From Pseudopedobacter saltans DSM 12145 (GTDB taxonomy: Bacteria; Bacteroidota; Bacteroidia; Sphingobacteriales; Sphingobacteriaceae), in contig NC_015177.1 in assembly GCF_000190735.1 (NCBI RefSeq), positions 124,001-188,000 on the forward strand: a stretch of 64,000 bases of DNA. The letters are read 5' to 3'. Position 1 is the first letter of the stretch. Each line of letters begins with the position of its first letter. The notes beneath the pieces were generated by a model that worked only from the letters and a program-made list of their open reading frames with translations, was not told the DNA's origin and did no database searches. A program made the translations under genes and the position numbers. Below are positions 1 through 64,000 of this stretch, one piece after another.

Positions 1-57
1 TACAATTACAGCTAACTCCTTATCGAAAACAGCAGTACGTGATTCTTTCAGCACTGT
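1..57 (-). pseudogene. DUF4469-like protein, C-terminal fragment
   Basis: Read on the minus strand this encodes about 19 residues with the core LKESRTAVFDKELAV, and the frame runs off the left edge. It closely matches the end of a second remnant at 1752-1912. Upstream coding is lost because a repeat begins at about 63. The sequence resembles the end of the Ig-like DUF4469 domain found on some Bacteroidota HU-like DNA-binding proteins; that family call is from memory of the motif. Confidence 0.45.
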
Positions 58-62
58 ACTGT

Positions 63-144
63 GCGAAGAGTTAAGTGAAACGTCTCTTCGGATCAATAAA
101 TAAAGGAGAGTCTTCGACTTGATATATACATAAAGGAGTTTCAA
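63..144. repeat. Dispersed ~85-bp repeat, copy 1
   Basis: Nearly identical to 2068-2152. Each copy begins with an inverted repeat (CGAAGAG...CTCTTCG around a short loop with 'gtgaaacg') and ends in 'gtttcaa'. The two copies are direct repeats bracketing the IS110 gene and gene debris. Nothing else gene-like is visible in 145-296. Confidence 0.75.
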
Positions 145-296
145 TCTTCCGAAATATCTCTACTGCCATTTTCCGGATAGAGTGCTTGGTTTTCATTGAT
201 GATCTAAGAGTCGCCCCGCTTAACCCTTAAACCAGGGGAAAGCGGATTTCAAAAACAACCCGAACAGAGTGTGTTATATTTTAGGGAATTAGTTTA

Positions 297-327
297 GATT
301 GCTTCGTTCCTCGCAATGACAAAAAGG
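297..327. repeat. Palindromic interspersed repeat, copy 1 (inverted)
   Basis: Contains gattgcttcg..cctcgcaatga, the reverse complement of the elements at 1595-1634 and 1996-2031. The ATTGC...GCAAT ends make it a short palindrome. Such units are widespread intergenic repeats in many bacteria. Confidence 0.7.
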
Positions 328-582
328 CGTCATCGTAAGTTTGTAAGACAGTATTTGGAGAAACTTAAACGGAATATAATTTTGTTTAGTTTTAAAAAGA
401 TCCAGCCGAGAGAAGGAAAAAGATTTCAGTTGGTCATTAGTCATTAAAGACTCTTCGCAATGTCAGTCCCTTCTCTCATTCTTATTATAACTTGGACAGT
501 TCATTAGGCCTCGGGAGCCTGTTTTTACGATTGATAAGTCACGATAAGAAAGCTGTGATCCTTATTTTACGATTTTACAAAT
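328..582 (+). other. Non-coding leader of the IS110 element
   Basis: There is no ORF in this stretch. It holds a small hairpin at 506-520 (AGGC...GCCT) followed by a T run. IS110-group elements express a bridge RNA from the non-coding sequence upstream of the transposase, so this is where one would lie. I cannot assign its loops or the exact left end of the element. Confidence 0.35.
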
Positions 583-1530
583 ATGGTAACAGGTATCGAT
601 TGTTCAAAGGATTATTTTGACATTACAGTATTAAAAGATGGGAAAGCCGTCTTCAAAGGCAGGTTTTCTAATAATGCAGTGGGGTTTAGAGATATGTTGC
701 CCCATGTTCTGCAAACCCATGTTGTGATGGAAGCTACGGGGCCTTATTATTTCCAGCTGGCAAGATTTGTACATGATTCAGGGATAAAGGTTTCAGTGGT
801 AAACCCCTTGACTGTACGCAGGTTTGCGCAGATGAGAATGTCCAGGGCAAAAACAGATAAGAAAGACGCTATGGTTATAGCAGAGTTTGCGCAGATGACC
901 AGTCCCAGGTTATGGGAGCCTCCCACTGAGGCAATCCAGCATATCCGTAATGTGGAAACCTATCTTGAAGGGCTAAAGCAAAGGCGGCAGATGCTGTCCA
1001 ACCAGTTGCATGCTTTTGAGGCAGCAGGAACAATAGAGGAGCTGCTATATAGGGAGATAAAAGAGGAACTGCAAAGCCACGACACCAGGATCAGGGACAA
1101 AGAGCGGCAGATAGAGCAATTGATAAAGGAGAACTATGCAGAAATGGCCACCCATATCAGGAGCATACCGGGTATAGGGCCAAGGAGCGTTTCCATGCTG
1201 ATTATCGCCACAGGTGGTTTTGGTATGTTTGAAAACTACAAGCAGGTGATATCTTATTTTGGACTGGCCCCAAGGATATATGAATCAGGAACAAGTGTTA
1301 GAGGGAAAGGCCATATATGTAAAATGGGAATGGGCCAGGTGAGAAAAGTTTTGTACATGGCTGCTACCTCTGCCATACGGTGCAACAAAGCATGTAAAAA
1401 TCTGTACGAACGATTGAGGAGCAAGGGAAAACCATACAGGGTCGCTTTAATAGCAGCGGTAAACAAACTTATTAAACAGGTATTTGCTATTGCTAAATCT
1501 GGTAAACCTTATATACCACAATTTGGATAG
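583..1530 (+). mobile_element. IS110-family transposase (DEDD/serine recombinase), intact
   Basis: A 315-residue protein of normal family length. The N-terminal RuvC-like DEDD domain starts with GIDCSKDYFDI (first Asp), followed by VMEATGPYYF (Glu) and a KTDKKDAMVIAEF segment (paired Asp). A predicted coiled region spans about 120-190. The C-terminal Transposase_20 domain has SIPGIGP and the ESGTSVRGKG segment carrying the candidate catalytic serine. Enzymes of this family insert and excise their element guided by a bridge RNA and leave no classical terminal inverted repeats, so the ends cannot be placed by eye. The frame is open throughout, so the gene may be active. It lies among decayed genes and repeats, consistent with insertion into a tolerant region. 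Confidence 0.93.
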
Positions 1531-1594
1531 AGGCAATAAAAACAGAATATTATTTTGGATATATTTTAATTTTTATTTGGATTTAAACACAGTT

Positions 1595-1634
1595 CATTGC
1601 GAGGAGGTACGACGAAGCAATCTCTTTTGGCATT
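1595..1634. repeat. Palindromic interspersed repeat, copy 2
   Basis: cattgcgagg...gaagcaatctc, followed by 'ttttggcatta'. It aligns with 1996-2031, including the 3' extension, and with the inverse of 297-327. It has a short insertion relative to copy 3. Confidence 0.7.
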
Positions 1635-1751
1635 ACTCGATCAGTTCATTAGTCTTTGTTCTTTAATCGTTCGCAGTAAGAAAATTTAGGGGAACAGTCA
1701 ATATCGAGCGATAGAGGTTGTCACTACCGTTCGGCTTGTCTATTTTAAGAT

Positions 1752-1912
1752 TTATACTATCACGGTTAGTTCCTTATCGAAAACAGCTGTACGTTGCTCT
1801 TTCAATAAACTACCAGAAGTGTACTGCGTTGTAATCTCCAGTCGATAAGTTCCAACATCCATATCGGGGATAACTACCAGCACTTCTGAAGGATTGTTTA
1901 CTAACCTGAGAT
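1752..1912 (-). pseudogene. DUF4469-like protein, C-terminal remnant
   Basis: The minus strand encodes about 53 residues ending at a TAA, including NNPSEVLVVIPDMDVGTYRL and, further on, LKEQRTAVFDKELTV. An in-frame stop lies just upstream and no start codon is available. It is a paralogue of the fragment at the left edge. The pattern (NNPSE, hydrophobic strand, G-TY-L-I-TQY, RTAVFDK) fits the C-terminal Ig-like DUF4469 domain of Bacteroidota HU-like proteins. The family name is moderately certain; its broken state is clear. Confidence 0.5.
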
Positions 1913-1995
1913 TAATGTTTCATTGTTTTTGAGTGATTTGGACATTATTTCATGTTTAGTTCCGAAGTAAATTCGGAAGACGCCCCTATCTTTGT

Positions 1996-2031
1996 CATTG
2001 CGAGGAACGAAGCAATCTCTTTTTGGTATTA
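1996..2031. repeat. Palindromic interspersed repeat, copy 3
   Basis: cattgcgaggaacgaagcaa followed by tctctttttggtatta. This is the most regular copy of the ATTGC...GCAAT family in this window. Confidence 0.7.
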
Positions 2032-2067
2032 CTCTCACAGTCTTTTTATAATCGAACCCTATACTGT

Positions 2068-2152
2068 CCGAAGAGTTAAGTGAAACGTCTCTTCGGATCA
2101 ATAAATAAAGAAGAGTCTCCGATTTGATATTATATAATTAAAGGCGTTTCAA
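2068..2152. repeat. Dispersed ~85-bp repeat, copy 2
   Basis: Direct repeat of 63-144. The leading stem is perfect here: CCGAAGAG pairs with CTCTTCGG around a 13-nt loop. The final part (aaggcgtttcaa) can pair with the loop sequence gtgaaacg. Confidence 0.75.
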
Positions 2153-2246
2153 GCTCCTGTTTATTGTGTAATCTGGGAGATGTGACGTTTTAACTATACA
2201 GTCATGCCCGTAGAATGAACGGGATTTTATTATTCTGATTGTTTGA

Positions 2247-2411
2247 AGATCTGTTTTTATTACTAAAGAATTGAGTGAAGATGCCCATAAACTTGCTGCG
2301 GAGCCGAATGAGTTATTTTATGTAAAAGGTGCGGGGTATGTTGATTTTACGATCGGATTGAGTTTGATACCTTTTAATAAGCTAAAAGCTCTTTTTAGTA
2401 AGTTAGTGTAA
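2247..2411 (+). pseudogene. Alpha/beta hydrolase C-terminal remnant
   Basis: An open frame without a start codon encodes about 54 residues ending at TAA. It includes SEDAHKLAAEPNELFYVKGA, then GYVDF and IPFNKLKALF. This matches the end of dienelactone-hydrolase-like alpha/beta hydrolases, where the catalytic His sits in GAGHVD; here the His is Tyr (GAGYVD). The N-terminal three quarters are missing and upstream sequence is repeat debris. I judge it a dead remnant. Confidence 0.5.
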
Positions 2412-2547
2412 AAAATGTTAAACATATGGAATACTCATTCTTAAACTCAGACGAGATCCTGAGGACTGGGAGGTGATATTAAAAAACAGCTTAACCCTAT
2501 CTTTTGGCATATAAGATGTTATCCCTAAGCCGATAGTTATCTATATT

Positions 2548-3267
2548 ATGAAAAAGTGGTATATCGGTTGCTCAGGGTTTTACTATAAGAGTTGGAAAGG
2601 TGCTTTTTATCCGGAAGATCTTCCACAAAAGAAATGGTTTGATTATTACTGCCAGTATTTCAATACATTGGAATTGAATGTGACTTTTTATCGCTTTCCG
2701 CAACTTTCATTTCTGCAAAACTGGTATACGAAAAGTCCGGAAGATTTCAGGTTTGCCGTTAAGGCTCCCCGAATGATTACGCATTATAAGAAATTTACAG
2801 ATAGCACAGAAATACTTACAGACTTTTATTCAGTTGTTAATAAGGGCTTACAGCATAAATTGGGTTGTGTATTGTTCCAGATGCCACCCAGTTTTCATTA
2901 TTCGGAAGAACATATTCAAAAGCTAATCGATAATCTTGATGCCTCTTTTTTAAACGTGGTGGAATTTAGAGACGAGAGCTGGTGGCGAGAGGATGTATAT
3001 GATGAGCTGGCAAAGCATAATATCAGTTTTTGTGGTATGAGTCATCCTACACTTCCGGATAATGTGATTGCCAATACACCACATTTGTATTACCGTATGC
3101 ATGGTGAAAGTCAGCTTTATGCTTCCAATTATTCTCATGAGCAACTGGATAAATTGGCCGGAAAAATCAAGGCAAGTAGGAAAGTGAAAGAAGTTTATAT
3201 CTACTTCAATAATGACATACATGCCTATGCTGTTGAGAATGCTCAATATCTCCAGAGAGCCATATAG
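2548..3267 (+). CDS. DUF72 family protein (YecE-like)
   Basis: A 239-residue protein, typical in length for DUF72. It opens with KWYIGCSGFYYKSWKGAFYP and continues with FNTLELNVTFYRFP, FRFAVKAPRMITH, LGCVLFQMPPSF, VEFRDESWW and YYRMHGESQLYASNYS, all in the usual order of this TIM-barrel family. The biochemical role of DUF72 is not established. It has no signal peptide and is expected to be cytosolic. The start is the only good ATG. It stands alone on the plus strand after a decayed region, so neighbours give no clue to function. Confidence 0.9.
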   Translation: MKKWYIGCSGFYYKSWKGAFYPEDLPQKKWFDYYCQYFNTLELNVTFYRFPQLSFLQNWYTKSPEDFRFAVKAPRMITHYKKFTDSTEILTDFYSVVNKGLQHKLGCVLFQMPPSFHYSEEHIQKLIDNLDASFLNVVEFRDESWWREDVYDELAKHNISFCGMSHPTLPDNVIANTPHLYYRMHGESQLYASNYSHEQLDKLAGKIKASRKVKEVYIYFNNDIHAYAVENAQYLQRAI

Positions 3268-3363
3268 AAGTCCTGGAAGGAATTTATCGGAAGATAGGTT
3301 ATGGTATATAGTTTGGACTCTTTTTTGTGGTTAATAAGTTGGTAAACAGTGTGTCTAATACTT

Positions 3364-4461
3364 ATGGAAAAGCCGGTTTATAATAAAATAAGGGATGATA
3401 CTTTACTTTTTAATAGCCTAAGAGCTAATGTGAACTCCAGAATTTCCTCAATTAAAGGAGACAGGGATTGGGTAATAAAATTTAAGACATTTCTGCTCCC
3501 TGCTTTATATTTTGGAGCTTATCTTATTGCTATTTTCAATATTAATAATTCGGGTATATATATTGCCAGTTTTGCCTTTATGGGCATTCTCGTCGTTCTG
3601 ATTTATCTTAATGTAATTCACGAAGCTGCGCATAATAATATCTTCCGGACAAAAAAATATAATAAATGGGTTCTGAAGCTATTTGATCTTATCGGAGCGA
3701 ATAGCTTCATATGGGAACGCAGACATATTTTAAGCCATCATTCATTTCCTAATGTGGATGGGTGGGATACCGATGTGGAACAAAGCGGACCTATTAAAAT
3801 TTATCCTTACGGAGAAGCGAAGGGATTGCAAAAGTATCAGCACAGGTTCTTTTTTCTGGTTTATCCGCTATATCTTTTCAATTGGATGTTTATCCGTGAT
3901 TTCAGAGATTTTTTTGATAGGAATAGGGTTATCCAGAAAACACAGGCGAAAATTCCCGATAAGGAAAAGTTGAAGTTGATCCTTTATAAGCTTTTTTATT
4001 TCTTTTATCAGATTGGAATCCCCATTTTTATTTTGGAAGCTTCCTGGCGACTTGCAATAGGAGCCTGGTTTCTACAGATAATAGTAGCCAGTTGCTTTGC
4101 CTTGCTTGTTTTGCTTCCTGTACATGCTGTTGAGCATAATAAGTTTCCTTCGGTTGATGAGAAAGGTAATTTGCCGTATAGCTGGTTCCGTCATCAATTG
4201 GAAGTTACCAATGACTTGTCTAATCATAATAAGTTTATAAGGTATGTTTTGGGAAATTTCAACTACCATGTAGCACACCATCTTTTTCCAAATTATACCT
4301 ATGAATACTATGATGAAATTACTGATGAAATCAGAAAGTTTGCAGCTGGATACTATTTAAATTATAAACAGTACCCCATATTTACTGCGCTTAAAAAGCA
4401 CTATAATCTCCTAAAGAGTAATGCGCTGAATATTGATGAAGTGATGGAGGAGAGTATGTGA
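3364..4461 (+). CDS. Fatty acid desaturase (membrane di-iron)
   Basis: A 365-residue membrane protein of the FA_desaturase family. The three histidine boxes that bind the di-iron centre are present: HEAAHNN (86-92), RRHILSHH (119-126) and NYHVAHHLFPN (300-310). Hydrophobic segments lie near 45-85, 165-180, 205-225 and 230-250. It should introduce a double bond into membrane acyl chains using O2 and an electron donor; substrate and position cannot be read from sequence. I start at the ATG at 3364 rather than a GTG at 3349. It is monocistronic and followed by 1.2 kb without a gene. Confidence 0.88.
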   Translation: MEKPVYNKIRDDTLLFNSLRANVNSRISSIKGDRDWVIKFKTFLLPALYFGAYLIAIFNINNSGIYIASFAFMGILVVLIYLNVIHEAAHNNIFRTKKYNKWVLKLFDLIGANSFIWERRHILSHHSFPNVDGWDTDVEQSGPIKIYPYGEAKGLQKYQHRFFFLVYPLYLFNWMFIRDFRDFFDRNRVIQKTQAKIPDKEKLKLILYKLFYFFYQIGIPIFILEASWRLAIGAWFLQIIVASCFALLVLLPVHAVEHNKFPSVDEKGNLPYSWFRHQLEVTNDLSNHNKFIRYVLGNFNYHVAHHLFPNYTYEYYDEITDEIRKFAAGYYLNYKQYPIFTALKKHYNLLKSNALNIDEVMEESM

Positions 4462-4554
4462 GTACGGTATAATATGGGTCTTTACTTGTTTAGAATAGAG
4501 TTGAGGAGCTGTCATCCAGAGTGAAGTTGAAGCCGTTGTGGGGCAAGAGCTAAA
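4462..4554. other. Intergenic spacer 3' of the desaturase
   Basis: No credible gene. It contains a 'gtcatccagagtgaag' stretch resembling common Bacteroidota intergenic repeats. The repeat pair described separately begins at 4555. Confidence 0.4.
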
Positions 4555-4972
4555 TATCAGCGTCAATATAATGTTAGTGGAATGCTTATGCGAAGAATGA
4601 ATGTTGGTTCCCCTCATTGCCGGCGGCTGGCCTGGATACTTTTTGCAGAAAGTCTTTATGTTTCTATATGGCTTTCAAGAATGCTAAAGCATTTTGTCTT
4701 AGATACAAAATATCCAAAAAACGAGCTGGCGAGTTCATGAATGCCAGTAAAAAGCAATAAAAATTAATGAATAAATCAAGGCATACAATCTTTGTCGCTC
4801 CATCTGGATAAATTTTTTATTAGTGCAATCGGTATATATGTGAATGTTATTGCTTCGTGAAGCTTTTTACAGCACATTGGATTGCTTTTATTTATTGATT
4901 ATTTGTTCGCAAAGATTTATCTGATTACTCCCGACGTAAAGTCGGGACAGGCTATCCAAATCTTATAATGCC
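4555..4972. repeat. ~420-bp structured non-coding repeat, copy A
   Basis: It aligns with 5210-5631 over its full length, from 'tatcagcg' to 'cttataatgcc'. Conserved blocks are gccggcggctggcct, aatgct-a-agcattttgtct, caatctttgtcgctccatct, cacattggattgct, aagatttatctgattactcc and the hairpin TCCCGAC-gtaaa-GTCGGGA. The blocks form nested inverted repeats. No conserved reading frame explains them, and small ORFs crossing them are not preserved between copies. Confidence 0.75.
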
Positions 4973-5209
4973 ACTGGGCGTACTATCGAAGAAAGTATAA
5001 GTTTGCAATGTCCAACCCTAAAAATGGTTACTGTTTAGAACAAATGGCATAACCGAGCCTCTTTTCTTTGCTCAATCGGGTAGATTATTTTCAAAAAGCA
5101 GAATGGCAAAGGAAAGTTGGTGCGATGACATTTTTCCTGGAGCGTGAGGATAGAGCTAAGGCCATAAAAAGAAAACGTTTTTGTTTCTTTTTCAAAAAAG
5201 AAAAAAGAG

Positions 5210-5631
5210 TATCAGCGACAATAATATTAGTAGAATGCCTATGCGAAGAGTGAATGGCAGTTCGCCTCATAGCCGGCGGCTGGCCTAGTCCTTTTTTTCG
5301 ATATAGTATATTATTTAATAAGGCTCTCAAGAATGCTGAAGCATTTTGTCTTGATACAAAAAGGAACCAAAAAAACGAGTAAACGAGTTCATGAATCCCG
5401 ATAAAAAGAAATAAAATCTAATGAAAAAATCAAGGCGTATAATCTTTGTCGCTCCATCTAGATAAATCTTTCATTAGCGCAATCCGGATATGTGTGTTCG
5501 TTGATACTTTATGTTACTTTCTGCAACACATTGGATTGCTTAGGTTTTGCCTGTTGATTGTTTGTGTACAAAGATTTATCTGATTACTCCCGACGTAAAG
5601 TCGGGACAAGCTATCCAAATCTTATAATGCC
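5210..5631. repeat. ~420-bp structured non-coding repeat, copy B
   Basis: Second diverged copy in direct orientation. Its outer arms AGATAAATCTTT (5460-5471) and AAAGATTTATCT (5570-5581) are perfect inverses. Inside them GCAATCC (5479-5485) pairs with GGATTGC (5533-5539), and a terminal hairpin TCCCGAC/GTCGGGA lies at 5588-5606. A separate stem TCAAG..AATGCT..AGCATT..CTTGA lies upstream. Nothing gene-like is seen in the 237-bp spacer between copies except a poly-A/T-rich 'tttcttttttcaaaaaagaaa' type hairpin. Confidence 0.75.
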
Positions 5632-5666
5632 GGGTTCACTATCATTTTACTGGAGCTGTGTCAGAT

Positions 5667-7772
5667 TTATTTCTCCAATTTCAATAAACTGGCGTTAATA
5701 GCCACTACAATTGTACTAAGGCTCATCAAGATGGCACCAACAGCCGGGCTCAAAACAAATTTCGGATATAGTATACCTGCTGATAGCGGTATTGCAACTA
5801 TATTATAACCTACTGCCCAAACAATGTTCTGTATCATTTTGCTATAAGTTCTTTTGCCAAAATCAATCAGTTTAACAACATCTTTTGGATCGCTGTTAAC
5901 CAGGATAATATCAGCTGTTTCTGCAGCTACATCCGTACCGGAGCCTACCGCAATGCCTACATTTGCCTGTGCCAATGCGGGAGCATCATTTACTCCATCA
6001 CCCGTCATGGCTACAACTTCGCCATTATTTTGTAGTTCTTTTATCTTCTCAAGTTTATGATGCGGTAATACATTTGCCCAATAGCCATCCATTCCCAGTT
6101 GCTTTGCTACGGCAGCAGCTACTTTGTCATTGTCTCCCGTTAACAGATAGGATTTGATATTCATTTGCTTTAGTGCGGTAATGGCTTCTTTTGAACTCTC
6201 GCGAATACTGTCGGTCAGGGAAATAATACCCGCTGGTTTATTATCGATTAAAACAAAGTTGATGGTGGCCGTATTTTGATCAATTTCTTCTGGTGTGTCA
6301 GGTGGTGTCAGGTTATTTTGTTTAAAGTAATTGGGGCCGGCAGCAACAACTGTTTTACCTTTTACCGTTCCTTTTACACCTACTCCCTGAATGTAAGAAA
6401 AGTCCTCGGACGGCCAGAGCTCCAAATTCTCATCCTTCAATTGTTTTAATACGCCTTTGGCGATATGGTGTTCGGAATTTTGCTGAATGGCAGCGGCGTA
6501 CTGAATTATGTCATCTTCATTGTACTGATCGGTAAGTGGTACTACCTTTTCTACAGCATGGGAGCCTTTGGTAAGTGTACCGGTCTTGTCAAAGATAACG
6601 GTAGACAGTTTTCTGGTTACCTCGAAGGCGGTGCGGTTACGAATCAATAGTCCATTAGTAGCTGATAAAGTTGTGGAAATAGCCACTACCAAGGGTATCG
6701 CTACACCTAATGCATGTGGACAGGCGGTAACCATTACTGTTACCATTCGTTCCAATGCAAAAGCCAGATCCTTACTGTTCAATAACCAACAAAGGAATGT
6801 GATTAATCCGACACCTATAGCAATAAATGTTAACCATTTGGCTACTTTGTCCGCCAGATTCTGGGTATTTGATTTGGCAGCCTGAGCATTTTGTACCAGG
6901 TCAATTACTTTGTTCAGATAGCTTTCTTTCCCTACGCCTGTTGTCTTTATTTTTAACACACCATCTCCGTTTACCGATCCTGCTATGACTTTTGTGTTAG
7001 CTTCTTTCTTAACTGGGGTACTTTCTCCTGTAAGCATGCTTTCATTTACATAGGAACTGCCTTCATTCACCAATCCATCTGCAGGGATTTTTTCTCCGGG
7101 TTTTATCACAACAATTTCGCCATTTCCCAATTCATCTAAATTGATGGTTACCTGTTGCCCTGCTCTTTCTACCGTTACTTTATTGGGAAGCAGTGCAACA
7201 AGTGATTGCAGTGCTTTGGATGCTTTGGCCTGTGATCGCATTTCCAGCCAATGTCCTAAAAGCATAATCACAATAAGTGTGGCCAGCTCCCAAAAAAAAT
7301 CCATGCCTCTTAATCCCAGGGCTACGGCTACAGAGTATACGTAAGCTACAGAAATAGCAATGGCTACCAAAGTCATCATGCCAATGGCTTTGGCTTTTAT
7401 TTCGCCTGTCATTCCTTTCAAAAAAGGCATACCCCCATAAATGAAAATTATTGTTCCCAATAGTAATAATACAATATTGTCTCCCGGAAATGTAAAGCTG
7501 AAACCTAACCATTGTTGTATCATGTGCGATAAGAAAAGGATAGGAATGGTAATGATTAGGCTTATCCAAAATCTCTTTAGAAAATCGCTGGTATGGTGTC
7601 CTTCATGTTTATTGTATCCTGAGTGGTTATCCTGTGTATGATGATGTTCATCCGTATCTGCGTGCTGATGAAGGTTGGTGCCAACAGGTACCAGATCCAT
7701 ACCACATAGAGGACATTTTCCAGGTTCATCCCTTAGTATTTGGGAATGCATGGGGCAGGTATATTTTGTCAT
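5667..7772 (-). CDS. copB: Copper/silver P1B-type ATPase with CPH motif (CopB-like)
   Basis: A 701-residue ATP-driven metal exporter of the inner membrane. The N-terminus has a heavy-metal-binding YHS-like module (CPMH at 6-9, CPLCGMDLVP at 20-29) and then a His-rich stretch (about 35-60) instead of an HMA domain. The membrane ion motif is CPH (351-353), the signature of the P1B-3/CopB group. The actuator TGES (about 249), the phosphorylation motif DKTGTLT (D395), SEHHIAKG and TGDGVNDAP are all present. CopB-type pumps export Cu or Ag from the cytosol. It is the last gene of a minus-strand copper cluster, 102 bp after the thioredoxin-like gene. Confidence 0.92.
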   Translation of the reverse strand: MTKYTCPMHSQILRDEPGKCPLCGMDLVPVGTNLHQHADTDEHHHTQDNHSGYNKHEGHHTSDFLKRFWISLIITIPILFLSHMIQQWLGFSFTFPGDNIVLLLLGTIIFIYGGMPFLKGMTGEIKAKAIGMMTLVAIAISVAYVYSVAVALGLRGMDFFWELATLIVIMLLGHWLEMRSQAKASKALQSLVALLPNKVTVERAGQQVTINLDELGNGEIVVIKPGEKIPADGLVNEGSSYVNESMLTGESTPVKKEANTKVIAGSVNGDGVLKIKTTGVGKESYLNKVIDLVQNAQAAKSNTQNLADKVAKWLTFIAIGVGLITFLCWLLNSKDLAFALERMVTVMVTACPHALGVAIPLVVAISTTLSATNGLLIRNRTAFEVTRKLSTVIFDKTGTLTKGSHAVEKVVPLTDQYNEDDIIQYAAAIQQNSEHHIAKGVLKQLKDENLELWPSEDFSYIQGVGVKGTVKGKTVVAAGPNYFKQNNLTPPDTPEEIDQNTATINFVLIDNKPAGIISLTDSIRESSKEAITALKQMNIKSYLLTGDNDKVAAAVAKQLGMDGYWANVLPHHKLEKIKELQNNGEVVAMTGDGVNDAPALAQANVGIAVGSGTDVAAETADIILVNSDPKDVVKLIDFGKRTYSKMIQNIVWAVGYNIVAIPLSAGILYPKFVLSPAVGAILMSLSTIVVAINASLLKLEK

Positions 7773-7874
7773 CGTCTATTCAACTTTTAAAAACTAACAA
7801 TGCGTTTGACATAAAAGTTTTAATGACAGGCTTAGCCTCATAGTTGAGAATTGGATTAACTATATACTGTACAA

Positions 7875-8471
7875 TTAATCAGAAAGGAGTTTGTCAATAG
7901 GCGTCTTGCTAGCCATAATAAATAATTCAAGGGGTTTTCTGGTAGGGATTTCAACTATGTTTCCTTTTTTATCCAATAAAACATAATGGGGGATGGTAAC
8001 AATGTTGTAGTCTTTGCGAAGTTTCTCGTTTGCCGGGTTTCCCGCTATCAGATTAATACCTTTTAAATTGTATTTGGTTAAGGTATCTTTCCATTTTTTA
8101 GCATTCGTATCCATGCAGATATTTATAAATACTACATCTTTTCCTTTGTATCTTTTATGAAGATCAGGGATATAGGTTTTTATGTCTTCCAGGCAAAGCC
8201 GACAAGCGGTTTCCCAGAAATAAATATAGACTATCTTTCCTTTAAAGTTCTTTAGGGAAACCGTTTTTCCTTTGTCGTTCTTTAAAGAAAAAGGGGGAGC
8301 AGGAGTACCTGCAGCCGATTGTTGTTTTATGATATTATCTTGTAATAAGGTTTTCGTTAAGTAAGGAATTAAATTGCTATTTTGACTATTCTCGCAGGCT
8401 TTCTTTACATGCGCTTGAATAAGTAATGGCATTACTAAAAAAGTAAGTAGAATCAAGTGCCTGAATTTCAT
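7875..8471 (-). CDS. Secreted TlpA/redoxin-like thioredoxin-fold protein
   Basis: A 198-residue protein with an N-terminal signal peptide (about 1-20, ending near LLIQAHV). The thioredoxin fold includes GTPAPPFSLKNDKGKTVSL, the redox centre C90-R-L-C93 in FWETACRLCLED, and the cis-Pro region TIPHYVLLDKKGNI. The Arg-Leu dipeptide between the cysteines differs from the usual GP/PP. It should act as a thiol-disulfide protein in the periplasm. Position between cusB and copB suggests a role in copper stress, such as keeping metal-binding cysteines reduced; that is inference from context. Confidence 0.82.
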   Translation of the reverse strand: MKFRHLILLTFLVMPLLIQAHVKKACENSQNSNLIPYLTKTLLQDNIIKQQSAAGTPAPPFSLKNDKGKTVSLKNFKGKIVYIYFWETACRLCLEDIKTYIPDLHKRYKGKDVVFINICMDTNAKKWKDTLTKYNLKGINLIAGNPANEKLRKDYNIVTIPHYVLLDKKGNIVEIPTRKPLELFIMASKTPIDKLLSD

Positions 8472-8605
8472 TTGTAGCTTTATTATTTAAATAGTCCGTT
8501 TTTTATATTTAAAGATAAGTAAAGTGTATAAAAATAAGGTGTATGAAAATCGAAAATAACTTATCCTAAATAAGATGTGGAGCTTCTTACCCGCCTTTTT
8601 AATTC

Positions 8606-8631
8606 GGCGCGAATATGAAAGGATTCGCGCC
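8606..8631. repeat. GC-rich inverted repeat after cusB
   Basis: GGCGCGAAT (8606-8614) and ATTCGCGCC (8623-8631) are perfect inverses around an 8-nt loop. It lies 39 bp downstream of cusB on the minus strand. The T run is on the wrong side for a minus-strand terminator, so an mRNA processing or stabilising hairpin is as likely. Confidence 0.6.
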
Positions 8632-8669
8632 AAAAAAGAATCTGATAGCCTATAAATAACTATAACATG

Positions 8670-9938
8670 CTAATGCTCATGTTCTCCGGTATTACTTAAC
8701 TTGGCATTGATGAAAAAGGCTCCTTTTGTCACTATTTTAGTATCCTTTGGAATTTCGGTTACTGGTGTAATAGCAGTATAACCTAATTCAGAGACTCCTT
8801 TTGCTACTTCTATTTTTTCGAAATTTATAGTGTCCGTATGTTCTTTACTGTGGGCTTCTTCTTTTTCTCCTTTCTGATGTTCGTGATCTGCAGCCGGTTG
8901 CTGATCAGTCTGAACAAAAATGTAGAATTTACCGTCTGCTTCCACAATAGCCTCATTGGGGACTGTAGCGGTTTTAAGATCGCCTATACTTATCATTCCT
9001 GTAATATTCATCCCATCTATCAAATCGGTTTTATTTCCAATAACAGTGCAGTGAACGGCTACTGTTTTACTTTCATCTTCAAAAGAAGACCCGATGTTGA
9101 AGACCCTGGCGGTATAAGTAACCATGGGATTGTTGGTAAGGGTAAAATTAACAGCCTGTCCAATTTTAATGTGTGGCAGATCTTTTTCAAATACTTGCAG
9201 ATCCAGATGGAGTAGCGAATTATCTACAATTTCAACAACGGGTGAAGATACGTCTACATAACTGCCTATTTTAGCAAATTCACTGCTAACTGTACCGTTT
9301 ACCGGGCTGGTAACCAGTAATGCCGATTTTAGATTAGAAGAGGTGATACTGGCAGGATCAATACCCATTAATTGTATCTGTTTTCTTAAGGAAGCTTTGC
9401 GTGTCTTTAAGGTATTCAGCTCGGCAGTTGCATTTTGCAGGTTCTTTAGTGCACCGGCATTACCGGCATTCAGCTCTTTCTGGCGTTGCATCTCCTGTTC
9501 GGCAAAGGTAATTCTGTTATCTATTGTCAGGTACTCTTCCTGTAACTGTATAAATTGTGGATTTTCGATAGTGGCGATCACCTGTCCTTTACGGACATAA
9601 TCTCCAAGCTGAACCTTCAAAGTTTTCACGACACCTCCATATAAAGACGTGGCATTTGCTTTATTATTATTAGGAACCCTCAATGCTCCGTTTGCTTTGA
9701 TGGTTGCTGTAAGATTTTTATTTTCAATGTTTCCCAAAGTAATTCCAACCGCTTTGATCTGCTCTTGAGTAAGCGAAGCAATAGTAGGAGATTCCTCTCC
9801 CTGGCTTTCCTCTGTTGTTTCAGAATCTTTTGTTGCTGTATTTTGACTATTTCCATCACCGTTTTTATGAGTTTCTCCGCAACTGTTTAATGATAGTATG
9901 GCAACAGCGATAAATAATATTTTTATTATGATTTTCAT
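8670..9938 (-). CDS. cusB: CusB-type periplasmic adaptor of copper/silver RND pump
   Basis: A 422-residue membrane-fusion lipoprotein. The lipobox is LSLNSC with Cys20. An acidic linker is followed by the beta-barrel and lipoyl regions (QLGDYVRKGQVIATIENP), a helical hairpin (about 130-185) and a second lipoyl half (VTSPVNGTVSSEFAKIGSYV). The C-terminal part has a His-rich insertion (DHEHQKGEKEEAHSKEHTD) and the protein ends in GEHEH, consistent with metal contact. It starts 5 bp after the CusA-TolC fusion, so the two are co-translated. It should bridge the inner-membrane pump to the outer-membrane channel. Confidence 0.9.
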   Translation of the reverse strand: MKIIIKILFIAVAILSLNSCGETHKNGDGNSQNTATKDSETTEESQGEESPTIASLTQEQIKAVGITLGNIENKNLTATIKANGALRVPNNNKANATSLYGGVVKTLKVQLGDYVRKGQVIATIENPQFIQLQEEYLTIDNRITFAEQEMQRQKELNAGNAGALKNLQNATAELNTLKTRKASLRKQIQLMGIDPASITSSNLKSALLVTSPVNGTVSSEFAKIGSYVDVSSPVVEIVDNSLLHLDLQVFEKDLPHIKIGQAVNFTLTNNPMVTYTARVFNIGSSFEDESKTVAVHCTVIGNKTDLIDGMNITGMISIGDLKTATVPNEAIVEADGKFYIFVQTDQQPAADHEHQKGEKEEAHSKEHTDTINFEKIEVAKGVSELGYTAITPVTEIPKDTKIVTKGAFFINAKLSNTGEHEH

Positions 9939-9943
9939 TGCGC

Positions 9944-12900
9944 TTATTTGTTATTTAAGTAGTTGAAATTGATGGCTGACTGATTGAACTGGTTCAGGAT
10001 GTCTAAATAGTTTTGGCGAATACCAATAGCCTGACTTAAAAACTGACCGAGTTCCGCAAAACTTATCTCTCCCGCTTTATAACTCAGACTAGCTGCATTA
10101 ATGATTTCTTCAGCCTGTTTCAGTCCCGAGGTTTCATAAAAATTCAATAACGAACGGTTTTTTTCCATTTCGGCATTAGCCGATGATTCCTGGGTTTGCA
10201 ATAACTGAGTTTGGTAAGCCAGTGTTTTTTCCTGAACTTCCTTTTCAGCAGCTGCTACCTTCACCCGGTTCCGATAAGCGCCTGTGCCAAATAGCGGAAA
10301 AGAAGCTGTTACAGAAAACCCGGTAAAAGGATCTGCTGCACCCCAAAGTCTCTGACTAAAAAAGCGCCCCGAAAACTCCGGTCTGTTCGTGTTTTTTTGT
10401 ACTTTAATAGCAGACGACGCAATATTCACATTTTGTTCCTGTAAAACCAAAAGAGGATGGGGAGCATTGTTTTCTGCTAATGTAACGTCCAGTCTTTTCA
10501 GAGGTGAAGCTACAGGCAAAAGCCACTCGTTCCGATTCAAAATCATCATCAACTGCTGTTGCTGTATCTTCATTTCTTTTTCATTTTGCTCCATATAAGC
10601 CTGTAACTCCTTTAATTTCGCTTCTGCGGCAATTTGATCTAACCTGGCGACATCACCGGTTTTTACGCGAACTTTTGCGGTGTTAAATAGCAATGTATAA
10701 ATACTATCTAAACGTTTAAGCAGATCCTGCTTGTCCTGCAAATACCATAACTGATAGTACGCAGATCTCACATCTTTCCTAATGGAGGCGTTTAAAACAT
10801 TTCTATTTAACTCTGCATATTTCAGTTGTTCCTTCAGGTAGTTTTTTCGGGCAGCATAGAGTCCGGGCCATGCAATACTTTGCGTTATACCAATCTTTAA
10901 AACCCCGGTCTTGTCCGAAGGGCGAACGTCTTCATTTTCGGCAAAAAGTCCGGTCTTGGGAATCTCGCCGGATGTTTTAGTATTGAGATCAGCACTTCGT
11001 ATCTCTGCCTCGTTTATACTGAGTTGCTGATTGTTTTTTAATGCAATTTCGATGGCCTTGTTGAGGCTTATTCTTTGCTGTGCATGAGCCGAAGAGAGTC
11101 CGGCGAAGCATAATATAAAGATTATTACAGTTTTGTTCATTTTTAATTTCCCTTTAAGATTGATCCCCGAATCGAAGATGATATACAGTAAAGGCAATAC
11201 AAAAAGTGTGAGAAAAGTTGCTGTAATTAATCCACCAATTACAACAGTAGCTAAAGGTTTTTGTACCTCAGCTCCGGCGCTTGTGCTGATGGCCATTGGG
11301 AGAAAGCCAAGTGAAGCGACAGTAGCGGTCATTAATACCGGTCTGAGACGGGCAATTGTTCCTTCTTTTACCCTTTGCAGGATATCGTTTATTCCTTCTT
11401 TTTTTAGCTGGTTAAATGTGCCTACCAGCACAATCCCATTTAATACTGCTACTCCAAATAGAGCTATAAAGCCGATGCCGGCACTGATGCTAAAAGGCAT
11501 TCCCCTTAACATCAGCGCAAAAATACCACCTATAGCACTCATGGGAATCGCAGTGAATATTAAGGTAGCTTGTTTAAAGGAATGAAAAGTGAAATAAAGC
11601 AACATAAAAATCAATAGTAAAGATGCTGGTACAGCCACCATTAACCGGGCGCTTGCTTTTTGCAAATTTTCGAACTGACCGCCATAGGTGAAATAATATC
11701 CCGAAGGCAGGTTGACTTTTTTAGCTAATTCCCGTTGTATGTCTTCTACGACACTTTGCACATCTCTGTCCGATACATTAAAGCCGATAACAATTCTACG
11801 TTTACCTGCCTCGCGACTTATTTGTGCAGGACCGAGCTTATAGGCTATATTAGCCACCTGAGATAGCGGGATCTGAATGCCGGTATTGGTGGGAATCATC
11901 AGGTTGCTTACATCGTCAATACTGCTCCTGTGCATACTGTCCAGACGAACTACCAGATCAAAACGTCTCTCATTTTCGTATACCTGACCGGTTGATTTTC
12001 CTGCAAAAGCAGTACTTACCACATCATTTATATCCTGTATGGTTAAACCATAATTGGCTATGCGTGTACGATCATATTCGATGTTGATCTGCGGTAGTCC
12101 ACTTACTCTTTCTATTTGCGGAGATGTGGCACCAGGAACACCTTGTATAATCTCGCTTACTGCTTTTGCGTAGGTTGCGAGTGTATCTATATTCTCTCCA
12201 AATATCTTCACAGCAACATCCTGCCGTATACCAGTCATCAGCTCATTAAAGCGCATTTGAATCGGTTGGTTCTTTTCGAAGAATACTCCGGGTATAATCT
12301 CCAGTTTTTCTGTAATGGCATCGGCCAGTTCATTATAGCTTCTGCCAGATTTCCATTCTTTTTGAGGTTTCAGTACGACCATAAGGTCTGTAGCTTCTGG
12401 TGGCATCGGGTCGGTAGGTACTTCTGCCGAGCCGGTTTTGCCAACTACCATTTCAACTTCATCAAATTGTTTGATGATTCTGGATGCCTGCATAGAGGTC
12501 TCTATACTTTGGCTAAGTGAACTCCCTTGCGGCAGAATACAATGGTAGGCATAGTCACCTTCCTGTAATTGCGGAATAAATTCTCCGCCCATCCGGCTGA
12601 AGAAAAACAGCGATACCGCAAATAGTGCAGTTGCTATTCCAACGATGGTGTATTTGATGTTAATGGCTTTCTGTAATAATGGTTGATAAATGCTTTGCAG
12701 CTTGTCCATCATTTTATCACTGAAAGTTTTTTTGTGACTTACTTTCTTTGATAAGAACAAAGCGCACATCATTGGAATATAGGTAAGCGATAAGATCAAT
12801 GCGCCAAAAATGGCAAAACCTACAGTCTGTGCCATGGGGCGAAACATTTTACCTTCAACACCCACCAGAGTTAGTATAGGAATGTACACGATCAGGATAA

Positions 12901-14260
12901 TGATTTCCCCGAACGCAGCACTGGTACGTATTTTAGACGCAGATAAAAATACTTCATTATCCATTTCGTTTTGTGATAATCTGTCTACCGATTTTCGCAG
13001 ACCCAGATGGTGCATGGTGGCTTCAACGACAATCACGGCTCCATCTACAATTAAACCGAAATCTATAGCTCCTAAACTCATCAGGTTGGCACTTACACCG
13101 AAAACGTTCATCATACCAAGTGCAAACAGCATAGCAAGCGGTATGGCAGATGCTACAATGAGTCCGGCCCGTAGGTTTCCCAGAAATAAAACCAGCACAA
13201 AAATCACAATCAGGGCACCTTCTATCAGGTTTTTCTCGACAGTACCTATTGCCCTGTCTACAAGATCTGTCCGGTCCAGATAAGGTTCTATAGTAACATC
13301 AGCTGGCAAAGATTTCTGAATGGTAGGCAATTTTTCCTTTATACGTTTTACTACTTCGTTGCTGTTTTCGCCTTTTAGCATCATCACAACACCACCTACG
13401 GCATCTACTTCGCCATTATAGGTGAGCGCGCCATATCTGACAGCATGACCAAATCTTACGTCGGCTACGTCATTGATATAGATAGGGATTCCACCTTTGT
13501 TCTTTACAACAATCTTCTTTACATCTTCTAAAGAGGTCACCAACCCTATACCCCTAATGAAATAAGCATTGGGTTTTTTATCGATATAAGCTCCGCCAGT
13601 GTTTTCATTGTTCTTTTGTAATGCGGTAAAGATATCGGGAATACTTACTCCCATGGCCCTCAATCGATCCGGGTTAACAGCTACTTCATATTGTTTCAGT
13701 TCTCCGCCAAAGCTATTTACTTCGGCAATGCCCGGTGTGCCGTAAAGTTGTCTGGCTACAATCCAATCCTGCATGGTGCGCAGGTCTTTGGCATTGTATT
13801 TATTTTCACTTCCCTTTTTAGGATGGATAATGTATTGATAAACCTCACCAAGTCCTGTGCTTACAGGTGCCATCTCTGGCACTCCAATACCTTGTGGAAT
13901 TTTGTCTATCGCTTCTTTTAATCGTTCATTAATCAGCTGTCTGGCGAAATATATATCTACATCTTCGTCAAATACCACAGTAACTACAGATAGGCCAAAG
14001 CGTGATATACTACGGATCTCTTCGATTTTAGGGACATTGGCAATACTTTGTTCGATAGGGAAAGTCACCAACTGTTCTACTTCCTGTCCCGCAAGGGTAG
14101 GGCAACTGGTAAATATTTGTACCTGATTGTTGGTAATATCCGGTACAGCATCTATGGAAAGTCTGGTGGCACTCCACCCTCCCCATATAACAAGCAGCAA
14201 AGTCATTAAACCAATAATGATCTTGTTCTTGATACTGAATTTTATGATATGGTCTAACAC
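9944..14260 (-). CDS. cusA: CusA-type heavy-metal RND pump fused to TolC-like outer-membrane factor
   Basis: A 1438-residue fusion. Residues 1 to about 1030 are a full HME-type RND pump with 12 membrane segments; the TM4 signature GAIDFGLIVDGAVIVVEA marks the metal-efflux subclass. Residues 1041-1438 are an outer-membrane efflux protein that begins with its own signal-like stretch (MNKTVIIFILCFAGLSSAHA) and continues into coiled-coil helices such as ISLNKAIEIALKNNQQLSIN. The frame is continuous with no stop between the parts. Metal/proton antiport out of the periplasm is expected. It is the first large gene of the cus operon. Similar fusions are annotated in other Bacteroidota. Whether the channel half is made separately, from the Met codon at 11138-11140, or cleaved from the fusion is unknown. 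Confidence 0.92.
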   Translation of the reverse strand: MLDHIIKFSIKNKIIIGLMTLLLVIWGGWSATRLSIDAVPDITNNQVQIFTSCPTLAGQEVEQLVTFPIEQSIANVPKIEEIRSISRFGLSVVTVVFDEDVDIYFARQLINERLKEAIDKIPQGIGVPEMAPVSTGLGEVYQYIIHPKKGSENKYNAKDLRTMQDWIVARQLYGTPGIAEVNSFGGELKQYEVAVNPDRLRAMGVSIPDIFTALQKNNENTGGAYIDKKPNAYFIRGIGLVTSLEDVKKIVVKNKGGIPIYINDVADVRFGHAVRYGALTYNGEVDAVGGVVMMLKGENSNEVVKRIKEKLPTIQKSLPADVTIEPYLDRTDLVDRAIGTVEKNLIEGALIVIFVLVLFLGNLRAGLIVASAIPLAMLFALGMMNVFGVSANLMSLGAIDFGLIVDGAVIVVEATMHHLGLRKSVDRLSQNEMDNEVFLSASKIRTSAAFGEIIILIVYIPILTLVGVEGKMFRPMAQTVGFAIFGALILSLTYIPMMCALFLSKKVSHKKTFSDKMMDKLQSIYQPLLQKAINIKYTIVGIATALFAVSLFFFSRMGGEFIPQLQEGDYAYHCILPQGSSLSQSIETSMQASRIIKQFDEVEMVVGKTGSAEVPTDPMPPEATDLMVVLKPQKEWKSGRSYNELADAITEKLEIIPGVFFEKNQPIQMRFNELMTGIRQDVAVKIFGENIDTLATYAKAVSEIIQGVPGATSPQIERVSGLPQINIEYDRTRIANYGLTIQDINDVVSTAFAGKSTGQVYENERRFDLVVRLDSMHRSSIDDVSNLMIPTNTGIQIPLSQVANIAYKLGPAQISREAGKRRIVIGFNVSDRDVQSVVEDIQRELAKKVNLPSGYYFTYGGQFENLQKASARLMVAVPASLLLIFMLLYFTFHSFKQATLIFTAIPMSAIGGIFALMLRGMPFSISAGIGFIALFGVAVLNGIVLVGTFNQLKKEGINDILQRVKEGTIARLRPVLMTATVASLGFLPMAISTSAGAEVQKPLATVVIGGLITATFLTLFVLPLLYIIFDSGINLKGKLKMNKTVIIFILCFAGLSSAHAQQRISLNKAIEIALKNNQQLSINEAEIRSADLNTKTSGEIPKTGLFAENEDVRPSDKTGVLKIGITQSIAWPGLYAARKNYLKEQLKYAELNRNVLNASIRKDVRSAYYQLWYLQDKQDLLKRLDSIYTLLFNTAKVRVKTGDVARLDQIAAEAKLKELQAYMEQNEKEMKIQQQQLMMILNRNEWLLPVASPLKRLDVTLAENNAPHPLLVLQEQNVNIASSAIKVQKNTNRPEFSGRFFSQRLWGAADPFTGFSVTASFPLFGTGAYRNRVKVAAAEKEVQEKTLAYQTQLLQTQESSANAEMEKNRSLLNFYETSGLKQAEEIINAASLSYKAGEISFAELGQFLSQAIGIRQNYLDILNQFNQSAINFNYLNNK

Positions 14261-14437
14261 AATGTGTTTTTTGTTTTTAATACCTGATAAATAATGTCGA
14301 ATACCTTCTGCAAGAGCGCATCTAAGGTGATATGAATACGTTACAGACAGATCATAGTCTGAATTTTACATAACAGCTTAGTTTTTCAGGACAGTATAAG
14401 TCCCAAATTAAGCCCGGCTCGCTTAAAAATGATGAAA

Positions 14438-14761
14438 TCAGGCTTTGGATTTTGGCGGTTGCCAGATATTGTCGAGGTAATTGGAAGTGAATGAAATATC
14501 CCTTATTTCAGTTTTTTTGGTTGAAAATAGTTGTACAGGGATATCGAATTTATGAGAAATAAATACAAAAGTATCTACGGAAACACTGCAACAGGTACAT
14601 TGACAAAAAGGAGTACAGTTATCATCATGATCTCCACCATGATTGTGTGCCTGCTCTTTTGCTATTGGTTTAGCATCTTCACAACTATTTTTAGCATCAC
14701 TGCAAGGCACCGCAAATAGTACCGTGAAGTAAAATAAAAATATAGTTGCTATCCATCTCAT
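14438..14761 (-). CDS. DUF6660-like small secreted Cys/His-rich protein
   Basis: About 107 residues from the ATG at 14761, chosen because MRWIATIFLFYFTVLFAVPC reads as a signal or membrane segment and because a promoter-like TAAATTTG sits upstream. The mature part has HNHGGDHDD and CTPFCQCTCC, a likely metal-binding patch. The C-terminal NYLDNIWQPPKSK resembles short Bacteroidota proteins (DUF6660) found before cusA-type genes. It is separated from cusA by 177 bp. A role in periplasmic copper sensing or buffering is inferred from composition and position only. Confidence 0.65.
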   Translation of the reverse strand: MRWIATIFLFYFTVLFAVPCSDAKNSCEDAKPIAKEQAHNHGGDHDDNCTPFCQCTCCSVSVDTFVFISHKFDIPVQLFSTKKTEIRDISFTSNYLDNIWQPPKSKA

Positions 14762-14787
14762 TAAAACAAAAATATAAAAATATTTCA

Positions 14788-14808
14788 TGCAACGTAATTG
14801 CAAATTTA
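14788..14808 (-). promoter_or_regulatory. Promoter -7 element and small palindrome before the copper cluster
   Basis: On the minus strand TAAATTTG (14801-14808) fits the Bacteroidota -7 consensus TAnnTTTG; no good -33 box is seen. Just downstream TGCAA-N5-TTGCA (14788-14802) is an inverted repeat that could be an operator. No regulator gene is adjacent. Confidence 0.4.
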
Positions 14809-14920
14809 ATTGGTGTTTAGATTCCATGACTTCAAGAATGAAAAGCTATATATGTAATTTGCTGGACTCGAATAGTGGAATATGTTACTATCTTGGTTTA
14901 TCTATACTGTCGGGATATTA

Positions 14921-15742
14921 TTACTGCTCAAGCTTTCTGGTCAGATATATAATCAAAAGAGTACCTAGAATCATGATTAGTGAAAACAAGACCAGACTCA
15001 TATTTTCTACATAAAGATTGTTTTCTGAAAGAGCTGCTGGATTCAGAAATCCTGTTGACTGATCTTTAAATCCTGTAAACCATTGTCCGAAATTCCAGGC
15101 TGCATGTAAGCCAATTGGTAAGCTAATGCTTCTGCTCCTTAATGCGGCTACACCAAACAAAATTCCTCCGAACCCCGATCCGATAATCGACATTTTTATA
15201 CTCAAACCAGAGACAATGTGTTCGAGTATAAAAACCAGAGTCACTATAATCAAGGCAAATAAGAATGAATATCTATAGTGTAATGTTCTGATAAAATAGG
15301 AACGGAAGGCGAGTTCCTCTCTGACTGCAACCAGAAGAAATAACAGAAAGTGAAAACAGAGCGAAGTGAAGCTAAAAGCAGGGTTAATCTCTAATTTTAT
15401 CAGACCCAATGCATTTAATGTGGAAAGGTGAAGGGCAACTAGAATCAATCCAATGATATATCCCCGGATAAACCCGATACTAGGATTTTTCTTCACTGAA
15501 ATTCCGATATCCATCAATTTTAGTCTTTCCCATTTGGTGAACAGAATAACCAGGCAGAATGTCAGGCCAACTGCAAGCAATATGTTTATTCCCTCTTTGT
15601 AATTGACATTCAGAGATTTCGTAATACGGGAAGTCACCATCAATATAACTATTGTGGAAATATAGAACAGGAAAGTTCTTAATAAAGGAGCTATAGAACT
15701 AAATGGTGCTTTGGTTTTCATTAGTAGCGGTTTCTTGTTCAT
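14921..15742 (-). CDS. CPBP-family intramembrane metalloprotease
   Basis: A 273-residue protein with about eight hydrophobic segments. The CPBP (Abi) motifs are present: EELAFRSYF (EExxxR, about 143-151), FILEHI (motif 2) and HAAWNF (motif 3). Related proteins are intramembrane glutamic or metallo-type proteases processing membrane or prenylated proteins; the substrate here is unknown. It is transcribed on the minus strand and diverges from the short secreted protein at 15814. Two start codons are possible (15742 or the Met at 15721). Confidence 0.85.
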   Translation of the reverse strand: MNKKPLLMKTKAPFSSIAPLLRTFLFYISTIVILMVTSRITKSLNVNYKEGINILLAVGLTFCLVILFTKWERLKLMDIGISVKKNPSIGFIRGYIIGLILVALHLSTLNALGLIKLEINPAFSFTSLCFHFLLFLLVAVREELAFRSYFIRTLHYRYSFLFALIIVTLVFILEHIVSGLSIKMSIIGSGFGGILFGVAALRSRSISLPIGLHAAWNFGQWFTGFKDQSTGFLNPAALSENNLYVENMSLVLFSLIMILGTLLIIYLTRKLEQ

Positions 15743-15797
15743 TATTATAATAATTCCAACCCTATTTTAAATTTAATAATGATATCTGAGATTTAAA

Positions 15798-15805
15798 TAT
15801 ATTTG
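15798..15805 (+). promoter_or_regulatory. Promoter -7 element TATATTTG
   Basis: Matches TAnnTTTG exactly, 8 bp before the ATG at 15814. If used, the transcript would be almost leaderless. No clear -33 box. Confidence 0.35.
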
Positions 15806-15813
15806 CATCCGAA

Positions 15814-16128
15814 ATGAAAGGACTGCTTCGTTATCTTCTCATGCTTATTATTTCCGTTTTCTACCTGCAAGCGGCTTTAGAGATTAATGAGGGACCTATA
15901 ACGAATACCTTTGACGATGAATACGATACTTATGTGTCTGTAGAAAATCAGTCATCGATTCATTCTCAAAAAACAGAGCAAACTCTTGGTTTTGCAATTC
16001 TTCCAAATTTTCTAGGCTGTTATGAGTGGGTAAAACCATTGGAAAGGTTTGAAAAGGCTGTATCAACTCTTTATTGTCCTCTTGTTAGTCACAAACGATA
16101 CATTAAGCTTTGTACCTGGCTAATTTGA
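15814..16128 (+). CDS. Short secreted hypothetical protein upstream of TonB receptor
   Basis: A 104-residue protein of unknown function. Residues 1-21 form a signal peptide or membrane anchor (LLRYLLMLIISVFYLQAALE). The rest is acidic, then has PLERFEKAVSTLYCPLVSHK near the end. It lies 53 bp before a TonB-dependent receptor in the same direction, and small secreted ORFs in this position are common in Bacteroidota, so co-expression is likely. No domain recognised. Confidence 0.55.
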   Translation: MKGLLRYLLMLIISVFYLQAALEINEGPITNTFDDEYDTYVSVENQSSIHSQKTEQTLGFAILPNFLGCYEWVKPLERFEKAVSTLYCPLVSHKRYIKLCTWLI

Positions 16129-16181
16129 TTAAGTGCAATATTACCTGCCGTATTTATTGTTCAATTTAAAATCAAATTAAA

Positions 16182-18356
16182 ATGAAAATCTTCTTTTTGA
16201 TGCTGATAGGTATATTCAGCTTCACAATTGTGTTTGGACAAAACACCCTGAAAATTGTATTAAAGGACAGTGAGACTCAAGAACCATTGATGTTTGCCTT
16301 AATCTCCGTCCAAAGCAAAAATATAAGTGCCAAAACAGATACAAGCGGATTTGTTGTATTGTATAATGTTCCTAATGGTGAGCAAACAATATTGTTTAGT
16401 ACCATGGGATATAAAGCCAAATCTATCTCTTATCAATTTCCATTAGCAGATACACTAACAAAAACTGTATTGATGGAAAGCGAAATGCATAATATGGACG
16501 AAGTGGTGGTTTCGGCAACCCGTAGCAGCCGAACTATTTCCGATATTCCTACCCGTGTAGAAACTATTGCGGCAGAAGAATTGGACGAAAAAATTACTAT
16601 GCAACCCGCGAATGCAAAAATGATTCTGACAGAAAGTACCGGAATACAAACCCAGCAAACCTCGGCTACATCAGCGAATGCAAGTATACGTATACAAGGT
16701 CTTGACGGAAAATATACACAGCTGTTAAAAGATGGTTTCCCCTTGTATTCGGGGTTTTCTGGTGGACTAAGTCTTGTACAAATACCGCCCCTGGATCTTA
16801 AAAGGGTAGAGCTTATTAAAGGGGCTTCATCTACACTGTACGGAGGCGGGGCCATTGCTGGTCTGATTAATTTCATCACAAAGGAACCTACCACTAAAAG
16901 GGAATTATCCTTGCTGCTTAATACCAACAATACTAAAGCCGGAGATATCAGTGGATTTTACTCAGAAAGATTAAAAAAAACAGGGTTTACAATTTATGTG
17001 TCGCAAAACGTTCAGAAAGCTTACGACGCAGATAAAGATGGCTTGTCGGATATACCTAAGTTTTCACGCTTTACCCTAAACCCTAAAATATTTTATTATA
17101 TCAATCCTTCTGCTACCATTTCTTTTGGAGCAAATTCATCTTTCGAAAACCGTTTAGGTGGTGATATGATTGTTGTTGAGGATAAGGCTAATGCTGAGCA
17201 TTCTTATTTTGAAAAGAATATTTCGAGCCGTATCTCGTCACAGTTGAAATTTGAAAAACATTTTACCGATAAGTCAGTATTTACTTTTAAGAACAGTATT
17301 GGATTTTTTGACAGGAGTATCTCTAAATCAGACTACAATTTTTCAGGTCAGCAAGTCTCCAGTTTTTCAGAACTTTCCTATTTATTCAACCGGAAAAAAT
17401 CAGAATGGATTGTAGGAGGCAATCTTTGGACAGACCGTTTTAAACAGGATAATCTAACACCATACTTACTAAATAGTCACTCGGTTATAGGAGGTGCATT
17501 TGTACAAAACAACCTGATGGCAACAGAAAAACTTATTATCGAAAGTGGTCTCAGAACAGACGCAACAAATCAAAATGATATTTTTATACTTCCGCGTATT
17601 TCGTTACTTTATAAAATTACTCCAAAACTAAGTTCGAGGCTTGGTGGAGGATTGGGCTACAAAACACCCACATTGTTTTCTGAAGAAGCAGAGGAACGAA
17701 GTTTCAGAGATATCCAACCGCTTGACCTAAGCAAAGTAAAATCTGAAAAGTCAATAGGGACAAGCTTCGACCTGAATTATAAAACACAATTGTTCGACGA
17801 CATTTCCTTTTCTGTTAATCAAATGTTGTTTTATACACGGTTGAATAAACCTTTGATTTTAAATAATGATCCTTTATCCAATGGTAACTATGAATTTATA
17901 AATGCCAATGGAAATCTAGACAGCAAGGGATTTGAGACCAACGTGAAATTCCGTTATGATGATGTTTCGCTTTATTGCGGTTATACTTATATTGATGCTG
18001 AAAGGAATTTCAACGGTAAAAAGACGATAAATCCGCTGACTGCAAAGAATCGGATTTATACTACTTTTTCCTACGAATGGGATGAAAAACTAATAGCCGG
18101 TTATGAGCTTTTTTATACGGGTAACCAGATGCTTAGTAATGGAGAAATGAAACCTGCTTATTGGGTGATGGGAACATCAGTTCAGTATAAATTTCCGTAC
18201 TTTAGCCTGTTTGTGAACGCAGAAAATTTTACAGATATCCGTCAGACAAGATATGAAAACATTTACATGGGGACACCGCAAAATCCGCAGTTTAAGGAAA
18301 TATGGGCACCTACTGATGGCTTTATATTTAACGGAGGTATCAAACTGACTTTATAA
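16182..18356 (+). CDS. TonB-dependent outer-membrane receptor
   Basis: A 724-residue receptor. It has a signal peptide (about 1-19, ending VFGQ), then a carboxypeptidase-regulatory-like domain (about 22-100: LKDSETQEPLMFALISVQSK, then TDTSGFVVLYNVPNGE), a TonB-box/plug region starting DEVVVSATRSSRTISDIPT, the plug motifs SIRIQGLDGKYTQLLKDGFP and LIKGASSTLYGGGAIAGLIN, and a beta-barrel ending with a C-terminal aromatic-rich strand (FIFNGGIKLTL). It takes up a substrate too large for porins. Metal or siderophore transport is plausible from the copper cluster nearby, but the substrate cannot be read. Confidence 0.92.
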   Translation: MKIFFLMLIGIFSFTIVFGQNTLKIVLKDSETQEPLMFALISVQSKNISAKTDTSGFVVLYNVPNGEQTILFSTMGYKAKSISYQFPLADTLTKTVLMESEMHNMDEVVVSATRSSRTISDIPTRVETIAAEELDEKITMQPANAKMILTESTGIQTQQTSATSANASIRIQGLDGKYTQLLKDGFPLYSGFSGGLSLVQIPPLDLKRVELIKGASSTLYGGGAIAGLINFITKEPTTKRELSLLLNTNNTKAGDISGFYSERLKKTGFTIYVSQNVQKAYDADKDGLSDIPKFSRFTLNPKIFYYINPSATISFGANSSFENRLGGDMIVVEDKANAEHSYFEKNISSRISSQLKFEKHFTDKSVFTFKNSIGFFDRSISKSDYNFSGQQVSSFSELSYLFNRKKSEWIVGGNLWTDRFKQDNLTPYLLNSHSVIGGAFVQNNLMATEKLIIESGLRTDATNQNDIFILPRISLLYKITPKLSSRLGGGLGYKTPTLFSEEAEERSFRDIQPLDLSKVKSEKSIGTSFDLNYKTQLFDDISFSVNQMLFYTRLNKPLILNNDPLSNGNYEFINANGNLDSKGFETNVKFRYDDVSLYCGYTYIDAERNFNGKKTINPLTAKNRIYTTFSYEWDEKLIAGYELFYTGNQMLSNGEMKPAYWVMGTSVQYKFPYFSLFVNAENFTDIRQTRYENIYMGTPQNPQFKEIWAPTDGFIFNGGIKLTL

Positions 18357-18733
18357 TGTTAACCGGACTAAAAACACGGACGAAAAGGCTTAAACAGGAA
18401 ATAATACCTGTGTACTATGCTTTGTTTGATAAACGTACTCCTGTAATTGCAAAAATATTGGCTGGGTTGACTGTAGTATATTTGCTAAGTCCTATCGACC
18501 TGATACCAGATTTTATACCAATTATAGGACTCCTGGACGACATCATAATCGTACCTCTTTTAATAAGTATTACGATAAAGCTGATACCGAAGTCGGTGTT
18601 AGAAGATATCAGAAATAATAAAAAACTGCAACGGAAATTAAAGAGACGATGGTATTACGCTTTACCTATCATTTTGCTCTACGCTTATCTTTTATACTTG
18701 ATTTTTATGTTCGTTATACGGTTGATTTTCTAG
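18356..18733 (+). CDS. DUF1232 (YkvA-like) membrane protein
   Basis: A 125-residue protein. Its start ATG shares one base with the receptor stop codon (TAATG), so translation is probably coupled. The DUF1232 core is YLLSPIDLIPDFIPIIGLLD followed by DIIIVPL, and a second membrane segment is at about 101-122. Function of YkvA-like proteins is unknown. The basic stretch NNKKLQRKLKRR precedes the last membrane helix. Confidence 0.85.
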   Translation: MLTGLKTRTKRLKQEIIPVYYALFDKRTPVIAKILAGLTVVYLLSPIDLIPDFIPIIGLLDDIIIVPLLISITIKLIPKSVLEDIRNNKKLQRKLKRRWYYALPIILLYAYLLYLIFMFVIRLIF

Positions 18734-18801
18734 AAGATATAGATTTCGATTTCAAAAACATTAGCATATGCCCGGCTTGTTCTGGAAAATAAAGGCATTT
18801 C

Positions 18802-18879
18802 ATGAACAAATCTCGAAGCAGTCCGAAGAAAAATGCTGGGAAAGTAGCAAACACTGGTAAAGTAAAAAACGAACGCTAA
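18802..18879 (+). CDS. Possible 25-residue basic peptide
   Basis: ATG to TAA encodes 25 residues rich in Lys, Ser and Asn (MNKSRSSPKKNAGKVA...). It is too short to support by composition alone and I see no clear promoter or ribosome site. It lies immediately before the promoter of a candidate small RNA. Could be chance. Confidence 0.2.
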   Translation: MNKSRSSPKKNAGKVANTGKVKNER

Positions 18880-18880
18880 A

Positions 18881-18911
18881 TTTTTTTAGTAATTTATACA
18901 CTTTAATTTTG
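18881..18911 (+). promoter_or_regulatory. Bacteroidota-type promoter for candidate sRNA
   Basis: TTTT (18881-18884), 19 bp, then TAATTTTG (18904-18911), matching the TTTG-N19-TAnnTTTG pattern with one change in the -33 box. Expected start of transcription is about 18916-18918. Confidence 0.5.
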
Positions 18912-18915
18912 TATT

Positions 18916-19066
18916 AGGAAAAATAACGAGGCATCGTTGTAAGGTGTTTTTAATAGTTACCGCATGGCAACAGCTCTACAAGATTTGGTTTAGTTGGAAC
19001 GTTTGTATTTAATAAGTAAGCCCTCAGGAAGTGGCTTGCTACCTCAAAAAAACGATGGTTTTTTTA
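18916..19066 (+). ncRNA. Candidate structured small RNA (~150 nt)
   Basis: No good ORF. Just after the promoter, CATCGTT (near 18933) can pair with AACGATG (near 19052), closing the molecule directly before a run of seven T, as in a rho-independent end. Inside, AGTAAGCC (19015-19022) pairs with GGCTTGCT (19033-19040) around a 10-nt loop, and GTTACC-GCAT-GGCAAC forms a weaker hairpin near 18956-18971. Size and overall rod shape would suit 6S RNA or another regulatory RNA, but I cannot assign a family without a covariance search. It could also be the leader of the next gene. Confidence 0.45.
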
Positions 19067-19107
19067 TGTATCTTGTGTAGTTCACAAGTTAATTATTCAT
19101 TTCACCT

Positions 19108-19449
19108 ATGCGCAACAAAGCAACTAAAAAAGACAACTCCTATCTCCCTGTCGCATGGGAGTATCGTGAAACAATCGAGGAACAGATCAGTAAAAAAAGC
19201 ACAGGGAAAATATTCTATTTTGGGGAGGATAACCAAATAGAAGAAGCTCAAGGTACCGTGTTGGAAATGAAAGAACAAAAAAATGCTGGTGTGTTTATTT
19301 TTATGGATATGGGTTTGCGGATAAGAATAGACCGTATAATAACACTCTTCGGGAAAATTGGTGCAGCTTATGATGAATATGATGCCTATTCGAATGCATG
19401 TATGGATTGTATGGGAGGCTATACCAGGGAAGAACTTGAGGAAGAGTAG
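19108..19449 (+). CDS. Hypothetical small acidic protein
   Basis: A 113-residue cytosolic protein without a recognised domain. The middle (about 32-90) could be a small beta-barrel: KIFYFGEDNQIEEAQGTVLE, then GVFIFMDMGLRIRIDRIITL. The end contains ACMDCMGGYTREELEEE with a CxxC pair. The regular hydrophobic pattern and natural codon use support a real gene. Similar small proteins occur in Sphingobacteriaceae, as far as I recall. No operon partner. Confidence 0.6.
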   Translation: MRNKATKKDNSYLPVAWEYRETIEEQISKKSTGKIFYFGEDNQIEEAQGTVLEMKEQKNAGVFIFMDMGLRIRIDRIITLFGKIGAAYDEYDAYSNACMDCMGGYTREELEEE

Positions 19450-19596
19450 TGGAGCATTAGGATGATTGCTCAATACTAAATTGCGACGTAACGGTAGTAT
19501 GTGCCTTGATGTGTAACTCGTGTTGCAGGAAATAAGTTTAGACTTAGGTAAAGGTGCAATCAACAAGGGGGCAGATTCTTGAGTCTTTAATTTTAT

Positions 19597-19608
19597 GCAA
19601 CCGGTTGC
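19597..19608. promoter_or_regulatory. LacI-family operator-like palindrome
   Basis: GCAACCGGTTGC is a perfect 12-bp palindrome with the central CG step typical of LacI/GalR-family operators. It overlaps the presumed -33 region (TTG at 19605-19607) of the promoter for the GH3 gene, so a bound repressor would block transcription. Confidence 0.6.
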
Positions 19609-19635
19609 GTATAATTAAGTTAATTGTTATTTTTG
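19605..19635 (+). promoter_or_regulatory. Promoter for the GH3 gene
   Basis: TTG (19605-19607), 20 bp, then TATTTTTG (19628-19635), a perfect TAnnTTTG. The leader to the ATG at 19764 would be about 120 nt. Confidence 0.5.
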
Positions 19636-19763
19636 AGCCGAGGCCAATATTAACCAATACATTTTTCGATTGGAAATTGCTCAACGAAAGAAGAGTTGCT
19701 TTTGCAAAAGATCTCCATGTATTTGATAGAGGTTTTAAAACTTAAAGAATAGCTAATACTTTT

Positions 19764-20613
19764 ATGAGGATCTTTGGTATTTACCTTTTTCTGATTTTTA
19801 TCAGCTCACAATTACTGGCTCAGAGCAAGCAATATCCTTTTCAGGACGCTAATTTGCCTTTTGAAAAACGGGTAAATGATTTGCTGAGCCGTTTAACATT
19901 AGAAGAAAAAGTTTCGCTGATGCAGGATGTATCCAGATCAGTAGAACGTTTGGGAATTAAACAATATAACTGGTGGAATGAAGCTTTGCATGGCGTAGCG
20001 CGGGCGGGTTTGGCAACGGTATTTCCACAATCTATAGGTATGGCGGCTTCTTTTGATAGGGATGCGCTGTTTAATGTGTTTAATGCAGTTTCGGACGAGG
20101 CAAGGGCGAAGCATAATTATTATTTGTCGCAAGGCAGTTACGGCCGTTACGAGGGCTTAACAATGTGGACACCAACCATTAATATCTTTAGAGATCCGCG
20201 TTGGGGCAGAGGAATCGAAACTTATGGGGAAGACCCTTACCTTACGGCAGTGCTGGGAGTAGAGGCAGTAAAAGGATTACAAGGTCCTTCCGGTGGCAAA
20301 TATGATAAGTTACATGCCTGCGCTAAACACTTTGCTGTTCATTCTGGTCCGGAATGGAACAGACACTCCTTTGATGCCGCTAATATTAAGCAGAGAGATT
20401 TGTACGAAACTTATCTTCCGGCTTTTAAGGCCTTAGTAAAAGACGCTAAAGTGCAGGAGGTAATGTGCGCTTATAATCGGTTTGAAGGTGATCCATGTTG
20501 TGGAAGTGATAAATTATTGCAACAGATATTGAGAAAGAAATGGGGTTCGAAGGCATAGTGGTAGCCGATTGTGGTGCTATTGCGGATTTTTTTAAAGAGA
20601 ACGCTCATAAAGC
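19764..20613 (+). pseudogene. Truncated, frameshifted GH3 beta-glycosidase
   Basis: The first ~264 residues are the N-terminal part of a glycoside hydrolase family 3 enzyme (beta-xylosidase or beta-glucosidase type). It has a signal peptide ending LLAQ, then RVNDLLSRLTLEEKVSLMQD, WWNEALHGVARAG, TVFPQSIGMAASFD, RDPRWGRGIETYGEDPYLT, CAKHFAVHSGPEWNRH and MCAYNRFEGDPCCGS. At about 20542-20547 one T seems lost: frame 1 reads KKWGSKA-stop, while the next frame continues the family sequence as GFEGIVVADCGAIADFF, which contains the nucleophile region (V-x-DC). Homology ends near 20613, less than half of a normal ~750-residue enzyme. Confidence 0.85.
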
Positions 20614-20965
20614 TATCCGTATAGAAAATATTTATTATGATTTTGATAAGTGGAATATCAGACCTGATGCGGCTGTAGAGTTGGATAAATTGGTTAAAAT
20701 ATTAAAAGATAATCCAACCATTTGGATAGAGTTGGGGTCTCATACCGATAGCAGAGGTAAAGATGCCTATAACTTAAACCTGTCTCAAAAAAGGGCAGAA
20801 TCAGCAGTTGGTTATATTGTATCGAGAGGAATTGATAAGAATAGAATTGCAGCAAGGGGTTATGGTGAGACCCAATTATTAAATCGTTGTTCAAATGGCG
20901 TAGAATGTACAGAAGAAGAACATCAGTTAAACCGCAGAACCGAATTTAAAATTGTTAAATATTAA
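20614..20965 (+). pseudogene. OmpA C-terminal peptidoglycan-binding domain fused to the GH3 remnant
   Basis: In the same frame as the end of the GH3 sequence, the protein abruptly becomes an OmpA-like domain: IRIENIYYDFDKWNIRPDAA, LDKLVKILKDNP, ELGSHTDSRGKDAYNLNLSQ, KRAESAVGYIVSRGI, RIAARGYGE and NRRTEFKIVKY. The peptidoglycan-binding NLxLSxxRA motif and Asp/Arg residues are intact, but the N-terminal part normally present in Bacteroidota OmpA/PD40 lipoproteins is missing. A deletion or recombination joining two genes is the simplest explanation. A 141-residue ORF from the ATG at 20540 exists but has no signal peptide. Confidence 0.8.
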
Positions 20966-20996
20966 TTACGTACTTTAAATAATCAATTTAATGGAA

Positions 20997-21027
20997 AACC
21001 AGATGCTACTGTGCGTCTGGTTTTTTT
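20997..21027 (+). terminator. Rho-independent terminator after OmpA remnant
   Basis: AACCAGATGC-tactgt-GCGTCTGGTT with one G-U pair, followed by a T run. Confidence 0.85.
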
Positions 21028-21086
21028 ATTCTAGGCTTATGTTACTCGCTAAAAGCGGTTGCTCTTTATACATATTGAATTACTGT

Positions 21087-21158
21087 CTTTGGTATAAATT
21101 TTCATAAGATACTTTTAAAGCGAAGCTATATTACGAAAACGCGGAAGAGTATTGAGGA
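21087..21158. repeat. Short dispersed repeat, copy 1
   Basis: From 'ctttggtataaatt' through 'gctatattacgaaaa' it matches 24971-25025 at about 46 of 53 positions with one gap, with weaker similarity beyond. Direct orientation. The rest of the gap between the OmpA terminator and the ankyrin gene shows nothing else. Confidence 0.6.
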
Positions 21159-21327
21159 AACACCTTTTAAATTAAAATATAGTGCAAGATCTTTAAAGAA
21201 GATAATAGTATTATAAATCTTTCAAGCATCCGGATAGAATATCCAAACTTATGGCAGGAATTAACATTTACTTTGTTTGAGTGTTCTGTTAATAAGCAGA
21301 CATTTTTTTCAAATTAACAAAAAGAAG

Positions 21328-21990
21328 ATGAGACTATTTTTATTGTGCCTTTGCATTTTTACGTCATGTGATGCAAAAAGTAGCAGTTCTGAGTATGAAG
21401 CTGGCGCGCCCCAAGAAACTATTGTAGAAATGGTTGCTAAAAGTAATATTAAAGGAGTGAAAGCGGCACTTGATCAGGGAGCCGATGTAAACACCCGTGA
21501 CCGCAACAAGCGAACATTGTTATTACTGGCCACTATAAACAAGAATGCAGAAATGGCGAAAATGTTGGTAACGCATGGGGCGGATGTAAATATGCAGGAT
21601 AATATACAGGATAGCCCTTTTTTATATGCCGGAGCAAGCGGACAAACAGAGCTTGTTGATCTGTTTTTGAAAAACGGAGCTCGATTTGATGTGTTTAACA
21701 GATATTACGGAACAGCTTTGATTCCTGCCTGCGAGCGCGGGCATGTGGAGACGGTAAAGCTTTTGGCAAACACCAAAAACTTTCCGATAAATCATGTCAA
21801 TCGTTTAGGTTGGACAGCCTTGATGGAAGCGGTTATTCTGGGAAGTGGAGGAAGTAAATACCAGGAAATAGTGAAAATACTGAAAGACAGAGGAGCTGAC
21901 CTTACTATTCCCGATCATAATGGGCAAACGCCATTGCAGCATGCGAGACTGAGAGGGTTTAATGAAATAGCAAAAATATTATCGGAATAA
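21328..21990 (+). CDS. Ankyrin-repeat lipoprotein
   Basis: About 220 residues from the ATG at 21328, chosen because it begins a lipoprotein signal (LFLLCLCIFTSC, lipidated Cys at about 13). Five to six ankyrin repeats follow: NIKGVKAALDQGADVNTRDR, NAEMAKMLVTHGADVNMQDN, QTELVDLFLKNGARFDVFNR, HVETVKLLANTKNFPINHVN, and YQEIVKILKDRGADLTIPDH followed by NGQTPLQHARLRG. It should be a membrane-anchored protein-binding module in the periplasm. It ends 2 bp before the amidohydrolase start, suggesting a two-gene operon; secreted ankyrin proteins often pair with an enzyme. Confidence 0.85.
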   Translation: MRLFLLCLCIFTSCDAKSSSSEYEAGAPQETIVEMVAKSNIKGVKAALDQGADVNTRDRNKRTLLLLATINKNAEMAKMLVTHGADVNMQDNIQDSPFLYAGASGQTELVDLFLKNGARFDVFNRYYGTALIPACERGHVETVKLLANTKNFPINHVNRLGWTALMEAVILGSGGSKYQEIVKILKDRGADLTIPDHNGQTPLQHARLRGFNEIAKILSE

Positions 21991-21992
21991 AA

Positions 21993-23228
21993 ATGGAACA
22001 GCAGACTAATAACCTGTCTGGCGATAAGCAATATGCATTTAAGAATGTATTGCTGGAAACCGGGTTTGAATACGACGGGCAGGAAATTATAAAAACCCAA
22101 ACCGGACTTTTCTGTATAGAGATAGAAAATGGTAAAATAAAGACGATTACGCCGAATGATCTCAATAAAAATGCAATTGATGCCGAAGGCAGATTGATGT
22201 TGCCTGCTTTTAAAGACATGCATGCGCATCTGGATAAGATGCTTTATGGTTTGCCGTGGCAAGCGGTGTCTGAAAAGAGGAAAACGGTAAAAGATATGAT
22301 TGCTTATGAGCAACAAATGATTCCGGAATGGTTAAAGACTTCGGTGGTACGAACTGAGAAGCTTATCGATATGCTGCAATCCTATGGAACGCATTATATC
22401 AGGTCGCATTTTAACATTGATCCGACTTCTGGCTTTGAATCTTTGAAACATCTTGAGATAGCATTGCAATATAAGGAAAGGACAGTTGGAACTGAATTGG
22501 TAGCTTTTCCTCAGCATGGTATCTTCTATACAGATACAGCACCTCTTTTAAAAGAAGTTGTAAAAATGAATATAGATTTTATTGGAGGAGTAGATCCGTT
22601 TTCTATTGATGGAAGTATAGAGAAACCAATGGAACTGATCACCCAGCTGGCTGTAGATAATAACAAGGGTATTGATATCCATTTGCATGAAACAAGTGAG
22701 AGTGGAGTGAAGACTATTGAATACCTGATTGATAAGGCTATGGAAAACCCTCAAAATCTTAAAGGAAGGACATTTGTTAGTCACGCATTTGTTTTAGGGC
22801 ATCTTCCACTTTCAAAAACAGAAAGTATTGCTGAACGTTTGGCTGAGGCTGGGGTAGGGATTGTTTCATCTGTACCTTTTAGGGATACGGTTATGCCGAT
22901 TCCCCTCCTGAGGAAACATGGAGTAGAGGTATTGGTAGGCAATGACAATATCCAGGATCACTGGAGTACATTCGGTTCTGGTAATATGCTGCAAAAAGCA
23001 CATTTGATTGCCGAACTTTATGGCTACACTACTGAATGGGAGCTGTCGCGTACTTTGGGTCTTGCGACCAGACAGATCTTACCGTTAGATGATAAAGGTA
23101 ATCAGCAATGGCCCAAGGTTGGAGATGAAGCCAATCTGGTCTTTATTGAATCGTCCTGTTCGGCAGAAGCCGTTGCAAGGATTTCGCCCGTAAGATCTTT
23201 AGTACATAAAGGAAATATTGTGTATTAA
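21993..23228 (+). CDS. Amidohydrolase, cytosine-deaminase-like
   Basis: A 411-residue metal-dependent hydrolase without a signal peptide. Metal and catalytic motifs of the cytosine deaminase group appear in order: MHAHLDKMLYG (HxHLDK), RSHFNIDPTSG, DIHLHETSESG (HxHE), TFVSHAFVLGHLP (second His) and VGNDNIQDHWSTFGSG (metal-binding Asp). It should deaminate or hydrolyse a cyclic amidine or related N-heterocycle; the exact substrate is uncertain. The start lies 2 bp after the ankyrin gene, so the two are probably co-translated even though one product is exported. Confidence 0.85.
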   Translation: MEQQTNNLSGDKQYAFKNVLLETGFEYDGQEIIKTQTGLFCIEIENGKIKTITPNDLNKNAIDAEGRLMLPAFKDMHAHLDKMLYGLPWQAVSEKRKTVKDMIAYEQQMIPEWLKTSVVRTEKLIDMLQSYGTHYIRSHFNIDPTSGFESLKHLEIALQYKERTVGTELVAFPQHGIFYTDTAPLLKEVVKMNIDFIGGVDPFSIDGSIEKPMELITQLAVDNNKGIDIHLHETSESGVKTIEYLIDKAMENPQNLKGRTFVSHAFVLGHLPLSKTESIAERLAEAGVGIVSSVPFRDTVMPIPLLRKHGVEVLVGNDNIQDHWSTFGSGNMLQKAHLIAELYGYTTEWELSRTLGLATRQILPLDDKGNQQWPKVGDEANLVFIESSCSAEAVARISPVRSLVHKGNIVY

Positions 23229-23364
23229 CGACGAGTACTTTTATAAAGATGGCTAGTTTGCATTTTTCAATTCTGGTTATAAATTTTTCAAGCAAAGGGA
23301 TAAAAAGTTCAAGTTGGTGTGGGTAAAGTAGATATACCTTTGTGAAAAAGAAAAATCTTGTAAT

Positions 23365-23850
23365 ATGAAGAATTTTAAAAAACTAGGTACAGTACTTTTA
23401 CTGACAATTAGCAGCATCGTTTTCTTTAGCTGCAGTAAAGATGACAAAGATACACCAGAAAAATCGATGACGCCAAGCGAAATACTGGCAAGCACATTCT
23501 GGGAAACAACAGATGCAAAAGATAGCAAGGGTGCGCATGTGAATTTGAAAGACGCGAACGTATCGAACTTTGTAGGTTTTGCTTATTTTAAAGCTGATGG
23601 TACATTTACAATGTACAATTTGGATGATTCTCCAAAAATGCATGGAGATTGGTCAGTTCCTGCAGACGGAAAGACGCGTACAATTGTTGCCAAAAATGAT
23701 AAAGGAGAGGTGTTGTTTACTCGTGTAGTTGATATCACTGTTCTGACTAAGCAGGAGTTTACTTATCGTATATATCCAAATGCTGATGATAAAACGGTGT
23801 ATTTTGATATTATCCATACACCAACTGCACATGCTGAGCCTAAAAAATAG
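23365..23850 (+). CDS. DUF4822-like lipoprotein
   Basis: A 161-residue lipoprotein with lipobox SIVFFSC (Cys23) and an acidic linker. The conserved region starts TPSEILASTFWETTDAKDSK, then VGFAYFKADGTFTMYNLDDS and MHGDWSVPADGKTRTI, a lipocalin-like beta pattern. I recall this layout as DUF4822, function unknown. It is single, with its own terminator at 23919. Confidence 0.7.
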   Translation: MKNFKKLGTVLLLTISSIVFFSCSKDDKDTPEKSMTPSEILASTFWETTDAKDSKGAHVNLKDANVSNFVGFAYFKADGTFTMYNLDDSPKMHGDWSVPADGKTRTIVAKNDKGEVLFTRVVDITVLTKQEFTYRIYPNADDKTVYFDIIHTPTAHAEPKK

Positions 23851-23918
23851 ATAATATACAATTTCATAACAGGATAAGGTCGGTTCTATATTTTAAGGTG
23901 CCTTATTCTAATGAAAGA

Positions 23919-23963
23919 CATGGATTGACGGAGAATATTTTCAAAATCAATCCATGTTTTTTT
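23919..23963 (+). terminator. Rho-independent terminator after the lipoprotein gene
   Basis: CATGGATTGA (23919-23928) and TCAATCCATG (23947-23956) are perfect inverses followed by seven T. The upstream ATG candidate of the AraC gene (23954) falls inside this stem, which argues for the later start at 24011. Confidence 0.85.
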
Positions 23964-24010
23964 ATTATAAAATTCCATATATTACAATAGAACCCAATTG
24001 TATTTGGTAT

Positions 24011-24883
24011 ATGGTTAAGGATTTGTACGATGAAGAGACATATATTCCGATTATAGGAATACATGAATTTCGAAAAGATCAATCGGCTGGTAGGGAAGAG
24101 TTCCTTTTTAATGAATTGCATGGAGAACGACATATAGGCCGGCCGCATAAGCATGACTTTTTTATCATCATATTGTTTGATATAGCAGAAGGTGTTCATA
24201 CAATTGATTTTCATGATTACCCAATAGGTAACAGGCAAATTCATGTGCTGTTTCCGGGGCAGGTACATACCTGGGACATAAAACCTAATACCACAGGTTA
24301 CCAATTGATGGTACAACGGAGTTTTTTCGAACGTTTTGCTCCATTTTTTAGATTTTCGTTTTCGCACTATATCAATCATCCGGTAATTTCTCTTACTGAT
24401 AATAACTTCGATTTGCTGAAATACGAGTTTGATGCGATAAGAGATGAACTTAAAACAGGGAATTCATTACAGGAGGTTATCAGTGCGAGAGCCGCGGTAA
24501 TAGCAGCTATAGTAAGCAAAGAGGCTGAGGCAATCTTTACGGATTTTAAAGTATTCCAGTCTAATCCCCGGCTGGCAAAATTCAATATGCTGATAGATAA
24601 ATTCTATAAGCAGGAAAAGCTGGTTGGATTTTATGCATCGAAACTTAACATATCTTCAAATTATTTAAATATTCTTTGCAAGACTCATCTCAACATATCG
24701 GCAACCAAGCTGATTCAGCAACGTGTATTGTTGGAGGCGAAACGTCTTCTTCAATCAACAGATTTGTCTATAAAAGAAATTGCATTCGAATTGGGGTTTA
24801 TTGATCATGCTTATTTTTCGAATTTCTTTAAAGGCCATGCGGGAGTTACTCCCACACAATTTAGGGATAGCGATGATACATAA
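24011..24883 (+). CDS. AraC-family transcriptional regulator
   Basis: About 290 residues from the ATG at 24011. The N-terminal half is a cupin-like sensor (GRPHKHDFFIIILFDIAEG, then RQIHVLFPGQVHTW). The C-terminal AraC DNA-binding domain has both helix-turn-helix units: FYASKLNISSNYLNILCKTH and LSIKEIAFELGFIDHAYFSN, followed by FFKGHAGVTPTQFR. It should activate transcription in response to a small ligand. Targets are unknown; the amidohydrolase and ankyrin genes upstream are candidates by position only. The DNA up to the tRNA holds a short repeat and no further gene. Confidence 0.9.
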   Translation: MVKDLYDEETYIPIIGIHEFRKDQSAGREEFLFNELHGERHIGRPHKHDFFIIILFDIAEGVHTIDFHDYPIGNRQIHVLFPGQVHTWDIKPNTTGYQLMVQRSFFERFAPFFRFSFSHYINHPVISLTDNNFDLLKYEFDAIRDELKTGNSLQEVISARAAVIAAIVSKEAEAIFTDFKVFQSNPRLAKFNMLIDKFYKQEKLVGFYASKLNISSNYLNILCKTHLNISATKLIQQRVLLEAKRLLQSTDLSIKEIAFELGFIDHAYFSNFFKGHAGVTPTQFRDSDDT

Positions 24884-24970
24884 TGAGATATTTCTCTTTG
24901 CTAATTGTTATGCTGAAAAATCATCCAGCATATCCATTGATGGGGCAAAGAATAAAGTTGCGGTAATTAT

Positions 24971-25040
24971 CTTTGGTGTAAATTCTCATCTGATACATTT
25001 AGAGCGAGCTATATTACGAAAAAATAATGGAGTGTTGTGA
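24971..25040. repeat. Short dispersed repeat, copy 2
   Basis: Counterpart of 21087-21158 in the same orientation, ending a few bases before the tRNA-Glu terminator. Together the copies bracket the ankyrin-to-AraC block. Confidence 0.6.
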
Positions 25041-25051
25041 AGGCGAAAAAA

Positions 25052-25083
25052 CAAAAAAGCACCACTTTTGCAGTGATGCTTTC
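25052..25083 (-). terminator. Terminator of tRNA-Glu
   Basis: On the minus strand AGCATCACT-gcaa-AAGTGGTGCT forms a hairpin followed by TTTTTTG, directly after the tRNA 3' end. Confidence 0.75.
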
Positions 25084-25084
25084 G

Positions 25085-25156
25085 TAGCCCGTAGGGGAAT
25101 CGAACCCCTGTTTCAAGAATGAAAATCTTGCGTCCTAACCCCTAGACGAACGGGCC
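25085..25156 (-). tRNA. tRNA-Glu (anticodon UUC)
   Basis: 72 nt on the minus strand. Acceptor stem GGCCCGT/ACGGGCT with discriminator A; D-arm GTCT...GGAC; anticodon stem CAAGA/TCTTG with loop TTTTCAT giving anticodon TTC; T-arm AGGGG-TTCGATT-CCCCT. CCA is not encoded. Confidence 0.95.
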
Positions 25157-25217
25157 ATTTTGTTTTTGGTGGTGCAAATATAGAAACGTAAATATAAACT
25201 GCAAAATAAATTTAAAA

Positions 25218-25248
25218 TTTTTTTAGCCCCCCTATTTAGGTACATTTG
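25218..25248 (+). promoter_or_regulatory. Promoter of gap
   Basis: TTTT (25218-25221), 19 bp, then TACATTTG (25241-25248), a match to TAnnTTTG, 18 bp before the gap ATG. It overlaps a possible TTG start at 25246, which therefore is not the real start. Confidence 0.55.
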
Positions 25249-25266
25249 TTTATCAAAAAACATGAG

Positions 25267-26265
25267 ATGAATGTAGCTATAAATGGCTTTGGACGCATAG
25301 GACGGACGCTAACAAAATTGCTTATAGACAAACAAGATGTAAACGTATTGGCTATAAATGATTTAACAAATGCGGACACCTTGGCTCATCTCTTTAAGTA
25401 CGATTCTGTTCACGGGAGGTTTGACGGAAGGGTCTCTTCCGGAGATGGATATCTGGAAATTAATGAAAAAAAAATACAGGTTCTTTCTGAAAAAAATCCT
25501 GAAGACTTACCCTGGGGAGAATTAGGAATTGATGTAGTAGTTGATGCAACCGGTAAATTTTTGACCGAGGAACTGGCAACTAAACATTTGAAGGCAGGTG
25601 CCAAACAGGTGATATTATCGACTCCGACTCCTGATAAGAATATTCCAATGGTGGTATTGGGCGTTAATGACGATGCGATAAATCTAAGAAGTCCGATAAT
25701 TTCAAATGCGTCTTGTACGACCAACAATGTAGCAGCTCTGATTAAAGTATTGAATGACCATTGGAGAATTAAGGAAGGGTATATTACAACGGTACATTCT
25801 ATGACGGGTGATCAGAATTTACATGACGCACCTCATAAGGATCTAAGAAGGGCGAGAGCAGCTTCAGAATCTATTATTCCAACAACAACAGGCGCTGCAA
25901 AAGCTATAACCAATATCTTTCCACATCTGGAAGGGAAATTGGGAGGAGCGGGGATCAGGGTTCCGGTACTGAACGGTTCGCTAACGGATTTTACTTGTCT
26001 ATTGGAAAGCCAGCCAGCTTCTGTTGCCGAAATTAATGAGGCTTTTAAGCTTGCTTCAGAAACTACCTTGAAAGGTATTCTGGAATATACAGAAGACCCG
26101 ATAGTTTCGGTAGATATACTGGGAAATCCACATTCCTGTGTATTTGATGCCAGGCTGACTTCTATCGTAGGCGGTATGATAAAAGTGGTAGGATGGTATG
26201 ATAACGAGTTTGGATATTCATCCAGACTGGCGGATTTGATTGATAAAATAAATAACCAAAAATAA
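25267..26265 (+). CDS. gap: Glyceraldehyde-3-phosphate dehydrogenase
   Basis: About 332 residues, normal length. Starts MNVAINGFGRIGR (Rossmann NAD site). The catalytic motif is SNASCTTN with Cys near residue 150; later THE-type region GYITTVHSMTGDQ, then RRARAASESIIPTTTGAAKA and WYDNEFGYS are conserved. It oxidises glyceraldehyde-3-phosphate to 1,3-bisphosphoglycerate in glycolysis. I place the start at the ATG at 25267 because family members begin with this sequence. It is followed 4 bp later by a GNAT gene and then by pgk, so the two successive glycolytic steps are clustered. Confidence 0.97.
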   Translation: MNVAINGFGRIGRTLTKLLIDKQDVNVLAINDLTNADTLAHLFKYDSVHGRFDGRVSSGDGYLEINEKKIQVLSEKNPEDLPWGELGIDVVVDATGKFLTEELATKHLKAGAKQVILSTPTPDKNIPMVVLGVNDDAINLRSPIISNASCTTNNVAALIKVLNDHWRIKEGYITTVHSMTGDQNLHDAPHKDLRRARAASESIIPTTTGAAKAITNIFPHLEGKLGGAGIRVPVLNGSLTDFTCLLESQPASVAEINEAFKLASETTLKGILEYTEDPIVSVDILGNPHSCVFDARLTSIVGGMIKVVGWYDNEFGYSSRLADLIDKINNQK

Positions 26266-26269
26266 ACAG

Positions 26270-26704
26270 ATGGTAAAATTCGTAAACGCCTCGGATGTAT
26301 TATTTGTAAGGAATATCGTTTTAAGAGACGGTAAACTTACCACTTCGGAATGTGTTTTTGAGAATGACGAAGCACCAGGTTCTTTTCATTTGGGATATGA
26401 AATAGAAGGTGAACTGGTGAGTGTTGCTTCCTTTCACAAAGTATCGCACCCGGATTTTCCCGGAATAGGTTACCAGCTTCGTGGAATGGCAACTTTGTAC
26501 GAGTTTAGAGGAAAAGGATATGGTAATATGCTTCTTAATTTTGCAATCGTATATTTGCGGGGACAAAAGGCAAATTACATCTGGTGTAATGCAAGACAGG
26601 TAGCCTACAAATTTTACCTTTCGCTAGGTTTTGAATTTATTTCTGACGAGTTCGAGGTCCCTGAGGTTGGTCCGCACAGACAGATGTACCTGAAAATTGT
26701 TTGA
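26270..26704 (+). CDS. GNAT-family N-acetyltransferase
   Basis: A 144-residue acetyltransferase. The acetyl-CoA loop is in YQLRGMATLYEFRGKGYGNM (R-G-K-G-Y-G), preceded by the strand LVSVASFHKV and followed by IWCNARQVAYKFYLSLGFEF, the usual motif B. The substrate is not predictable. It sits between gap and pgk with gaps of 4 and 30 bp, so it is likely in the glycolytic operon; a modification role on a metabolite or protein of that pathway is possible but unproven. Confidence 0.88.
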   Translation: MVKFVNASDVLFVRNIVLRDGKLTTSECVFENDEAPGSFHLGYEIEGELVSVASFHKVSHPDFPGIGYQLRGMATLYEFRGKGYGNMLLNFAIVYLRGQKANYIWCNARQVAYKFYLSLGFEFISDEFEVPEVGPHRQMYLKIV

Positions 26705-26734
26705 TAGAAGAACCATATTTATATTATATAGAAA

Positions 26735-27925
26735 ATGAAAACTGTAGACAGCTTAAATTTTAATAATAAGAGAGCTCTTGTAAGGGTAGATTTTAATGTG
26801 CCTTTAGATGCCGAATTTAACATTACTGATGACAAAAGAATAACAGCAGCTTTACCAACTATTAAAAAAATTCTTAATGATGGTGGATCTGTTGTATTAA
26901 TGTCGCATTTAGGCAGACCAAAAGAAGGTCCAACAAATAAATTTTCTTTAAAACACGTTGTTGCACACTTATCTACATTATTAGGTAAAGAGGTTCAATT
27001 TGCGGATGATTGTATTGGTGAAGATGCTAAGGCTAAAGCCGATGCTTTGAAAGCCGGAGAAGTTTTATTGATTGAAAACTTACGTTTTTACAAAGAAGAA
27101 GAAAAAGGTGATGAAGCTTTTGCAGAGAAATTGGCTCAATTAGGACAAGTTTATGTAAATGATGCTTTTGGAGCAGCGCACAGAGCACATGCTTCAACTG
27201 CCGTTATTGCTAAATTTTTTCCGGATGCAAAATATTTTGGCTATTTAATGGCCTCTGAATTAGAGAATGCAGAAAAGGTATTAAATCACGCTTCCAAACC
27301 ATTTACAGCTATCATGGGCGGATCTAAAGTATCTGATAAAATTCTGTTAATCGAAAAATTGTTGGATAAAGTGGACCACCTGGTTGTTGGTGGCGGTATG
27401 ACTTATACTTTTATCAAAGCTTTAGGCGGATCTATTGGTCAATCTATTGTTGAGTTAGACAAATTACAATTGGCTTTAGATGTGATTGAAAAAGCTAAAG
27501 AAAAAGGAGTGCAATTGCATTTAGCTTCTGATTCTGTTATTGCAGATGATTTTTCAGAATCAGCTAATATTAAAATTGTTCCTACCAACGAAATTCCTGA
27601 TGGATGGGAAGGTCTTGATATTGGTCCAGAAACAAGAGAAAGATATGCTAAAGTAGTTTTAGATTCAAAAACTATTCTTTGGAATGGTCCAATGGGTGTT
27701 TTTGAAATGAATGCGTTTGATAAAGGAACAAGAGCTGTTGCAGATGCGATTGTAGAAGCTACAAAAAATGGTGCATTTTCTCTGATTGGTGGTGGAGACT
27801 CTGCTGCTGCTATTGCTAAATTTGGTTTAGAAAATGAAGTAAGCTACGTTTCTACTGGTGGTGGTGCTTTGTTAGAGTATATGGAAGGCAAAGAACTTCC
27901 GGGAGTAAAAGCTATCCAGGGATAA
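26735..27925 (+). CDS. pgk: Phosphoglycerate kinase
   Basis: A 396-residue enzyme of normal length. Motifs: [73 protein letters not shown] and the nucleotide-binding IGGGDSAAA. It transfers phosphate from 1,3-bisphosphoglycerate to ADP, directly after the Gap step. The codon use is noticeably more A/T-rich and uniform (TTA, GAA, GCT) than in its neighbours, as expected of a highly expressed gene. It ends at a strong hairpin. Confidence 0.97.
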
Positions 27926-27949
27926 TTTCAGGCTGAGATATTCTAAGTA

Positions 27950-27995
27950 AAGAGGCTTAAAGAGTTTTTACAAAATAAAACTCTTTAAGCCTCTT
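27950..27995. terminator. Long terminator-like hairpin after pgk
   Basis: AAGAGGCTTAAAGAGTTTT and its exact inverse (19-bp stem, 8-nt loop). There is little T run outside the stem on either side, but position after pgk fits transcription end or mRNA stabilisation. Confidence 0.7.
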
Positions 27996-28073
27996 ATGGT
28001 TTATTATGTATATAGTTTATTCTCGATAGAAGATTAAAGTCCCATAAACTAAGACTTTTAACTTGTACAGCTC

Positions 28074-28439
28074 ATGTCAAAAATAAAAATAGCCATTCAA
28101 AGAGCTTATGACGCACCTGCGGAAGAAGAAGAATCTTTCCGGGTTTTGGTTGACCGACTTTGGCCACGGGGACTAAAGAAAGAAAATCTGGAACTTGATT
28201 TTTGGGCAAAAGATATAAGTCCTTCTGCAGAGGTGCGGAAGAAATATCATAGTCATCCTGATGATTTTGCAGCTTTTAAAAAAAGTTATTTAAAAGAACT
28301 GGAAAGTAATCCCAATTTGGATTTTCTTACAAAGGAGTTGGGGAAGCATAAGCGTATAATATTATTATATGCATCAAAGGATAAAGAACATAATAATGCA
28401 GTTGTTCTGAAAGAATTTTTAGAAAAAAAAATGGGTTAG
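28074..28439 (+). CDS. DUF488 family protein
   Basis: A 121-residue protein with the DUF488 signature: FRVLVDRLWPRGLKKENLEL, DFWAKDISPSAEVRKKYHSH, F-KYLKEL and IILLYASKDKEHNNAVVLKE. The family is of uncertain function. Cytosolic, with no partner. It is the last plus-strand gene before the minus-strand respiratory island. Confidence 0.88.
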   Translation: MSKIKIAIQRAYDAPAEEEESFRVLVDRLWPRGLKKENLELDFWAKDISPSAEVRKKYHSHPDDFAAFKKSYLKELESNPNLDFLTKELGKHKRIILLYASKDKEHNNAVVLKEFLEKKMG

Positions 28440-28530
28440 CTAGTTGCGGTAACTCGACATTGAAACTGGGTCTGGTTGTTTGTAGTGTGTTGATTTTCTG
28501 GTGTTAAGATAGGTTTTATGCTTCAGATTA

Positions 28531-28845
28531 TTAATTTCCGATTATTCTGATAACCATTCCGTCGGGAATATCATTTAATCTAATCTGGCAAGCTAGCCTG
28601 CTGTTAGTTTCACTATGAGGAAGGACATCAAGCATAGATAATTCTATTTCCTTTGGTTCCGGAATTTGCTCTTCTTTTTCTAAAACAGCTATATGACAGG
28701 TCGCACATAAGGCAATACCTCCACAGCTGGCTTCAATATCATAATCGGCGGCTTTCAAAAATTCCATCAGACTCAGATTTATACCTTCAGGTATTTCCAA
28801 TTCCTTTTTCCTTTCGGCTTGATCGATCACAATTATCATGGACAT
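28531..28845 (-). CDS. [2Fe-2S] ferredoxin (adrenodoxin type)
   Basis: A 104-residue ferredoxin. Cluster ligands are C41, C47, C50 and C86, with the C-x5-C-x2-C spacing of the adrenodoxin/Isc group (ASCGGIALCATCHIAV, then RLACQIRL). It carries single electrons and should be reduced by the flavoprotein whose gene ends 3 bp upstream, so the pair is probably co-expressed. Last gene of the minus-strand island. It is not an isc gene by context; the partners here are oxygen- and NO-binding proteins. Confidence 0.9.
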   Translation of the reverse strand: MSMIIVIDQAERKKELEIPEGINLSLMEFLKAADYDIEASCGGIALCATCHIAVLEKEEQIPEPKEIELSMLDVLPHSETNSRLACQIRLNDIPDGMVIRIIGN

Positions 28846-28848
28846 AAT

Positions 28849-29853
28849 TTACAGAGGATTTATACCGTAAACGGTCGTGTATTTAAAGGTTAGTTTCTCG
28901 TTTGGATATACATACTTAAAAGCACTTTGGGCCATTAAAGCTGCTTCGTGAAAACCGCAAAGAATAAGTTTTAATTTTCCTTCGTAAGTGTTAATATCGC
29001 CAATAGCATACACACCTTCAATATCTGTAGAATAATCCTTGGTATTTACCTGTATAGCATGTTTATCTATATTTAGCCCCCACTCGGCTATAGGCCCAAG
29101 TTTAGGTGTTAAACCAAAGAGCGGGATGAAATATTCGGCATCTATTTTTATAGTGTTTTTATGATGATCGAGTAGTTCTACGCCTTCTAGCCAATCTTCA
29201 CCATACAAATCGACCACATTAGTTTTCAATACCAGATCAATTTTATTTTGCCGGGCCAATTCGAATACCTTGGCAGCGGAATCAGGCGAACCTCTGAAAG
29301 TATCTCCACGATGTATCAATATAACACGTTTTGCAATATCGGCTAAATGAATGGTCCAATCCAAAGCAGAATCTCCTCCACCAGCAATTACTACTTTTTT
29401 ATCTCTTAAGATCTCTGGTGATTTGATTAAATACAGAACACCTTTAGTTTCGAACTCTTCCAGAGAATCAATAGCGGGTTTTCTCGGTTCAAAGCAACCC
29501 AATCCCCCTGCGATGACAATAGCTTTAGCGGCTATTTTAGTGTTGTCACTGGTTACTATCTCAAATATTCCCTCTTTGTTTTTATGAAAATATTCTACCC
29601 GTTCTCCTAACGTAAAAGTTGGAGAGAAAGGATGGATCTGTTCCATTAATTTGTCTACCAGTTCCTGCGCAGTTATTGTAGGATATCCGGGAATATCATA
29701 AATTGGTTTATGAGGGTAAACTTCTGAAAGCTGACCGCCAACTTGCGGCAAGGCATCAACCAAATGGCAGCGCATGCGTAAGAGACCAGCTTCAAAAACT
29801 GCAAAAAGTCCAACAGGTCCGGCTCCAATAATACATATATCACAGTTGATCAT
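28849..29853 (-). CDS. Ferredoxin-NADP reductase, thioredoxin-reductase-like type
   Basis: About 334 residues. It has an FAD site at the N-terminus (CDICIIGAGPVGLFAVFEAG), an NADPH site near 155-165 (VVIAGGGDSALDW) and the FAD C-terminal motif GVYAIGDINTYEGK. There is no redox CxxC of thioredoxin reductase, which fits the type 2 ferredoxin/flavodoxin-NADP reductases. I start at the ATG at 29853 because an upstream start would overlap the cupin gene. It should reduce the adjacent ferredoxin with NADPH; delivery onward to the truncated hemoglobins or hemerythrin is inferred from the operon. Confidence 0.88.
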   Translation of the reverse strand: MINCDICIIGAGPVGLFAVFEAGLLRMRCHLVDALPQVGGQLSEVYPHKPIYDIPGYPTITAQELVDKLMEQIHPFSPTFTLGERVEYFHKNKEGIFEIVTSDNTKIAAKAIVIAGGLGCFEPRKPAIDSLEEFETKGVLYLIKSPEILRDKKVVIAGGGDSALDWTIHLADIAKRVILIHRGDTFRGSPDSAAKVFELARQNKIDLVLKTNVVDLYGEDWLEGVELLDHHKNTIKIDAEYFIPLFGLTPKLGPIAEWGLNIDKHAIQVNTKDYSTDIEGVYAIGDINTYEGKLKLILCGFHEAALMAQSAFKYVYPNEKLTFKYTTVYGINPL

Positions 29854-29864
29854 CTTGCTAGTTT

Positions 29865-30170
29865 TTAACCTTGTATCAATAAACAAATGCTGTCTTCCAG
29901 AGAATACACCGAATGAATAACATCGGTTGGAATTTCTAAACTGTCGAAGCTTTCCAGATTAATCTCTCTGTATTTTTCTTTATAAACTACATTGCCCTTG
30001 ATGACGAGCAATGTAGTAGGTATATTGGTTTTGTGCTCCTTTAGTGTGATACCTTCTTTTAGTCCTAAAACAATTGTTTTACTATCTGTTCCTTTTTTTA
30101 AAACTTTAATTATCGGTTTGTTGGAAGAAGGCAGCTGACTTAGTATTTCATTGATCGTATTGTCTTTCAT
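29865..30170 (-). CDS. Small cupin-domain protein
   Basis: A 101-residue single cupin. The pattern GITLKEHKTNIPTTLLVIKG, then VYKEKYREINLESFDSLEIP and TDVIHSV follows cupin_2 motifs, although the usual metal-binding His set is incomplete (H27-type EHKT and IHSV remain). Similar small cupins accompany NO- and O2-related genes in Bacteroidota. Function unknown; perhaps a binding or sensor protein. Twelve bp before the reductase. Confidence 0.7.
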   Translation of the reverse strand: MKDNTINEILSQLPSSNKPIIKVLKKGTDSKTIVLGLKEGITLKEHKTNIPTTLLVIKGNVVYKEKYREINLESFDSLEIPTDVIHSVYSLEDSICLLIQG

Positions 30171-30209
30171 GTATCCACTTTTTTAAATTGGCAGTTTAGG
30201 TCATCATCA

Positions 30210-30539
30210 TTATTCCAGCACTTTGATTTTTAAACCATCCAAATGTTCATCAATTAATATCTGACACGCTAAACGGATATTTTTGTTTTGCATATGTTGT
30301 CTTTCTATCGTAGTTCCTTCATTCCTGTCTAAAAATGTAGGTTGCGTTTTAAACTCTAATATTTCTATTAAACAGGTTCCACATTTACCCATTCCCAGGC
30401 AGTCTCCGAAGTCATCAGGATATAGATTGTCATAAATCAGCATCATGAGATTCCGGTATTCATTATAATATGTGTTGATATTATAATAATCTCCTCCATA
30501 AATAATGCCGATACTGATGTTTTTGTCTCTATTTAGCAA
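30210..30539 (-). CDS. Second [2Fe-2S] ferredoxin-like protein
   Basis: A 109-residue protein with ligands C47, C53, C56 and C92, the same C-x5-C-x2-C-x35-C spacing as the ferredoxin at 28531. The context FGDCLGMGKCGTCLIEI and IRLACQILID is ferredoxin-like. The N-terminus is longer and Tyr/Asn-rich. Two distinct ferredoxins in one operon suggest separate electron acceptors. Spacing is 9 bp after hemerythrin. Confidence 0.85.
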   Translation of the reverse strand: MLNRDKNISIGIIYGGDYYNINTYYNEYRNLMMLIYDNLYPDDFGDCLGMGKCGTCLIEILEFKTQPTFLDRNEGTTIERQHMQNKNIRLACQILIDEHLDGLKIKVLE

Positions 30540-30548
30540 AACGATTAA

Positions 30549-31022
30549 TTAATGTTTCCAAAATTCAACATGGTAATCATCTGCAAAATCATCCTTCTCG
30601 TTTTTAAGTGTTTCGCCAATTTTTTCCAGCTCTTCTTTCGAAAGTGTTTTTTCAAGGAAAGGAAAAACCTCACGTTCCTCCAATCGTATATGTTGATTTA
30701 CTCTATCAATTAAAGTTTGAAATATTGTCTTTTGAGGATTATCGGAATCCTTGATTTGCGAAATGATACCATTAATCTGCAGATGCTGCTGTGTGACGAG
30801 CTCGCAAAGTGAACTGCTGCTTCGCGCAAATAACAGTTCTTCTTCCTGATTAAAGTGTTTTTGCATATGCTCATTCCAGAAAAATAATACATAATCTTTT
30901 AGGATAAGAGGAATATCCTTCTTTAAACCCTCTTTTATTTTCCAGCAAAAGAGTAGAGTTAAATGATGGTCCCTGGATAATTGAACTAAAAATTCTGACC
31001 TCTTAATAGGTGCTTTTTTCAT
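30549..31022 (-). CDS. Hemerythrin-like (HHE) di-iron protein
   Basis: A 157-residue four-helix protein of the hemerythrin HHE family. Candidate ligands: H19/H20 (SRDHHLTLLF), H52, H56 and E60 (FWNEHMQKHFNQEE), H80 (TQQHLQING), and H111 with E115/E116 (VNQHIRLEEREVFPFLE). It should bind O2 or NO at a non-heme di-iron site. Its start is 2 bp from the end of a truncated hemoglobin gene. Related proteins protect against NO or repair Fe-S clusters; the exact role here is inferred. Confidence 0.85.
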   Translation of the reverse strand: MKKAPIKRSEFLVQLSRDHHLTLLFCWKIKEGLKKDIPLILKDYVLFFWNEHMQKHFNQEEELLFARSSSSLCELVTQQHLQINGIISQIKDSDNPQKTIFQTLIDRVNQHIRLEEREVFPFLEKTLSKEELEKIGETLKNEKDDFADDYHVEFWKH

Positions 31023-31024
31023 GA

Positions 31025-31408
31025 TTATTCCTCCGGAATTTGTTTTACTGCTTTCATAATTCTTGCAATGCTGAATGCCCTTTTCTTTGCATTCGAAGCA
31101 ATTTTACCTGTGAAAAGCTCATCAACAGTTTGGTTAAAAAGCGATAGCCATCTGTCGAAATGCTCTTTATCTACCTTTAACGGAAGGTGACTAGGCAGTG
31201 GATCTCCCCTGTAAGTTCTGGTATAAAGCAATAGTGTAGACCAGAACTGAATCATTTTTTCTAAATGAGGATCCCAGTCTTTTATTATAGCATTGAAAAC
31301 AGATGATAAAAGCTCATCCCTTCTGATTTTATCATAAAAAGTATTTACCAATAATGTGATATCCTCTACGCTTTCAATGTCTTTCTCTGTATTGATTGTT
31401 GCTACCAT
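31025..31408 (-). CDS. Group III truncated hemoglobin 1
   Basis: A 127-residue globin. The sequence TFYDKIRRDELLSSVFNAII, MIQFWSTLLLYTRTYRGDPL, SHLPLKVDKEHFDRWLSLF is typical of group III truncated hemoglobins, including the conserved HFDRWL and FW pairs. It should bind heme and react with O2 or NO. A paralogue lies 5 bp upstream. It has no reductase domain of its own, so it needs an external electron source; the ferredoxin and reductase genes in the same operon could supply this. Confidence 0.9.
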   Translation of the reverse strand: MVATINTEKDIESVEDITLLVNTFYDKIRRDELLSSVFNAIIKDWDPHLEKMIQFWSTLLLYTRTYRGDPLPSHLPLKVDKEHFDRWLSLFNQTVDELFTGKIASNAKKRAFSIARIMKAVKQIPEE

Positions 31409-31413
31409 ATCCT

Positions 31414-31806
31414 CTAAATAATAACCTTGTCAGCACCGCCACGCATATTTTCCAATCTTGTAAGAAACATAGAAGCCATAAGTTCCGAGCGATGTTTGCA
31501 GTCTTCAGCAATTTCTCCGGAAAAGAAATGGTCTATGGTTTGCTGAAATAATTCCAGCCAACGTTCGAAATGATTCTTTTGTATAGGAAGCGGAGCATGT
31601 TTGGCGAAGGGATTTCCTTTAAACCCGGGGACACCGAACAGCGCTGCGTTCCAAAATTTATACATTTTATCCAGGTGAGTTGGCCAATCCTGAATGGCAT
31701 TGTCGAAGATTGGTCCAATAAGTTCATCTTGTTGTACCTTGTAGTAGAAATCGTCAACAAATATTTTAATGTCATCTATATTTCTAATGTCTGTTTTCAT
31801 TCGCAT
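31414..31806 (-). CDS. Group III truncated hemoglobin 2
   Basis: A 130-residue paralogue: DFYYKVQQDELIGPIFDNAI, KMYKFWNAALFGVPGFKGNP, KHAPLPIQKNHFERWLELFQ. It keeps the group III pattern but differs widely from the neighbour, so the two are not a recent duplication. The start may be the Met at 31806 or the one two codons later. It lies 55 bp downstream of the small membrane protein at 31862. NO dioxygenase or O2-binding activity is the family expectation. Confidence 0.9.
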   Translation of the reverse strand: MRMKTDIRNIDDIKIFVDDFYYKVQQDELIGPIFDNAIQDWPTHLDKMYKFWNAALFGVPGFKGNPFAKHAPLPIQKNHFERWLELFQQTIDHFFSGEIAEDCKHRSELMASMFLTRLENMRGGADKVII

Positions 31807-31861
31807 CTCTTTTAACTTTCTATTACCTGTTCTCTACTGTCGGCTATTTCTAATTCCTACG

Positions 31862-32272
31862 TTAAAATAAATTGATAGCGGACGAAGTGGTGAAATAATA
31901 AATGGTCCAGGCAATAAAGAGAATTAACAAAATAAATATCCAAAAAGGTATGCTCTGTGGAGATTCACTTCCCGATATCAAAAAGTTTTTTTGGCTCCCT
32001 TTGCCATAAGCATTAATCATGATTGGGATTTTTCCATCTACAATTGCATTTTCCTTTATTCCTTCTACTGCAATGGACGGACCATTTCTTACTTCGAACG
32101 GAATTAACCTGACACCTTCTTTTCCCTGCGGATCTTTACTTACTATTTTTAGTAAATGTTTGCCATCGACCAATTTGGAGGTATCAAGCTCGAAATTTAC
32201 AGGTGCAAATAATTCGGCAACAGGGGTGATATTATCATCTATAAACAGAAATATTTTACTTTTTTCTTCCAT
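31862..32272 (-). CDS. Tail-anchored protein with Ig-like domain in the cbb3 cluster
   Basis: A 136-residue protein of unknown function. Residues 1 to about 105 look like a beta-sandwich (KIFLFIDDNITPVAELFAPV, VDGKHLLKIVSKDPQGKEGV) and 108-128 form one membrane helix (IPFWIFILLILFIAWTIYYF). There is no signal peptide and no CxxCH, so it is not itself a c-type cytochrome. Position between oxidase and hemoglobin genes suggests an oxidase accessory role; the beta domain plus helix reminds one of FixH/CcoH, but I cannot support that name. Confidence 0.6.
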   Translation of the reverse strand: MEEKSKIFLFIDDNITPVAELFAPVNFELDTSKLVDGKHLLKIVSKDPQGKEGVRLIPFEVRNGPSIAVEGIKENAIVDGKIPIMINAYGKGSQKNFLISGSESPQSIPFWIFILLILFIAWTIYYFTTSSAINLF

Positions 32273-32278
32273 ACCAAT

Positions 32279-32533
32279 TTAGTTTATAAAGAGGTTCTTA
32301 ATGTGAGATTCCGATTTTTCTCCTGGTTTTATCAAATACTTAAGGGAATAAATCAATGTAATTAAAACCAGGATTGCGACAACAGAAATAATGATATAAT
32401 CCCAATTATTTTGAGGTCCGGCCCCATGTGTTATGCCTTTCAATACTTTTGGTTGTTGCTTTTCGCATACAGGGCATGCCCACAAAGCAATATGAGAAAA
32501 CAATAAATAAAAGATTAACAATAATTTTTTCAT
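32279..32533 (-). CDS. Small membrane protein with exported CPVC motif
   Basis: An 84-residue protein. It has a signal peptide (1-18), then CPVCEKQQPK at about 20, then a membrane helix (about 46-67). The CxxC pair would face the periplasm near the membrane. Its start is 11 bp after the di-heme cytochrome gene. A role in copper or heme delivery, or thiol chemistry, for the oxidase is possible; no family recognised. Confidence 0.65.
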   Translation of the reverse strand: MKKLLLIFYLLFSHIALWACPVCEKQQPKVLKGITHGAGPQNNWDYIIISVVAILVLITLIYSLKYLIKPGEKSESHIKNLFIN

Positions 32534-32544
32534 CTTACGCCTGT

Positions 32545-33546
32545 TTACTTTTTGACTTTTTTAACCAGTTCATCTATTTGCTGGGTAGTGACTTTTGGAG
32601 CATTATTACCCCAGTTTGTTTTTACATAATTCATGATAGCTGTAATTTCTTCCGGAGAAAGGTTGTTGTTTGTGCCAACGGGAGGCATTACTGCATAACC
32701 TTCACTTATTCTGCCACTGTACCCATTCATTATAATATCCACCATCGTTTTGGGATCCTCGTTTAATACTACTTTGCTGTCTTTTAAAGCCGGAAAGGCA
32801 CCTTTTAAACCTTTTCCATTTTCCTGATGGCACATCTGGCAATTATTTGCATATAATGGAGCACCATCCAGTTCTTCTTTTTTTCCGTTGCTCGCAGTTA
32901 CCGTTCTTATTTCCTTTTTATATAAGAATATTGGTTTAGCAACAGTTTCCGGAAGATCGGCCTGAACCAAAGATTGCAGGTAAGCAATTAAATGCAAAGC
33001 TTTTGGCGTAGCCACAATTTTATTATGCTTGTTTGTGAGATATTCTTCAGGAACGGTAACTACAACATCGGTAGGTAACACATTTTCTTTTTCTTCAAAC
33101 AGCCATGGATAAGATGGCATAATGGATTCTTTAACCAATATTCTTGGATTATAAAGGTGTGTAAGGTTCCATTCCGAACTGGGTTGTCTGGAACCGATAT
33201 TAGTTAAATCAGGTCCGGTTCTTTCCGTTCCCATTAGTGTAGCTGTATTTCGCCAAATATCAGTTCTGGAAATTCCAGCATAATCGGCTGCAATACTTGG
33301 GCGTTTTCCCCAGGTTTTGTCCATATCTACATTTCTTACCTGCTGGGTATGACAGGCCATACAACCTTCAGATACGAAAATGGCCTTACCCATTTCGGCT
33401 TCTTTACTTAAAGGTTTTGAGTTGGGCAATGGTGCGTAGTTTTTTTCATTATCTAAAGCGGGAATAATACATACTAAAATGGTGAGTGCAACAAAAAGGG
33501 TAGTTGCGGTTATATAAAGATTTTTATGGTTATTAAAGTATTCCAT
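32545..33546 (-). CDS. ccoO: cbb3-type oxidase cytochrome c subunit: CcoO fused to a CcoP-like domain
   Basis: A 333-residue membrane-anchored cytochrome with one N-terminal helix (about 10-30) and two heme c sites. The first, C62-MA-C65-H66, followed by WRNTATLMGTERTGPDLTNI and SIMPSYPWL, is CcoO (FixO). The second, C236-QM-C239-H240, with GKGLKGAFPALKD and AVMPPVGT, is an extra cytochrome c domain like that of CcoP. No separate ccoP gene exists here, so this protein may do both jobs, taking electrons from the donor and passing them to CcoN. The start is 12 bp after the ccoN stop. Confidence 0.88.
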   Translation of the reverse strand: MEYFNNHKNLYITATTLFVALTILVCIIPALDNEKNYAPLPNSKPLSKEAEMGKAIFVSEGCMACHTQQVRNVDMDKTWGKRPSIAADYAGISRTDIWRNTATLMGTERTGPDLTNIGSRQPSSEWNLTHLYNPRILVKESIMPSYPWLFEEKENVLPTDVVVTVPEEYLTNKHNKIVATPKALHLIAYLQSLVQADLPETVAKPIFLYKKEIRTVTASNGKKEELDGAPLYANNCQMCHQENGKGLKGAFPALKDSKVVLNEDPKTMVDIIMNGYSGRISEGYAVMPPVGTNNNLSPEEITAIMNYVKTNWGNNAPKVTTQQIDELVKKVKK

Positions 33547-33558
33547 GATTATGGGTGA

Positions 33559-35685
33559 TTATATAGCGTTCTCCTTATTGACGGTTTTGTTAAGTCTGTT
33601 AATTGCCATTTCGTTGATATCTATTGATTTGTGATCGGATAACATTTTATATAGGTTATAAATGAAAAACAAGTGAGATAACCACATCAAACTTCCGCCG
33701 ATTGCCCGCCATAGCCAATATGGAGCCATTAATACTATACCTTCGATAAATGGCTTTCCTTCCATCCATAACATGCCTTTTAAAGTGCTGCCATACATTA
33801 GGGGTACAGTATATATCAATAAACCAATTATTGCTAACCAAAAATGTATACCAACCGTTAATTGCGGTGCTTCTTTACCTGTCAATCTTGGGATCAAGGC
33901 ATAAATGGCAGCCCAAAGGAAAAAGCTGATGATGCCGTACATGGTTAAGTGAGAGTGGGCAACAGTAAAATCGGTAAAGTGCCATAACAGGTTGGTGTAC
34001 CTGAATGCTTCCGCAGTTCCTTGTAATGACCCCGTGAAGTAAAAGACTATTCCAACAAGGAAGAAAGGAAGCGTATAGCTCTGACCGATCTTATACCAGG
34101 AACCATTAAATGTTAACAGGAAGTTGGCTGTGCCAGCAGCAACAGGAATAACCATGCCCATACTACCTATAATAGCTGTAGTTTGTAGCCACCAGGGAAT
34201 CGAACTGAATATAAAATGGTGAGTACCTATCAAAGTATAGAAAAGAATCTGTGCCCAAAATGCAAGAATGCCCAGACTATAAGAATATATTGGTTTATTA
34301 AGTTGTTGAGGTAAAAAGTAATATACAATACCTAACGTAAATAACATAAACCACATGCCTACTCCCTGGTGCATATAGTAACCCTGCACTATGGTTTCTC
34401 CTAAACCATGTTGCCAAAAAGGTAAATAAGCAACCAGTGAAATTACAATGGTAAACAGGATGGAGGCGATCATATACCAATTGGAAATATAAATTTCCTT
34501 TGTTTTTCTTTTGGCTATGGTTTTAATAAAATTGATGACCGTTATAACCAGCGCAATGGCAAAAGGAAGCATAATTGGCCATATATATTCCCTGTATTCT
34601 CCACCACTATTGTTTATTCCTGCCATTAGAGATAAAGTACCAGATATGACCGTGATATTAATCAGGGCGAAAGCCCACCAGCCCAACTTTATGTTGTGAA
34701 TAGGAGTATTACTTACACGTGGGATTATATAATGCCCGAGTCCAAGCATGGCTAAAGAGGCCCACCCCCAAAACACAGCATTTGTATGGACGGGCCTCAA
34801 TCTGCCAAAACTCAACCAGCTAATACTATCGGCTTCCGGGGCCATAAATTTTATGCCCAGATATTCTCCTATCGTAGTTCCGAATAATAGCCAAAATGCG
34901 GCAGCACCTATATACCAAATAATCAGTTTGCTTAGAGCCGGAGATATTTGATGCCTTTGCAGCGCTTTCTTCTTTGCGGCAACCAAAGGCAATGGAGCCT
35001 GATGTTCAATGTCGTTTAATAATCCAATGGTATCCTCGGCAGGTATATTGCCAGAAAGTTGATTGTCGGGAATACGGAAATCCAGTGCTTTTTTTCGTTT
35101 AATAAGCTCTTGTTCTATTGCTTCATCCTCGTTACTCTCCAAAAATTCAGATAGTTTTATCGCTTCGCTGATGTCCTGCTTTCTTTTGTATTTATCCAAA
35201 GCATTAATCAGCTTAATAATCAATATGGTTATTCCAGCTAATACCGGAATAAGTATGAGTATAATGGTAATAATAATTCCTCCGCTGGAAAGGGGGGAAT
35301 CTCCGTTTTGAGTCTGAGAAAAGGAAGTTTGAGCGCTAAGATTTAGCAAAGCAAAGATTGCGATACCAAGCAGTCTATTTATATGTTTTGTTTTTGGTTC
35401 TTTTTTATAGCTTAAATAGGTGTCAATTTGTTCTATATTAAAGTTGCTGATACGTTTTTTAAATCTTAAAGTATCATCATCATTATTGTTTAAAGTGTTT
35501 TTAGTTACGGTATCTGCTTTGTTTTTGATATGTAGCACAGCCATTAATATAATTAGTAGTGCGAAAAACAGACTCCCCATCACACTTATTTGAATAATAA
35601 ATGAATTTTTGCCTTCGGATGCACTACAAATTGAAGGGAGGGCAATCAAAAAAATTATAAAAAGTGATCTTATCGGGATTTTCAT
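33559..35685 (-). CDS. ccoN: cbb3-type oxidase catalytic subunit with long N-terminal extension
   Basis: A 708-residue protein; usual CcoN is about 470-560. The catalytic core starts near residue 250. Candidate ligands: H300 (GRLRPVHTNAVFWGW, low-spin heme), H439 (YMHQGVG, CuB), H489/H490 (IGTHHF, CuB), H577/H579 (TVAHSHLTMYG, hemes). The cbb3 tyrosine region YYFLPQQ (455-461) is kept, and the Glu pair of cNOR is absent (HQGVG rather than HLWVE), which favours O2 over NO reduction. Residues 1-240 carry two units of signal-like helix, short loop, membrane helix and charged tail. It pumps or consumes protons while reducing O2 at high affinity. Confidence 0.88.
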   Translation of the reverse strand: MKIPIRSLFIIFLIALPSICSASEGKNSFIIQISVMGSLFFALLIILMAVLHIKNKADTVTKNTLNNNDDDTLRFKKRISNFNIEQIDTYLSYKKEPKTKHINRLLGIAIFALLNLSAQTSFSQTQNGDSPLSSGGIIITIILILIPVLAGITILIIKLINALDKYKRKQDISEAIKLSEFLESNEDEAIEQELIKRKKALDFRIPDNQLSGNIPAEDTIGLLNDIEHQAPLPLVAAKKKALQRHQISPALSKLIIWYIGAAAFWLLFGTTIGEYLGIKFMAPEADSISWLSFGRLRPVHTNAVFWGWASLAMLGLGHYIIPRVSNTPIHNIKLGWWAFALINITVISGTLSLMAGINNSGGEYREYIWPIMLPFAIALVITVINFIKTIAKRKTKEIYISNWYMIASILFTIVISLVAYLPFWQHGLGETIVQGYYMHQGVGMWFMLFTLGIVYYFLPQQLNKPIYSYSLGILAFWAQILFYTLIGTHHFIFSSIPWWLQTTAIIGSMGMVIPVAAGTANFLLTFNGSWYKIGQSYTLPFFLVGIVFYFTGSLQGTAEAFRYTNLLWHFTDFTVAHSHLTMYGIISFFLWAAIYALIPRLTGKEAPQLTVGIHFWLAIIGLLIYTVPLMYGSTLKGMLWMEGKPFIEGIVLMAPYWLWRAIGGSLMWLSHLFFIYNLYKMLSDHKSIDINEMAINRLNKTVNKENAI

Positions 35686-35714
35686 TGCTTTAAAAATATA
35701 TTAATACCTTTTTG

Positions 35715-35723
35715 TCTTTTATT
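35715..35723. promoter_or_regulatory. Half-site TCTTTTATT before the oxidase operon
   Basis: Identical to one arm of the palindrome in the rrf2 promoter (36212-36237), placed 30 bp before the ccoN start. A second arm is not evident. Candidate Rrf2 half-site. Confidence 0.35.
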
Positions 35724-35736
35724 ATTTTAAATTTTT

Positions 35737-36174
35737 TTATTTTTTCAATGTAGAGTTTCCTAGAATTAAATCCTCGTTGAAATCTTCTATAGTTGTGTTT
35801 TTAAGCATTTTAATAATATCATTCCTGATTTTTTTAAATTCATGATGAATAGGACAGGGGTTGCTTTCAGAACAGTAATTTAATCCCAAACCGCAACCGA
35901 CAAATATTTTATCTCCATCTATAGCTTCAACGATGTTAGATAGTGGTTGCTTTAATGTAATGCTATCCATATAGAAACCGCCATTTGGCCCCTTTGCAGA
36001 TAGAACGATACCTTTGCGACTTAAATCCTGCAGTATTTTTGCTAAAAAGTGCTCAGGGGAATTGATTCCCTGGGCAATTTCCTTTATACCAACTTTTTTG
36101 TCCTCCGAAGTTTTATAGGCGATAAAGAAAACAGCTCTCATCGCATATTCGCAAGTTTTTGAAAAAACACTCAT
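35737..36174 (-). CDS. Rrf2-family Fe-S regulator (NsrR/IscR-like)
   Basis: A 145-residue winged-helix regulator. The N-terminal DNA-binding part is SKTCEYAMRAVFFIA, then VGIKEIAQGINSPEHFLAKI and KGPNGGFYM. Three cysteines that could hold an Fe-S cluster are C94, C101 and C107 (VGCGLGLNYCSESNPCPIHH). Rrf2 proteins of this kind sense NO, Fe-S status or redox state. It is encoded 51 bp upstream of ccoN on the same strand, with a palindrome in its own promoter and a matching half-site before ccoN, so it probably regulates itself and the whole island. Confidence 0.9.
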   Translation of the reverse strand: MSVFSKTCEYAMRAVFFIAYKTSEDKKVGIKEIAQGINSPEHFLAKILQDLSRKGIVLSAKGPNGGFYMDSITLKQPLSNIVEAIDGDKIFVGCGLGLNYCSESNPCPIHHEFKKIRNDIIKMLKNTTIEDFNEDLILGNSTLKK

Positions 36175-36187
36175 ATATTATATAATG

Positions 36188-36218
36188 CAAAGATAATCTT
36201 AAAGCTGAAAAAATAAAA
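36188..36218 (-). promoter_or_regulatory. Promoter of rrf2
   Basis: On the minus strand TTTT (complement of 36215-36218), 19 bp, then TATCTTTG (complement of 36188-36195), a perfect TAnnTTTG. Transcription would start about 8 nt before the rrf2 ATG. Confidence 0.6.
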
Positions 36219-36237
36219 GAGTTTTTTATCTTTTATT
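36212..36237. promoter_or_regulatory. Putative Rrf2 operator palindrome
   Basis: AATAAAAGA-N8-TCTTTTATT, a perfect 9-8-9 inverted repeat overlapping the -33 box of the rrf2 promoter, the expected place for autorepression. Confidence 0.55.
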
Positions 36238-36440
36238 AGTGTTACTGGAAGTTCTCCCACTTTTTTTAAAAAATGGAGATTTTATTGGTTAAAATTCCCA
36301 CTTTTTTCAAAAAACACAATTTCCTGTTCATAAAGGCTGGTTTTTACTGATTATTCCCTATTCTTCTATTTGTATAGAATAGAGAAAAATTGTAGGATTT
36401 AGCCTTTTTTTTAAAAAAATCGCCTTGTTGAAAACTTTTT

Positions 36441-36464
36441 GTGGTAAAAAGTGGTAATTAGTGG
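36441..36464 (+). promoter_or_regulatory. MraZ-binding boxes
   Basis: GTGG at 36441, 36451 and 36461, exactly 10 bp apart (gtggtaaaaa, gtggtaatta, gtggaagata), 45 bp before the mraZ ATG. MraZ binds TGGG/GTGG-type repeats with about one helical turn spacing in its own promoter. Confidence 0.7.
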
Positions 36465-36508
36465 AAGATATATTTACTTTTACATAACCAAAAAACTGTA
36501 TTTACAAA

Positions 36509-36970
36509 ATGTCTCATCTGATAGGAGAGTTTGATTGTAAGCTTGATGCCAAAGGGAGGTTAATGGTTCCTGCTGGGCTTAAGAAGCAATTGCCTGCGAT
36601 TGATGCAGATGGGCTTGTTGTGAATAGGGGTTTTGAAAAACATTTGGTTGTATATTCTAAAGCAGAGTGGGATAAAGTGACAGCAGAATTGGCTCAATTA
36701 AATCCGTATGAGGAAAAGAATAGAAAGTTCGTTAGGTACTTTACCAGAGGTGCTACCGAGTTGTCTTTGGATTCATCAGGACGTGTGTTGTTGCCAAAAT
36801 CGCTTTTAGAATATGCAGGGATAGGATCTGAAGTGGTGTTGTCTTGTCAGTTTAATAAGATTGAGCTTTGGTCAAAAGAAGCTTATGAAGAGCAAATGGA
36901 TGATGAGCCTGAGAATTTTGCGAGTTTGGCGGAAGAAGTAATGGGTAATAAAAGGAGGGAAGATGTCTGA
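36509..36970 (+). CDS. mraZ: MraZ transcriptional regulator
   Basis: A 153-residue protein with two SpoVT/AbrB-like halves: FDCKLDAKGRLMVPAGLKKQ and LSLDSSGRVLLPKSLLEYAG, each with the D-x-(K/S)GR motif. MraZ forms a ring that binds the repeat boxes seen just upstream and controls the dcw cluster. It is first in the cluster and overlaps rsmH by 8 bp. Confidence 0.95.
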   Translation: MSHLIGEFDCKLDAKGRLMVPAGLKKQLPAIDADGLVVNRGFEKHLVVYSKAEWDKVTAELAQLNPYEEKNRKFVRYFTRGATELSLDSSGRVLLPKSLLEYAGIGSEVVLSCQFNKIELWSKEAYEEQMDDEPENFASLAEEVMGNKRREDV

Positions 36971-37871
36971 GGTTTATCATGTGCCGGTTATGCTTTCTGA
37001 ATGCATTGAGGGTTTGGATATAAAACCAGATGGAGTTTATGTAGATGTGACTTTTGGTGGTGGTGGGCATTCTAGAGAGATTATCAAGCATTTAGGTGAG
37101 GATGGTGTTCTGGTTGCATTTGATCAGGATGTGGATGCGCAACAGAATCGGATCGCAGATGACAGGTTTGTTTTTATTGATCAAAACTTTAGATATCTGA
37201 AAAATAATCTTCGTTTACATGGTTTGGCTCCTGTGGATGGGATACTGGCTGATCTGGGTGTTTCATCTCATCAGTTTGATGTGCCGGAAAGAGGGTTTTC
37301 TATTCGCTTCGATGGAGATCTGGATATGCGGATGGACCAATCCGGGGAATTGACCGCAAAAAAAGTAATAGGTGAATATTCGGAAGAAGAGCTACATAAA
37401 ATATTCGGTATTTATGGAGAGATCCAAAATGCCAGATCGCTGGCGAAAACTATTGTAACAGCCAGACTGAACAAGGAGATTGTGACAATAGAGGATTTGA
37501 AAAGCGCGATTGCGAAGTTGATTCCTCGAAATAAAGAGAATAAGTACCTGGCGCAGGTTTTTCAGGCTTTAAGAATAGAAGTGAATCAGGAAATGGAGGT
37601 TTTGAAGGAGTTTTTGGAGCAAGCCGCGGAGGTGTTAAAGCCGGGAGGGAGATTAGTTGTGATGTCGTATCATTCTTTGGAAGACAGGTTGGTGAAGAAT
37701 TTTATGATGAAGGGTAAGTTTTCTGGACAGGTCGAGAAAGATTTTTACGGAAATGAAATAAAACCTTTTACTGTTTTGACTAAAAAATCAATTACAGCAA
37801 GTGAAGAAGAGTTGTTGCGAAATAATAGGTCAAGAAGTGCAAGGTTGAGAATAGCGGTTAAAAATGACTAA
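36963..37871 (+). CDS. rsmH: 16S rRNA (cytosine-N4)-methyltransferase RsmH
   Basis: A 302-residue SAM-dependent methyltransferase (MraW). Motifs: VPVMLSECIEGL, VDVTFGGGGHSREI (SAM site), ADLGVSSHQFDVPERGFSIR, DGDLDMRMD, and SYHSLEDRLVKNF. It methylates N4 of C1402 in 16S rRNA. Overlaps mraZ and the next gene by 8 bp each, so translation is coupled. Confidence 0.96.
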   Translation: MSEVYHVPVMLSECIEGLDIKPDGVYVDVTFGGGGHSREIIKHLGEDGVLVAFDQDVDAQQNRIADDRFVFIDQNFRYLKNNLRLHGLAPVDGILADLGVSSHQFDVPERGFSIRFDGDLDMRMDQSGELTAKKVIGEYSEEELHKIFGIYGEIQNARSLAKTIVTARLNKEIVTIEDLKSAIAKLIPRNKENKYLAQVFQALRIEVNQEMEVLKEFLEQAAEVLKPGGRLVVMSYHSLEDRLVKNFMMKGKFSGQVEKDFYGNEIKPFTVLTKKSITASEEELLRNNRSRSARLRIAVKND

Positions 37872-38277
37872 TAAGATAAGGATACCATTGGAAGAGGAGG
37901 AAGCTCCGATTGAGAACCGGGTTGAAGAGCAGGAAGAGAAAAGTCCTGCCATGTCGGCTTTGGTTTCTTTCTTTACCAGAGGTGTTGTGTCTAAAGAAGC
38001 GGCAACGGAAGCTTTGCCTTTTGTTTTGTTTCTGGGTTTTTTAGGGATGATGTATATAGGGAACAGGCATACCGCGGAAAATAATATTAGGAAGATAGAT
38101 AAATTAAATAAAGAAGTAAAAGAGCTGAGCTGGGATTTTAAGACACTTAAAGCCGAGCTTATGTTTAAGAGTAAACAAACAGAAGTTGTTAAAAGAGTGG
38201 ATTCTGTTTTGGGATTGAAAGTTCCGACGGAACCACCGATAAAAATAAAAGTAGGTCAAAATGAATATCAGAACTAA
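37864..38277 (+). CDS. ftsL: FtsL-like division protein
   Basis: A 137-residue bitopic protein in the ftsL position. It has a charged cytoplasmic N-terminus (about 1-55), one membrane helix (ALPFVLFLGFLGMMYIGNRH, about 56-75) and a leucine-zipper-like coil (IRKIDKLNKEVKELSWDFKT). Sequence similarity to E. coli FtsL is low, as is normal for this family; the identity rests on position and topology. It overlaps rsmH by 8 bp and ftsI by 17 bp. It should join FtsQ/FtsB-like partners and activate FtsWI. Confidence 0.8.
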   Translation: MTNKIRIPLEEEEAPIENRVEEQEEKSPAMSALVSFFTRGVVSKEAATEALPFVLFLGFLGMMYIGNRHTAENNIRKIDKLNKEVKELSWDFKTLKAELMFKSKQTEVVKRVDSVLGLKVPTEPPIKIKVGQNEYQN

Positions 38278-40360
38278 TATTCTTCTTCGCGTTTATGCGG
38301 CTTTTGGCTTTATAGTGGTGTTTGCCATTTTTGTGGTGACAAGGATGGGGTATGTGCAGATTGTTCAGGGAGAGAAATACAAGGCTATGGCGGATAGCTT
38401 GAGCACTAAATATGCTGAAGTAGAAGCGGCGAGAGGAAATATTTATTCTGCGGACGGTAGTTTATTGGCGACGTCTGTTCCTGAATACGAAATCAGAATG
38501 GATTTGCTGGCGGGGGGGATCCAGGATGACCAGGTGTTTTACGAGAAAGTTGATTCTTTGGCTTATAATCTTTCCAAGCGTTTCGGAGATAAAAGTCCAA
38601 GAGATTATTCTCGTTTATTGCGTGATGCCAGGGCAGAGAAGCAGCGTTATTTTCTGATAAAAAGAAAGGCGACCTATCAGGATTTGAAAGCTATGAAAAC
38701 ATTCCCGATTTTTAATATGGGAAGGTATAAAGGTGGTTTGATAGCAGTTCAGAAAAATAAAAGAATCTTTCCTTTTAAAGATTTAGCAGCCAGAACAATA
38801 GGTTATTATAATGAGAATTCCAGTGTATCTGTTGGTTTAGAGGGGGCTTATGGCGATTATATCAACGGCGAAACAGGGAAAAGGTTGGTGCAGCGTATTG
38901 CTGGTGGTGTTTGGATGCCGGTAAATGAAGATGCCGAAATAGCCCCTAAAGATGGCGCTGATATTATTTCTACAATAGATATCAATATTCAGGATTTGGC
39001 CCAAAATGCTTTAAAAAAGCAATTGACAAAAAGCGAAGCTGATTTTGGAACTGTGGTGGTGATGGAAGTTGAGACCGGGCGTGTTAAAGCTATAGCGAAT
39101 TATACCAGGGTAGATGGCGAATATAAAGAAACCTTTAATTACGCGATTGCACAAAGTGCCGAGCCTGGATCTACTTTTAAGCTTGCTTCTTACATGATAG
39201 CGATTGATGATAAGAAGTTTGGTCTTACAGATAAAATTGATACCGAAGGAGGAAAATATAAATTATTCAGACATACTATTAAGGATTCTCATGACGGTGG
39301 TTATGGAGTAATCACTATGAAAGAGGCTTTTGAGGTTTCGTCTAACGTTGCTATTGTAAAGCAAATCTATAATCACTATAAAGATAATCCATCCAGATTT
39401 ACAGACAGGCTGCATGATTTGAGATTGGGGGAAAAGATGGGCTTGCAAATTCCAGGAGAAGGGTCTCCTTTGATAAAAACGCCGAAAAGTAAATCGTGGA
39501 GTGGTTTAACATTACCTCAGATGGCTTATGGCTACGAGCTGAAAATGACTCCGATAGAGATTTTATCGTTATATAATGCGGTTGCAAATGGGGGTAAGAT
39601 GATTAGTCCTCTTTTCGTTCAGGAGATCAGGAGATTGGGAAATACTGTTGAGCAGTTTGAGCCTCGTGTAATCAATCAAAAAGTATGTTCCGACAGAACT
39701 TTAGAGATGTTAAAGGAAATGCTTTTAGGTGTGGTTGAAGAAGGTACAGGAAAAATAATTCAGAATCCTTTATATAAAATAGCTGGAAAAACAGGAACAG
39801 CGCAGGTTGCTGATGGTTCCAGAGGTTATAAAGGAAAGCGTAAATATCAAGCTTCTTTCTGTGGATATTTCCCTGCAGAAAAACCAAAATACTCGATGAT
39901 TGTAGTGGTTCAGAATCCAACTAAAGGTTCTTACTATGCAGCGCAGGTAGCAGGACCGGTTTTCAGGGAAGTGGCGGATGTTATCTATGCTAGCGATTTA
40001 CAGATGTATGCAGATGTGAAGGAGCCTAAAGTAATAGGTAATACAAGGATGCCGTCTGTAAAATCGGGTCATAAAAAAGCAAGTCAGCAACTATATAAAG
40101 AATTTGGTATAAAATCTTATTTCGCTTCTGCGAACGAGATGGATGTAGATACCAATCAGGGCGTTGCCTATAAGGAAATACGTTCCAATAGCGGTGTCGT
40201 TCCGGATGTAACAGGTATGGGGTTAAGAGATGCAATATATGTTTTGGGTAATGTGGGGCTTAATCCAATAGTTAAGGGCGCTGGAGAGGTGTATCAGCAA
40301 TCTATACCAGTTGGTGCAAAAGTAATGAAAGGGACTAAAATCACAATAGAATTACGGTAA
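38261..40360 (+). CDS. ftsI: Division-specific penicillin-binding protein (FtsI) with PASTA domain
   Basis: A 699-residue class B transpeptidase. One membrane helix (about 10-27), a dimerisation domain (VEAARGNIYSADGSLLATS), then the transpeptidase with SxxK at S304 (EPGSTFKLAS), SSNVAIVKQ (SxN) and AGKTGTAQVADG (KTG). The C-terminus (about 645-699) is one PASTA domain: GVVPDVTGMGLRDAIYVLGN, then GTKITIELR. It cross-links septal peptidoglycan in the periplasm. The stop overlaps the murE ATG by one base. Confidence 0.95.
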   Translation: MNIRTNILLRVYAAFGFIVVFAIFVVTRMGYVQIVQGEKYKAMADSLSTKYAEVEAARGNIYSADGSLLATSVPEYEIRMDLLAGGIQDDQVFYEKVDSLAYNLSKRFGDKSPRDYSRLLRDARAEKQRYFLIKRKATYQDLKAMKTFPIFNMGRYKGGLIAVQKNKRIFPFKDLAARTIGYYNENSSVSVGLEGAYGDYINGETGKRLVQRIAGGVWMPVNEDAEIAPKDGADIISTIDINIQDLAQNALKKQLTKSEADFGTVVVMEVETGRVKAIANYTRVDGEYKETFNYAIAQSAEPGSTFKLASYMIAIDDKKFGLTDKIDTEGGKYKLFRHTIKDSHDGGYGVITMKEAFEVSSNVAIVKQIYNHYKDNPSRFTDRLHDLRLGEKMGLQIPGEGSPLIKTPKSKSWSGLTLPQMAYGYELKMTPIEILSLYNAVANGGKMISPLFVQEIRRLGNTVEQFEPRVINQKVCSDRTLEMLKEMLLGVVEEGTGKIIQNPLYKIAGKTGTAQVADGSRGYKGKRKYQASFCGYFPAEKPKYSMIVVVQNPTKGSYYAAQVAGPVFREVADVIYASDLQMYADVKEPKVIGNTRMPSVKSGHKKASQQLYKEFGIKSYFASANEMDVDTNQGVAYKEIRSNSGVVPDVTGMGLRDAIYVLGNVGLNPIVKGAGEVYQQSIPVGAKVMKGTKITIELR

Positions 40361-41820
40361 TGGCAGTATTAAAAGACATATTATATGGAGTTGCCATAGA
40401 GCAAGTAGTAGGATCTACCGAAATTGAGATTTCCCAATTACAGTTTGATTCCAGGAAAGTTTCGGAAGGAACTTTGTTTGTGGCTATAAAAGGAACTCGT
40501 TCCGATGGCCACGATTTTGTAAAAGACGTAACAGAAAATGGGGCAAAAGCGGCGATCGTCGAGACGCTGCCTGAGGTTATTGCAGAAGGAGTTACTTATA
40601 TAAAAGTAGCGAATTCTGCAACGGCATTGGGAGTTGTTGCTTCAAACTTCTATCATAATCCATCCTCTAAATTAAAATTAGTAGGAGTAACAGGTACAAA
40701 CGGAAAGACAACGGTTTGTACGCTTTTATACAAGTTATTTAAAAAGTTGGGCTATAATGTAGGTTTAGTATCAACCGTAGAAAATTACATTAATGATCTG
40801 GTAGTTCCGGCAACACATACAACACCAGATCAAATCGCATTAAATCAGTTGCTTAACAGAATGGTTGATGCCGGATGTGAATATTGCTTCATGGAAGTAA
40901 GTTCTCATTCAGTAGTACAGCATAGAATAGACGGTCTTGAGTTCGCTGGTGGTGTTTTTACCAATATAACCCACGACCATTTAGATTTTCATAAGACTTT
41001 TGATAACTACATCAAAGCAAAAAAAGGATTCTTTGATAATCTAACCAGTAAAGCTTTTGCTTTAACGAATGTAGATGATAGAAACGGCAATGTGATGTTG
41101 CAGAATACCAGGGCACATAAAAAAACGTACGCCTTAAATGCTGTAGCGGATTTTAAAGCTAAAATTATAGAAAACCTTTTTTCCGGATTGCATTTGGATA
41201 TCGACGGAATGGAGGTTTATTTCAGACTGGTTGGTTCTTTCAATGCCTATAACCTGCTGGCGGTTTACGGAACAGCTTTGTTGCTCGAACAGGATAGGAC
41301 TAAAGTTCTTACTGTCCTGAGTATGCTTACTGGAGCAGAAGGAAGATTCGATTATATTATTGCTCCTAACAAAGTAATAGGCATAGTGGATTATGCCCAT
41401 ACGCCAGATGCGTTGAGGAATATTCTTTCTACAATAGAAAATATCAGCTCGGGAACAGAATCTATTATTACTGTTGTGGGATGTGGAGGAGATAGAGATA
41501 GGGAAAAGCGTCCGATTATGGCTCAAACTGCCTGTGATTGGAGCCATAAAGTGATTTTGACATCTGATAATCCAAGGACCGAAAAACCTGAAGATATCTT
41601 AAACGATATGTTGGCTGGTGTATCGGCGGTAAATCAAAAAAAGGTATTAACGATTTTGGATAGAAGAGAGGCGATTAAAGCAGCATGTCATCTGGCTAAA
41701 CCAGGAGATATTATATTGTTAGCCGGCAAAGGACACGAAAAGTATCAGGAGATAAACGGGGTAAGGACTGATTTTGATGATAAACAAATATTAACTGAAC
41801 AATTTAATTTATTGGCCTAA
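40360..41820 (+). CDS. murE: UDP-MurNAc-tripeptide ligase MurE
   Basis: A 486-residue Mur ligase. ATP site [14 protein letters not shown] (about 109-122), then [40 protein letters not shown] with the carbamoylated-Lys region AKKGFF, and [11 protein letters not shown]. The DNPR motif ([13 protein letters not shown]) marks ligases adding meso-diaminopimelate. Expected reaction: UDP-MurNAc-Ala-Glu + mDAP + ATP. It directly precedes mraY with a one-base overlap; murF, normally between them in many bacteria, is not here. Confidence 0.95.
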
Positions 41821-43121
41821 TGCTATACTACCTATTTAACTTTTTAGATAAACATTTTGATTTTCCCGGTGCAGGGATATTTCAGTTTATCTCTTTTAGA
41901 GCGGGGATGGCTATTATTTTGTCCTTAATCATCACTACTGTTTTTGGTAGCAGGCTTATAGCTTATTTACGATACAAACAGGTTGGTGAAACAGTACGAA
42001 ATTTAGGTTTAGAAGGTCAGATTCAAAAACAGGGTACCCCAACAATGGGTGGTTTAATCATCATTGCAGGTATATTGATTCCGGTACTTTTATTTGCCAA
42101 GCTGGAAAATATATATATCATTTTAATGCTAATCACAACCGTTTGGATGGGTGCAATTGGATTTTTGGATGATTATATAAAGGTTTTTAGAAAAAATAAG
42201 GAAGGACTGGCCGGCAGGTTTAAAATCGTAGGTCAGGTTGGTTTAGCACTGATAGTTGGTTGGACCATGTATTTCCATCCACAAATTTTAGTTAGACAAA
42301 CTGTTACCGGTCCACTGCCGGTTTCAGTTAAACCGCATGCTCCTATAAAAGGACTTAGCGAAGAAATTATAGTCAACAAAGAAGGCGAAAGATTGATAAG
42401 AGTAGAGAAGGCAACGGGTGTTTACTATGCTAAAGACGTAAAAAGTACCACTACAAATGTGCCTTTTTATAAAAACAACGAGTTCGATTATGCCAAAGTG
42501 CTTAAGATTTTTGGAGGCAACTATCAGGACTACGCACTTCTGGTCTTCCTGTTGTTTGTGATTATCATTATAACAGCCGTTTCTAACGGAGCCAATATTA
42601 CCGACGGAATTGATGGCTTGGCAACAGGTACCTCCGCGATTATAGGGATAGCACTGATGTTGTTGGCCTATGTTTCAGGTAATACCATCATAGCCGATTA
42701 TCTAAAGATACTTTATATACCAAATTCTGGTGAGCTGGTAATTTTTGCCTCAGCCTTTGTGGGGGCATGTATTGGTTTTCTTTGGTACAATACCTTTCCT
42801 GCACAGGTTTTTATGGGCGATACAGGAAGTTTAACCATTGGGGGAATCATTGCAGTATTTGCGATTATGATTCGTAAAGAGTTGCTGATTCCGGTATTGT
42901 GTGGGGTGTTTCTGGTAGAGAATTTATCTGTAATTATTCAGGTAAGCTGGTTCAAATACACGAAAAGAAAATATGGTGAAGGCAGGAGGGTATTCCTGAT
43001 GTCGCCATTACATCATCATTTTCAAAAAAAGGGATATCACGAAGCTAAAATTGTAACGCGTTTTTGGATTGTTGGAATATTATTGGCCATTATCACTATA
43101 GTAACTCTGAAAATTAGATAG
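41820..43121 (+). CDS. mraY: Phospho-MurNAc-pentapeptide transferase MraY
   Basis: A 433-residue integral membrane enzyme that transfers phospho-MurNAc-pentapeptide to undecaprenyl phosphate (lipid I). Motifs: [21 protein letters not shown] (catalytic Asp pair at 117-118), [13 protein letters not shown] (256-268), [12 protein letters not shown] and [15 protein letters not shown]. It is about 70 residues longer than E. coli MraY because of an insertion at about 160-220 ([20 protein letters not shown]... to KNNEFDYAK) in an extracytoplasmic loop, as seen in other Bacteroidota. Confidence 0.95.
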
Positions 43122-43123
43122 TC

Positions 43124-44470
43124 ATGGAGAAGAAGGCAAGAATAGTAATATTAGGATCGGGAGAAAGTGGGGTAGGTGCCGCCATCTTAGCGCAAAAGAA
43201 TGGCTTTGATGTCTTCGTGTCCGATTTTGGCGCTATTGCAGATAAGTATAAGGAAGAACTGGAGGAGAAGGGAATTGCTTTTGAAGAGAATAAGCATACT
43301 GAAGAACTTATATTAAATGCAGGTGAGATTATAAAAAGCCCCGGTATTCCAGACAAAGCGCCAATAATTAAAAAAATAAAAGAAAAGCAAATTCCAATTC
43401 TTTCAGAAATTGAATTTGCCGGACGATATAACAAAGCGAAAACAATTTGTATAACTGGCTCGAACGGAAAGACAACTACTACTTTGCTGACTTACCATAT
43501 TCTAAAGAAAGCGGGTTTAAATGTCGGTTTAGCCGGAAATATAGGTTACAGTTTTGCAAAGCAGGTGGCTGAAGAGAACTTTGATTATTATGTATTGGAG
43601 CTTAGTAGTTTTATGCTCGACAATATGTATGATTTCAAAGCAGATATTGCGGTTTTATTAAATATCACGCCAGATCACTTAGATCGATATAATTACGAAA
43701 TGAAAAATTATGTTGATTCTAAGTTCAGGATAATACAAAACCAGACATCGCAGGATCATTTTATTTATTGTGCAGATGATCCTGAAACGATAGCTGCGCT
43801 GGATAGACATCAGATAAATGCAGAGAGACACCCATTTTCAATAACAAATAAAGTAGAAAATGGTGCATTCTTAGAAAACGATACTATATACTTCAACTTA
43901 AACAACACAGAACCCTTAACTATGACTATTCAAGAACTTGCTTTACAAGGCAGTCACAATGTTTACAACTCTATGGCATCGGGAATTTCAGCGAAAATTT
44001 TAGAGCTAAGAAACGAGACTGTGCGGGAAAGTATGGGAGATTTTAAAAACGTGGCTCATCGTTTGGAGTTTGTGGCTAAGATTTCAGGAATCACTTTCAT
44101 CAATGATTCAAAAGCAACCAACGTAAATTCCACGTGGTATGCGCTGGAAAGTATGAGCTCTGATGTCGTATTGATACTTGGTGGAGTTGATAAGGGGAAC
44201 GATTACTCGATGTTGAGGAATCTGGTAAAAGAAAAGGTGTCTTCTATAGTATGTCTGGGTTTAGATAATAAAGCGATTCACGATGCTTTCGAAGATGATG
44301 TTGAAATTATAGTAAATACAAAGTCTGCTGCGGAAGCAGTAGAGGTAGCTTATCATTTAGCGAAGAAGGGATCAACAGTGTTGTTGTCTCCTGCATGTGC
44401 CAGTTTTGATTTGTTTAAGAATTACGAAGACAGAGGAGATCAGTTTAAAGCAGCAGTTAGAGAATTGTAG
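43124..44470 (+). CDS. murD: UDP-MurNAc-L-Ala-D-Glu ligase MurD
   Basis: A 448-residue Mur ligase adding D-Glu. N-terminal Rossmann region VILGSGESGVGAAILAQKNG, ATP site CITGSNGKTTTTLL (about 108-121), LELSSFMLDN, NITPDHLDRY, and INDSKATNVNSTWYALES. Two bp after mraY. The catalytic order in the pathway is before MurE. Confidence 0.96.
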   Translation: MEKKARIVILGSGESGVGAAILAQKNGFDVFVSDFGAIADKYKEELEEKGIAFEENKHTEELILNAGEIIKSPGIPDKAPIIKKIKEKQIPILSEIEFAGRYNKAKTICITGSNGKTTTTLLTYHILKKAGLNVGLAGNIGYSFAKQVAEENFDYYVLELSSFMLDNMYDFKADIAVLLNITPDHLDRYNYEMKNYVDSKFRIIQNQTSQDHFIYCADDPETIAALDRHQINAERHPFSITNKVENGAFLENDTIYFNLNNTEPLTMTIQELALQGSHNVYNSMASGISAKILELRNETVRESMGDFKNVAHRLEFVAKISGITFINDSKATNVNSTWYALESMSSDVVLILGGVDKGNDYSMLRNLVKEKVSSIVCLGLDNKAIHDAFEDDVEIIVNTKSAAEAVEVAYHLAKKGSTVLLSPACASFDLFKNYEDRGDQFKAAVREL

Positions 44471-44478
44471 CATTAAAA

Positions 44479-45675
44479 ATGTTTACCAATATGATTAAGG
44501 ACATATTAAATCACACTAAAGGAGACAGATGGATCTGGCTGATCATCATTCTGCTTTCTTCTATTTCTGTTTTAGCGGTTTATAGTGCAACAGGTACTTT
44601 GGCTTATAAAAGAGGTGTAGGGTCGGAATCATTAATGTTTAAACATTTATTGTTTATCGTTATCGGTTTCGTGTTGATATATTTTGCCCATCTATTGGAT
44701 TACAGGTATTATGCGGGAATATCTAAAGTCTTAATGATTATTACAATTCCTTTACTGGTATATACATTGGCTTTTGGTAGTAATTTAAATGACGCAAGCA
44801 GGTGGATTTCTATTCCAGGTACAGGTTTAACCTTCCAGACTTCTGATTTGGCAAAGCTCTCGCTCATTACATTTTTAGCCAGAACGCTCACCAAAAAACA
44901 GGAAAACATTAAGGATGTAAAAAAGGCCTTTCTTCCAATTATGGGTTCCGTTTGTTTGGTTTTTATTTTAATAGGTTTAGCAAACTTATCCACTGCCCTT
45001 ATGCTGTTTGGGGTAAGTATATTGATATTATTAATAGGTAGGATTAGTTTTAGACAAATCGCCATTGTATGTTTCGGTGGCGCTTTGTTACTTTTAATTC
45101 TAGTCTTTTTTGGCCCACGGAGAGAAACATATAAATCACGTATAAATGCGTATTTCCATCCTGAAATGCAGCATTCCGATAAAACTTTCCAACAAGACCA
45201 GGCTAAGATTGCAGTAGCAACAGGTGGATTCTTTGGAAAGGGACCAGGTAACAGTACGCAAAGAAACTTTCTGCCACATCCATATTCAGATTTCATTTTT
45301 GCAATTATCATAGAGGAATATGGCATGTTCGGAGGTATTATAATCGTAGCGCTTTATCTTTTATTGATGTATAGGATTATACGAATAGTTACACAGGCGC
45401 CCAAGGCATTTGGTGCGTTATTAGCAGCCGGATTAGGCTTTAGTTTAACCATTCAGGCCTTTGCAAATATGGCCGTTGCGGTAAACCTTTTTCCGGTAAC
45501 CGGTGTGCCATTACCTTTGGTAAGTATGGGGGGAACATCCATTTTATTTACAAGTGTGGCTTTTGGAATTATACTTTCTGTAAGTAAAGATGTAGAGGAT
45601 TATAAATTGCAGCAAAACAACAGTGCTAATCAAAGCGATAAAATTATAGTAGGTGAAATTCCCGCGATGGGATAA
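44479..45675 (+). CDS. ftsW: Septal peptidoglycan polymerase FtsW
   Basis: A 398-residue SEDS protein with about ten membrane helices. Motifs: VYSATGTLAYKRG, ASRWISIPGTGLTFQTSDLAK, KIAVATGGFFGKGPGNSTQR, PHPYSDFIFAIIIEEYGMFG and FPVTGVPLPLVSMGGTSILF. It polymerises lipid II at the septum with FtsI. Eight bp after murD. The start could also be the Met four codons later. Confidence 0.95.
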   Translation: MFTNMIKDILNHTKGDRWIWLIIILLSSISVLAVYSATGTLAYKRGVGSESLMFKHLLFIVIGFVLIYFAHLLDYRYYAGISKVLMIITIPLLVYTLAFGSNLNDASRWISIPGTGLTFQTSDLAKLSLITFLARTLTKKQENIKDVKKAFLPIMGSVCLVFILIGLANLSTALMLFGVSILILLIGRISFRQIAIVCFGGALLLLILVFFGPRRETYKSRINAYFHPEMQHSDKTFQQDQAKIAVATGGFFGKGPGNSTQRNFLPHPYSDFIFAIIIEEYGMFGGIIIVALYLLLMYRIIRIVTQAPKAFGALLAAGLGFSLTIQAFANMAVAVNLFPVTGVPLPLVSMGGTSILFTSVAFGIILSVSKDVEDYKLQQNNSANQSDKIIVGEIPAMG

Positions 45676-45823
45676 GGAGTATTGAGATTTGAGTATGGCG
45701 TATTGAAAGGTTAATTTGAGAGAAAGATAGATGTGAGACTTGAGATATGAGATTTGAGAAATGAAACGAAAAGAAGAAATAAGAGATAAAAAGTAAAACT
45801 AAGAACTAACAAAAAAATAGGGC
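45676..45823. repeat. Purine-rich imperfect repeat between ftsW and murG
   Basis: The 148-bp gap is built of degenerate 'tgagatttgag' units (for example gagacttgagatatgagatt) and A/G-rich sequence. It is the only sizeable gap in the run of genes from mraZ to ftsA. No gene. Confidence 0.55.
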
Positions 45824-46930
45824 ATGGCAAAAAGAGTAATCATAAGCGGCGGTGGAACAGGAGGACATATCTTCCCTGCTATTGCTATAGCCAATGCTTT
45901 AAAATCTATAGATTCCAATACAGAAATATTGTTTGTAGGTGCAAACGGTAAAATGGAAATGGAGAAAGTGCCTGCAGCGGGGTACGAGATAGTTGGTTTG
46001 GATATTCAGGGATTTCAGCGGAGTAATCTTTTAAAGAATATTCTCCTGCCAATAAAGATTGTAAAGAGTGTATTGAAAGCGCTTAGCATCATCAAAAAGT
46101 TTAAACCAGATGTTGTAGTTGGTGTTGGAGGCTACGCTTCGGGACCTTTATTGTACGCGGCTTCTTTAAAAAGGCTGCCTATACTGATACAGGAGCAAAA
46201 TTCCTTTGCAGGTGTAACTAACAAATTTTTAGGAAAATCTGCGAAAAGGATCTGCGTAGCTTTTGATAATATGGATGCTTTTTTTACAGCCAGTAAGATT
46301 ATCAAAACAGGAAATCCGGTAAGAAAAGATACAATAAATATAGAGGGGAAAAGAGAAGAAGCTATTCGCTTTTTTGAATTGGATCCGGAAAAAAAGACAG
46401 TTTTAGTTATAGGTGGGAGTTTAGGAGCCCGTACGCTTAACGATAGTATGACTTCCGGAATCGAAAGCTTCAGAAACGAAGATATCCAGGTAATTTGGCA
46501 AACGGGCAAGTTCTATTACAGAACCATTATCGACAGGTTTGGAAACCAGCCTAAAGATAGCGGAATCCGGATTCTGGAATTCTTAAACAGAATGGATCTG
46601 GCTTATGCGGCAGCGGATCTGATCGTGTCGAGAGCAGGGGCGGGAACAATCTCCGAACTTTGCTTGGTAAAGAAACCGGTGATTCTGGTGCCTTCTCCAA
46701 ATGTGGCGGAAGACCACCAAACAAAAAACGCGATGGCTTTGGTAAATGTAAGAGCAGCTGTTTTAGTGGCCGACAGACATGCCGAGGCAGAATTAGTAGA
46801 CCAGACAATAAAATTATTAAAAGACGATGTCGAAATGAAGGCATTGTCTGAAAATATAGCTGCATTGGGTTTACCAAATGCAGATGAAATAATAGCAAAA
46901 GAAGTTTTATCAATAGCAAGAAATGGTTAA
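45824..46930 (+). CDS. murG: Lipid II synthase MurG
   Basis: A 368-residue GT-B glycosyltransferase that adds GlcNAc to lipid I at the inner face of the membrane. Motifs: ISGGGTGGHIFPAIAIANAL, VVGVGGYASGPLLYAA, IQEQNSFAGVTNKFL, VIGGSLGARTLNDSM, and DLIVSRAGAGTISELCLVKK with PSPNVAEDHQTKNA. It overlaps murC by 8 bp. Confidence 0.96.
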   Translation: MAKRVIISGGGTGGHIFPAIAIANALKSIDSNTEILFVGANGKMEMEKVPAAGYEIVGLDIQGFQRSNLLKNILLPIKIVKSVLKALSIIKKFKPDVVVGVGGYASGPLLYAASLKRLPILIQEQNSFAGVTNKFLGKSAKRICVAFDNMDAFFTASKIIKTGNPVRKDTINIEGKREEAIRFFELDPEKKTVLVIGGSLGARTLNDSMTSGIESFRNEDIQVIWQTGKFYYRTIIDRFGNQPKDSGIRILEFLNRMDLAYAAADLIVSRAGAGTISELCLVKKPVILVPSPNVAEDHQTKNAMALVNVRAAVLVADRHAEAELVDQTIKLLKDDVEMKALSENIAALGLPNADEIIAKEVLSIARNG

Positions 46931-48284
46931 TCTGGAAGATATAAAGAGAGTTTATTTGGTTGGTATCGGGGGTATCAGCATGAGTAGCCTTGCTCGCTAT
47001 TTTCAAAAGAGAGGCTGTCAGGTTGCAGGATATGATAAAACCTCCACAGTATTAACCAGAGCGTTGGAATCGGAGGGGATACCAGTTTCTTACAAAGATG
47101 AATTGGAAGCAATCCCTGCTGAATTTCGTATCAAAGATTCTTCTGGTTTGGTAATCTATACACCTGCAGTACCAAAGAACAGTGTAGTTTACAACTACTT
47201 TGCAGATGCAGGTTTCGATGTATATAAAAGATCGCAAATTTTAGGTTTGCTGTCCAGAGGAATGTTTACAATTGCAGTTGCCGGAACTCATGGGAAAACA
47301 ACTACAAGCTGTTTAATTACCCATTTGTTGCGTCATGGAGGTAATCAGTGTTCTGCGTTTCTAGGTGGAATTTCGGTTAACTATTATACCAACCTGATTA
47401 TTGGTGAAAACGAAGTGATGGTGGTGGAAGCTGATGAGTACGACAGGTCTTTTTTAACATTACATCCGAATATCGCTGTGATCACATCTATGGATGCCGA
47501 TCATCTGGATATTTATGGGGATAAATCGCATCTGACAGAATCTTTCGAGCTTTTTGCTTCTCAAGTAGACTCTGGAGGTACTGTTTTTCTGCGTAAAGGT
47601 CTGGACGTAAAGCAATCTGTTTCTACCTATGCTATTGAACAGGATGCGGATGCAAAAGCAGTAAATATCAGGGTGGAAGACGGAGAATTCCGATTTGATT
47701 TCTCTAATGACGAAATAGAAATGAAAGATTTAGTGCTGGGGCTTCCAGGGCAGCATAATATCGAAAATGCTGTAGCCGCAATTCAGGTAGCACTAAAAAT
47801 GGGGATTTCGCAACAGGATATCAAAAGTGGGTTGAAATCTTTTAAAGGAGTAAAAAGAAGGTTCGAATATATTGTTAAAACAGATGCATTCGTATATATT
47901 GATGATTACGCGCATCACCCCGAGGAATTGAGGGCATGTTTTAGGGCAGTGAGAACACTGTACCCAACCCGGAAATTTACGGCAATTTTTCAACCGCATC
48001 TGTTTACCAGGACAAGAGATTTTATAGATGGCTTCGCCGAGGTGCTGAGCTCGGTAGATGAATTGATATTACTGGAAATTTATCCGGCGAGAGAATTGCC
48101 AATAGAGGGAATTAATAGTCAGTTTTTATTAGACAAAATCACATTGGAAAATAAAAAACTGTTAACAAAAGACGAAGTGTTGAAATTTATTAAAAACTCT
48201 GAGCCAGAGCTATTAGTTACTGTGGGGGCGGGGGATATAGATACATTAATAAAACCGATTAAAGAGATATACGACAATGCTTAA
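46923..48284 (+). CDS. murC: UDP-MurNAc-L-alanine ligase MurC
   Basis: A 453-residue Mur ligase. N-terminal VYLVGIGGISMSSLARYFQK, ATP site VAGTHGKTTTSCLI (about 117-130), VVEADEYDRSFL, ITSMDADHLDIYG, DDYAHHPEELRACF and FQPHLFTRTRDF. It adds L-Ala to UDP-MurNAc. Length is normal. Overlaps both neighbours by 8 bp. Confidence 0.96.
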   Translation: MVNLEDIKRVYLVGIGGISMSSLARYFQKRGCQVAGYDKTSTVLTRALESEGIPVSYKDELEAIPAEFRIKDSSGLVIYTPAVPKNSVVYNYFADAGFDVYKRSQILGLLSRGMFTIAVAGTHGKTTTSCLITHLLRHGGNQCSAFLGGISVNYYTNLIIGENEVMVVEADEYDRSFLTLHPNIAVITSMDADHLDIYGDKSHLTESFELFASQVDSGGTVFLRKGLDVKQSVSTYAIEQDADAKAVNIRVEDGEFRFDFSNDEIEMKDLVLGLPGQHNIENAVAAIQVALKMGISQQDIKSGLKSFKGVKRRFEYIVKTDAFVYIDDYAHHPEELRACFRAVRTLYPTRKFTAIFQPHLFTRTRDFIDGFAEVLSSVDELILLEIYPARELPIEGINSQFLLDKITLENKKLLTKDEVLKFIKNSEPELLVTVGAGDIDTLIKPIKEIYDNA

Positions 48285-49134
48285 AAGAATAAAATGGAAA
48301 AGAGTTCTGTTTGTTTTTTTATGGCTGATTAGCCTAAGTGGGCTAATTGTGTTAATGAGTTTTATAAATGTCAAAAAAAGTGCTACAACTTGTAAAGAAG
48401 TTAAAGTAATTTTGCCCGGAAATCAGTTTTTTCTGGAAAGGGCAGAGGTCGATCAGATACTTGCTTCTAAGAACGGATTGTTGGTTGGCAGAAGGCTGGA
48501 CAACATAGATCTGCAGAGGTTAGAGGATAGGTTGAGGGCAAACCCATTTGTAGAATATGCAAATGTTTTTGCCGATATGAATGGTACCGTTCAGGCTGAA
48601 ATTGTTCAGAGGACACCTATTCTGAGAGTATTTAATATAGCTGGTCAGAGTTATTACGTCGATCAGAAAGGATTTAAAATTCCTATATCAAGCCGTTTTA
48701 CTGCAAATGTAATTGCTGTAAATGGAGATATAAAAGAGGGGTTTTCCGGAGAGGTTGATACCGTAAGGACGCAACTGGTTAAGGATCTGTATCAGTTGGC
48801 AGATTTTGTGTCGAAAGATACAACCTGGAACAATTTATTTGTCCAGTTCTACGTAAATGAAAAGAAAGATATTGAACTAATACCAAGAGTTGGAAAACAT
48901 ACTATCATCCTTGGGGATGCAAGTGATTTAAAAGATAAGTTTAGAAGATTAATGGTTTTCTATAAAAAGGCAATCCCTTTTGTTGGATGGGATGCTTATT
49001 CAACCATCAATCTTAAATTTACTGGGCAGGTAGTGTGTGTAAAAAGCGATTCTACGATCATGAGGATCAAAGAAGAAGAGATGCGGGTTAAAGACAGTAT
49101 TAGACAGGAAGAACAAAAAAAGAAGAACATTTAG
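48277..49134 (+). CDS. ftsQ: Division protein FtsQ
   Basis: A 285-residue bitopic protein. One membrane helix (about 9-28: VLFVFLWLISLSGLIVLMSF), a POTRA-like domain (about 45-110: VILPGNQFFLERAEVDQILA, RANPFVEYANVFADMNGTVQ, VQRTPILRVFN) and a beta domain (YYVDQKGFKIPISSRF). A charged coil ends the protein. It sits between murC and ftsA as in most dcw clusters and should recruit other divisome proteins. Confidence 0.9.
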   Translation: MLKRIKWKRVLFVFLWLISLSGLIVLMSFINVKKSATTCKEVKVILPGNQFFLERAEVDQILASKNGLLVGRRLDNIDLQRLEDRLRANPFVEYANVFADMNGTVQAEIVQRTPILRVFNIAGQSYYVDQKGFKIPISSRFTANVIAVNGDIKEGFSGEVDTVRTQLVKDLYQLADFVSKDTTWNNLFVQFYVNEKKDIELIPRVGKHTIILGDASDLKDKFRRLMVFYKKAIPFVGWDAYSTINLKFTGQVVCVKSDSTIMRIKEEEMRVKDSIRQEEQKKKNI

Positions 49135-49148
49135 TAAAGTGATATAAT

Positions 49149-50495
49149 ATGGAAAAAGGCATTACAAAGCAATCAAAAGCTTCACCTATTGTGGTAGGTC
49201 TCGACATCGGTACAACTAAAATTTGTGTCATTGTAGGTAGAAGGACCGAACATGGTAAAATAGAGGTGTTGGGAGTTGGTCGGGCAGAATCTGCCGGGGT
49301 AACTCGTGGAGTTGTGTCTAATATAGCAAAGACTGTACGCGCAATCGTTCAGTCTGTGGAAGAGGGAAGTACACAATCTAACGTTGATATTAAAATTGTA
49401 AATGTCGGTATTGCCGGACAGCATATAAAAAGTTTGCAGCACAGAGGTATTTTAACACGAAAAGATCTTTCTACAGAAATTTCTAAGAGAGATATCGATC
49501 GTTTAATCGACGATATGTTCAAACTGGCTATGAATCCCGGAGAGGAAATCATTCATGTATTACCTCAGGAATTTACAGTTGATAACGAACCGGGAATTAA
49601 AGATCCGGTTGGTATGGCAGGTGTACGTCTGGAAGCAAATTTCCATATTATCACCGGACAGGTTACTGCCGTAAGGAATATCATGAAATGCGTAGATCAG
49701 GCTGATCTGGAAATACAGGATTTGATATTAGAGCCATTAGCTTCTTCTGAGTCTGTGCTAAGTGAAGAAGAGAAAGAAGCGGGTGTGGTTTTGGTTGATA
49801 TTGGTGGTGGTACAACAGATGTGGCTATTTTCCACGAAGGCATCATCAGACATACAGCAGTTATTCCTTTCGGAGGAAATAGCATTACAGAAGATATCAG
49901 AGAAGGATGCTCGGTAATGAGAAACCAGGCTGAATTATTAAAACTGAAATTCGGTTCTGCATTAGCAGAGGAAAATAAAGAGAACGAGATAATCTGCGTT
50001 CCGGGATTAAGAGGAAGAGAGCCAAAAGAAATTTCAGTGAAGAATTTGGCTTATGTGATACAGGCCCGTATGGAAGAAATTATAGATCACGTTTACTACG
50101 AGATTAAATCTTCAGGTTACGAGAAAAAATTAATCGGAGGAATCGTTATAACAGGTGGTGGTGCACAATTAAAACACTTATCACAATTGGTAGAATACGT
50201 GACAGGTCTGGATTGCAGAGTTGGTTATCCAAACGAACATCTGGCGAAAAATGAAACGCTTCCGAAGAATATTTATGAGGATTTAAAAAGCCCGATGTTT
50301 GCTACCGGTATAGGTTTGTTAATAAAAGGTATCGATAAAATCGAGAGCGAAATACAACACAACGATTACGAAAGAAAAGTGACCCCAGCACCACAGGAAG
50401 CGGCTAAAAAGAACCGTGGTTTATTCGCTTCTTTGCTTGAGGGAACGAAGAAATTTATTAAAGATGATATTAGCGATCAGGATTTTTTAAGATAG
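49149..50495 (+). CDS. ftsA: Cell-division ATPase FtsA
   Basis: A 448-residue actin-like protein. Motifs: VVGLDIGTTKICVIVGR (phosphate 1), the SHS2/1C region GIAGQHIKSL, VLVDIGGGTTDVAIFHEG (phosphate 2) and IVITGGGAQLKHL (adenosine). A C-terminal amphipathic stretch (GLFASLLEGTKKFIKDDI) probably anchors FtsZ to the membrane. It lies 14 bp after ftsQ. Confidence 0.95.
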   Translation: MEKGITKQSKASPIVVGLDIGTTKICVIVGRRTEHGKIEVLGVGRAESAGVTRGVVSNIAKTVRAIVQSVEEGSTQSNVDIKIVNVGIAGQHIKSLQHRGILTRKDLSTEISKRDIDRLIDDMFKLAMNPGEEIIHVLPQEFTVDNEPGIKDPVGMAGVRLEANFHIITGQVTAVRNIMKCVDQADLEIQDLILEPLASSESVLSEEEKEAGVVLVDIGGGTTDVAIFHEGIIRHTAVIPFGGNSITEDIREGCSVMRNQAELLKLKFGSALAEENKENEIICVPGLRGREPKEISVKNLAYVIQARMEEIIDHVYYEIKSSGYEKKLIGGIVITGGGAQLKHLSQLVEYVTGLDCRVGYPNEHLAKNETLPKNIYEDLKSPMFATGIGLLIKGIDKIESEIQHNDYERKVTPAPQEAAKKNRGLFASLLEGTKKFIKDDISDQDFLR

Positions 50496-50555
50496 TTTTC
50501 CACAACGAAAAAGTTTTCCACATTATTAACATCTGTGGAAAACTTATGTGGAAAA
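50496..50555. promoter_or_regulatory. Array of four TTTTCCACA sites between ftsA and ftsZ
   Basis: TTTTCCACA at 50496-50504 and 50514-50522, and its inverse TGTGGAAAA at 50534-50542 and 50547-50555. The inner two are part of a perfect 11-bp inverted repeat (AGTTTTCCACA-N11-TGTGGAAAACT). Each site differs from the DnaA-box consensus TTATCCACA at one base, and GTGGAA also resembles the third MraZ box. Not followed by a T run, so not a terminator. Confidence 0.55.
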
Positions 50556-50621
50556 ATAGCTAATATTACAAGAGTAAGAATTTAATTTTTTGGAATCGAT
50601 TAAAAGCTGATAATTAAGGAT

Positions 50622-52307
50622 ATGCAGTTTGAAATGTTAAAAGAAAAATCATCAATAATTAAGGTTGTTGGTGTTGGTGGTGGTGGTGGCAATGCTGTAA
50701 ACCACATGTATAGGCAAGGAATTATGGGTGTTGACTTCATTATCTGTAATACCGATGCCCAGGCCTTAGAGCTAAGTCCTATTCCAAACAAAGTACAACT
50801 GGGAGCATCTCTAACAGAAGGTATGGGAGCCGGGTCTATTCCAGAAGTTGGGAAAAACTCAGCTATCGAAAATATCGAAGACGTTAAAGAAATGTTAGGT
50901 GCTAACACCAAGATGTTGTTTATCACAGCAGGAATGGGAGGTGGTACCGGTACAGGAGCAAGTCCTATTATCGCTAAAGCGGCCAAAGAATTAGATATTT
51001 TAACAGTTGCAATCGTAACAACGCCATTTTCTTTTGAAGGTAAACGCAGAAGAATGCAAGCCGAAGAAGGTCTGGAAGAGTTAAAAAAATATGTAGATTC
51101 TTATCTGGTAATTTCCAATGACAGATTAAGAGAGATTTTTGGAAACCTCACTTTAGGTTCCGCTTTTGCACAGGCAGATGATATTTTGACAACTGCGGCA
51201 AAAGGTATCGCTGAAATTATTACCGTTCCGGGTTATATAAACGTCGATTTTAAAGATGTTAGAACAGTAATGAAAGAAAGCGGCGTAGCAATTATGGGTA
51301 GCTATGCAGCTGAAGGTGAAAATAGAGCTTTAAGAGCTGTAGAGGGCGCATTGCTTTCTCCGTTATTAAAGGACAACGAAATAGAAGGTGCAAGATATAT
51401 TTTATTAAATATCTCCTCCGGAGAGAAAGAGGTAACCATGGATGAAGTAAGTGTAATTACTGATTTCATTCAGGATCAGGCGGGATTATCTGCAGATTTG
51501 ATCTGGGGTAACTGTTACGATGCTTCTTTAGGCGACAAAGTTTCGGTAACTATTATAGCCACTGGATTTCAGACTAAAGAAGAAAGAGTAGCAATTGAAG
51601 AGAATGCGCCAAAAAAGCAATTCTTAACATCGGATACTCCTTTAATTCGCCCAGTTAACGAATTTACGAATAAAGTTGCAGAGAACACGCCGATATTTCA
51701 AACTCCTGTTCAACCGATAGTTGTTGAAACACCAGCGCCTACGACTGCTTCTCAAAGCGATCTTTTTGGAGGAATTCCTATTCCGGAAACAAAAAAAGAA
51801 CAAGAAGTTACTATCAGACATCAATTGATAGAGGATGAACCAGAAATTCAACAAGAAGTAAGAGAGCAGGGAGGTATAGAATTTAGTGTTAAGGTAGCAG
51901 AACCAATCAGTTTTGATTTGCCTCGTACTGATACTTCTAACCCAATCAATAATTCTTATCAACAGAATCAATATGAGCAAGCTCCTGTATCTCAAAGAGT
52001 GCCAGAGACAGTTTCTCAGCATTCAACTTACGGAGTTGATGAACATAAAACAGATGATTCAATCGAAGAGCAATTGAGAAAATCAAAAGAGAGGATTTTG
52101 CGTTTGAAAGATTTGAGTATGAAATTACGTTCGACTACAGGTTTACAGGAACTTGAAAACGAGCCTGCATACAAAAGAAAGCAAATGCAACTTAAAGAAG
52201 TTCCTCATTCTTCAGAATCACAAGTTTCAAGATTTACATTAAGTAATGAAGATGGTCAGACCGAAATCAGACCGAATAATTCGTTCTTACATGACAATGT
52301 AGATTAA
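50622..52307 (+). CDS. ftsZ: Cell-division GTPase FtsZ
   Basis: A 561-residue tubulin homologue. The GTPase core (about 10-320) has VVGVGGGGGNAVNHMYRQGI, CNTDAQAL, the signature GGGTGTGASPIIAKAAKE and the T7 loop VDFKDVRTVMKESGVAIMGS. A Pro/Gln/Glu-rich linker of about 200 residues follows, and the C-terminal tail ends NNSFLHDNVD, typical of Bacteroidota and unlike the proteobacterial tail. Linker length makes it much longer than the ~390 residues of E. coli FtsZ. It forms the Z ring. Confidence 0.96.
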   Translation: MQFEMLKEKSSIIKVVGVGGGGGNAVNHMYRQGIMGVDFIICNTDAQALELSPIPNKVQLGASLTEGMGAGSIPEVGKNSAIENIEDVKEMLGANTKMLFITAGMGGGTGTGASPIIAKAAKELDILTVAIVTTPFSFEGKRRRMQAEEGLEELKKYVDSYLVISNDRLREIFGNLTLGSAFAQADDILTTAAKGIAEIITVPGYINVDFKDVRTVMKESGVAIMGSYAAEGENRALRAVEGALLSPLLKDNEIEGARYILLNISSGEKEVTMDEVSVITDFIQDQAGLSADLIWGNCYDASLGDKVSVTIIATGFQTKEERVAIEENAPKKQFLTSDTPLIRPVNEFTNKVAENTPIFQTPVQPIVVETPAPTTASQSDLFGGIPIPETKKEQEVTIRHQLIEDEPEIQQEVREQGGIEFSVKVAEPISFDLPRTDTSNPINNSYQQNQYEQAPVSQRVPETVSQHSTYGVDEHKTDDSIEEQLRKSKERILRLKDLSMKLRSTTGLQELENEPAYKRKQMQLKEVPHSSESQVSRFTLSNEDGQTEIRPNNSFLHDNVD

Positions 52308-52317
52308 CGATTAACCT

Positions 52318-52352
52318 ACGAAAGCCATTCAATCAGAATGGCTTTCGTTTTT
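52318..52352 (+). terminator. Terminator of the dcw cluster
   Basis: ACGAAAGCCATTC-aatca-GAATGGCTTTCGT, a perfect 13-bp stem, followed by TTTTTAT. Marks the end of the cluster after ftsZ. Confidence 0.92.
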
Positions 52353-52404
52353 ATATAGACTTTTCTCATATAAAAGCAATTAATACAATAGTTACTTCTA
52401 CAGA

Positions 52405-52435
52405 TTTGTTAATCAAATTAGTTCGATTAAATTTG
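52405..52435 (+). promoter_or_regulatory. Consensus Bacteroidota promoter for spt
   Basis: TTTG (52405-52408), exactly 19 bp, then TAAATTTG (52428-52435): a perfect match to TTTG-N19-TAnnTTTG. The leader to the start codon is about 30 nt. Confidence 0.8.
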
Positions 52436-52473
52436 CGTGTATTTTAATTTTAAACTAACAAATAGATAATAAG

Positions 52474-53715
52474 TTGGATATTTTTGATAAGATAGCAAAG
52501 CACATGGGGCCGATAGGTCAACATCAAAAGTGGTCTCATGGTTATTTTTCTTTTCCAAAATTGGAGGGAGAAATTGCTCCGCACATGTACTTTAATGGTA
52601 AAAAACATTTAGTATGGAGTTTGAATAATTACCTGGGATTGGCAAATCACCCGGAGGTAAGAGAAGCAGATGCTAAAGCAGCAGAAGAATTTGGGATGGC
52701 TTATCCGATGGGAGCCAGAATGATGTCTGGTAATTCAAAATATCATGAGCAATTGGAGCAATCGTTAGCGGAATTTACTGGCTTCGAAGATGCTTTTTTG
52801 CTTAACTATGGTTATCAAGGAATGGTTTCTATCATCGATTCGTTAGTTGATAGAAACGACGTTATAGTGTATGATGCAGAGTCACATGCATGTATTATAG
52901 ACGGGGTTCGTTTATATATGGGAAAGCGTTATGTGTACACACATAACGATATGGATAGCTTGCGTAAACAATTAGAAAGAGCAACCAAATTGGCAGAGCA
53001 AACCGGAGGTGGTATATTAGTTATCACAGAAGGTGTGTTCGGAATGTCTGGGGCGCAGGGTAAACTAAAAGAAATAGTAAAGCTAAAATCCGAATTCAAT
53101 TTCAGGTTGCTAATCGACGATGCACATGGTTTTGGTACTTTGGGTAAAACCGGAGCCGGCGCTCACGAAGAGCAAGAGTGTATGGATGGTATAGATGTGT
53201 ATTTTGGTACCTTCGCAAAATCTATGGCAGGTATTGGTGCATTTGTTGCTTCAAATACTGATATCGTAACTTTTTTACGTTACAATATGCGCTCTCAAAC
53301 TTATGCTAAAGCTTTACCTATGCCAATGGTTATGGGTTTAATCAAGCGTTTAGAATTATTGAGAACCAGACCAGAGCTAAGAGAGAAACTTTGGACGGTT
53401 GCTAAGGCTTTACAGAATGGTCTAAGAGAAAGAGGATTTGATATTGGAAATACAAACTCGGTTGTAACTCCTGTGTTCCTGAAAGGAGAATTGCAAGAAG
53501 CAACAGCCTTAACATACGACTTAAGGGAAAACTATGGTATTTTCTGCTCAATAGTTGTGTATCCAGTCATTCCTAAAGGATTAATTATGTTAAGATTGAT
53601 TCCAACCGCAATGCACACTCTAGAAGACGTTCAGCGAACGTTGGACGCTTACAGCGAAGTTGCTGAGAAACTAAAATCAGGCTATTATCAAACGCATAAG
53701 TTTGTAGAAGCATAA
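52474..53715 (+). CDS. spt: Serine palmitoyltransferase / alpha-oxoamine synthase
   Basis: A 413-residue PLP enzyme of the alpha-oxoamine synthase family. Motifs: VWSLNNYLGLANHPEVREAD, SGNSKYHEQLEQSLAEF, LLIDDAHGFGTLG (PLP-binding Asp/His) and FGTFAKSMAGIGAF (PLP Lys). In Sphingobacteriaceae this protein condenses serine with palmitoyl-CoA for sphingolipids; Kbl-like (2-amino-3-ketobutyrate CoA ligase) activity is an alternative that sequence alone does not exclude. The start is a TTG at 52474; the next in-frame ATG is ten codons later. It has its own promoter and terminator. Confidence 0.85.
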   Translation: MDIFDKIAKHMGPIGQHQKWSHGYFSFPKLEGEIAPHMYFNGKKHLVWSLNNYLGLANHPEVREADAKAAEEFGMAYPMGARMMSGNSKYHEQLEQSLAEFTGFEDAFLLNYGYQGMVSIIDSLVDRNDVIVYDAESHACIIDGVRLYMGKRYVYTHNDMDSLRKQLERATKLAEQTGGGILVITEGVFGMSGAQGKLKEIVKLKSEFNFRLLIDDAHGFGTLGKTGAGAHEEQECMDGIDVYFGTFAKSMAGIGAFVASNTDIVTFLRYNMRSQTYAKALPMPMVMGLIKRLELLRTRPELREKLWTVAKALQNGLRERGFDIGNTNSVVTPVFLKGELQEATALTYDLRENYGIFCSIVVYPVIPKGLIMLRLIPTAMHTLEDVQRTLDAYSEVAEKLKSGYYQTHKFVEA

Positions 53716-53723
53716 ATAAAGAG

Positions 53724-53753
53724 AAGACCGATTCGAACAATCGGTCTTTTTTT
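53724..53753 (+). terminator. Terminator of spt
   Basis: AAGACCGATT-cgaac-AATCGGTCTT followed by TTTTT. Confidence 0.92.
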
Positions 53754-53834
53754 ATCTACTTTTTGGGTGAAAAATGTTGAAATAGGGTAGAATGTTGATA
53801 AAATAATGCTATCTACTTAGTAAATAGTGTTTTA

Positions 53835-53860
53835 AATGTTTTTTTTTAGAAAAAAACATT
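53835..53860. repeat. A/T hairpin before the Hc1-like gene
   Basis: AATGTTTTTTT and AAAAAAACATT are perfect 11-bp inverses around 'ttag', about 60 bp upstream of the ATG. Possible operator or chance in A/T-rich DNA. Confidence 0.35.
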
Positions 53861-53920
53861 ATACATTAGTAAAGAGTAAACATTAATATTACTAACCAAA
53901 AAACTAAAGGAGTATCAACA

Positions 53921-54103
53921 ATGGCAAAAGAAAAATTCAATCAATTAAAAGATCTAATTTCTGGTTTAGAGGCTGACGCAGAAAAGTTTTATCAAAAGGG
54001 TAACAGTGCGGCTGGTACTCGTTTAAGAAAAGGACTTCAAGATGTGAAAAACCTTTCTCAATCTATCAGATTAGCAGTACAGGAAACAAAAAACACAAAA
54101 TAG
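53921..54103 (+). CDS. Histone H1-like protein (Hc1 family), small
   Basis: A 60-residue protein: FNQLKDLISGLEADAEKFYQ, KGNSAAGTRLRKGLQDVKNL, SQSIRLAVQETKN. This is the short form of the bacterial Hc1-like histone common in Bacteroidota; it has few Lys-rich repeats and is probably two helices. It likely binds DNA. It has a good ribosome-binding context (aaggagtatcaaca) and a terminator 30 bp after the stop. Confidence 0.88.
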   Translation: MAKEKFNQLKDLISGLEADAEKFYQKGNSAAGTRLRKGLQDVKNLSQSIRLAVQETKNTK

Positions 54104-54132
54104 GAATTCATATAAATTCTTTAACTAGAGTA

Positions 54133-54166
54133 AAACTGATTGGTTTATTGACTAATCAGTTTTTTT
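54133..54166 (+). terminator. Terminator of the Hc1-like gene
   Basis: AAACTGATT and AATCAGTTT arms around 'ggtttattgact', followed by a T run. Confidence 0.85.
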
Positions 54167-54194
54167 ATTTCCAGAGTGGAGGTTATCTGTTTGA

Positions 54195-54392
54195 TGCTCC
54201 AGATTTACCTTCGTTGAGATATTCTACATAGATACATATTTAAAAGATACCGTGTTCTTAAAAGAGAACGACAATTCTTATAAGAAATGTTATCAATATG
54301 TACATCGTTTGAATATTCCTTCTTATGAAATACCTTTCTTATTTTGGCCAAGTTTTATTTTATCCACAACAGTCTCTTCTTCGTTTGTTTAG
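54195..54392 (+). pseudogene. Possible decayed coding remnant
   Basis: A 65-codon open frame without any start codon, ending at TAG. Its translation (FLKENDNSYKKCYQYVHRLN, then IPSYEIPFLFWPSF) looks protein-like but I do not recognise it. A perfect DnaA-box 9-mer (TTATCCACA at 54360-54368) lies inside. Could be chance. Confidence 0.2.
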
Positions 54393-54473
54393 ATCTTTCC
54401 CCCGAGCAAGGCGCTTCTGATATTTAACTGGTTCTCTTTTTTATAAATATTTATTTAATATTAAACTATATAA

Positions 54474-54503
54474 AGTCCATGTTTTACATGTAAAACATGG
54501 ACT
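54474..54503. repeat. 30-bp perfect palindrome
   Basis: AGTCCATGTTTTACA followed directly by its exact inverse, no loop. Not followed by a T run. It lies in an 858-bp gene-free stretch, about 460 bp before the next gene. The rest of 54393-54961 shows no gene; a possible -7 box TATTTTTG is at 54947-54954. Confidence 0.8.
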
Positions 54504-54961
54504 CAAATTGGATTTTCTATGGATAACACTTGGATTTATGAAAAATCAGGTACGATATTAACTACAAGCAGCTATGTGGAAATAGAAGTAAGGACTAGTT
54601 GATCAAACAGGCAATGCGTTGTAAGTAACAGTACGTTCTTTAGTCGGTAAAATTATCGCTGACAAAGTGTTCTATAGAGTTAAGTGCCTTCTTCTTTTTG
54701 GAAAAATCAGCTCAATTTTTAACGAGAGCAGATTGTATATGGCTATTTCAGTTTGTTGGACCGGAAGTTTATTAGCATTGTAATATGAGGTGTTTTTGTA
54801 ATTCGTTGATTGACTGATTCTTTCAATTTAGGCGAGGTTGAGTTGCTAAATTTTTAGAGATTTTCTTTGAAGTTTGTTAAATATTTAAATAATTTCGGGA
54901 TACGGTTAAAAAGTGTTAAAATTGCTCGCTATTTAACAGCCGATATTATTTTTGGTAAAAT

Positions 54962-55327
54962 ATGAGACGAATATTATTTGTCAGCTTTTTAGGTTTGTTT
55001 TTCCTTATTTTATTTAAGGGCAATCATACTATTAAAAGGACGATACAAATTATTGGTGCTTCATTAAAAACAGAAAAAGTATTGCCTTCTATTTCCAAAG
55101 CAGGAGATATTAAACAATCAGAAGATCTTCTTTTTATAGAAGATTATGATGTTAATTTCCACTTCGAGCAGGAATATACATTTTTGTCTTTAGGGCTTTT
55201 AGCAAGTTTATCTGCATTCTATAATCTTCTCGACAATGACGAAGAGACAGAAGGATTGCCCAATAGAATTCATCTTAATCTTACCGCTAATCCAAAGTAT
55301 ATTACCCATAGGGTTCTCAGAATTTGA
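54962..55327 (+). CDS. Hypothetical membrane or secreted protein before the efflux operon
   Basis: A 121-residue protein with an N-terminal hydrophobic segment (about 4-19: ILFVSFLGLFFLILFK) that may be a signal peptide or anchor. The remainder (KAGDIKQSEDLLFIEDYDVN, then FLSLGLLASLSAFYNLLDND) has a second apolar stretch near 76-88. No domain recognised. It is 135 bp upstream of the RND adaptor in the same direction and may be co-regulated. Confidence 0.55.
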   Translation: MRRILFVSFLGLFFLILFKGNHTIKRTIQIIGASLKTEKVLPSISKAGDIKQSEDLLFIEDYDVNFHFEQEYTFLSLGLLASLSAFYNLLDNDEETEGLPNRIHLNLTANPKYITHRVLRI

Positions 55328-55462
55328 TTTTATCTGAAATGGAAAGTACAGTATTCTAAATACTGTCTTCCTGGAAAGAGAGTACATATAAATTAGTTTA
55401 TAAGACTACTCTCAAACTTTTGTTAGATATAATCGATTGTTGTCATTTTTTTGATTTTAGAA

Positions 55463-56545
55463 ATGAAAAGAGGCCTGGTGCTTATAACTTTGGGTACGTT
55501 GCTGGTTTATGCTAGCTGTACATCAGAAAATAAAGGAAAAGAAGTTGAAGAGAAATATACTGTTACTGAGCCTTTCAGGACGGATACTTCCTATAATAAA
55601 GAATACGTTTCTCAGATTAAATCCCTGAAAAATATTGAGATAAGGGCTCAGGAAAAGGGATATTTACAGAACATGTATGTGGATGAGGGGCAATACGTAA
55701 AAGCCGGACAGTTATTGTTCCGTATTATGCCGAAAATGTACGAGGCTGAATATCAAAAGGCCGAAGCCGAGGCTAAGATTGCCAATATTGAATACCAGAA
55801 TGCAAAATCTTTAGCGGAAAAGAATATAGTTTCTCCTAACGAAGTGGCTATGGCAAAAGCCAAATACGATCAGGCGAACGCGGAAATGTCAATTGCTAAA
55901 CTACATTTATCATTTACCGAAATCAGAGCTCCATTTGATGGGGTGATTGATAGGATTCCACTTCGTTTAGGGAGTCTGGTTGAAGAAGGCGAATTGTTAA
56001 CCAGTTTGTCTGATAATAATCAAATGCAGGTTTATTTTAATGTTTCGGAACCTGAATACCTGGAGTATCAAACTAATGTTGCCGGACGCGCAAATCCTAA
56101 AGTATCGTTGATACTGGCAAATAATCAAACTTTTAAAAATAAAGGAGATATAGAGGTGATAGAAGGGGAGTTTGATAATGAAACAGGGAATATAGCGTTT
56201 AGGGCGAAATTTTTAAACCACGATCATTTGTTAAAAAACGGGCAGACGGGTAAAGTGCAAATGACAGTTCCTTTAAAAAATGCACTCATAATTCCACAAA
56301 AGGCTACGTATGAACTGCAAGACAGAAAGTATGTATTTGTAGTTGATAAGAATGGTGTTGTAAAATCCAGAAACATCGAAATAGGCGGGGAGCTTCCTGA
56401 TTTATATATCGTATCGAATGGAGTTTCCGAACATGATAAAATTCTTCTGGAAGGCGTCCAGAAAGTTAAAGATGATGATAAGATAAAGTATGAGTTTGTT
56501 TCGGCAAGCCAAGCATTATCTCAATTGAAATTAAAGGCAGAGTAA
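55463..56545 (+). CDS. RND efflux periplasmic adaptor (AcrA-like)
   Basis: About 360 residues from the ATG at 55463. Lipoprotein signal with lipobox LLVYASC (Cys about 19). Lipoyl half-motifs (EKGYLQNMYVDEGQYVKAGQ and ITEIRAPFDGVIDRIPLRLG-type region), helical hairpin (about 85-135), beta-barrel (about 165-255) and a membrane-proximal domain. It is 26 bp before the inner-membrane pump and should connect it to the TolC-like channel at 59729. Drug or lipid substrates are likely; no regulator gene is nearby. Confidence 0.92.
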   Translation: MKRGLVLITLGTLLVYASCTSENKGKEVEEKYTVTEPFRTDTSYNKEYVSQIKSLKNIEIRAQEKGYLQNMYVDEGQYVKAGQLLFRIMPKMYEAEYQKAEAEAKIANIEYQNAKSLAEKNIVSPNEVAMAKAKYDQANAEMSIAKLHLSFTEIRAPFDGVIDRIPLRLGSLVEEGELLTSLSDNNQMQVYFNVSEPEYLEYQTNVAGRANPKVSLILANNQTFKNKGDIEVIEGEFDNETGNIAFRAKFLNHDHLLKNGQTGKVQMTVPLKNALIIPQKATYELQDRKYVFVVDKNGVVKSRNIEIGGELPDLYIVSNGVSEHDKILLEGVQKVKDDDKIKYEFVSASQALSQLKLKAE

Positions 56546-56571
56546 AGGTCGGGTTCTAAAAGAGAATTATC

Positions 56572-59500
56572 ATGTTTAATAAATTTATACATAGACCGGT
56601 GTTGTCTATTGTGATATCGCTTATTATAGTCTTCTTAGGCGTATTAGCAGCGGTACAGCTTCCTATTACTCAATTTCCATCTATTTCACCTCCAAAAGTG
56701 AATATCACTGCGGAATATCCTGGTGCAAATGGGGAATTGATGATTAAATCAGTAATCATTCCTTTAGAGCAAGCTTTAAATGGTGTGCCGGGAATGAAAT
56801 ATATGGCTTCTGATGCGGGTAATGATGGTGAAGCTACTATTCAGGTTGTGTTTAATTTAGGCACCGATCCTAATCAAGCTTCGCTGAACGTCCAAAACAG
56901 GGTGGCTTCGGTTGTAAATAAACTTCCTCCAATTGTTGTGCGCGAAGGGGTAAAGGTTACCAGAGAAGAGTCTAATATGTTGATGTATGTGAACCTTTAT
57001 AGTAAGGACACTAGTTTAAACGGAAACTTCTTATACAACTATGCAGATATCAATGTGTTACCTGAGTTGAAAAGGGTAGATGGCGTGGGAATGGCCGATA
57101 TTCTCGGTAACAGGGAATATGCCATGCGTATCTGGTTAAAGCCGGATCGGATGCTGGCTTATAAAATCTCGGCAGAAGAGGTGATGAAAGCACTTGGCGA
57201 ACAAAGCTTAGAAGCTTCACCAGGAAAAACCGGCGAGTCTTCAGGAAAACGTTCGCAAGCTTTTGAATACGTATTGAAATATCCGGGGCGTTTTACAACT
57301 AAGGAAGGATATGAAAATATTGTTTTAAGATCCAGTGCTAATGGCGAGCTGTTGCGGTTAAAAGACGTTGCCAAAATTGAATTTGGAAGTACACTTTATG
57401 ATTTGTATTCCACTCTTAACAATAAGTCATCAGCGGCTATTGTGTTGAAACAATCATATGGTAGTAATGCCAGCCAGGTGATAAAGGATATCAAGGCGAA
57501 GATGAAAGAGTTGGAAGCTAGTTTTCCAAAAGGAATGAAGTACGAAATTAGTTATGACGTATCCAAATTCTTGGATGCTTCTATGGAAAAGGTTGTCCAT
57601 ACCCTGGTGGAAGCGTTTATACTAGTAGGTATAGTTGTATTTCTATTCTTAGGAGATTGGAGGTCAACTTTGATTCCCACGATTGCGGTACCGGTTTCGC
57701 TGATAGGTACTTTTTTCTTTATGCAGTTTTTCGGGATAACTATTAACCTGATTACTTTATTCGCTCTGGTTCTAGCCATTGGTATAGTCGTCGATGATGC
57801 TATTGTGGTGGTTGAGGCGGTGCATGCGAAAATGGAATTGGAAAATATTTCTGTTTTGAAGGCGACAAAGAAGGCCATGCATGAAATTAGCGGGGCTATT
57901 GTTGCCATTACCTTTTTAATGGCTGCTGTATTTGTGCCGGTAGCGTTCATGTCTGGTCCGGTGGGGATTTTCTATCGGCAGTTTGCTATAACCATGGCTA
58001 CTTCCATTGTACTTTCGGGGATAGTTGCTTTGACATTGACACCGGCTTTGTGTGCGATCATGCTGAAAAACAATCATGGCAGACACAGAAAGAAAACCGT
58101 TTTAAATAGGTTTATTGATGGGTTTAACCATAAATTCGATAAGCTTTCGGGACGTTACCAAAGAGTTTTGGGAAAAATGGTAAACAAAAAGTCTCTTACT
58201 TCGGCCATATTGCTGACTTTCTGTGTTGGGGTTTATTTTTTGAACAATAGTGTGCCAACCGGTTTTATCCCTAATGAAGATCAGGGAATGATTTATGCCA
58301 TTATTCAAACGCCGCCGGGTTCGTCTCTGGAAAGAACCAATAAAGTTGCTGAAACATTACAAAAGGCAGCCGAGGATATCGATGGAGTACAATCAGTATC
58401 TTCTTTAGCGGGCTATGAAATCTTAACAGAAGGTACTTCGGCTAATACGGGTACTTGTTTGATCAACTTAAAGGACTGGTCTGAACGTAAGGAGAATGCC
58501 CAGGAAGTTATCGAACAACTGGAAGAGAAAGCTAAGGGAATACCAGGTGCTTCAATAGAATTTTTTCAACCACCTGCAGTACCGGGATATGGAGCGGCCG
58601 GAGGTTTTGAGTTGAGGTTACTGGATAAAGAGGGCAAGAACGATTATAAAAAAATGGAAGAAGTGAGTAAGGAATTTGTGAGGGCTTTGAATAAAAGACC
58701 TGAGCTGACCTCTGTTTTTACTTTCTATAGTGCGAGTTTCCCCCAATACATGTTGAAGATTGATAATGATATCGCGCAGCAAAAAGGTGTGACCATAGAT
58801 AATGCCATGAATACGCTTTCGACTTTGGTTGGTAGTAATTACGAAACCAATTTTATCAAGTTCGGGCGTCAGTATAAAGTGATGGTTCAGGCTTCACCTG
58901 AATACAGGGCTTTGCCGGAGGATATACTGAAGTTATATGTGAAAAATGATAAGGATCAAATGGTTCCGTTTTCGGCTTTTATGAAAATGGAAAAGGTGTA
59001 TGGTCTGTCGGAAATCACAAGACATAACCTTTATAATGCTTCGGAGATAAGCGGTTCTGCGGCACCGGGGTATAGTAGCGGCGAGGCTATCAAGGTGATT
59101 AATGAAGTTGCTAAAGAAACTTTGCCACGAGGTTATGGAATAGATTGGGCAGGTATTTCTAAGGACGAAGTTGGTCGCGGAAATCAGGCTATTTATATCT
59201 TCCTGATCTGTTTGGGCTTTGTCTATTTAATCCTGGCTGCTCAATACGAAAGTTTTATTCTTCCTCTATCCGTTATATTGTCTTTGCCAGCTGGTATTTT
59301 CGGCGCCTTTCTGCTATTGAAATTGTTCGGTCTCGAAAATAATATCTATGCGCAGGTGGCGCTGGTGATGTTAATCGGCTTACTGGGTAAAAACGCTGTG
59401 TTGATAGTCGAGTTTGCCGTTCAGAAGCATCGGGCGGGATATTCCGTTCGGTCGGCGGCATTGGAAGGAGCTAAAGTCCGTTTCAGACCAATCCTGATGA

Positions 59501-59742
59501 CCTCTTTTGCATTTATTGCCGGACTAATTCCATTGGTTTTTGCTTCGGGTCCCGGAGCTTTAGGTAACAGAACAATTGGTACCGCGGCAGCCGGAGGAAT
59601 GCTTTTCGGGACTATTTTCGGTGTAGTTCTTATCCCGGGACTATACTACATTTTCGGGCGAATAGCCGAAAAGAGACAATTGATAAAAGATGAGGAAGAA
59701 AATCCATTAACAGAAGAAATAGATCATCATGTTTATATGTAA
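56572..59742 (+). CDS. RND multidrug efflux transporter (HAE1, AcrB-like)
   Basis: A 1056-residue pump. It starts MFNKFIHRPVLSIVISLIIV (TM1) and has the proton-relay motif GIVVDDAIVVVEAV (Asp pair) in TM4, VPVAFMSGPVGIFYRQFAIT, and the TM10-12 pattern including GLLGKNAVLIVEFAV and RFRPILMTSFAFIAGLIPLV. It is the HAE1 type that exports hydrophobic and amphiphilic compounds, distinct from the metal-type CusA above. The stop overlaps the next gene by 14 bp. Confidence 0.95.
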   Translation: MFNKFIHRPVLSIVISLIIVFLGVLAAVQLPITQFPSISPPKVNITAEYPGANGELMIKSVIIPLEQALNGVPGMKYMASDAGNDGEATIQVVFNLGTDPNQASLNVQNRVASVVNKLPPIVVREGVKVTREESNMLMYVNLYSKDTSLNGNFLYNYADINVLPELKRVDGVGMADILGNREYAMRIWLKPDRMLAYKISAEEVMKALGEQSLEASPGKTGESSGKRSQAFEYVLKYPGRFTTKEGYENIVLRSSANGELLRLKDVAKIEFGSTLYDLYSTLNNKSSAAIVLKQSYGSNASQVIKDIKAKMKELEASFPKGMKYEISYDVSKFLDASMEKVVHTLVEAFILVGIVVFLFLGDWRSTLIPTIAVPVSLIGTFFFMQFFGITINLITLFALVLAIGIVVDDAIVVVEAVHAKMELENISVLKATKKAMHEISGAIVAITFLMAAVFVPVAFMSGPVGIFYRQFAITMATSIVLSGIVALTLTPALCAIMLKNNHGRHRKKTVLNRFIDGFNHKFDKLSGRYQRVLGKMVNKKSLTSAILLTFCVGVYFLNNSVPTGFIPNEDQGMIYAIIQTPPGSSLERTNKVAETLQKAAEDIDGVQSVSSLAGYEILTEGTSANTGTCLINLKDWSERKENAQEVIEQLEEKAKGIPGASIEFFQPPAVPGYGAAGGFELRLLDKEGKNDYKKMEEVSKEFVRALNKRPELTSVFTFYSASFPQYMLKIDNDIAQQKGVTIDNAMNTLSTLVGSNYETNFIKFGRQYKVMVQASPEYRALPEDILKLYVKNDKDQMVPFSAFMKMEKVYGLSEITRHNLYNASEISGSAAPGYSSGEAIKVINEVAKETLPRGYGIDWAGISKDEVGRGNQAIYIFLICLGFVYLILAAQYESFILPLSVILSLPAGIFGAFLLLKLFGLENNIYAQVALVMLIGLLGKNAVLIVEFAVQKHRAGYSVRSAALEGAKVRFRPILMTSFAFIAGLIPLVFASGPGALGNRTIGTAAAGGMLFGTIFGVVLIPGLYYIFGRIAEKRQLIKDEEENPLTEEIDHHVYM

Positions 59743-61156
59743 AAGATTAAGCTGGCTGCTTTTTACCGGTTTAGCCATTGTAGGGTGTAAGGTGCCAAAG
59801 TTGACTGAGCAAAATGCCAATATTGCTTTGCCTAAAACATATGATACTTTACAGGATTCGCTTAGTTCTGCCAATTTAAAATGGCAGCAGTTTTTTACCG
59901 ATCCTTATCTGGTGAGGCTTATCGATACCGCAATCCGTAATAACCAGGAGCTACAAATAACTTTGCAGGAGATTGAGATCGCGAGAAACGAGGCCAGAAT
60001 TAAAAACAGTCAGATTTTTCCAAGTGTGGGTGTAAAAGTAGGAGTCGGTTTGGAAAAGGTTGGGAGATATACGAGTCAGGGAGCCGGAGATGCTTCTACG
60101 GACATGACGGAAGGAAAGCCAGTTCCTGACCCGCTGGCAGATTTTGGAATTATGGCAAACGCAAATTGGGAAGTAGATATCTGGAAGAAGCTTCATGATG
60201 CAAAGAAAGCTGCATTGAGCCGTTATCTGGCGACTATAGAAGGAAGGAATTTCGTGCTGACTAATCTGATTGCTGAAGTAGCAAATACTTATTATGAGCT
60301 ATTGGCTTTAGACAGTCAGTTGGGCATAGTGAGAGAGAATGTGAAAATTCAGACCGACGCACTTCGGGTGGTAAAAGCTCAAAAAGATGCTGGCAGAACC
60401 AATGAACTGGCGGTTAAGAAATTCAATGCCGAGGTTTTAAAAACCAGTTCAATGGAGTTTGATATCAGGCAACAGATTGTTGAGACGGAAAATCGCTTAA
60501 ATTTGTTATTAGGTAGATACCCTAAAACTATAGAACGAAACAGGGCTGATTTTACAGGTTTGTCTCCTTTGGCAGTGAAAAATGGAATACCTTCTCAGCT
60601 ACTGGCAAACAGGCCGGATATACAACAGGCTGAACAAGAGTTGAAGGCGGCAAAGTTGGATGTAAAAGTAGCAAGGGCAGAGTTTTATCCGTCTTTAGGG
60701 ATTTCTGCAGGTTTAGGCTTGCAGGCGTTTAAACCATCTTATCTGTTTACTTTACCTGAGTCTATGTTGTATGCTATTGCAGGAGATTTAGCTACTCCAA
60801 TAATTAATAGAGGCGCTATTAAAGCCGAGTTCGCCAATGCAAATGCCAGACAGATACAAGCACTTTATAATTACGAGCGGACTGTTTTAAATGCCTATCT
60901 GGAAGTTGCAAATCGTCTATCTTCTATCTCAAATCTGGAGAAAGCTTACGATTTAAAATCGCAGCAGGTAAATGTATTGTCACAGTCTATAGAAATATCT
61001 AATGACCTTTTTAGGTCTGCACATGCAGATTATTTTGAGGTTTTGATGACCCAGCGCGATGCTTTGGAAGCAAAATTAGAATTGATAGAAACGAAGAAAA
61101 ATCAGTTAATGGCCACGGTGAATGTGTATAAGGCTCTGGGCGGCGGCTGGAAATAA
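59729..61156 (+). CDS. TolC/OprM-like outer-membrane efflux lipoprotein
   Basis: A 475-residue channel. Lipobox LAIVGCK (Cys about 20). Two OEP repeats: LKWQQFFTDPYLVRLIDTAI and LQITLQEIEIARNEARIKNS in the first, ANRPDIQQAEQELKAAKLDV with ARAEFYPSLGISAGLGLQAF in the second. It completes the tripartite pump with the two genes upstream and is probably the last gene of the operon, as a strong terminator follows. Confidence 0.93.
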   Translation: MFICKRLSWLLFTGLAIVGCKVPKLTEQNANIALPKTYDTLQDSLSSANLKWQQFFTDPYLVRLIDTAIRNNQELQITLQEIEIARNEARIKNSQIFPSVGVKVGVGLEKVGRYTSQGAGDASTDMTEGKPVPDPLADFGIMANANWEVDIWKKLHDAKKAALSRYLATIEGRNFVLTNLIAEVANTYYELLALDSQLGIVRENVKIQTDALRVVKAQKDAGRTNELAVKKFNAEVLKTSSMEFDIRQQIVETENRLNLLLGRYPKTIERNRADFTGLSPLAVKNGIPSQLLANRPDIQQAEQELKAAKLDVKVARAEFYPSLGISAGLGLQAFKPSYLFTLPESMLYAIAGDLATPIINRGAIKAEFANANARQIQALYNYERTVLNAYLEVANRLSSISNLEKAYDLKSQQVNVLSQSIEISNDLFRSAHADYFEVLMTQRDALEAKLELIETKKNQLMATVNVYKALGGGWK

Positions 61157-61192
61157 TAAGATTTTTGGTTGTTGTGATTTATAATGTTTGAC

Positions 61193-61217
61193 CCCGGGAG
61201 GAAATCCCGGGTTTTTT
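61193..61217 (+). terminator. Terminator of the efflux operon
   Basis: CCCGGGA-ggaaa-TCCCGGG followed by six T. Confidence 0.93.
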
Positions 61218-61724
61218 GCTACAGGGGGAACAAAATATTCATTACGGTAATACCCAAATAACAGGGAGAAGTTATTTAACAGTTGATCTTCAAGATTTGG
61301 TAGGCCAGTTAAACGATGGTAACCACTATGGAGGTATAGTAATGGAATAGCTATAGGATGATTAAAGGAATAGACCAGATACAGTGCGGTATATGTGGAT
61401 AAAAGGTGGATCATATATGGACGATAGGTGGAGTTGTAAAATCTTTTTTGAGGTTGTTTTTAGGCGAATTCAGGTAAATATAATGATTTTTAAGAAAATA
61501 ACTAAGTAAACAGGGATAAATTCTTATGTTTTTGTATATATTGAAGGTTAATAAATTGATCTAATTCAAGCGCTATGGCCTTCGGGGATGGATTGGAGTG
61601 AAGTGGCTTTGGCCATTGAGTATAACCACAAGTCAAGTCTTAGCTCAGCCATAACCCAAAGGCTGGTGCTAGAAAGGAACTCCGCTCAGCCTGACAAGTG
61701 GTACTTATGATTCGTTTCCTTTTA
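61218..61724. other. Intergenic region between efflux operon and yajQ
   Basis: No confident gene. An open frame from ATG at 61588 to TGA at 61710 encodes 40 residues (MDWSEVALAIEYNHKSSLSS, ITQRLVLERN, PDKWYL) that faintly resemble the end of an AraC-type domain; probably a remnant or chance. Confidence 0.3.
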
Positions 61725-62219
61725 TTAATTTCTCATGTTGATAAATTGCAGCGGTTGCCCGAAGTTTTCAGACCTGCATAGTTGTATAACGGATTGTAAA
61801 TCGTCTATTTTTTTTCCTTGAACACGAACCTGATCGTCCATAATAGAAGCTTGTACTTTTAAGCCTGAATCCTTGATTTTTTTTACGATTTTTTTTGCCG
61901 TTTCTTTATCAATTCCTTCTTTTACAGCTATATCTTTTCTGATTAGATTACCGGAAACACTGTAAAATGGCTTTTCAAGGTCTAAAGAATTTGGGTCCAG
62001 ATTTTGCTTCATCATTCTGGAAATAATAGAATCTATAATAGCTTTCAGACGCATATCATTTTCAGTAACGATTGTCAGCGAATTGGATTTTTTATCCAGA
62101 TCGATAGTGCTTTTAGAGTCATTGAAATCATATCGATTCAAAATCTCTTTTTTAGCGTTGTTGATTGAGTTGTCTAATGTTTGACTGTCAATTTTACTTA
62201 CTATATCAAAAGAAGGCAT
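61725..62219 (-). CDS. yajQ: YajQ family nucleotide-binding protein
   Basis: A 164-residue protein of normal length: MPSFDIVSKIDSQTLDNSIN, EILNRYDFNDSKSTIDLDKK, RMKAIIDSI-type region, GIDKETAKKIVKKIKDSGLK and FGQPLQFINMRN at the end. YajQ has two ferredoxin-like folds, binds nucleotides and in some species cyclic-di-GMP. It is transcribed away from the histone-like gene at 62283. Confidence 0.95.
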   Translation of the reverse strand: MPSFDIVSKIDSQTLDNSINNAKKEILNRYDFNDSKSTIDLDKKSNSLTIVTENDMRLKAIIDSIISRMMKQNLDPNSLDLEKPFYSVSGNLIRKDIAVKEGIDKETAKKIVKKIKDSGLKVQASIMDDQVRVQGKKIDDLQSVIQLCRSENFGQPLQFINMRN

Positions 62220-62282
62220 GATGTGAAGTTTGGTATTTCAATTTTTTAAATATAGCTTTAAATGGACCAATAAAAAAATACT

Positions 62283-63047
62283 ATGAAAACGAAAAAAGGA
62301 AAAGAGCAAAAAAAAGTAAAATCTAAAGGTAAATTAGAAAAAAGCTTACGTACAAAAATGTCTGATTTTATAAAAAGTTTAGGGCATGATGCGAAAGAAA
62401 TAACATCTGATTTAAAGTCTGTTAGTAAAATGTTAGCATCTAAACTGACAGAAAAAAAAGATAGTAAAAAGAAAGATAAAAAGGCAAAAAGGGACGAAAC
62501 TAAGGCTAAAAAAATAAAAGAGAAAAAGAGCCAAACAGCTAAAGAACCAAAGGTGAAAGTTCTGGAAAGTGTAGAAAGCAAACCTGCAAGTGTCCAGGAA
62601 AATAAGCTGAAGTCCGTTACTGAAAATAAGCCGAAATCGCCAGCAGCGGCTACTGCAAAAAAAACTCCTCAAAAAGCAGAAAGTGCGATCACTTCGGTGC
62701 CAGCGGTAAATCAGCCTATGAAAGCCGAAACGCCAAAAGCTACTTCTCCGGCGAGTATGGCTAAAAAGACTAACACAACAGCTGCGCCTAAAAAAACTAC
62801 GACCGCTGCAAAAGCAAGTCCTGCCAGGGCAACTCCAGCAAAAACGGCCGTTTCTAAACCAGCTGCTACAAAAGGAAGTACAGATAGTTCAAAACAGTCA
62901 ACACCAGTAAAGAGAGTGGCCCCGGCCAAGCCAAAATCGACACCCGCAGTTGAGGAAGTGAAAACAGCGACTCCGCAAAAAGTAAACGAGCCTAAAGCTG
63001 AGGAAGTGAAAAATGATAATTCTATTGCATCAACAAAAAACACTTAA
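62283..63047 (+). CDS. Lys/Ala/Pro-rich histone-H1-like protein
   Basis: A 254-residue low-complexity basic protein. The N-terminal 60 residues (SLRTKMSDFIKSLGHDAKEI, LASKLTEKKDSKKKDKK) could be helical; the rest is rich in KxxPAA, TAKKT and APKKTTTAAKASPARATPA-type repeats, like H1 tails. It ends with an acidic stretch (EEVKNDNSIASTKNT). It likely binds nucleic acid non-specifically. No catalytic motif. It precedes ppk1 by 51 bp. Confidence 0.75.
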   Translation: MKTKKGKEQKKVKSKGKLEKSLRTKMSDFIKSLGHDAKEITSDLKSVSKMLASKLTEKKDSKKKDKKAKRDETKAKKIKEKKSQTAKEPKVKVLESVESKPASVQENKLKSVTENKPKSPAAATAKKTPQKAESAITSVPAVNQPMKAETPKATSPASMAKKTNTTAAPKKTTTAAKASPARATPAKTAVSKPAATKGSTDSSKQSTPVKRVAPAKPKSTPAVEEVKTATPQKVNEPKAEEVKNDNSIASTKNT

Positions 63048-63098
63048 CGGAAATTAAACATAAGTTTCCCTTATTTGCTTTTTAATTTCAAATAATAG

Positions 63099-64000
63099 AT
63101 GAGCGATAATAAGGCGCCTTTACTAAATAGGGAGATCAGTTGGTTATATTTCAATAACAGAGTATTGCAGGAAGCAGCAGACAAAACTGTCCCGTTGATA
63201 GAACGGATAAGGTTTCTTGCAATATTTTCTTCGAATCTGGATGAGTTTTATAGGGTGAGGGTCGCTACTCTTAATCGTCTTGCAGATATAAGTAGCAGGA
63301 CTAAAGAAGAGCTGGGCTATAATCCTAAAAGGATTCTTAAAGAAATAAAGAGAATTGTTGTCAAGCATGAGCAGAAGTTTAATACTCTGTATACGGAGAT
63401 TATAACTGAGTTAGCCGAAAATAGGATATTTATTCTGAATGAAAAGCAACTAAACGTTAGCAGGGGGGCTTTTGTTCGTGATTTTTTCAGAGAGAAGATT
63501 CTGTCTGCAATAGTTCCTTTGATTTTGACAGAAAAACTTCCTTTTCCGGAACTGAAGGAACAATACCTGTATTTTTTTATTAGAATTAGCAAAGTAGGAA
63601 GTAAGTCTAAATATGCACTTATTGAAGTACCGAAATCACTGAATAGGTTTTTGGTTTTACCAGATACCAATGCATTGAAGTTTATAATTCTCATAGATGA
63701 TATTATACGATATAATCTGGAGGATATATTCTTCTCTTTCGAGTATGATCAAATAGAATGCTATGGTATTCAAGTCACCAGGGATGCGGAGTTTGAGCTT
63801 GATAATAAAGTAAGCGATAAATTTGTCGAGGCTTTGAGTAAGAGTCTTCAGAAGCGGAAAAAAGGTAAGCCGATGCGATTGCTATACGATTCGGAAATGC
63901 CACAAGATATGCTGGATATCATTATCAGGCAGTTGAATCTGAAGGCTGAAAGTTTGATTCCCGGCAACAGATATCAGAATTTTAGGGATTTTATTAAGTT
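63099..64000 (+). CDS. ppk1: Polyphosphate kinase 1, N-terminal part (runs off edge)
   Basis: About 300 residues of a protein of about 700. It starts with the PPK1 N-domain (NREISWLYFNNRVLQEAADK, then IERIRFLAIFSSNLDEFYRV RV), then the head domain (FVRDFFREKILSAIVPLILT, YALIEVPKSLNRFLVL). The frame stays open to the right edge; the catalytic His and ATP-site domains lie outside. It makes polyphosphate from ATP. The start is the ATG at 63099, the only one giving the full N-terminal motif. Confidence 0.93.
   Translation, partial: MSDNKAPLLNREISWLYFNNRVLQEAADKTVPLIERIRFLAIFSSNLDEFYRVRVATLNRLADISSRTKEELGYNPKRILKEIKRIVVKHEQKFNTLYTEIITELAENRIFILNEKQLNVSRGAFVRDFFREKILSAIVPLILTEKLPFPELKEQYLYFFIRISKVGSKSKYALIEVPKSLNRFLVLPDTNALKFIILIDDIIRYNLEDIFFSFEYDQIECYGIQVTRDAEFELDNKVSDKFVEALSKSLQKRKKGKPMRLLYDSEMPQDMLDIIIRQLNLKAESLIPGNRYQNFRDFIK

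Follow-up and report, generated by a model that had tools for sequence, protein, structure and literature searches.

Twelve minus-strand genes form an island at 28531–36174 of the window (the whole 64,000-nt stretch of Pseudopedobacter saltans DSM 12145 DNA that was analysed), and a candidate operator and promoter stretch extend the unit to 36236. In order, the island encodes an Rrf2-family regulator, a CcoN-like protein, a CcoO-cytochrome c fusion, an 84-aa small subunit, a 136-aa CcoP-like subunit, two globins, a hemerythrin, a ferredoxin (fdx1), a cupin-like protein, a ferredoxin-NADP reductase (FNR) and a second ferredoxin (fdx2). The intergenic gaps are 2–55 bp, except that FNR overlaps the cupin gene if a TTG start is used; with the in-frame ATG at 29853 as the start, the overlap disappears. 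Matches to Pfam and NCBIfam models support Rrf2, COX1/CcoN, FixO plus cytochrome c, both globins (Bac_globin), hemerythrin, both ferredoxins (Fer2) and a pyridine nucleotide-disulphide reductase. The features are as follows.

36213..36236, minus strand: candidate operator, inverted repeat ATAAAAGA-N8-TCTTTTAT; exact, and kept upstream of rrf2 in relatives
36188..36195, minus strand: putative Bacteroidota −7 promoter element TATCTTTG, 17 nt past the operator
35737..36174, minus strand: Rrf2-family regulator with C94-X6-C101-X5-C107 (PF02082, E 2e-24)
33559..35685, minus strand: cN, divergent catalytic subunit resembling CcoN, extended by 250 aa at the N-terminus (PF00115, E 1e-82; best solved match 3MK7 CcoN, E 3.5e-62)
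32545..33546, minus strand: cOP, fusion of CcoO (FixO) with a mono-haem cytochrome c domain; two CXXCH motifs (PF02433, E 3.5e-29; PF00034, E 5e-16)
32279..32533, minus strand: cQ, small one-helix subunit, CPVC after the signal peptide; conserved between cOP and cH
31862..32272, minus strand: cH, haem-free CcoP-like subunit, beta-rich domain plus one helix (from homologues, alignment and model)
31414..31806, minus strand: group III truncated haemoglobin 1 (2IG3, E 2e-17)
31025..31408, minus strand: group III truncated haemoglobin 2 (2IG3, E 8e-14)
30549..31022, minus strand: hemerythrin-like protein, two HxxxE motifs (PF01814, E 3e-8)
30210..30539, minus strand: fdx1, [2Fe-2S] ferredoxin, CX5CX2CX35C (PF00111, E 6e-5)
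29865..30170, minus strand: small cupin-like protein (PF07883, E 0.004, weak and below the cut-off; homologues in several cN loci)
28849..29886 (ATG possible at 29853), minus strand: ferredoxin-NADP reductase, thioredoxin-reductase fold (5YGQ, E 2e-100)
28531..28845, minus strand: fdx2, [2Fe-2S] ferredoxin, CX5CX2CX35C (PF00111, E 4e-9)

The initial annotation had counted eleven genes, one too few, but every part that it named is present in the tightly packed minus-strand array. The two ferredoxins do have identical cysteine spacing, and both globins could be assigned to group III as it proposed: the best solved match of each is the truncated haemoglobin Ctb (2IG3), with identical Tyr B10, His E7, Trp E15 and His F8, which we take to be the haem-pocket residues of Ctb. 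The reductase is closest to ferredoxin-NADP reductases, its top matches being FNRs. It lacks the redox CXXC of TrxR in the NADPH domain, and its only CXXC is an N-terminal CDIC beside the FAD motif.

The oxidase had been described simply as cbb3-type, a label that holds for the fold and the ligands and fails if ordinary cbb3 is meant. Like ordinary CcoNOQP, the cN complex has the CcoN fold, a CcoO subunit and all of the metal-ligand histidines, since H60, H207, H257, H258, H345 and H347, together with the helix VII tyrosine Y251, are invariant in 111/111 cN sequences and in 7/7 further relatives. However, cN forms a deep sister clade to ordinary cbb3 at about 30% identity and carries the N-terminal extension, and the positions aligned with S240, H243, E323 and usually T215 are replaced (G, A, Q and M in 111/111 cN; S, H, E and T in all 21 ordinary sequences). 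We take these four to be K-channel positions. The other subunits are rebuilt as well: instead of a mono-haem CcoO and a di-haem CcoP, the CcoO domain is fused to a mono-haem cytochrome c, with two CXXCH motifs in 107/107 cOP relatives, and CXXCH is absent from the CcoP-like cH in 106/106. Homologues of cH in other classes run on into a cytochrome c domain; the AlphaFold model of cH, at pLDDT 65.5, was not good enough to search for related folds. Position 211, near H207, is glycine in 111/111 cN and Y251 is kept, which separates cN from cNOR and qNOR; position 211 is presumably the site of the glutamate ligand of FeB in NORs, enzymes that we take to lack the active-site tyrosine. By its sequence, then, the enzyme represents a deep-branching cbb3 subfamily with rebuilt subunits, separate from ordinary cbb3 and also set apart by its probable NO-type regulon. 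Since S240, H243 and E323 are replaced, K-channel proton delivery may be changed or absent, which suggests an oxidase with little or no proton pumping. With channel residues exchanged and the active site left intact, cN would be a natural test case for cbb3 proton uptake and for where O2 reductases end and NO reductases begin.

The comparison of gene order across Bacteroidota that had been proposed at the outset revealed a conserved neighbourhood. Within the family, 31 of 201 genomes have the module, as do many Bacteroidota outside it. At least one member of the NO set (a globin, RIC, hemerythrin, ferredoxin-1 or COX1-like gene) lies within 8 kb in 50/60 GTDB loci as against 2/18 ordinary cbb3 loci. 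On the same strand, the 60 loci have rrf2 in 48, a globin in 42 and RIC or hemerythrin in 37, while the corresponding numbers for the 18 ordinary loci are 0, 0 and 2. The cN-cOP-cQ-cH core is nearly constant, and the NO set is absent from ten or more of the 60 loci. The gene set thus recurs far beyond chance and is a conserved module. The pooled sets include some ten strains twice. We found no description of the module in a search of mainly open-access literature.

Analysis of the region upstream of rrf2 showed that the repeat ATAAAAGA-N8-TCTTTTAT is exact in 34/82 relatives and present with up to three mismatches in 67/82, compared with 1.4% for shuffled sequence. At up to two mismatches it has a single match in the window. 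The genome holds only two exact copies, the second of which precedes a distant NO-repair cluster near nosZ with RIC, DUF2249, COX1-like and FeS_assembly genes. Relatives that lack the oxidase carry this repeat before genes for flavohaemoglobin (Hmp), qNOR, NirK, NosD and RIC; the copies before such genes in relatives are exact, and the reversed control over 40 genomes gave zero. With up to three mismatches allowed, the genome has no excess of the motif (236 matches versus 244 reversed), so the analysis was confined to exact and near-exact sites. The motif TAnnTTTG follows the operator by 10–17 nt in 72/84 sites (control 2/84); it fits what we take to be the −7 promoter consensus of Bacteroidota, on which our reading of TATCTTTG is based, and the sigma-70 and terminator scans gave only chance-level matches. 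A one-mismatch operator match at C1:1462545, inside a 486-aa open reading frame, was set aside as chance; the exact matches in another genome represent a single palindrome that is repeated there three times. Reading a 422-aa neighbour in the second cluster as NnrS was also dropped, Pfam giving only a sub-threshold COX1 match and the PDB none.

The three candidate cluster cysteines noted earlier in the regulator heading the operon are almost invariant, CX6CX5C being kept in 81, 82 and 82 of 82 relatives. The protein resembles NsrR in its Rrf2 domain, its three conserved cysteines and, as judged by operator placement only, its control of NO-detoxification genes; however, it scores 38.5 bits on the NsrR model, far below the cut-off of 182, and its conserved operator differs from the NsrR motif gATGyAT-N5-ATrCATc. 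The Rrf2 family also includes iron and redox sensors and sensors of Fe-S status. Taking these data together, the island probably belongs to an NO regulon, the operator's link to NO being drawn from gene content. The earlier suggestion of a role in NO handling is thus strengthened by two observations: NO genes of this genome and of relatives share the operator, and the operon partners include RIC iron-centre repair proteins. No description of this operator was found for Bacteroidota, in which it would provide a simple handle for mapping NO regulons.

We consider it likely, as a prediction from the genes, that the island is an NO-inducible respiratory-defence operon. The three cysteines of Rrf2 would hold an Fe-S cluster, and the protein would bind ATAAAAGA-N8-TCTTTTAT; the repeat should overlap the −33 region, and Rrf2 would therefore repress its own operon and the distant RIC-DUF2249-COX1like-FeS_assembly cluster until NO damages the Fe-S centre and derepresses both. 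Judging from their families, the group III globins, reduced by ferredoxin, may bind or oxidise NO in the cytoplasm, here perhaps with electrons passing from NADPH through FNR and ferredoxin, and hemerythrin and RIC proteins may buffer or repair iron centres. The divergent cbb3-type complex would step in for NO-sensitive oxidases: two c-haems would feed its haem b3-CuB centre, which would go on draining electrons under NO. Its outlet could be NO-tolerant O2 reduction, conversion of NO to N2O, or both; the cbb3 of P. stutzeri is a precedent for NO reduction (PMC8780969).

An unlikely alternative is the initial annotation's own view, in which an NADPH-FNR-ferredoxin-globin chain for NO removal is the defining unit and the oxidase a companion. 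FNR and two ferredoxins do adjoin the globins, and FNR-type reductases have been proposed as truncated-globin donors (PMC3820574). fdx1 is indeed common, occurring in 40/93 neighbourhoods, 36 of them with a globin as well, but FNR is found in only 5/93 and FNR plus fdx2 in 4/93 (fdx2 is seen only alongside FNR), whereas the oxidase core hardly varies. The chain is therefore a lineage-specific add-on rather than a conserved part of the module. Less probable still is a microaerobic respiration operon, with Rrf2 sensing O2 or Fe-S status, as members of its family can, cN as a high-affinity oxidase, and globins and hemerythrin delivering or buffering O2. In its favour, cbb3 enzymes are usually of high affinity, and the group III globin Ctb has been linked to O2 handling in Campylobacter. 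However, this genome, like the others with the module, has an ordinary cbb3 without this neighbourhood, and the operator precedes Hmp, qNOR, NirK and RIC, which are NO genes and not low-O2 genes. Coupling a microaerobic oxidase to the globins, as first suggested, also misses the likeliest link, namely that the oxidase itself may tolerate or reduce NO.

It is possible, though we hold it doubtful, that the cN complex works mainly as a nitric-oxide reductase, turning NO into N2O at haem b3-CuB without proton pumping and feeding the often-present NosZ. Replacement of S240, H243 and E323 with the metal ligands intact would fit. cN is associated with NosZ within genera (p 0.0003), also among qNOR-negative genomes (p 0.009 within genera), and the window genome has NosZ and neither qNOR nor NirK. 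Both NirK-positive, qNOR-negative genomes carry cN, an argument from two genomes only. Against this, cN always has the cross-linked tyrosine characteristic of O2 reductases, and glycine occupies the presumed position of the NOR metal-ligand glutamate. qNOR and cN are not mutually exclusive either; a simple replacement of qNOR or flavohaemoglobin by cN was rejected, co-occurrence being slightly above expectation. With similar reserve, we suggest that the Bacteroidota cN might be a separate C-family group that reduces NO, or both NO and O2, without the usual K-channel, is induced through a previously undescribed NO regulon and supplies the missing NO-to-N2O step in NosZ-positive, NorB-negative genomes. 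If the overall interpretation is right, many Bacteroidota would have a haem-copper enzyme that has gone unrecognised, sequence models assigning it no more closely than to cbb3, and predictions of which bacteria make or consume NO and N2O, and of bacterial respiration under NO, would change.

Within the preferred reading, a respiratory-defence operon, the module points to a way in which many Bacteroidota may respire while removing NO, and parts of it have parallels elsewhere. In SAR11, a nirK-cbb3 region likewise ties a cbb3 oxidase, proposed to reduce NO, to nitrogen-oxide genes, but it has canonical ccoNOQP with a CRP-FNR regulator, and globin, hemerythrin and Rrf2 are not mentioned in the text of the paper (PMC12816887). 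The NsrR regulon of Proteobacteria and Bacillus (PMC1274295) shares a three-cysteine Rrf2 regulator and targets of the flavohaemoglobin, NirK, NOR and RIC/ytfE type; here the operator is ATAAAAGA-N8-TCTTTTAT, the cysteine spacing is X6 and X5, and a cbb3-like oxidase is included. In Legionella, an NsrR-controlled operon sets a precedent for placing a truncated globin (glbN) and a ferredoxin reductase together under Rrf2-type control (PMC1274295, PMC3820574), although it has no oxidase, ferredoxin or hemerythrin and its globin belongs to a different group. The NsrR-controlled, NO-resistant AOX of Vibrio fischeri, proposed to sustain respiration under NO (PMC5156696), is a precedent for a terminal oxidase under an Rrf2-type NO regulator; that enzyme is a di-iron quinol oxidase, whereas the island's enzyme is of the haem-copper type and shares its operon with globins and hemerythrin.

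The island is confirmed and comprises twelve minus-strand genes, rather than the eleven of the initial annotation, whose gene calls agreed with the domain searches, in which support for the cupin was weak.

28531-36174, minus strand, island of twelve genes (promoter and operator extend the unit to 36236)

Both globins belong to group III, the reductase (FNR) is a ferredoxin-NADP reductase of thioredoxin-reductase fold, and the two ferredoxins (fdx1 and fdx2) do share one cysteine spacing, CX5CX2CX35C.

The island oxidase, with the divergent CcoN-like catalytic subunit cN, stands in a clade of its own. Searching 201 genomes of the family gave cN orthologues in 31, those besides the window's own being 54-65% identical over most of the protein, while ordinary CcoN formed a second, well-separated match set (31-34% identity, core only). 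The window genome also encodes a cbb3 of the ordinary kind plus a further COX1 protein, taken as aa3. A GTDB genome scan confirmed 470 candidate cN loci, of which the best 80 were read; labels among these included Pedobacter, Parapedobacter, Chitinophaga, Dyadobacter, Flavihumibacter and others. Mean identity between cN and ordinary Bacteroidota cbb3 was 30%, and that between the latter and Pseudomonas-type cbb3 was 55%. A maximum-likelihood tree, its root uncertain because of the long outgroup branch, split the cN sequences, without exception, from those of ordinary cbb3 (support 93 and 100, respectively). In four cN loci (L057, L058, L059 and L063) cN is shorter and a standalone gene of 96-111 aa lies between it and rrf2, so the N-terminal extension of cN may in part be a fused small subunit.

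In P. stutzeri numbering, the haem and CuB histidines, Tyr251, Glu122 and Glu125 were invariant in 111 cN sequences, and S240, H243, E323 and T215 were invariantly replaced by G, A, Q and M, pooled counts being slightly inflated because about ten strains are in both the family and GTDB sets, as judged by contigs of equal length (e.g., G011 and L077). Ordinary sequences kept S, H, E and T in 21/21. Seven further relatives, five from other classes of the phylum, all had G240 and Q323, position 243 being A or G and position 215 T or M. We take these four positions, on the basis of the structural and mutational literature, to be those of the cbb3 K-channel. A review of cbb3 states only that the cross-linked tyrosine is reached by way of a few polar residues (PMC8780969).

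The CcoO subunit carries a fused mono-haem cytochrome c domain (two CXXCH motifs in 107/107), and the 136-aa protein had CXXCH in 0/106. Relatives of the latter in other classes are 274-333 aa long in total and run on into a domain of cytochrome c, which identifies it as a CcoP-like subunit missing its haem domain in this lineage. Its AlphaFold model has one helix and a beta-rich domain, at moderate confidence.

The neighbourhood is conserved across many Bacteroidota. Within 8 kb, GTDB-scan cN loci had rrf2 in 48/60, globin in 42/60, RIC (iron-centre repair) or hemerythrin genes in 37/60 and fdx1 in 29/60, against 0/18, 0/18, 2/18 and 0/18 for ordinary cbb3 loci. Of 93 neighbourhoods, 40 contained fdx1, 36 of these with a globin; FNR occurred in 5/93 and fdx2 in 4/93, each time with FNR. 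The recurring core consists of cN, globin, RIC/hemerythrin and ferredoxin; the NADPH branch has been added locally and is no standard part. In other-class relatives, RIC, 147-aa membrane protein, DUF2249, COX1-like, FeS_assembly or globin genes lie beside cN. In cN operons the globin is repeatedly followed by a membrane protein of 146-153 aa that matches nothing in Pfam (L041, L046, L068, L235:5024-5464 and others); in one relative, G003, it stands alone behind an exact operator.

The operator, an inverted repeat ATAAAAGA-N8-TCTTTTAT upstream of rrf2, was exact in 34/82 loci and within three mismatches in 67/82 (shuffled sequence, 1.4%); loci without adjacent rrf2 had it at up to two mismatches in 17/29. 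TAnnTTTG followed 10-17 nt downstream in 72/84 sites versus 2/84 in the control. Given the Bacteroidota promoter consensus, this spacing would put the -33 element within the repeat's right half, so that binding should repress. G002, another relative, has a perfect palindrome, ATAAAAGAAGCATGCTTCTTTTAT, in three copies (C1:116896, C14:24348 and C56:48561), probably part of a repeated element unrelated to the operator.

Besides the island's own site, the window genome has one further exact match, at C1:4339913. This site lies some 60 bp ahead of a DUF2249-RIC gene, after which come DUF2249, COX1-like and FeS_assembly genes; in this cluster a second RIC gene has a one-mismatch operator in front of it, and NosD and NosZ are close by. 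A 422-aa membrane protein (L071:8866-10134; genome C1:4341865-4343133), which recurs flanked by DUF2249 and FeS_assembly genes and under the operator repeat of the island, matched only COX1, below threshold, and may be a distant haem-copper protein. Among relatives, exact sites outside cN operons (the G002 palindrome left out) preceded a flavohaemoglobin gene divergent from an Rrf2 gene, qNOR in three genomes (one behind an Rrf2 gene), NirK, NosD in two genomes, a RIC gene, a DUF2249 cluster, the gene immediately preceding nosZ, the 146-aa membrane protein and, once, a U32 peptidase; the reversed motif gave zero in each of 40 other genomes. These sites link the operator to NO genes on evidence that does not draw on the island. 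The NO link proposed initially is strongly supported at the sequence level; how the oxidase works chemically and how electrons reach the globins we infer.

NosZ was present in 18/31 cN genomes versus 39/170 others (p 0.0003 by permutation within genera), and the association held among genomes lacking qNOR (p 0.009). NirK, qNOR and Hmp were weakly associated with cN (p 0.01-0.02). All these p values are optimistic because of the remaining relatedness between species of one genus. Of the NirK-positive genomes, two lacked qNOR, and both had cN. This co-occurrence fits a role of cN in NO handling, and fits NO reduction and NO-tolerant O2 reduction alike, without separating them. There are precedents: P. 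stutzeri cbb3 reduces NO (PMC8780969), NO reduction is proposed for the SAR11 NirK-cbb3 region (PMC12816887), and V. fischeri AOX is an NO-resistant oxidase controlled by NsrR (PMC5156696). The Rrf2 protein NsrR regulates NO genes of Proteobacteria, Bacillus and Streptomyces through an operator different from the island's repeat, and in Legionella it controls a globin-ferredoxin reductase pair (PMC1274295). The island brings these themes together in a module that has its own, distinct enzyme subfamily. A DUF488 gene (28074-28439, plus strand) adjoins the operon by its end in the window; such genes occurred in 25/117 cN loci (L041, L074, L079, L148, L246, L249 and others), often within the cN operon, versus 0/21 ordinary cbb3 loci, possibly reflecting a new NO-linked role.
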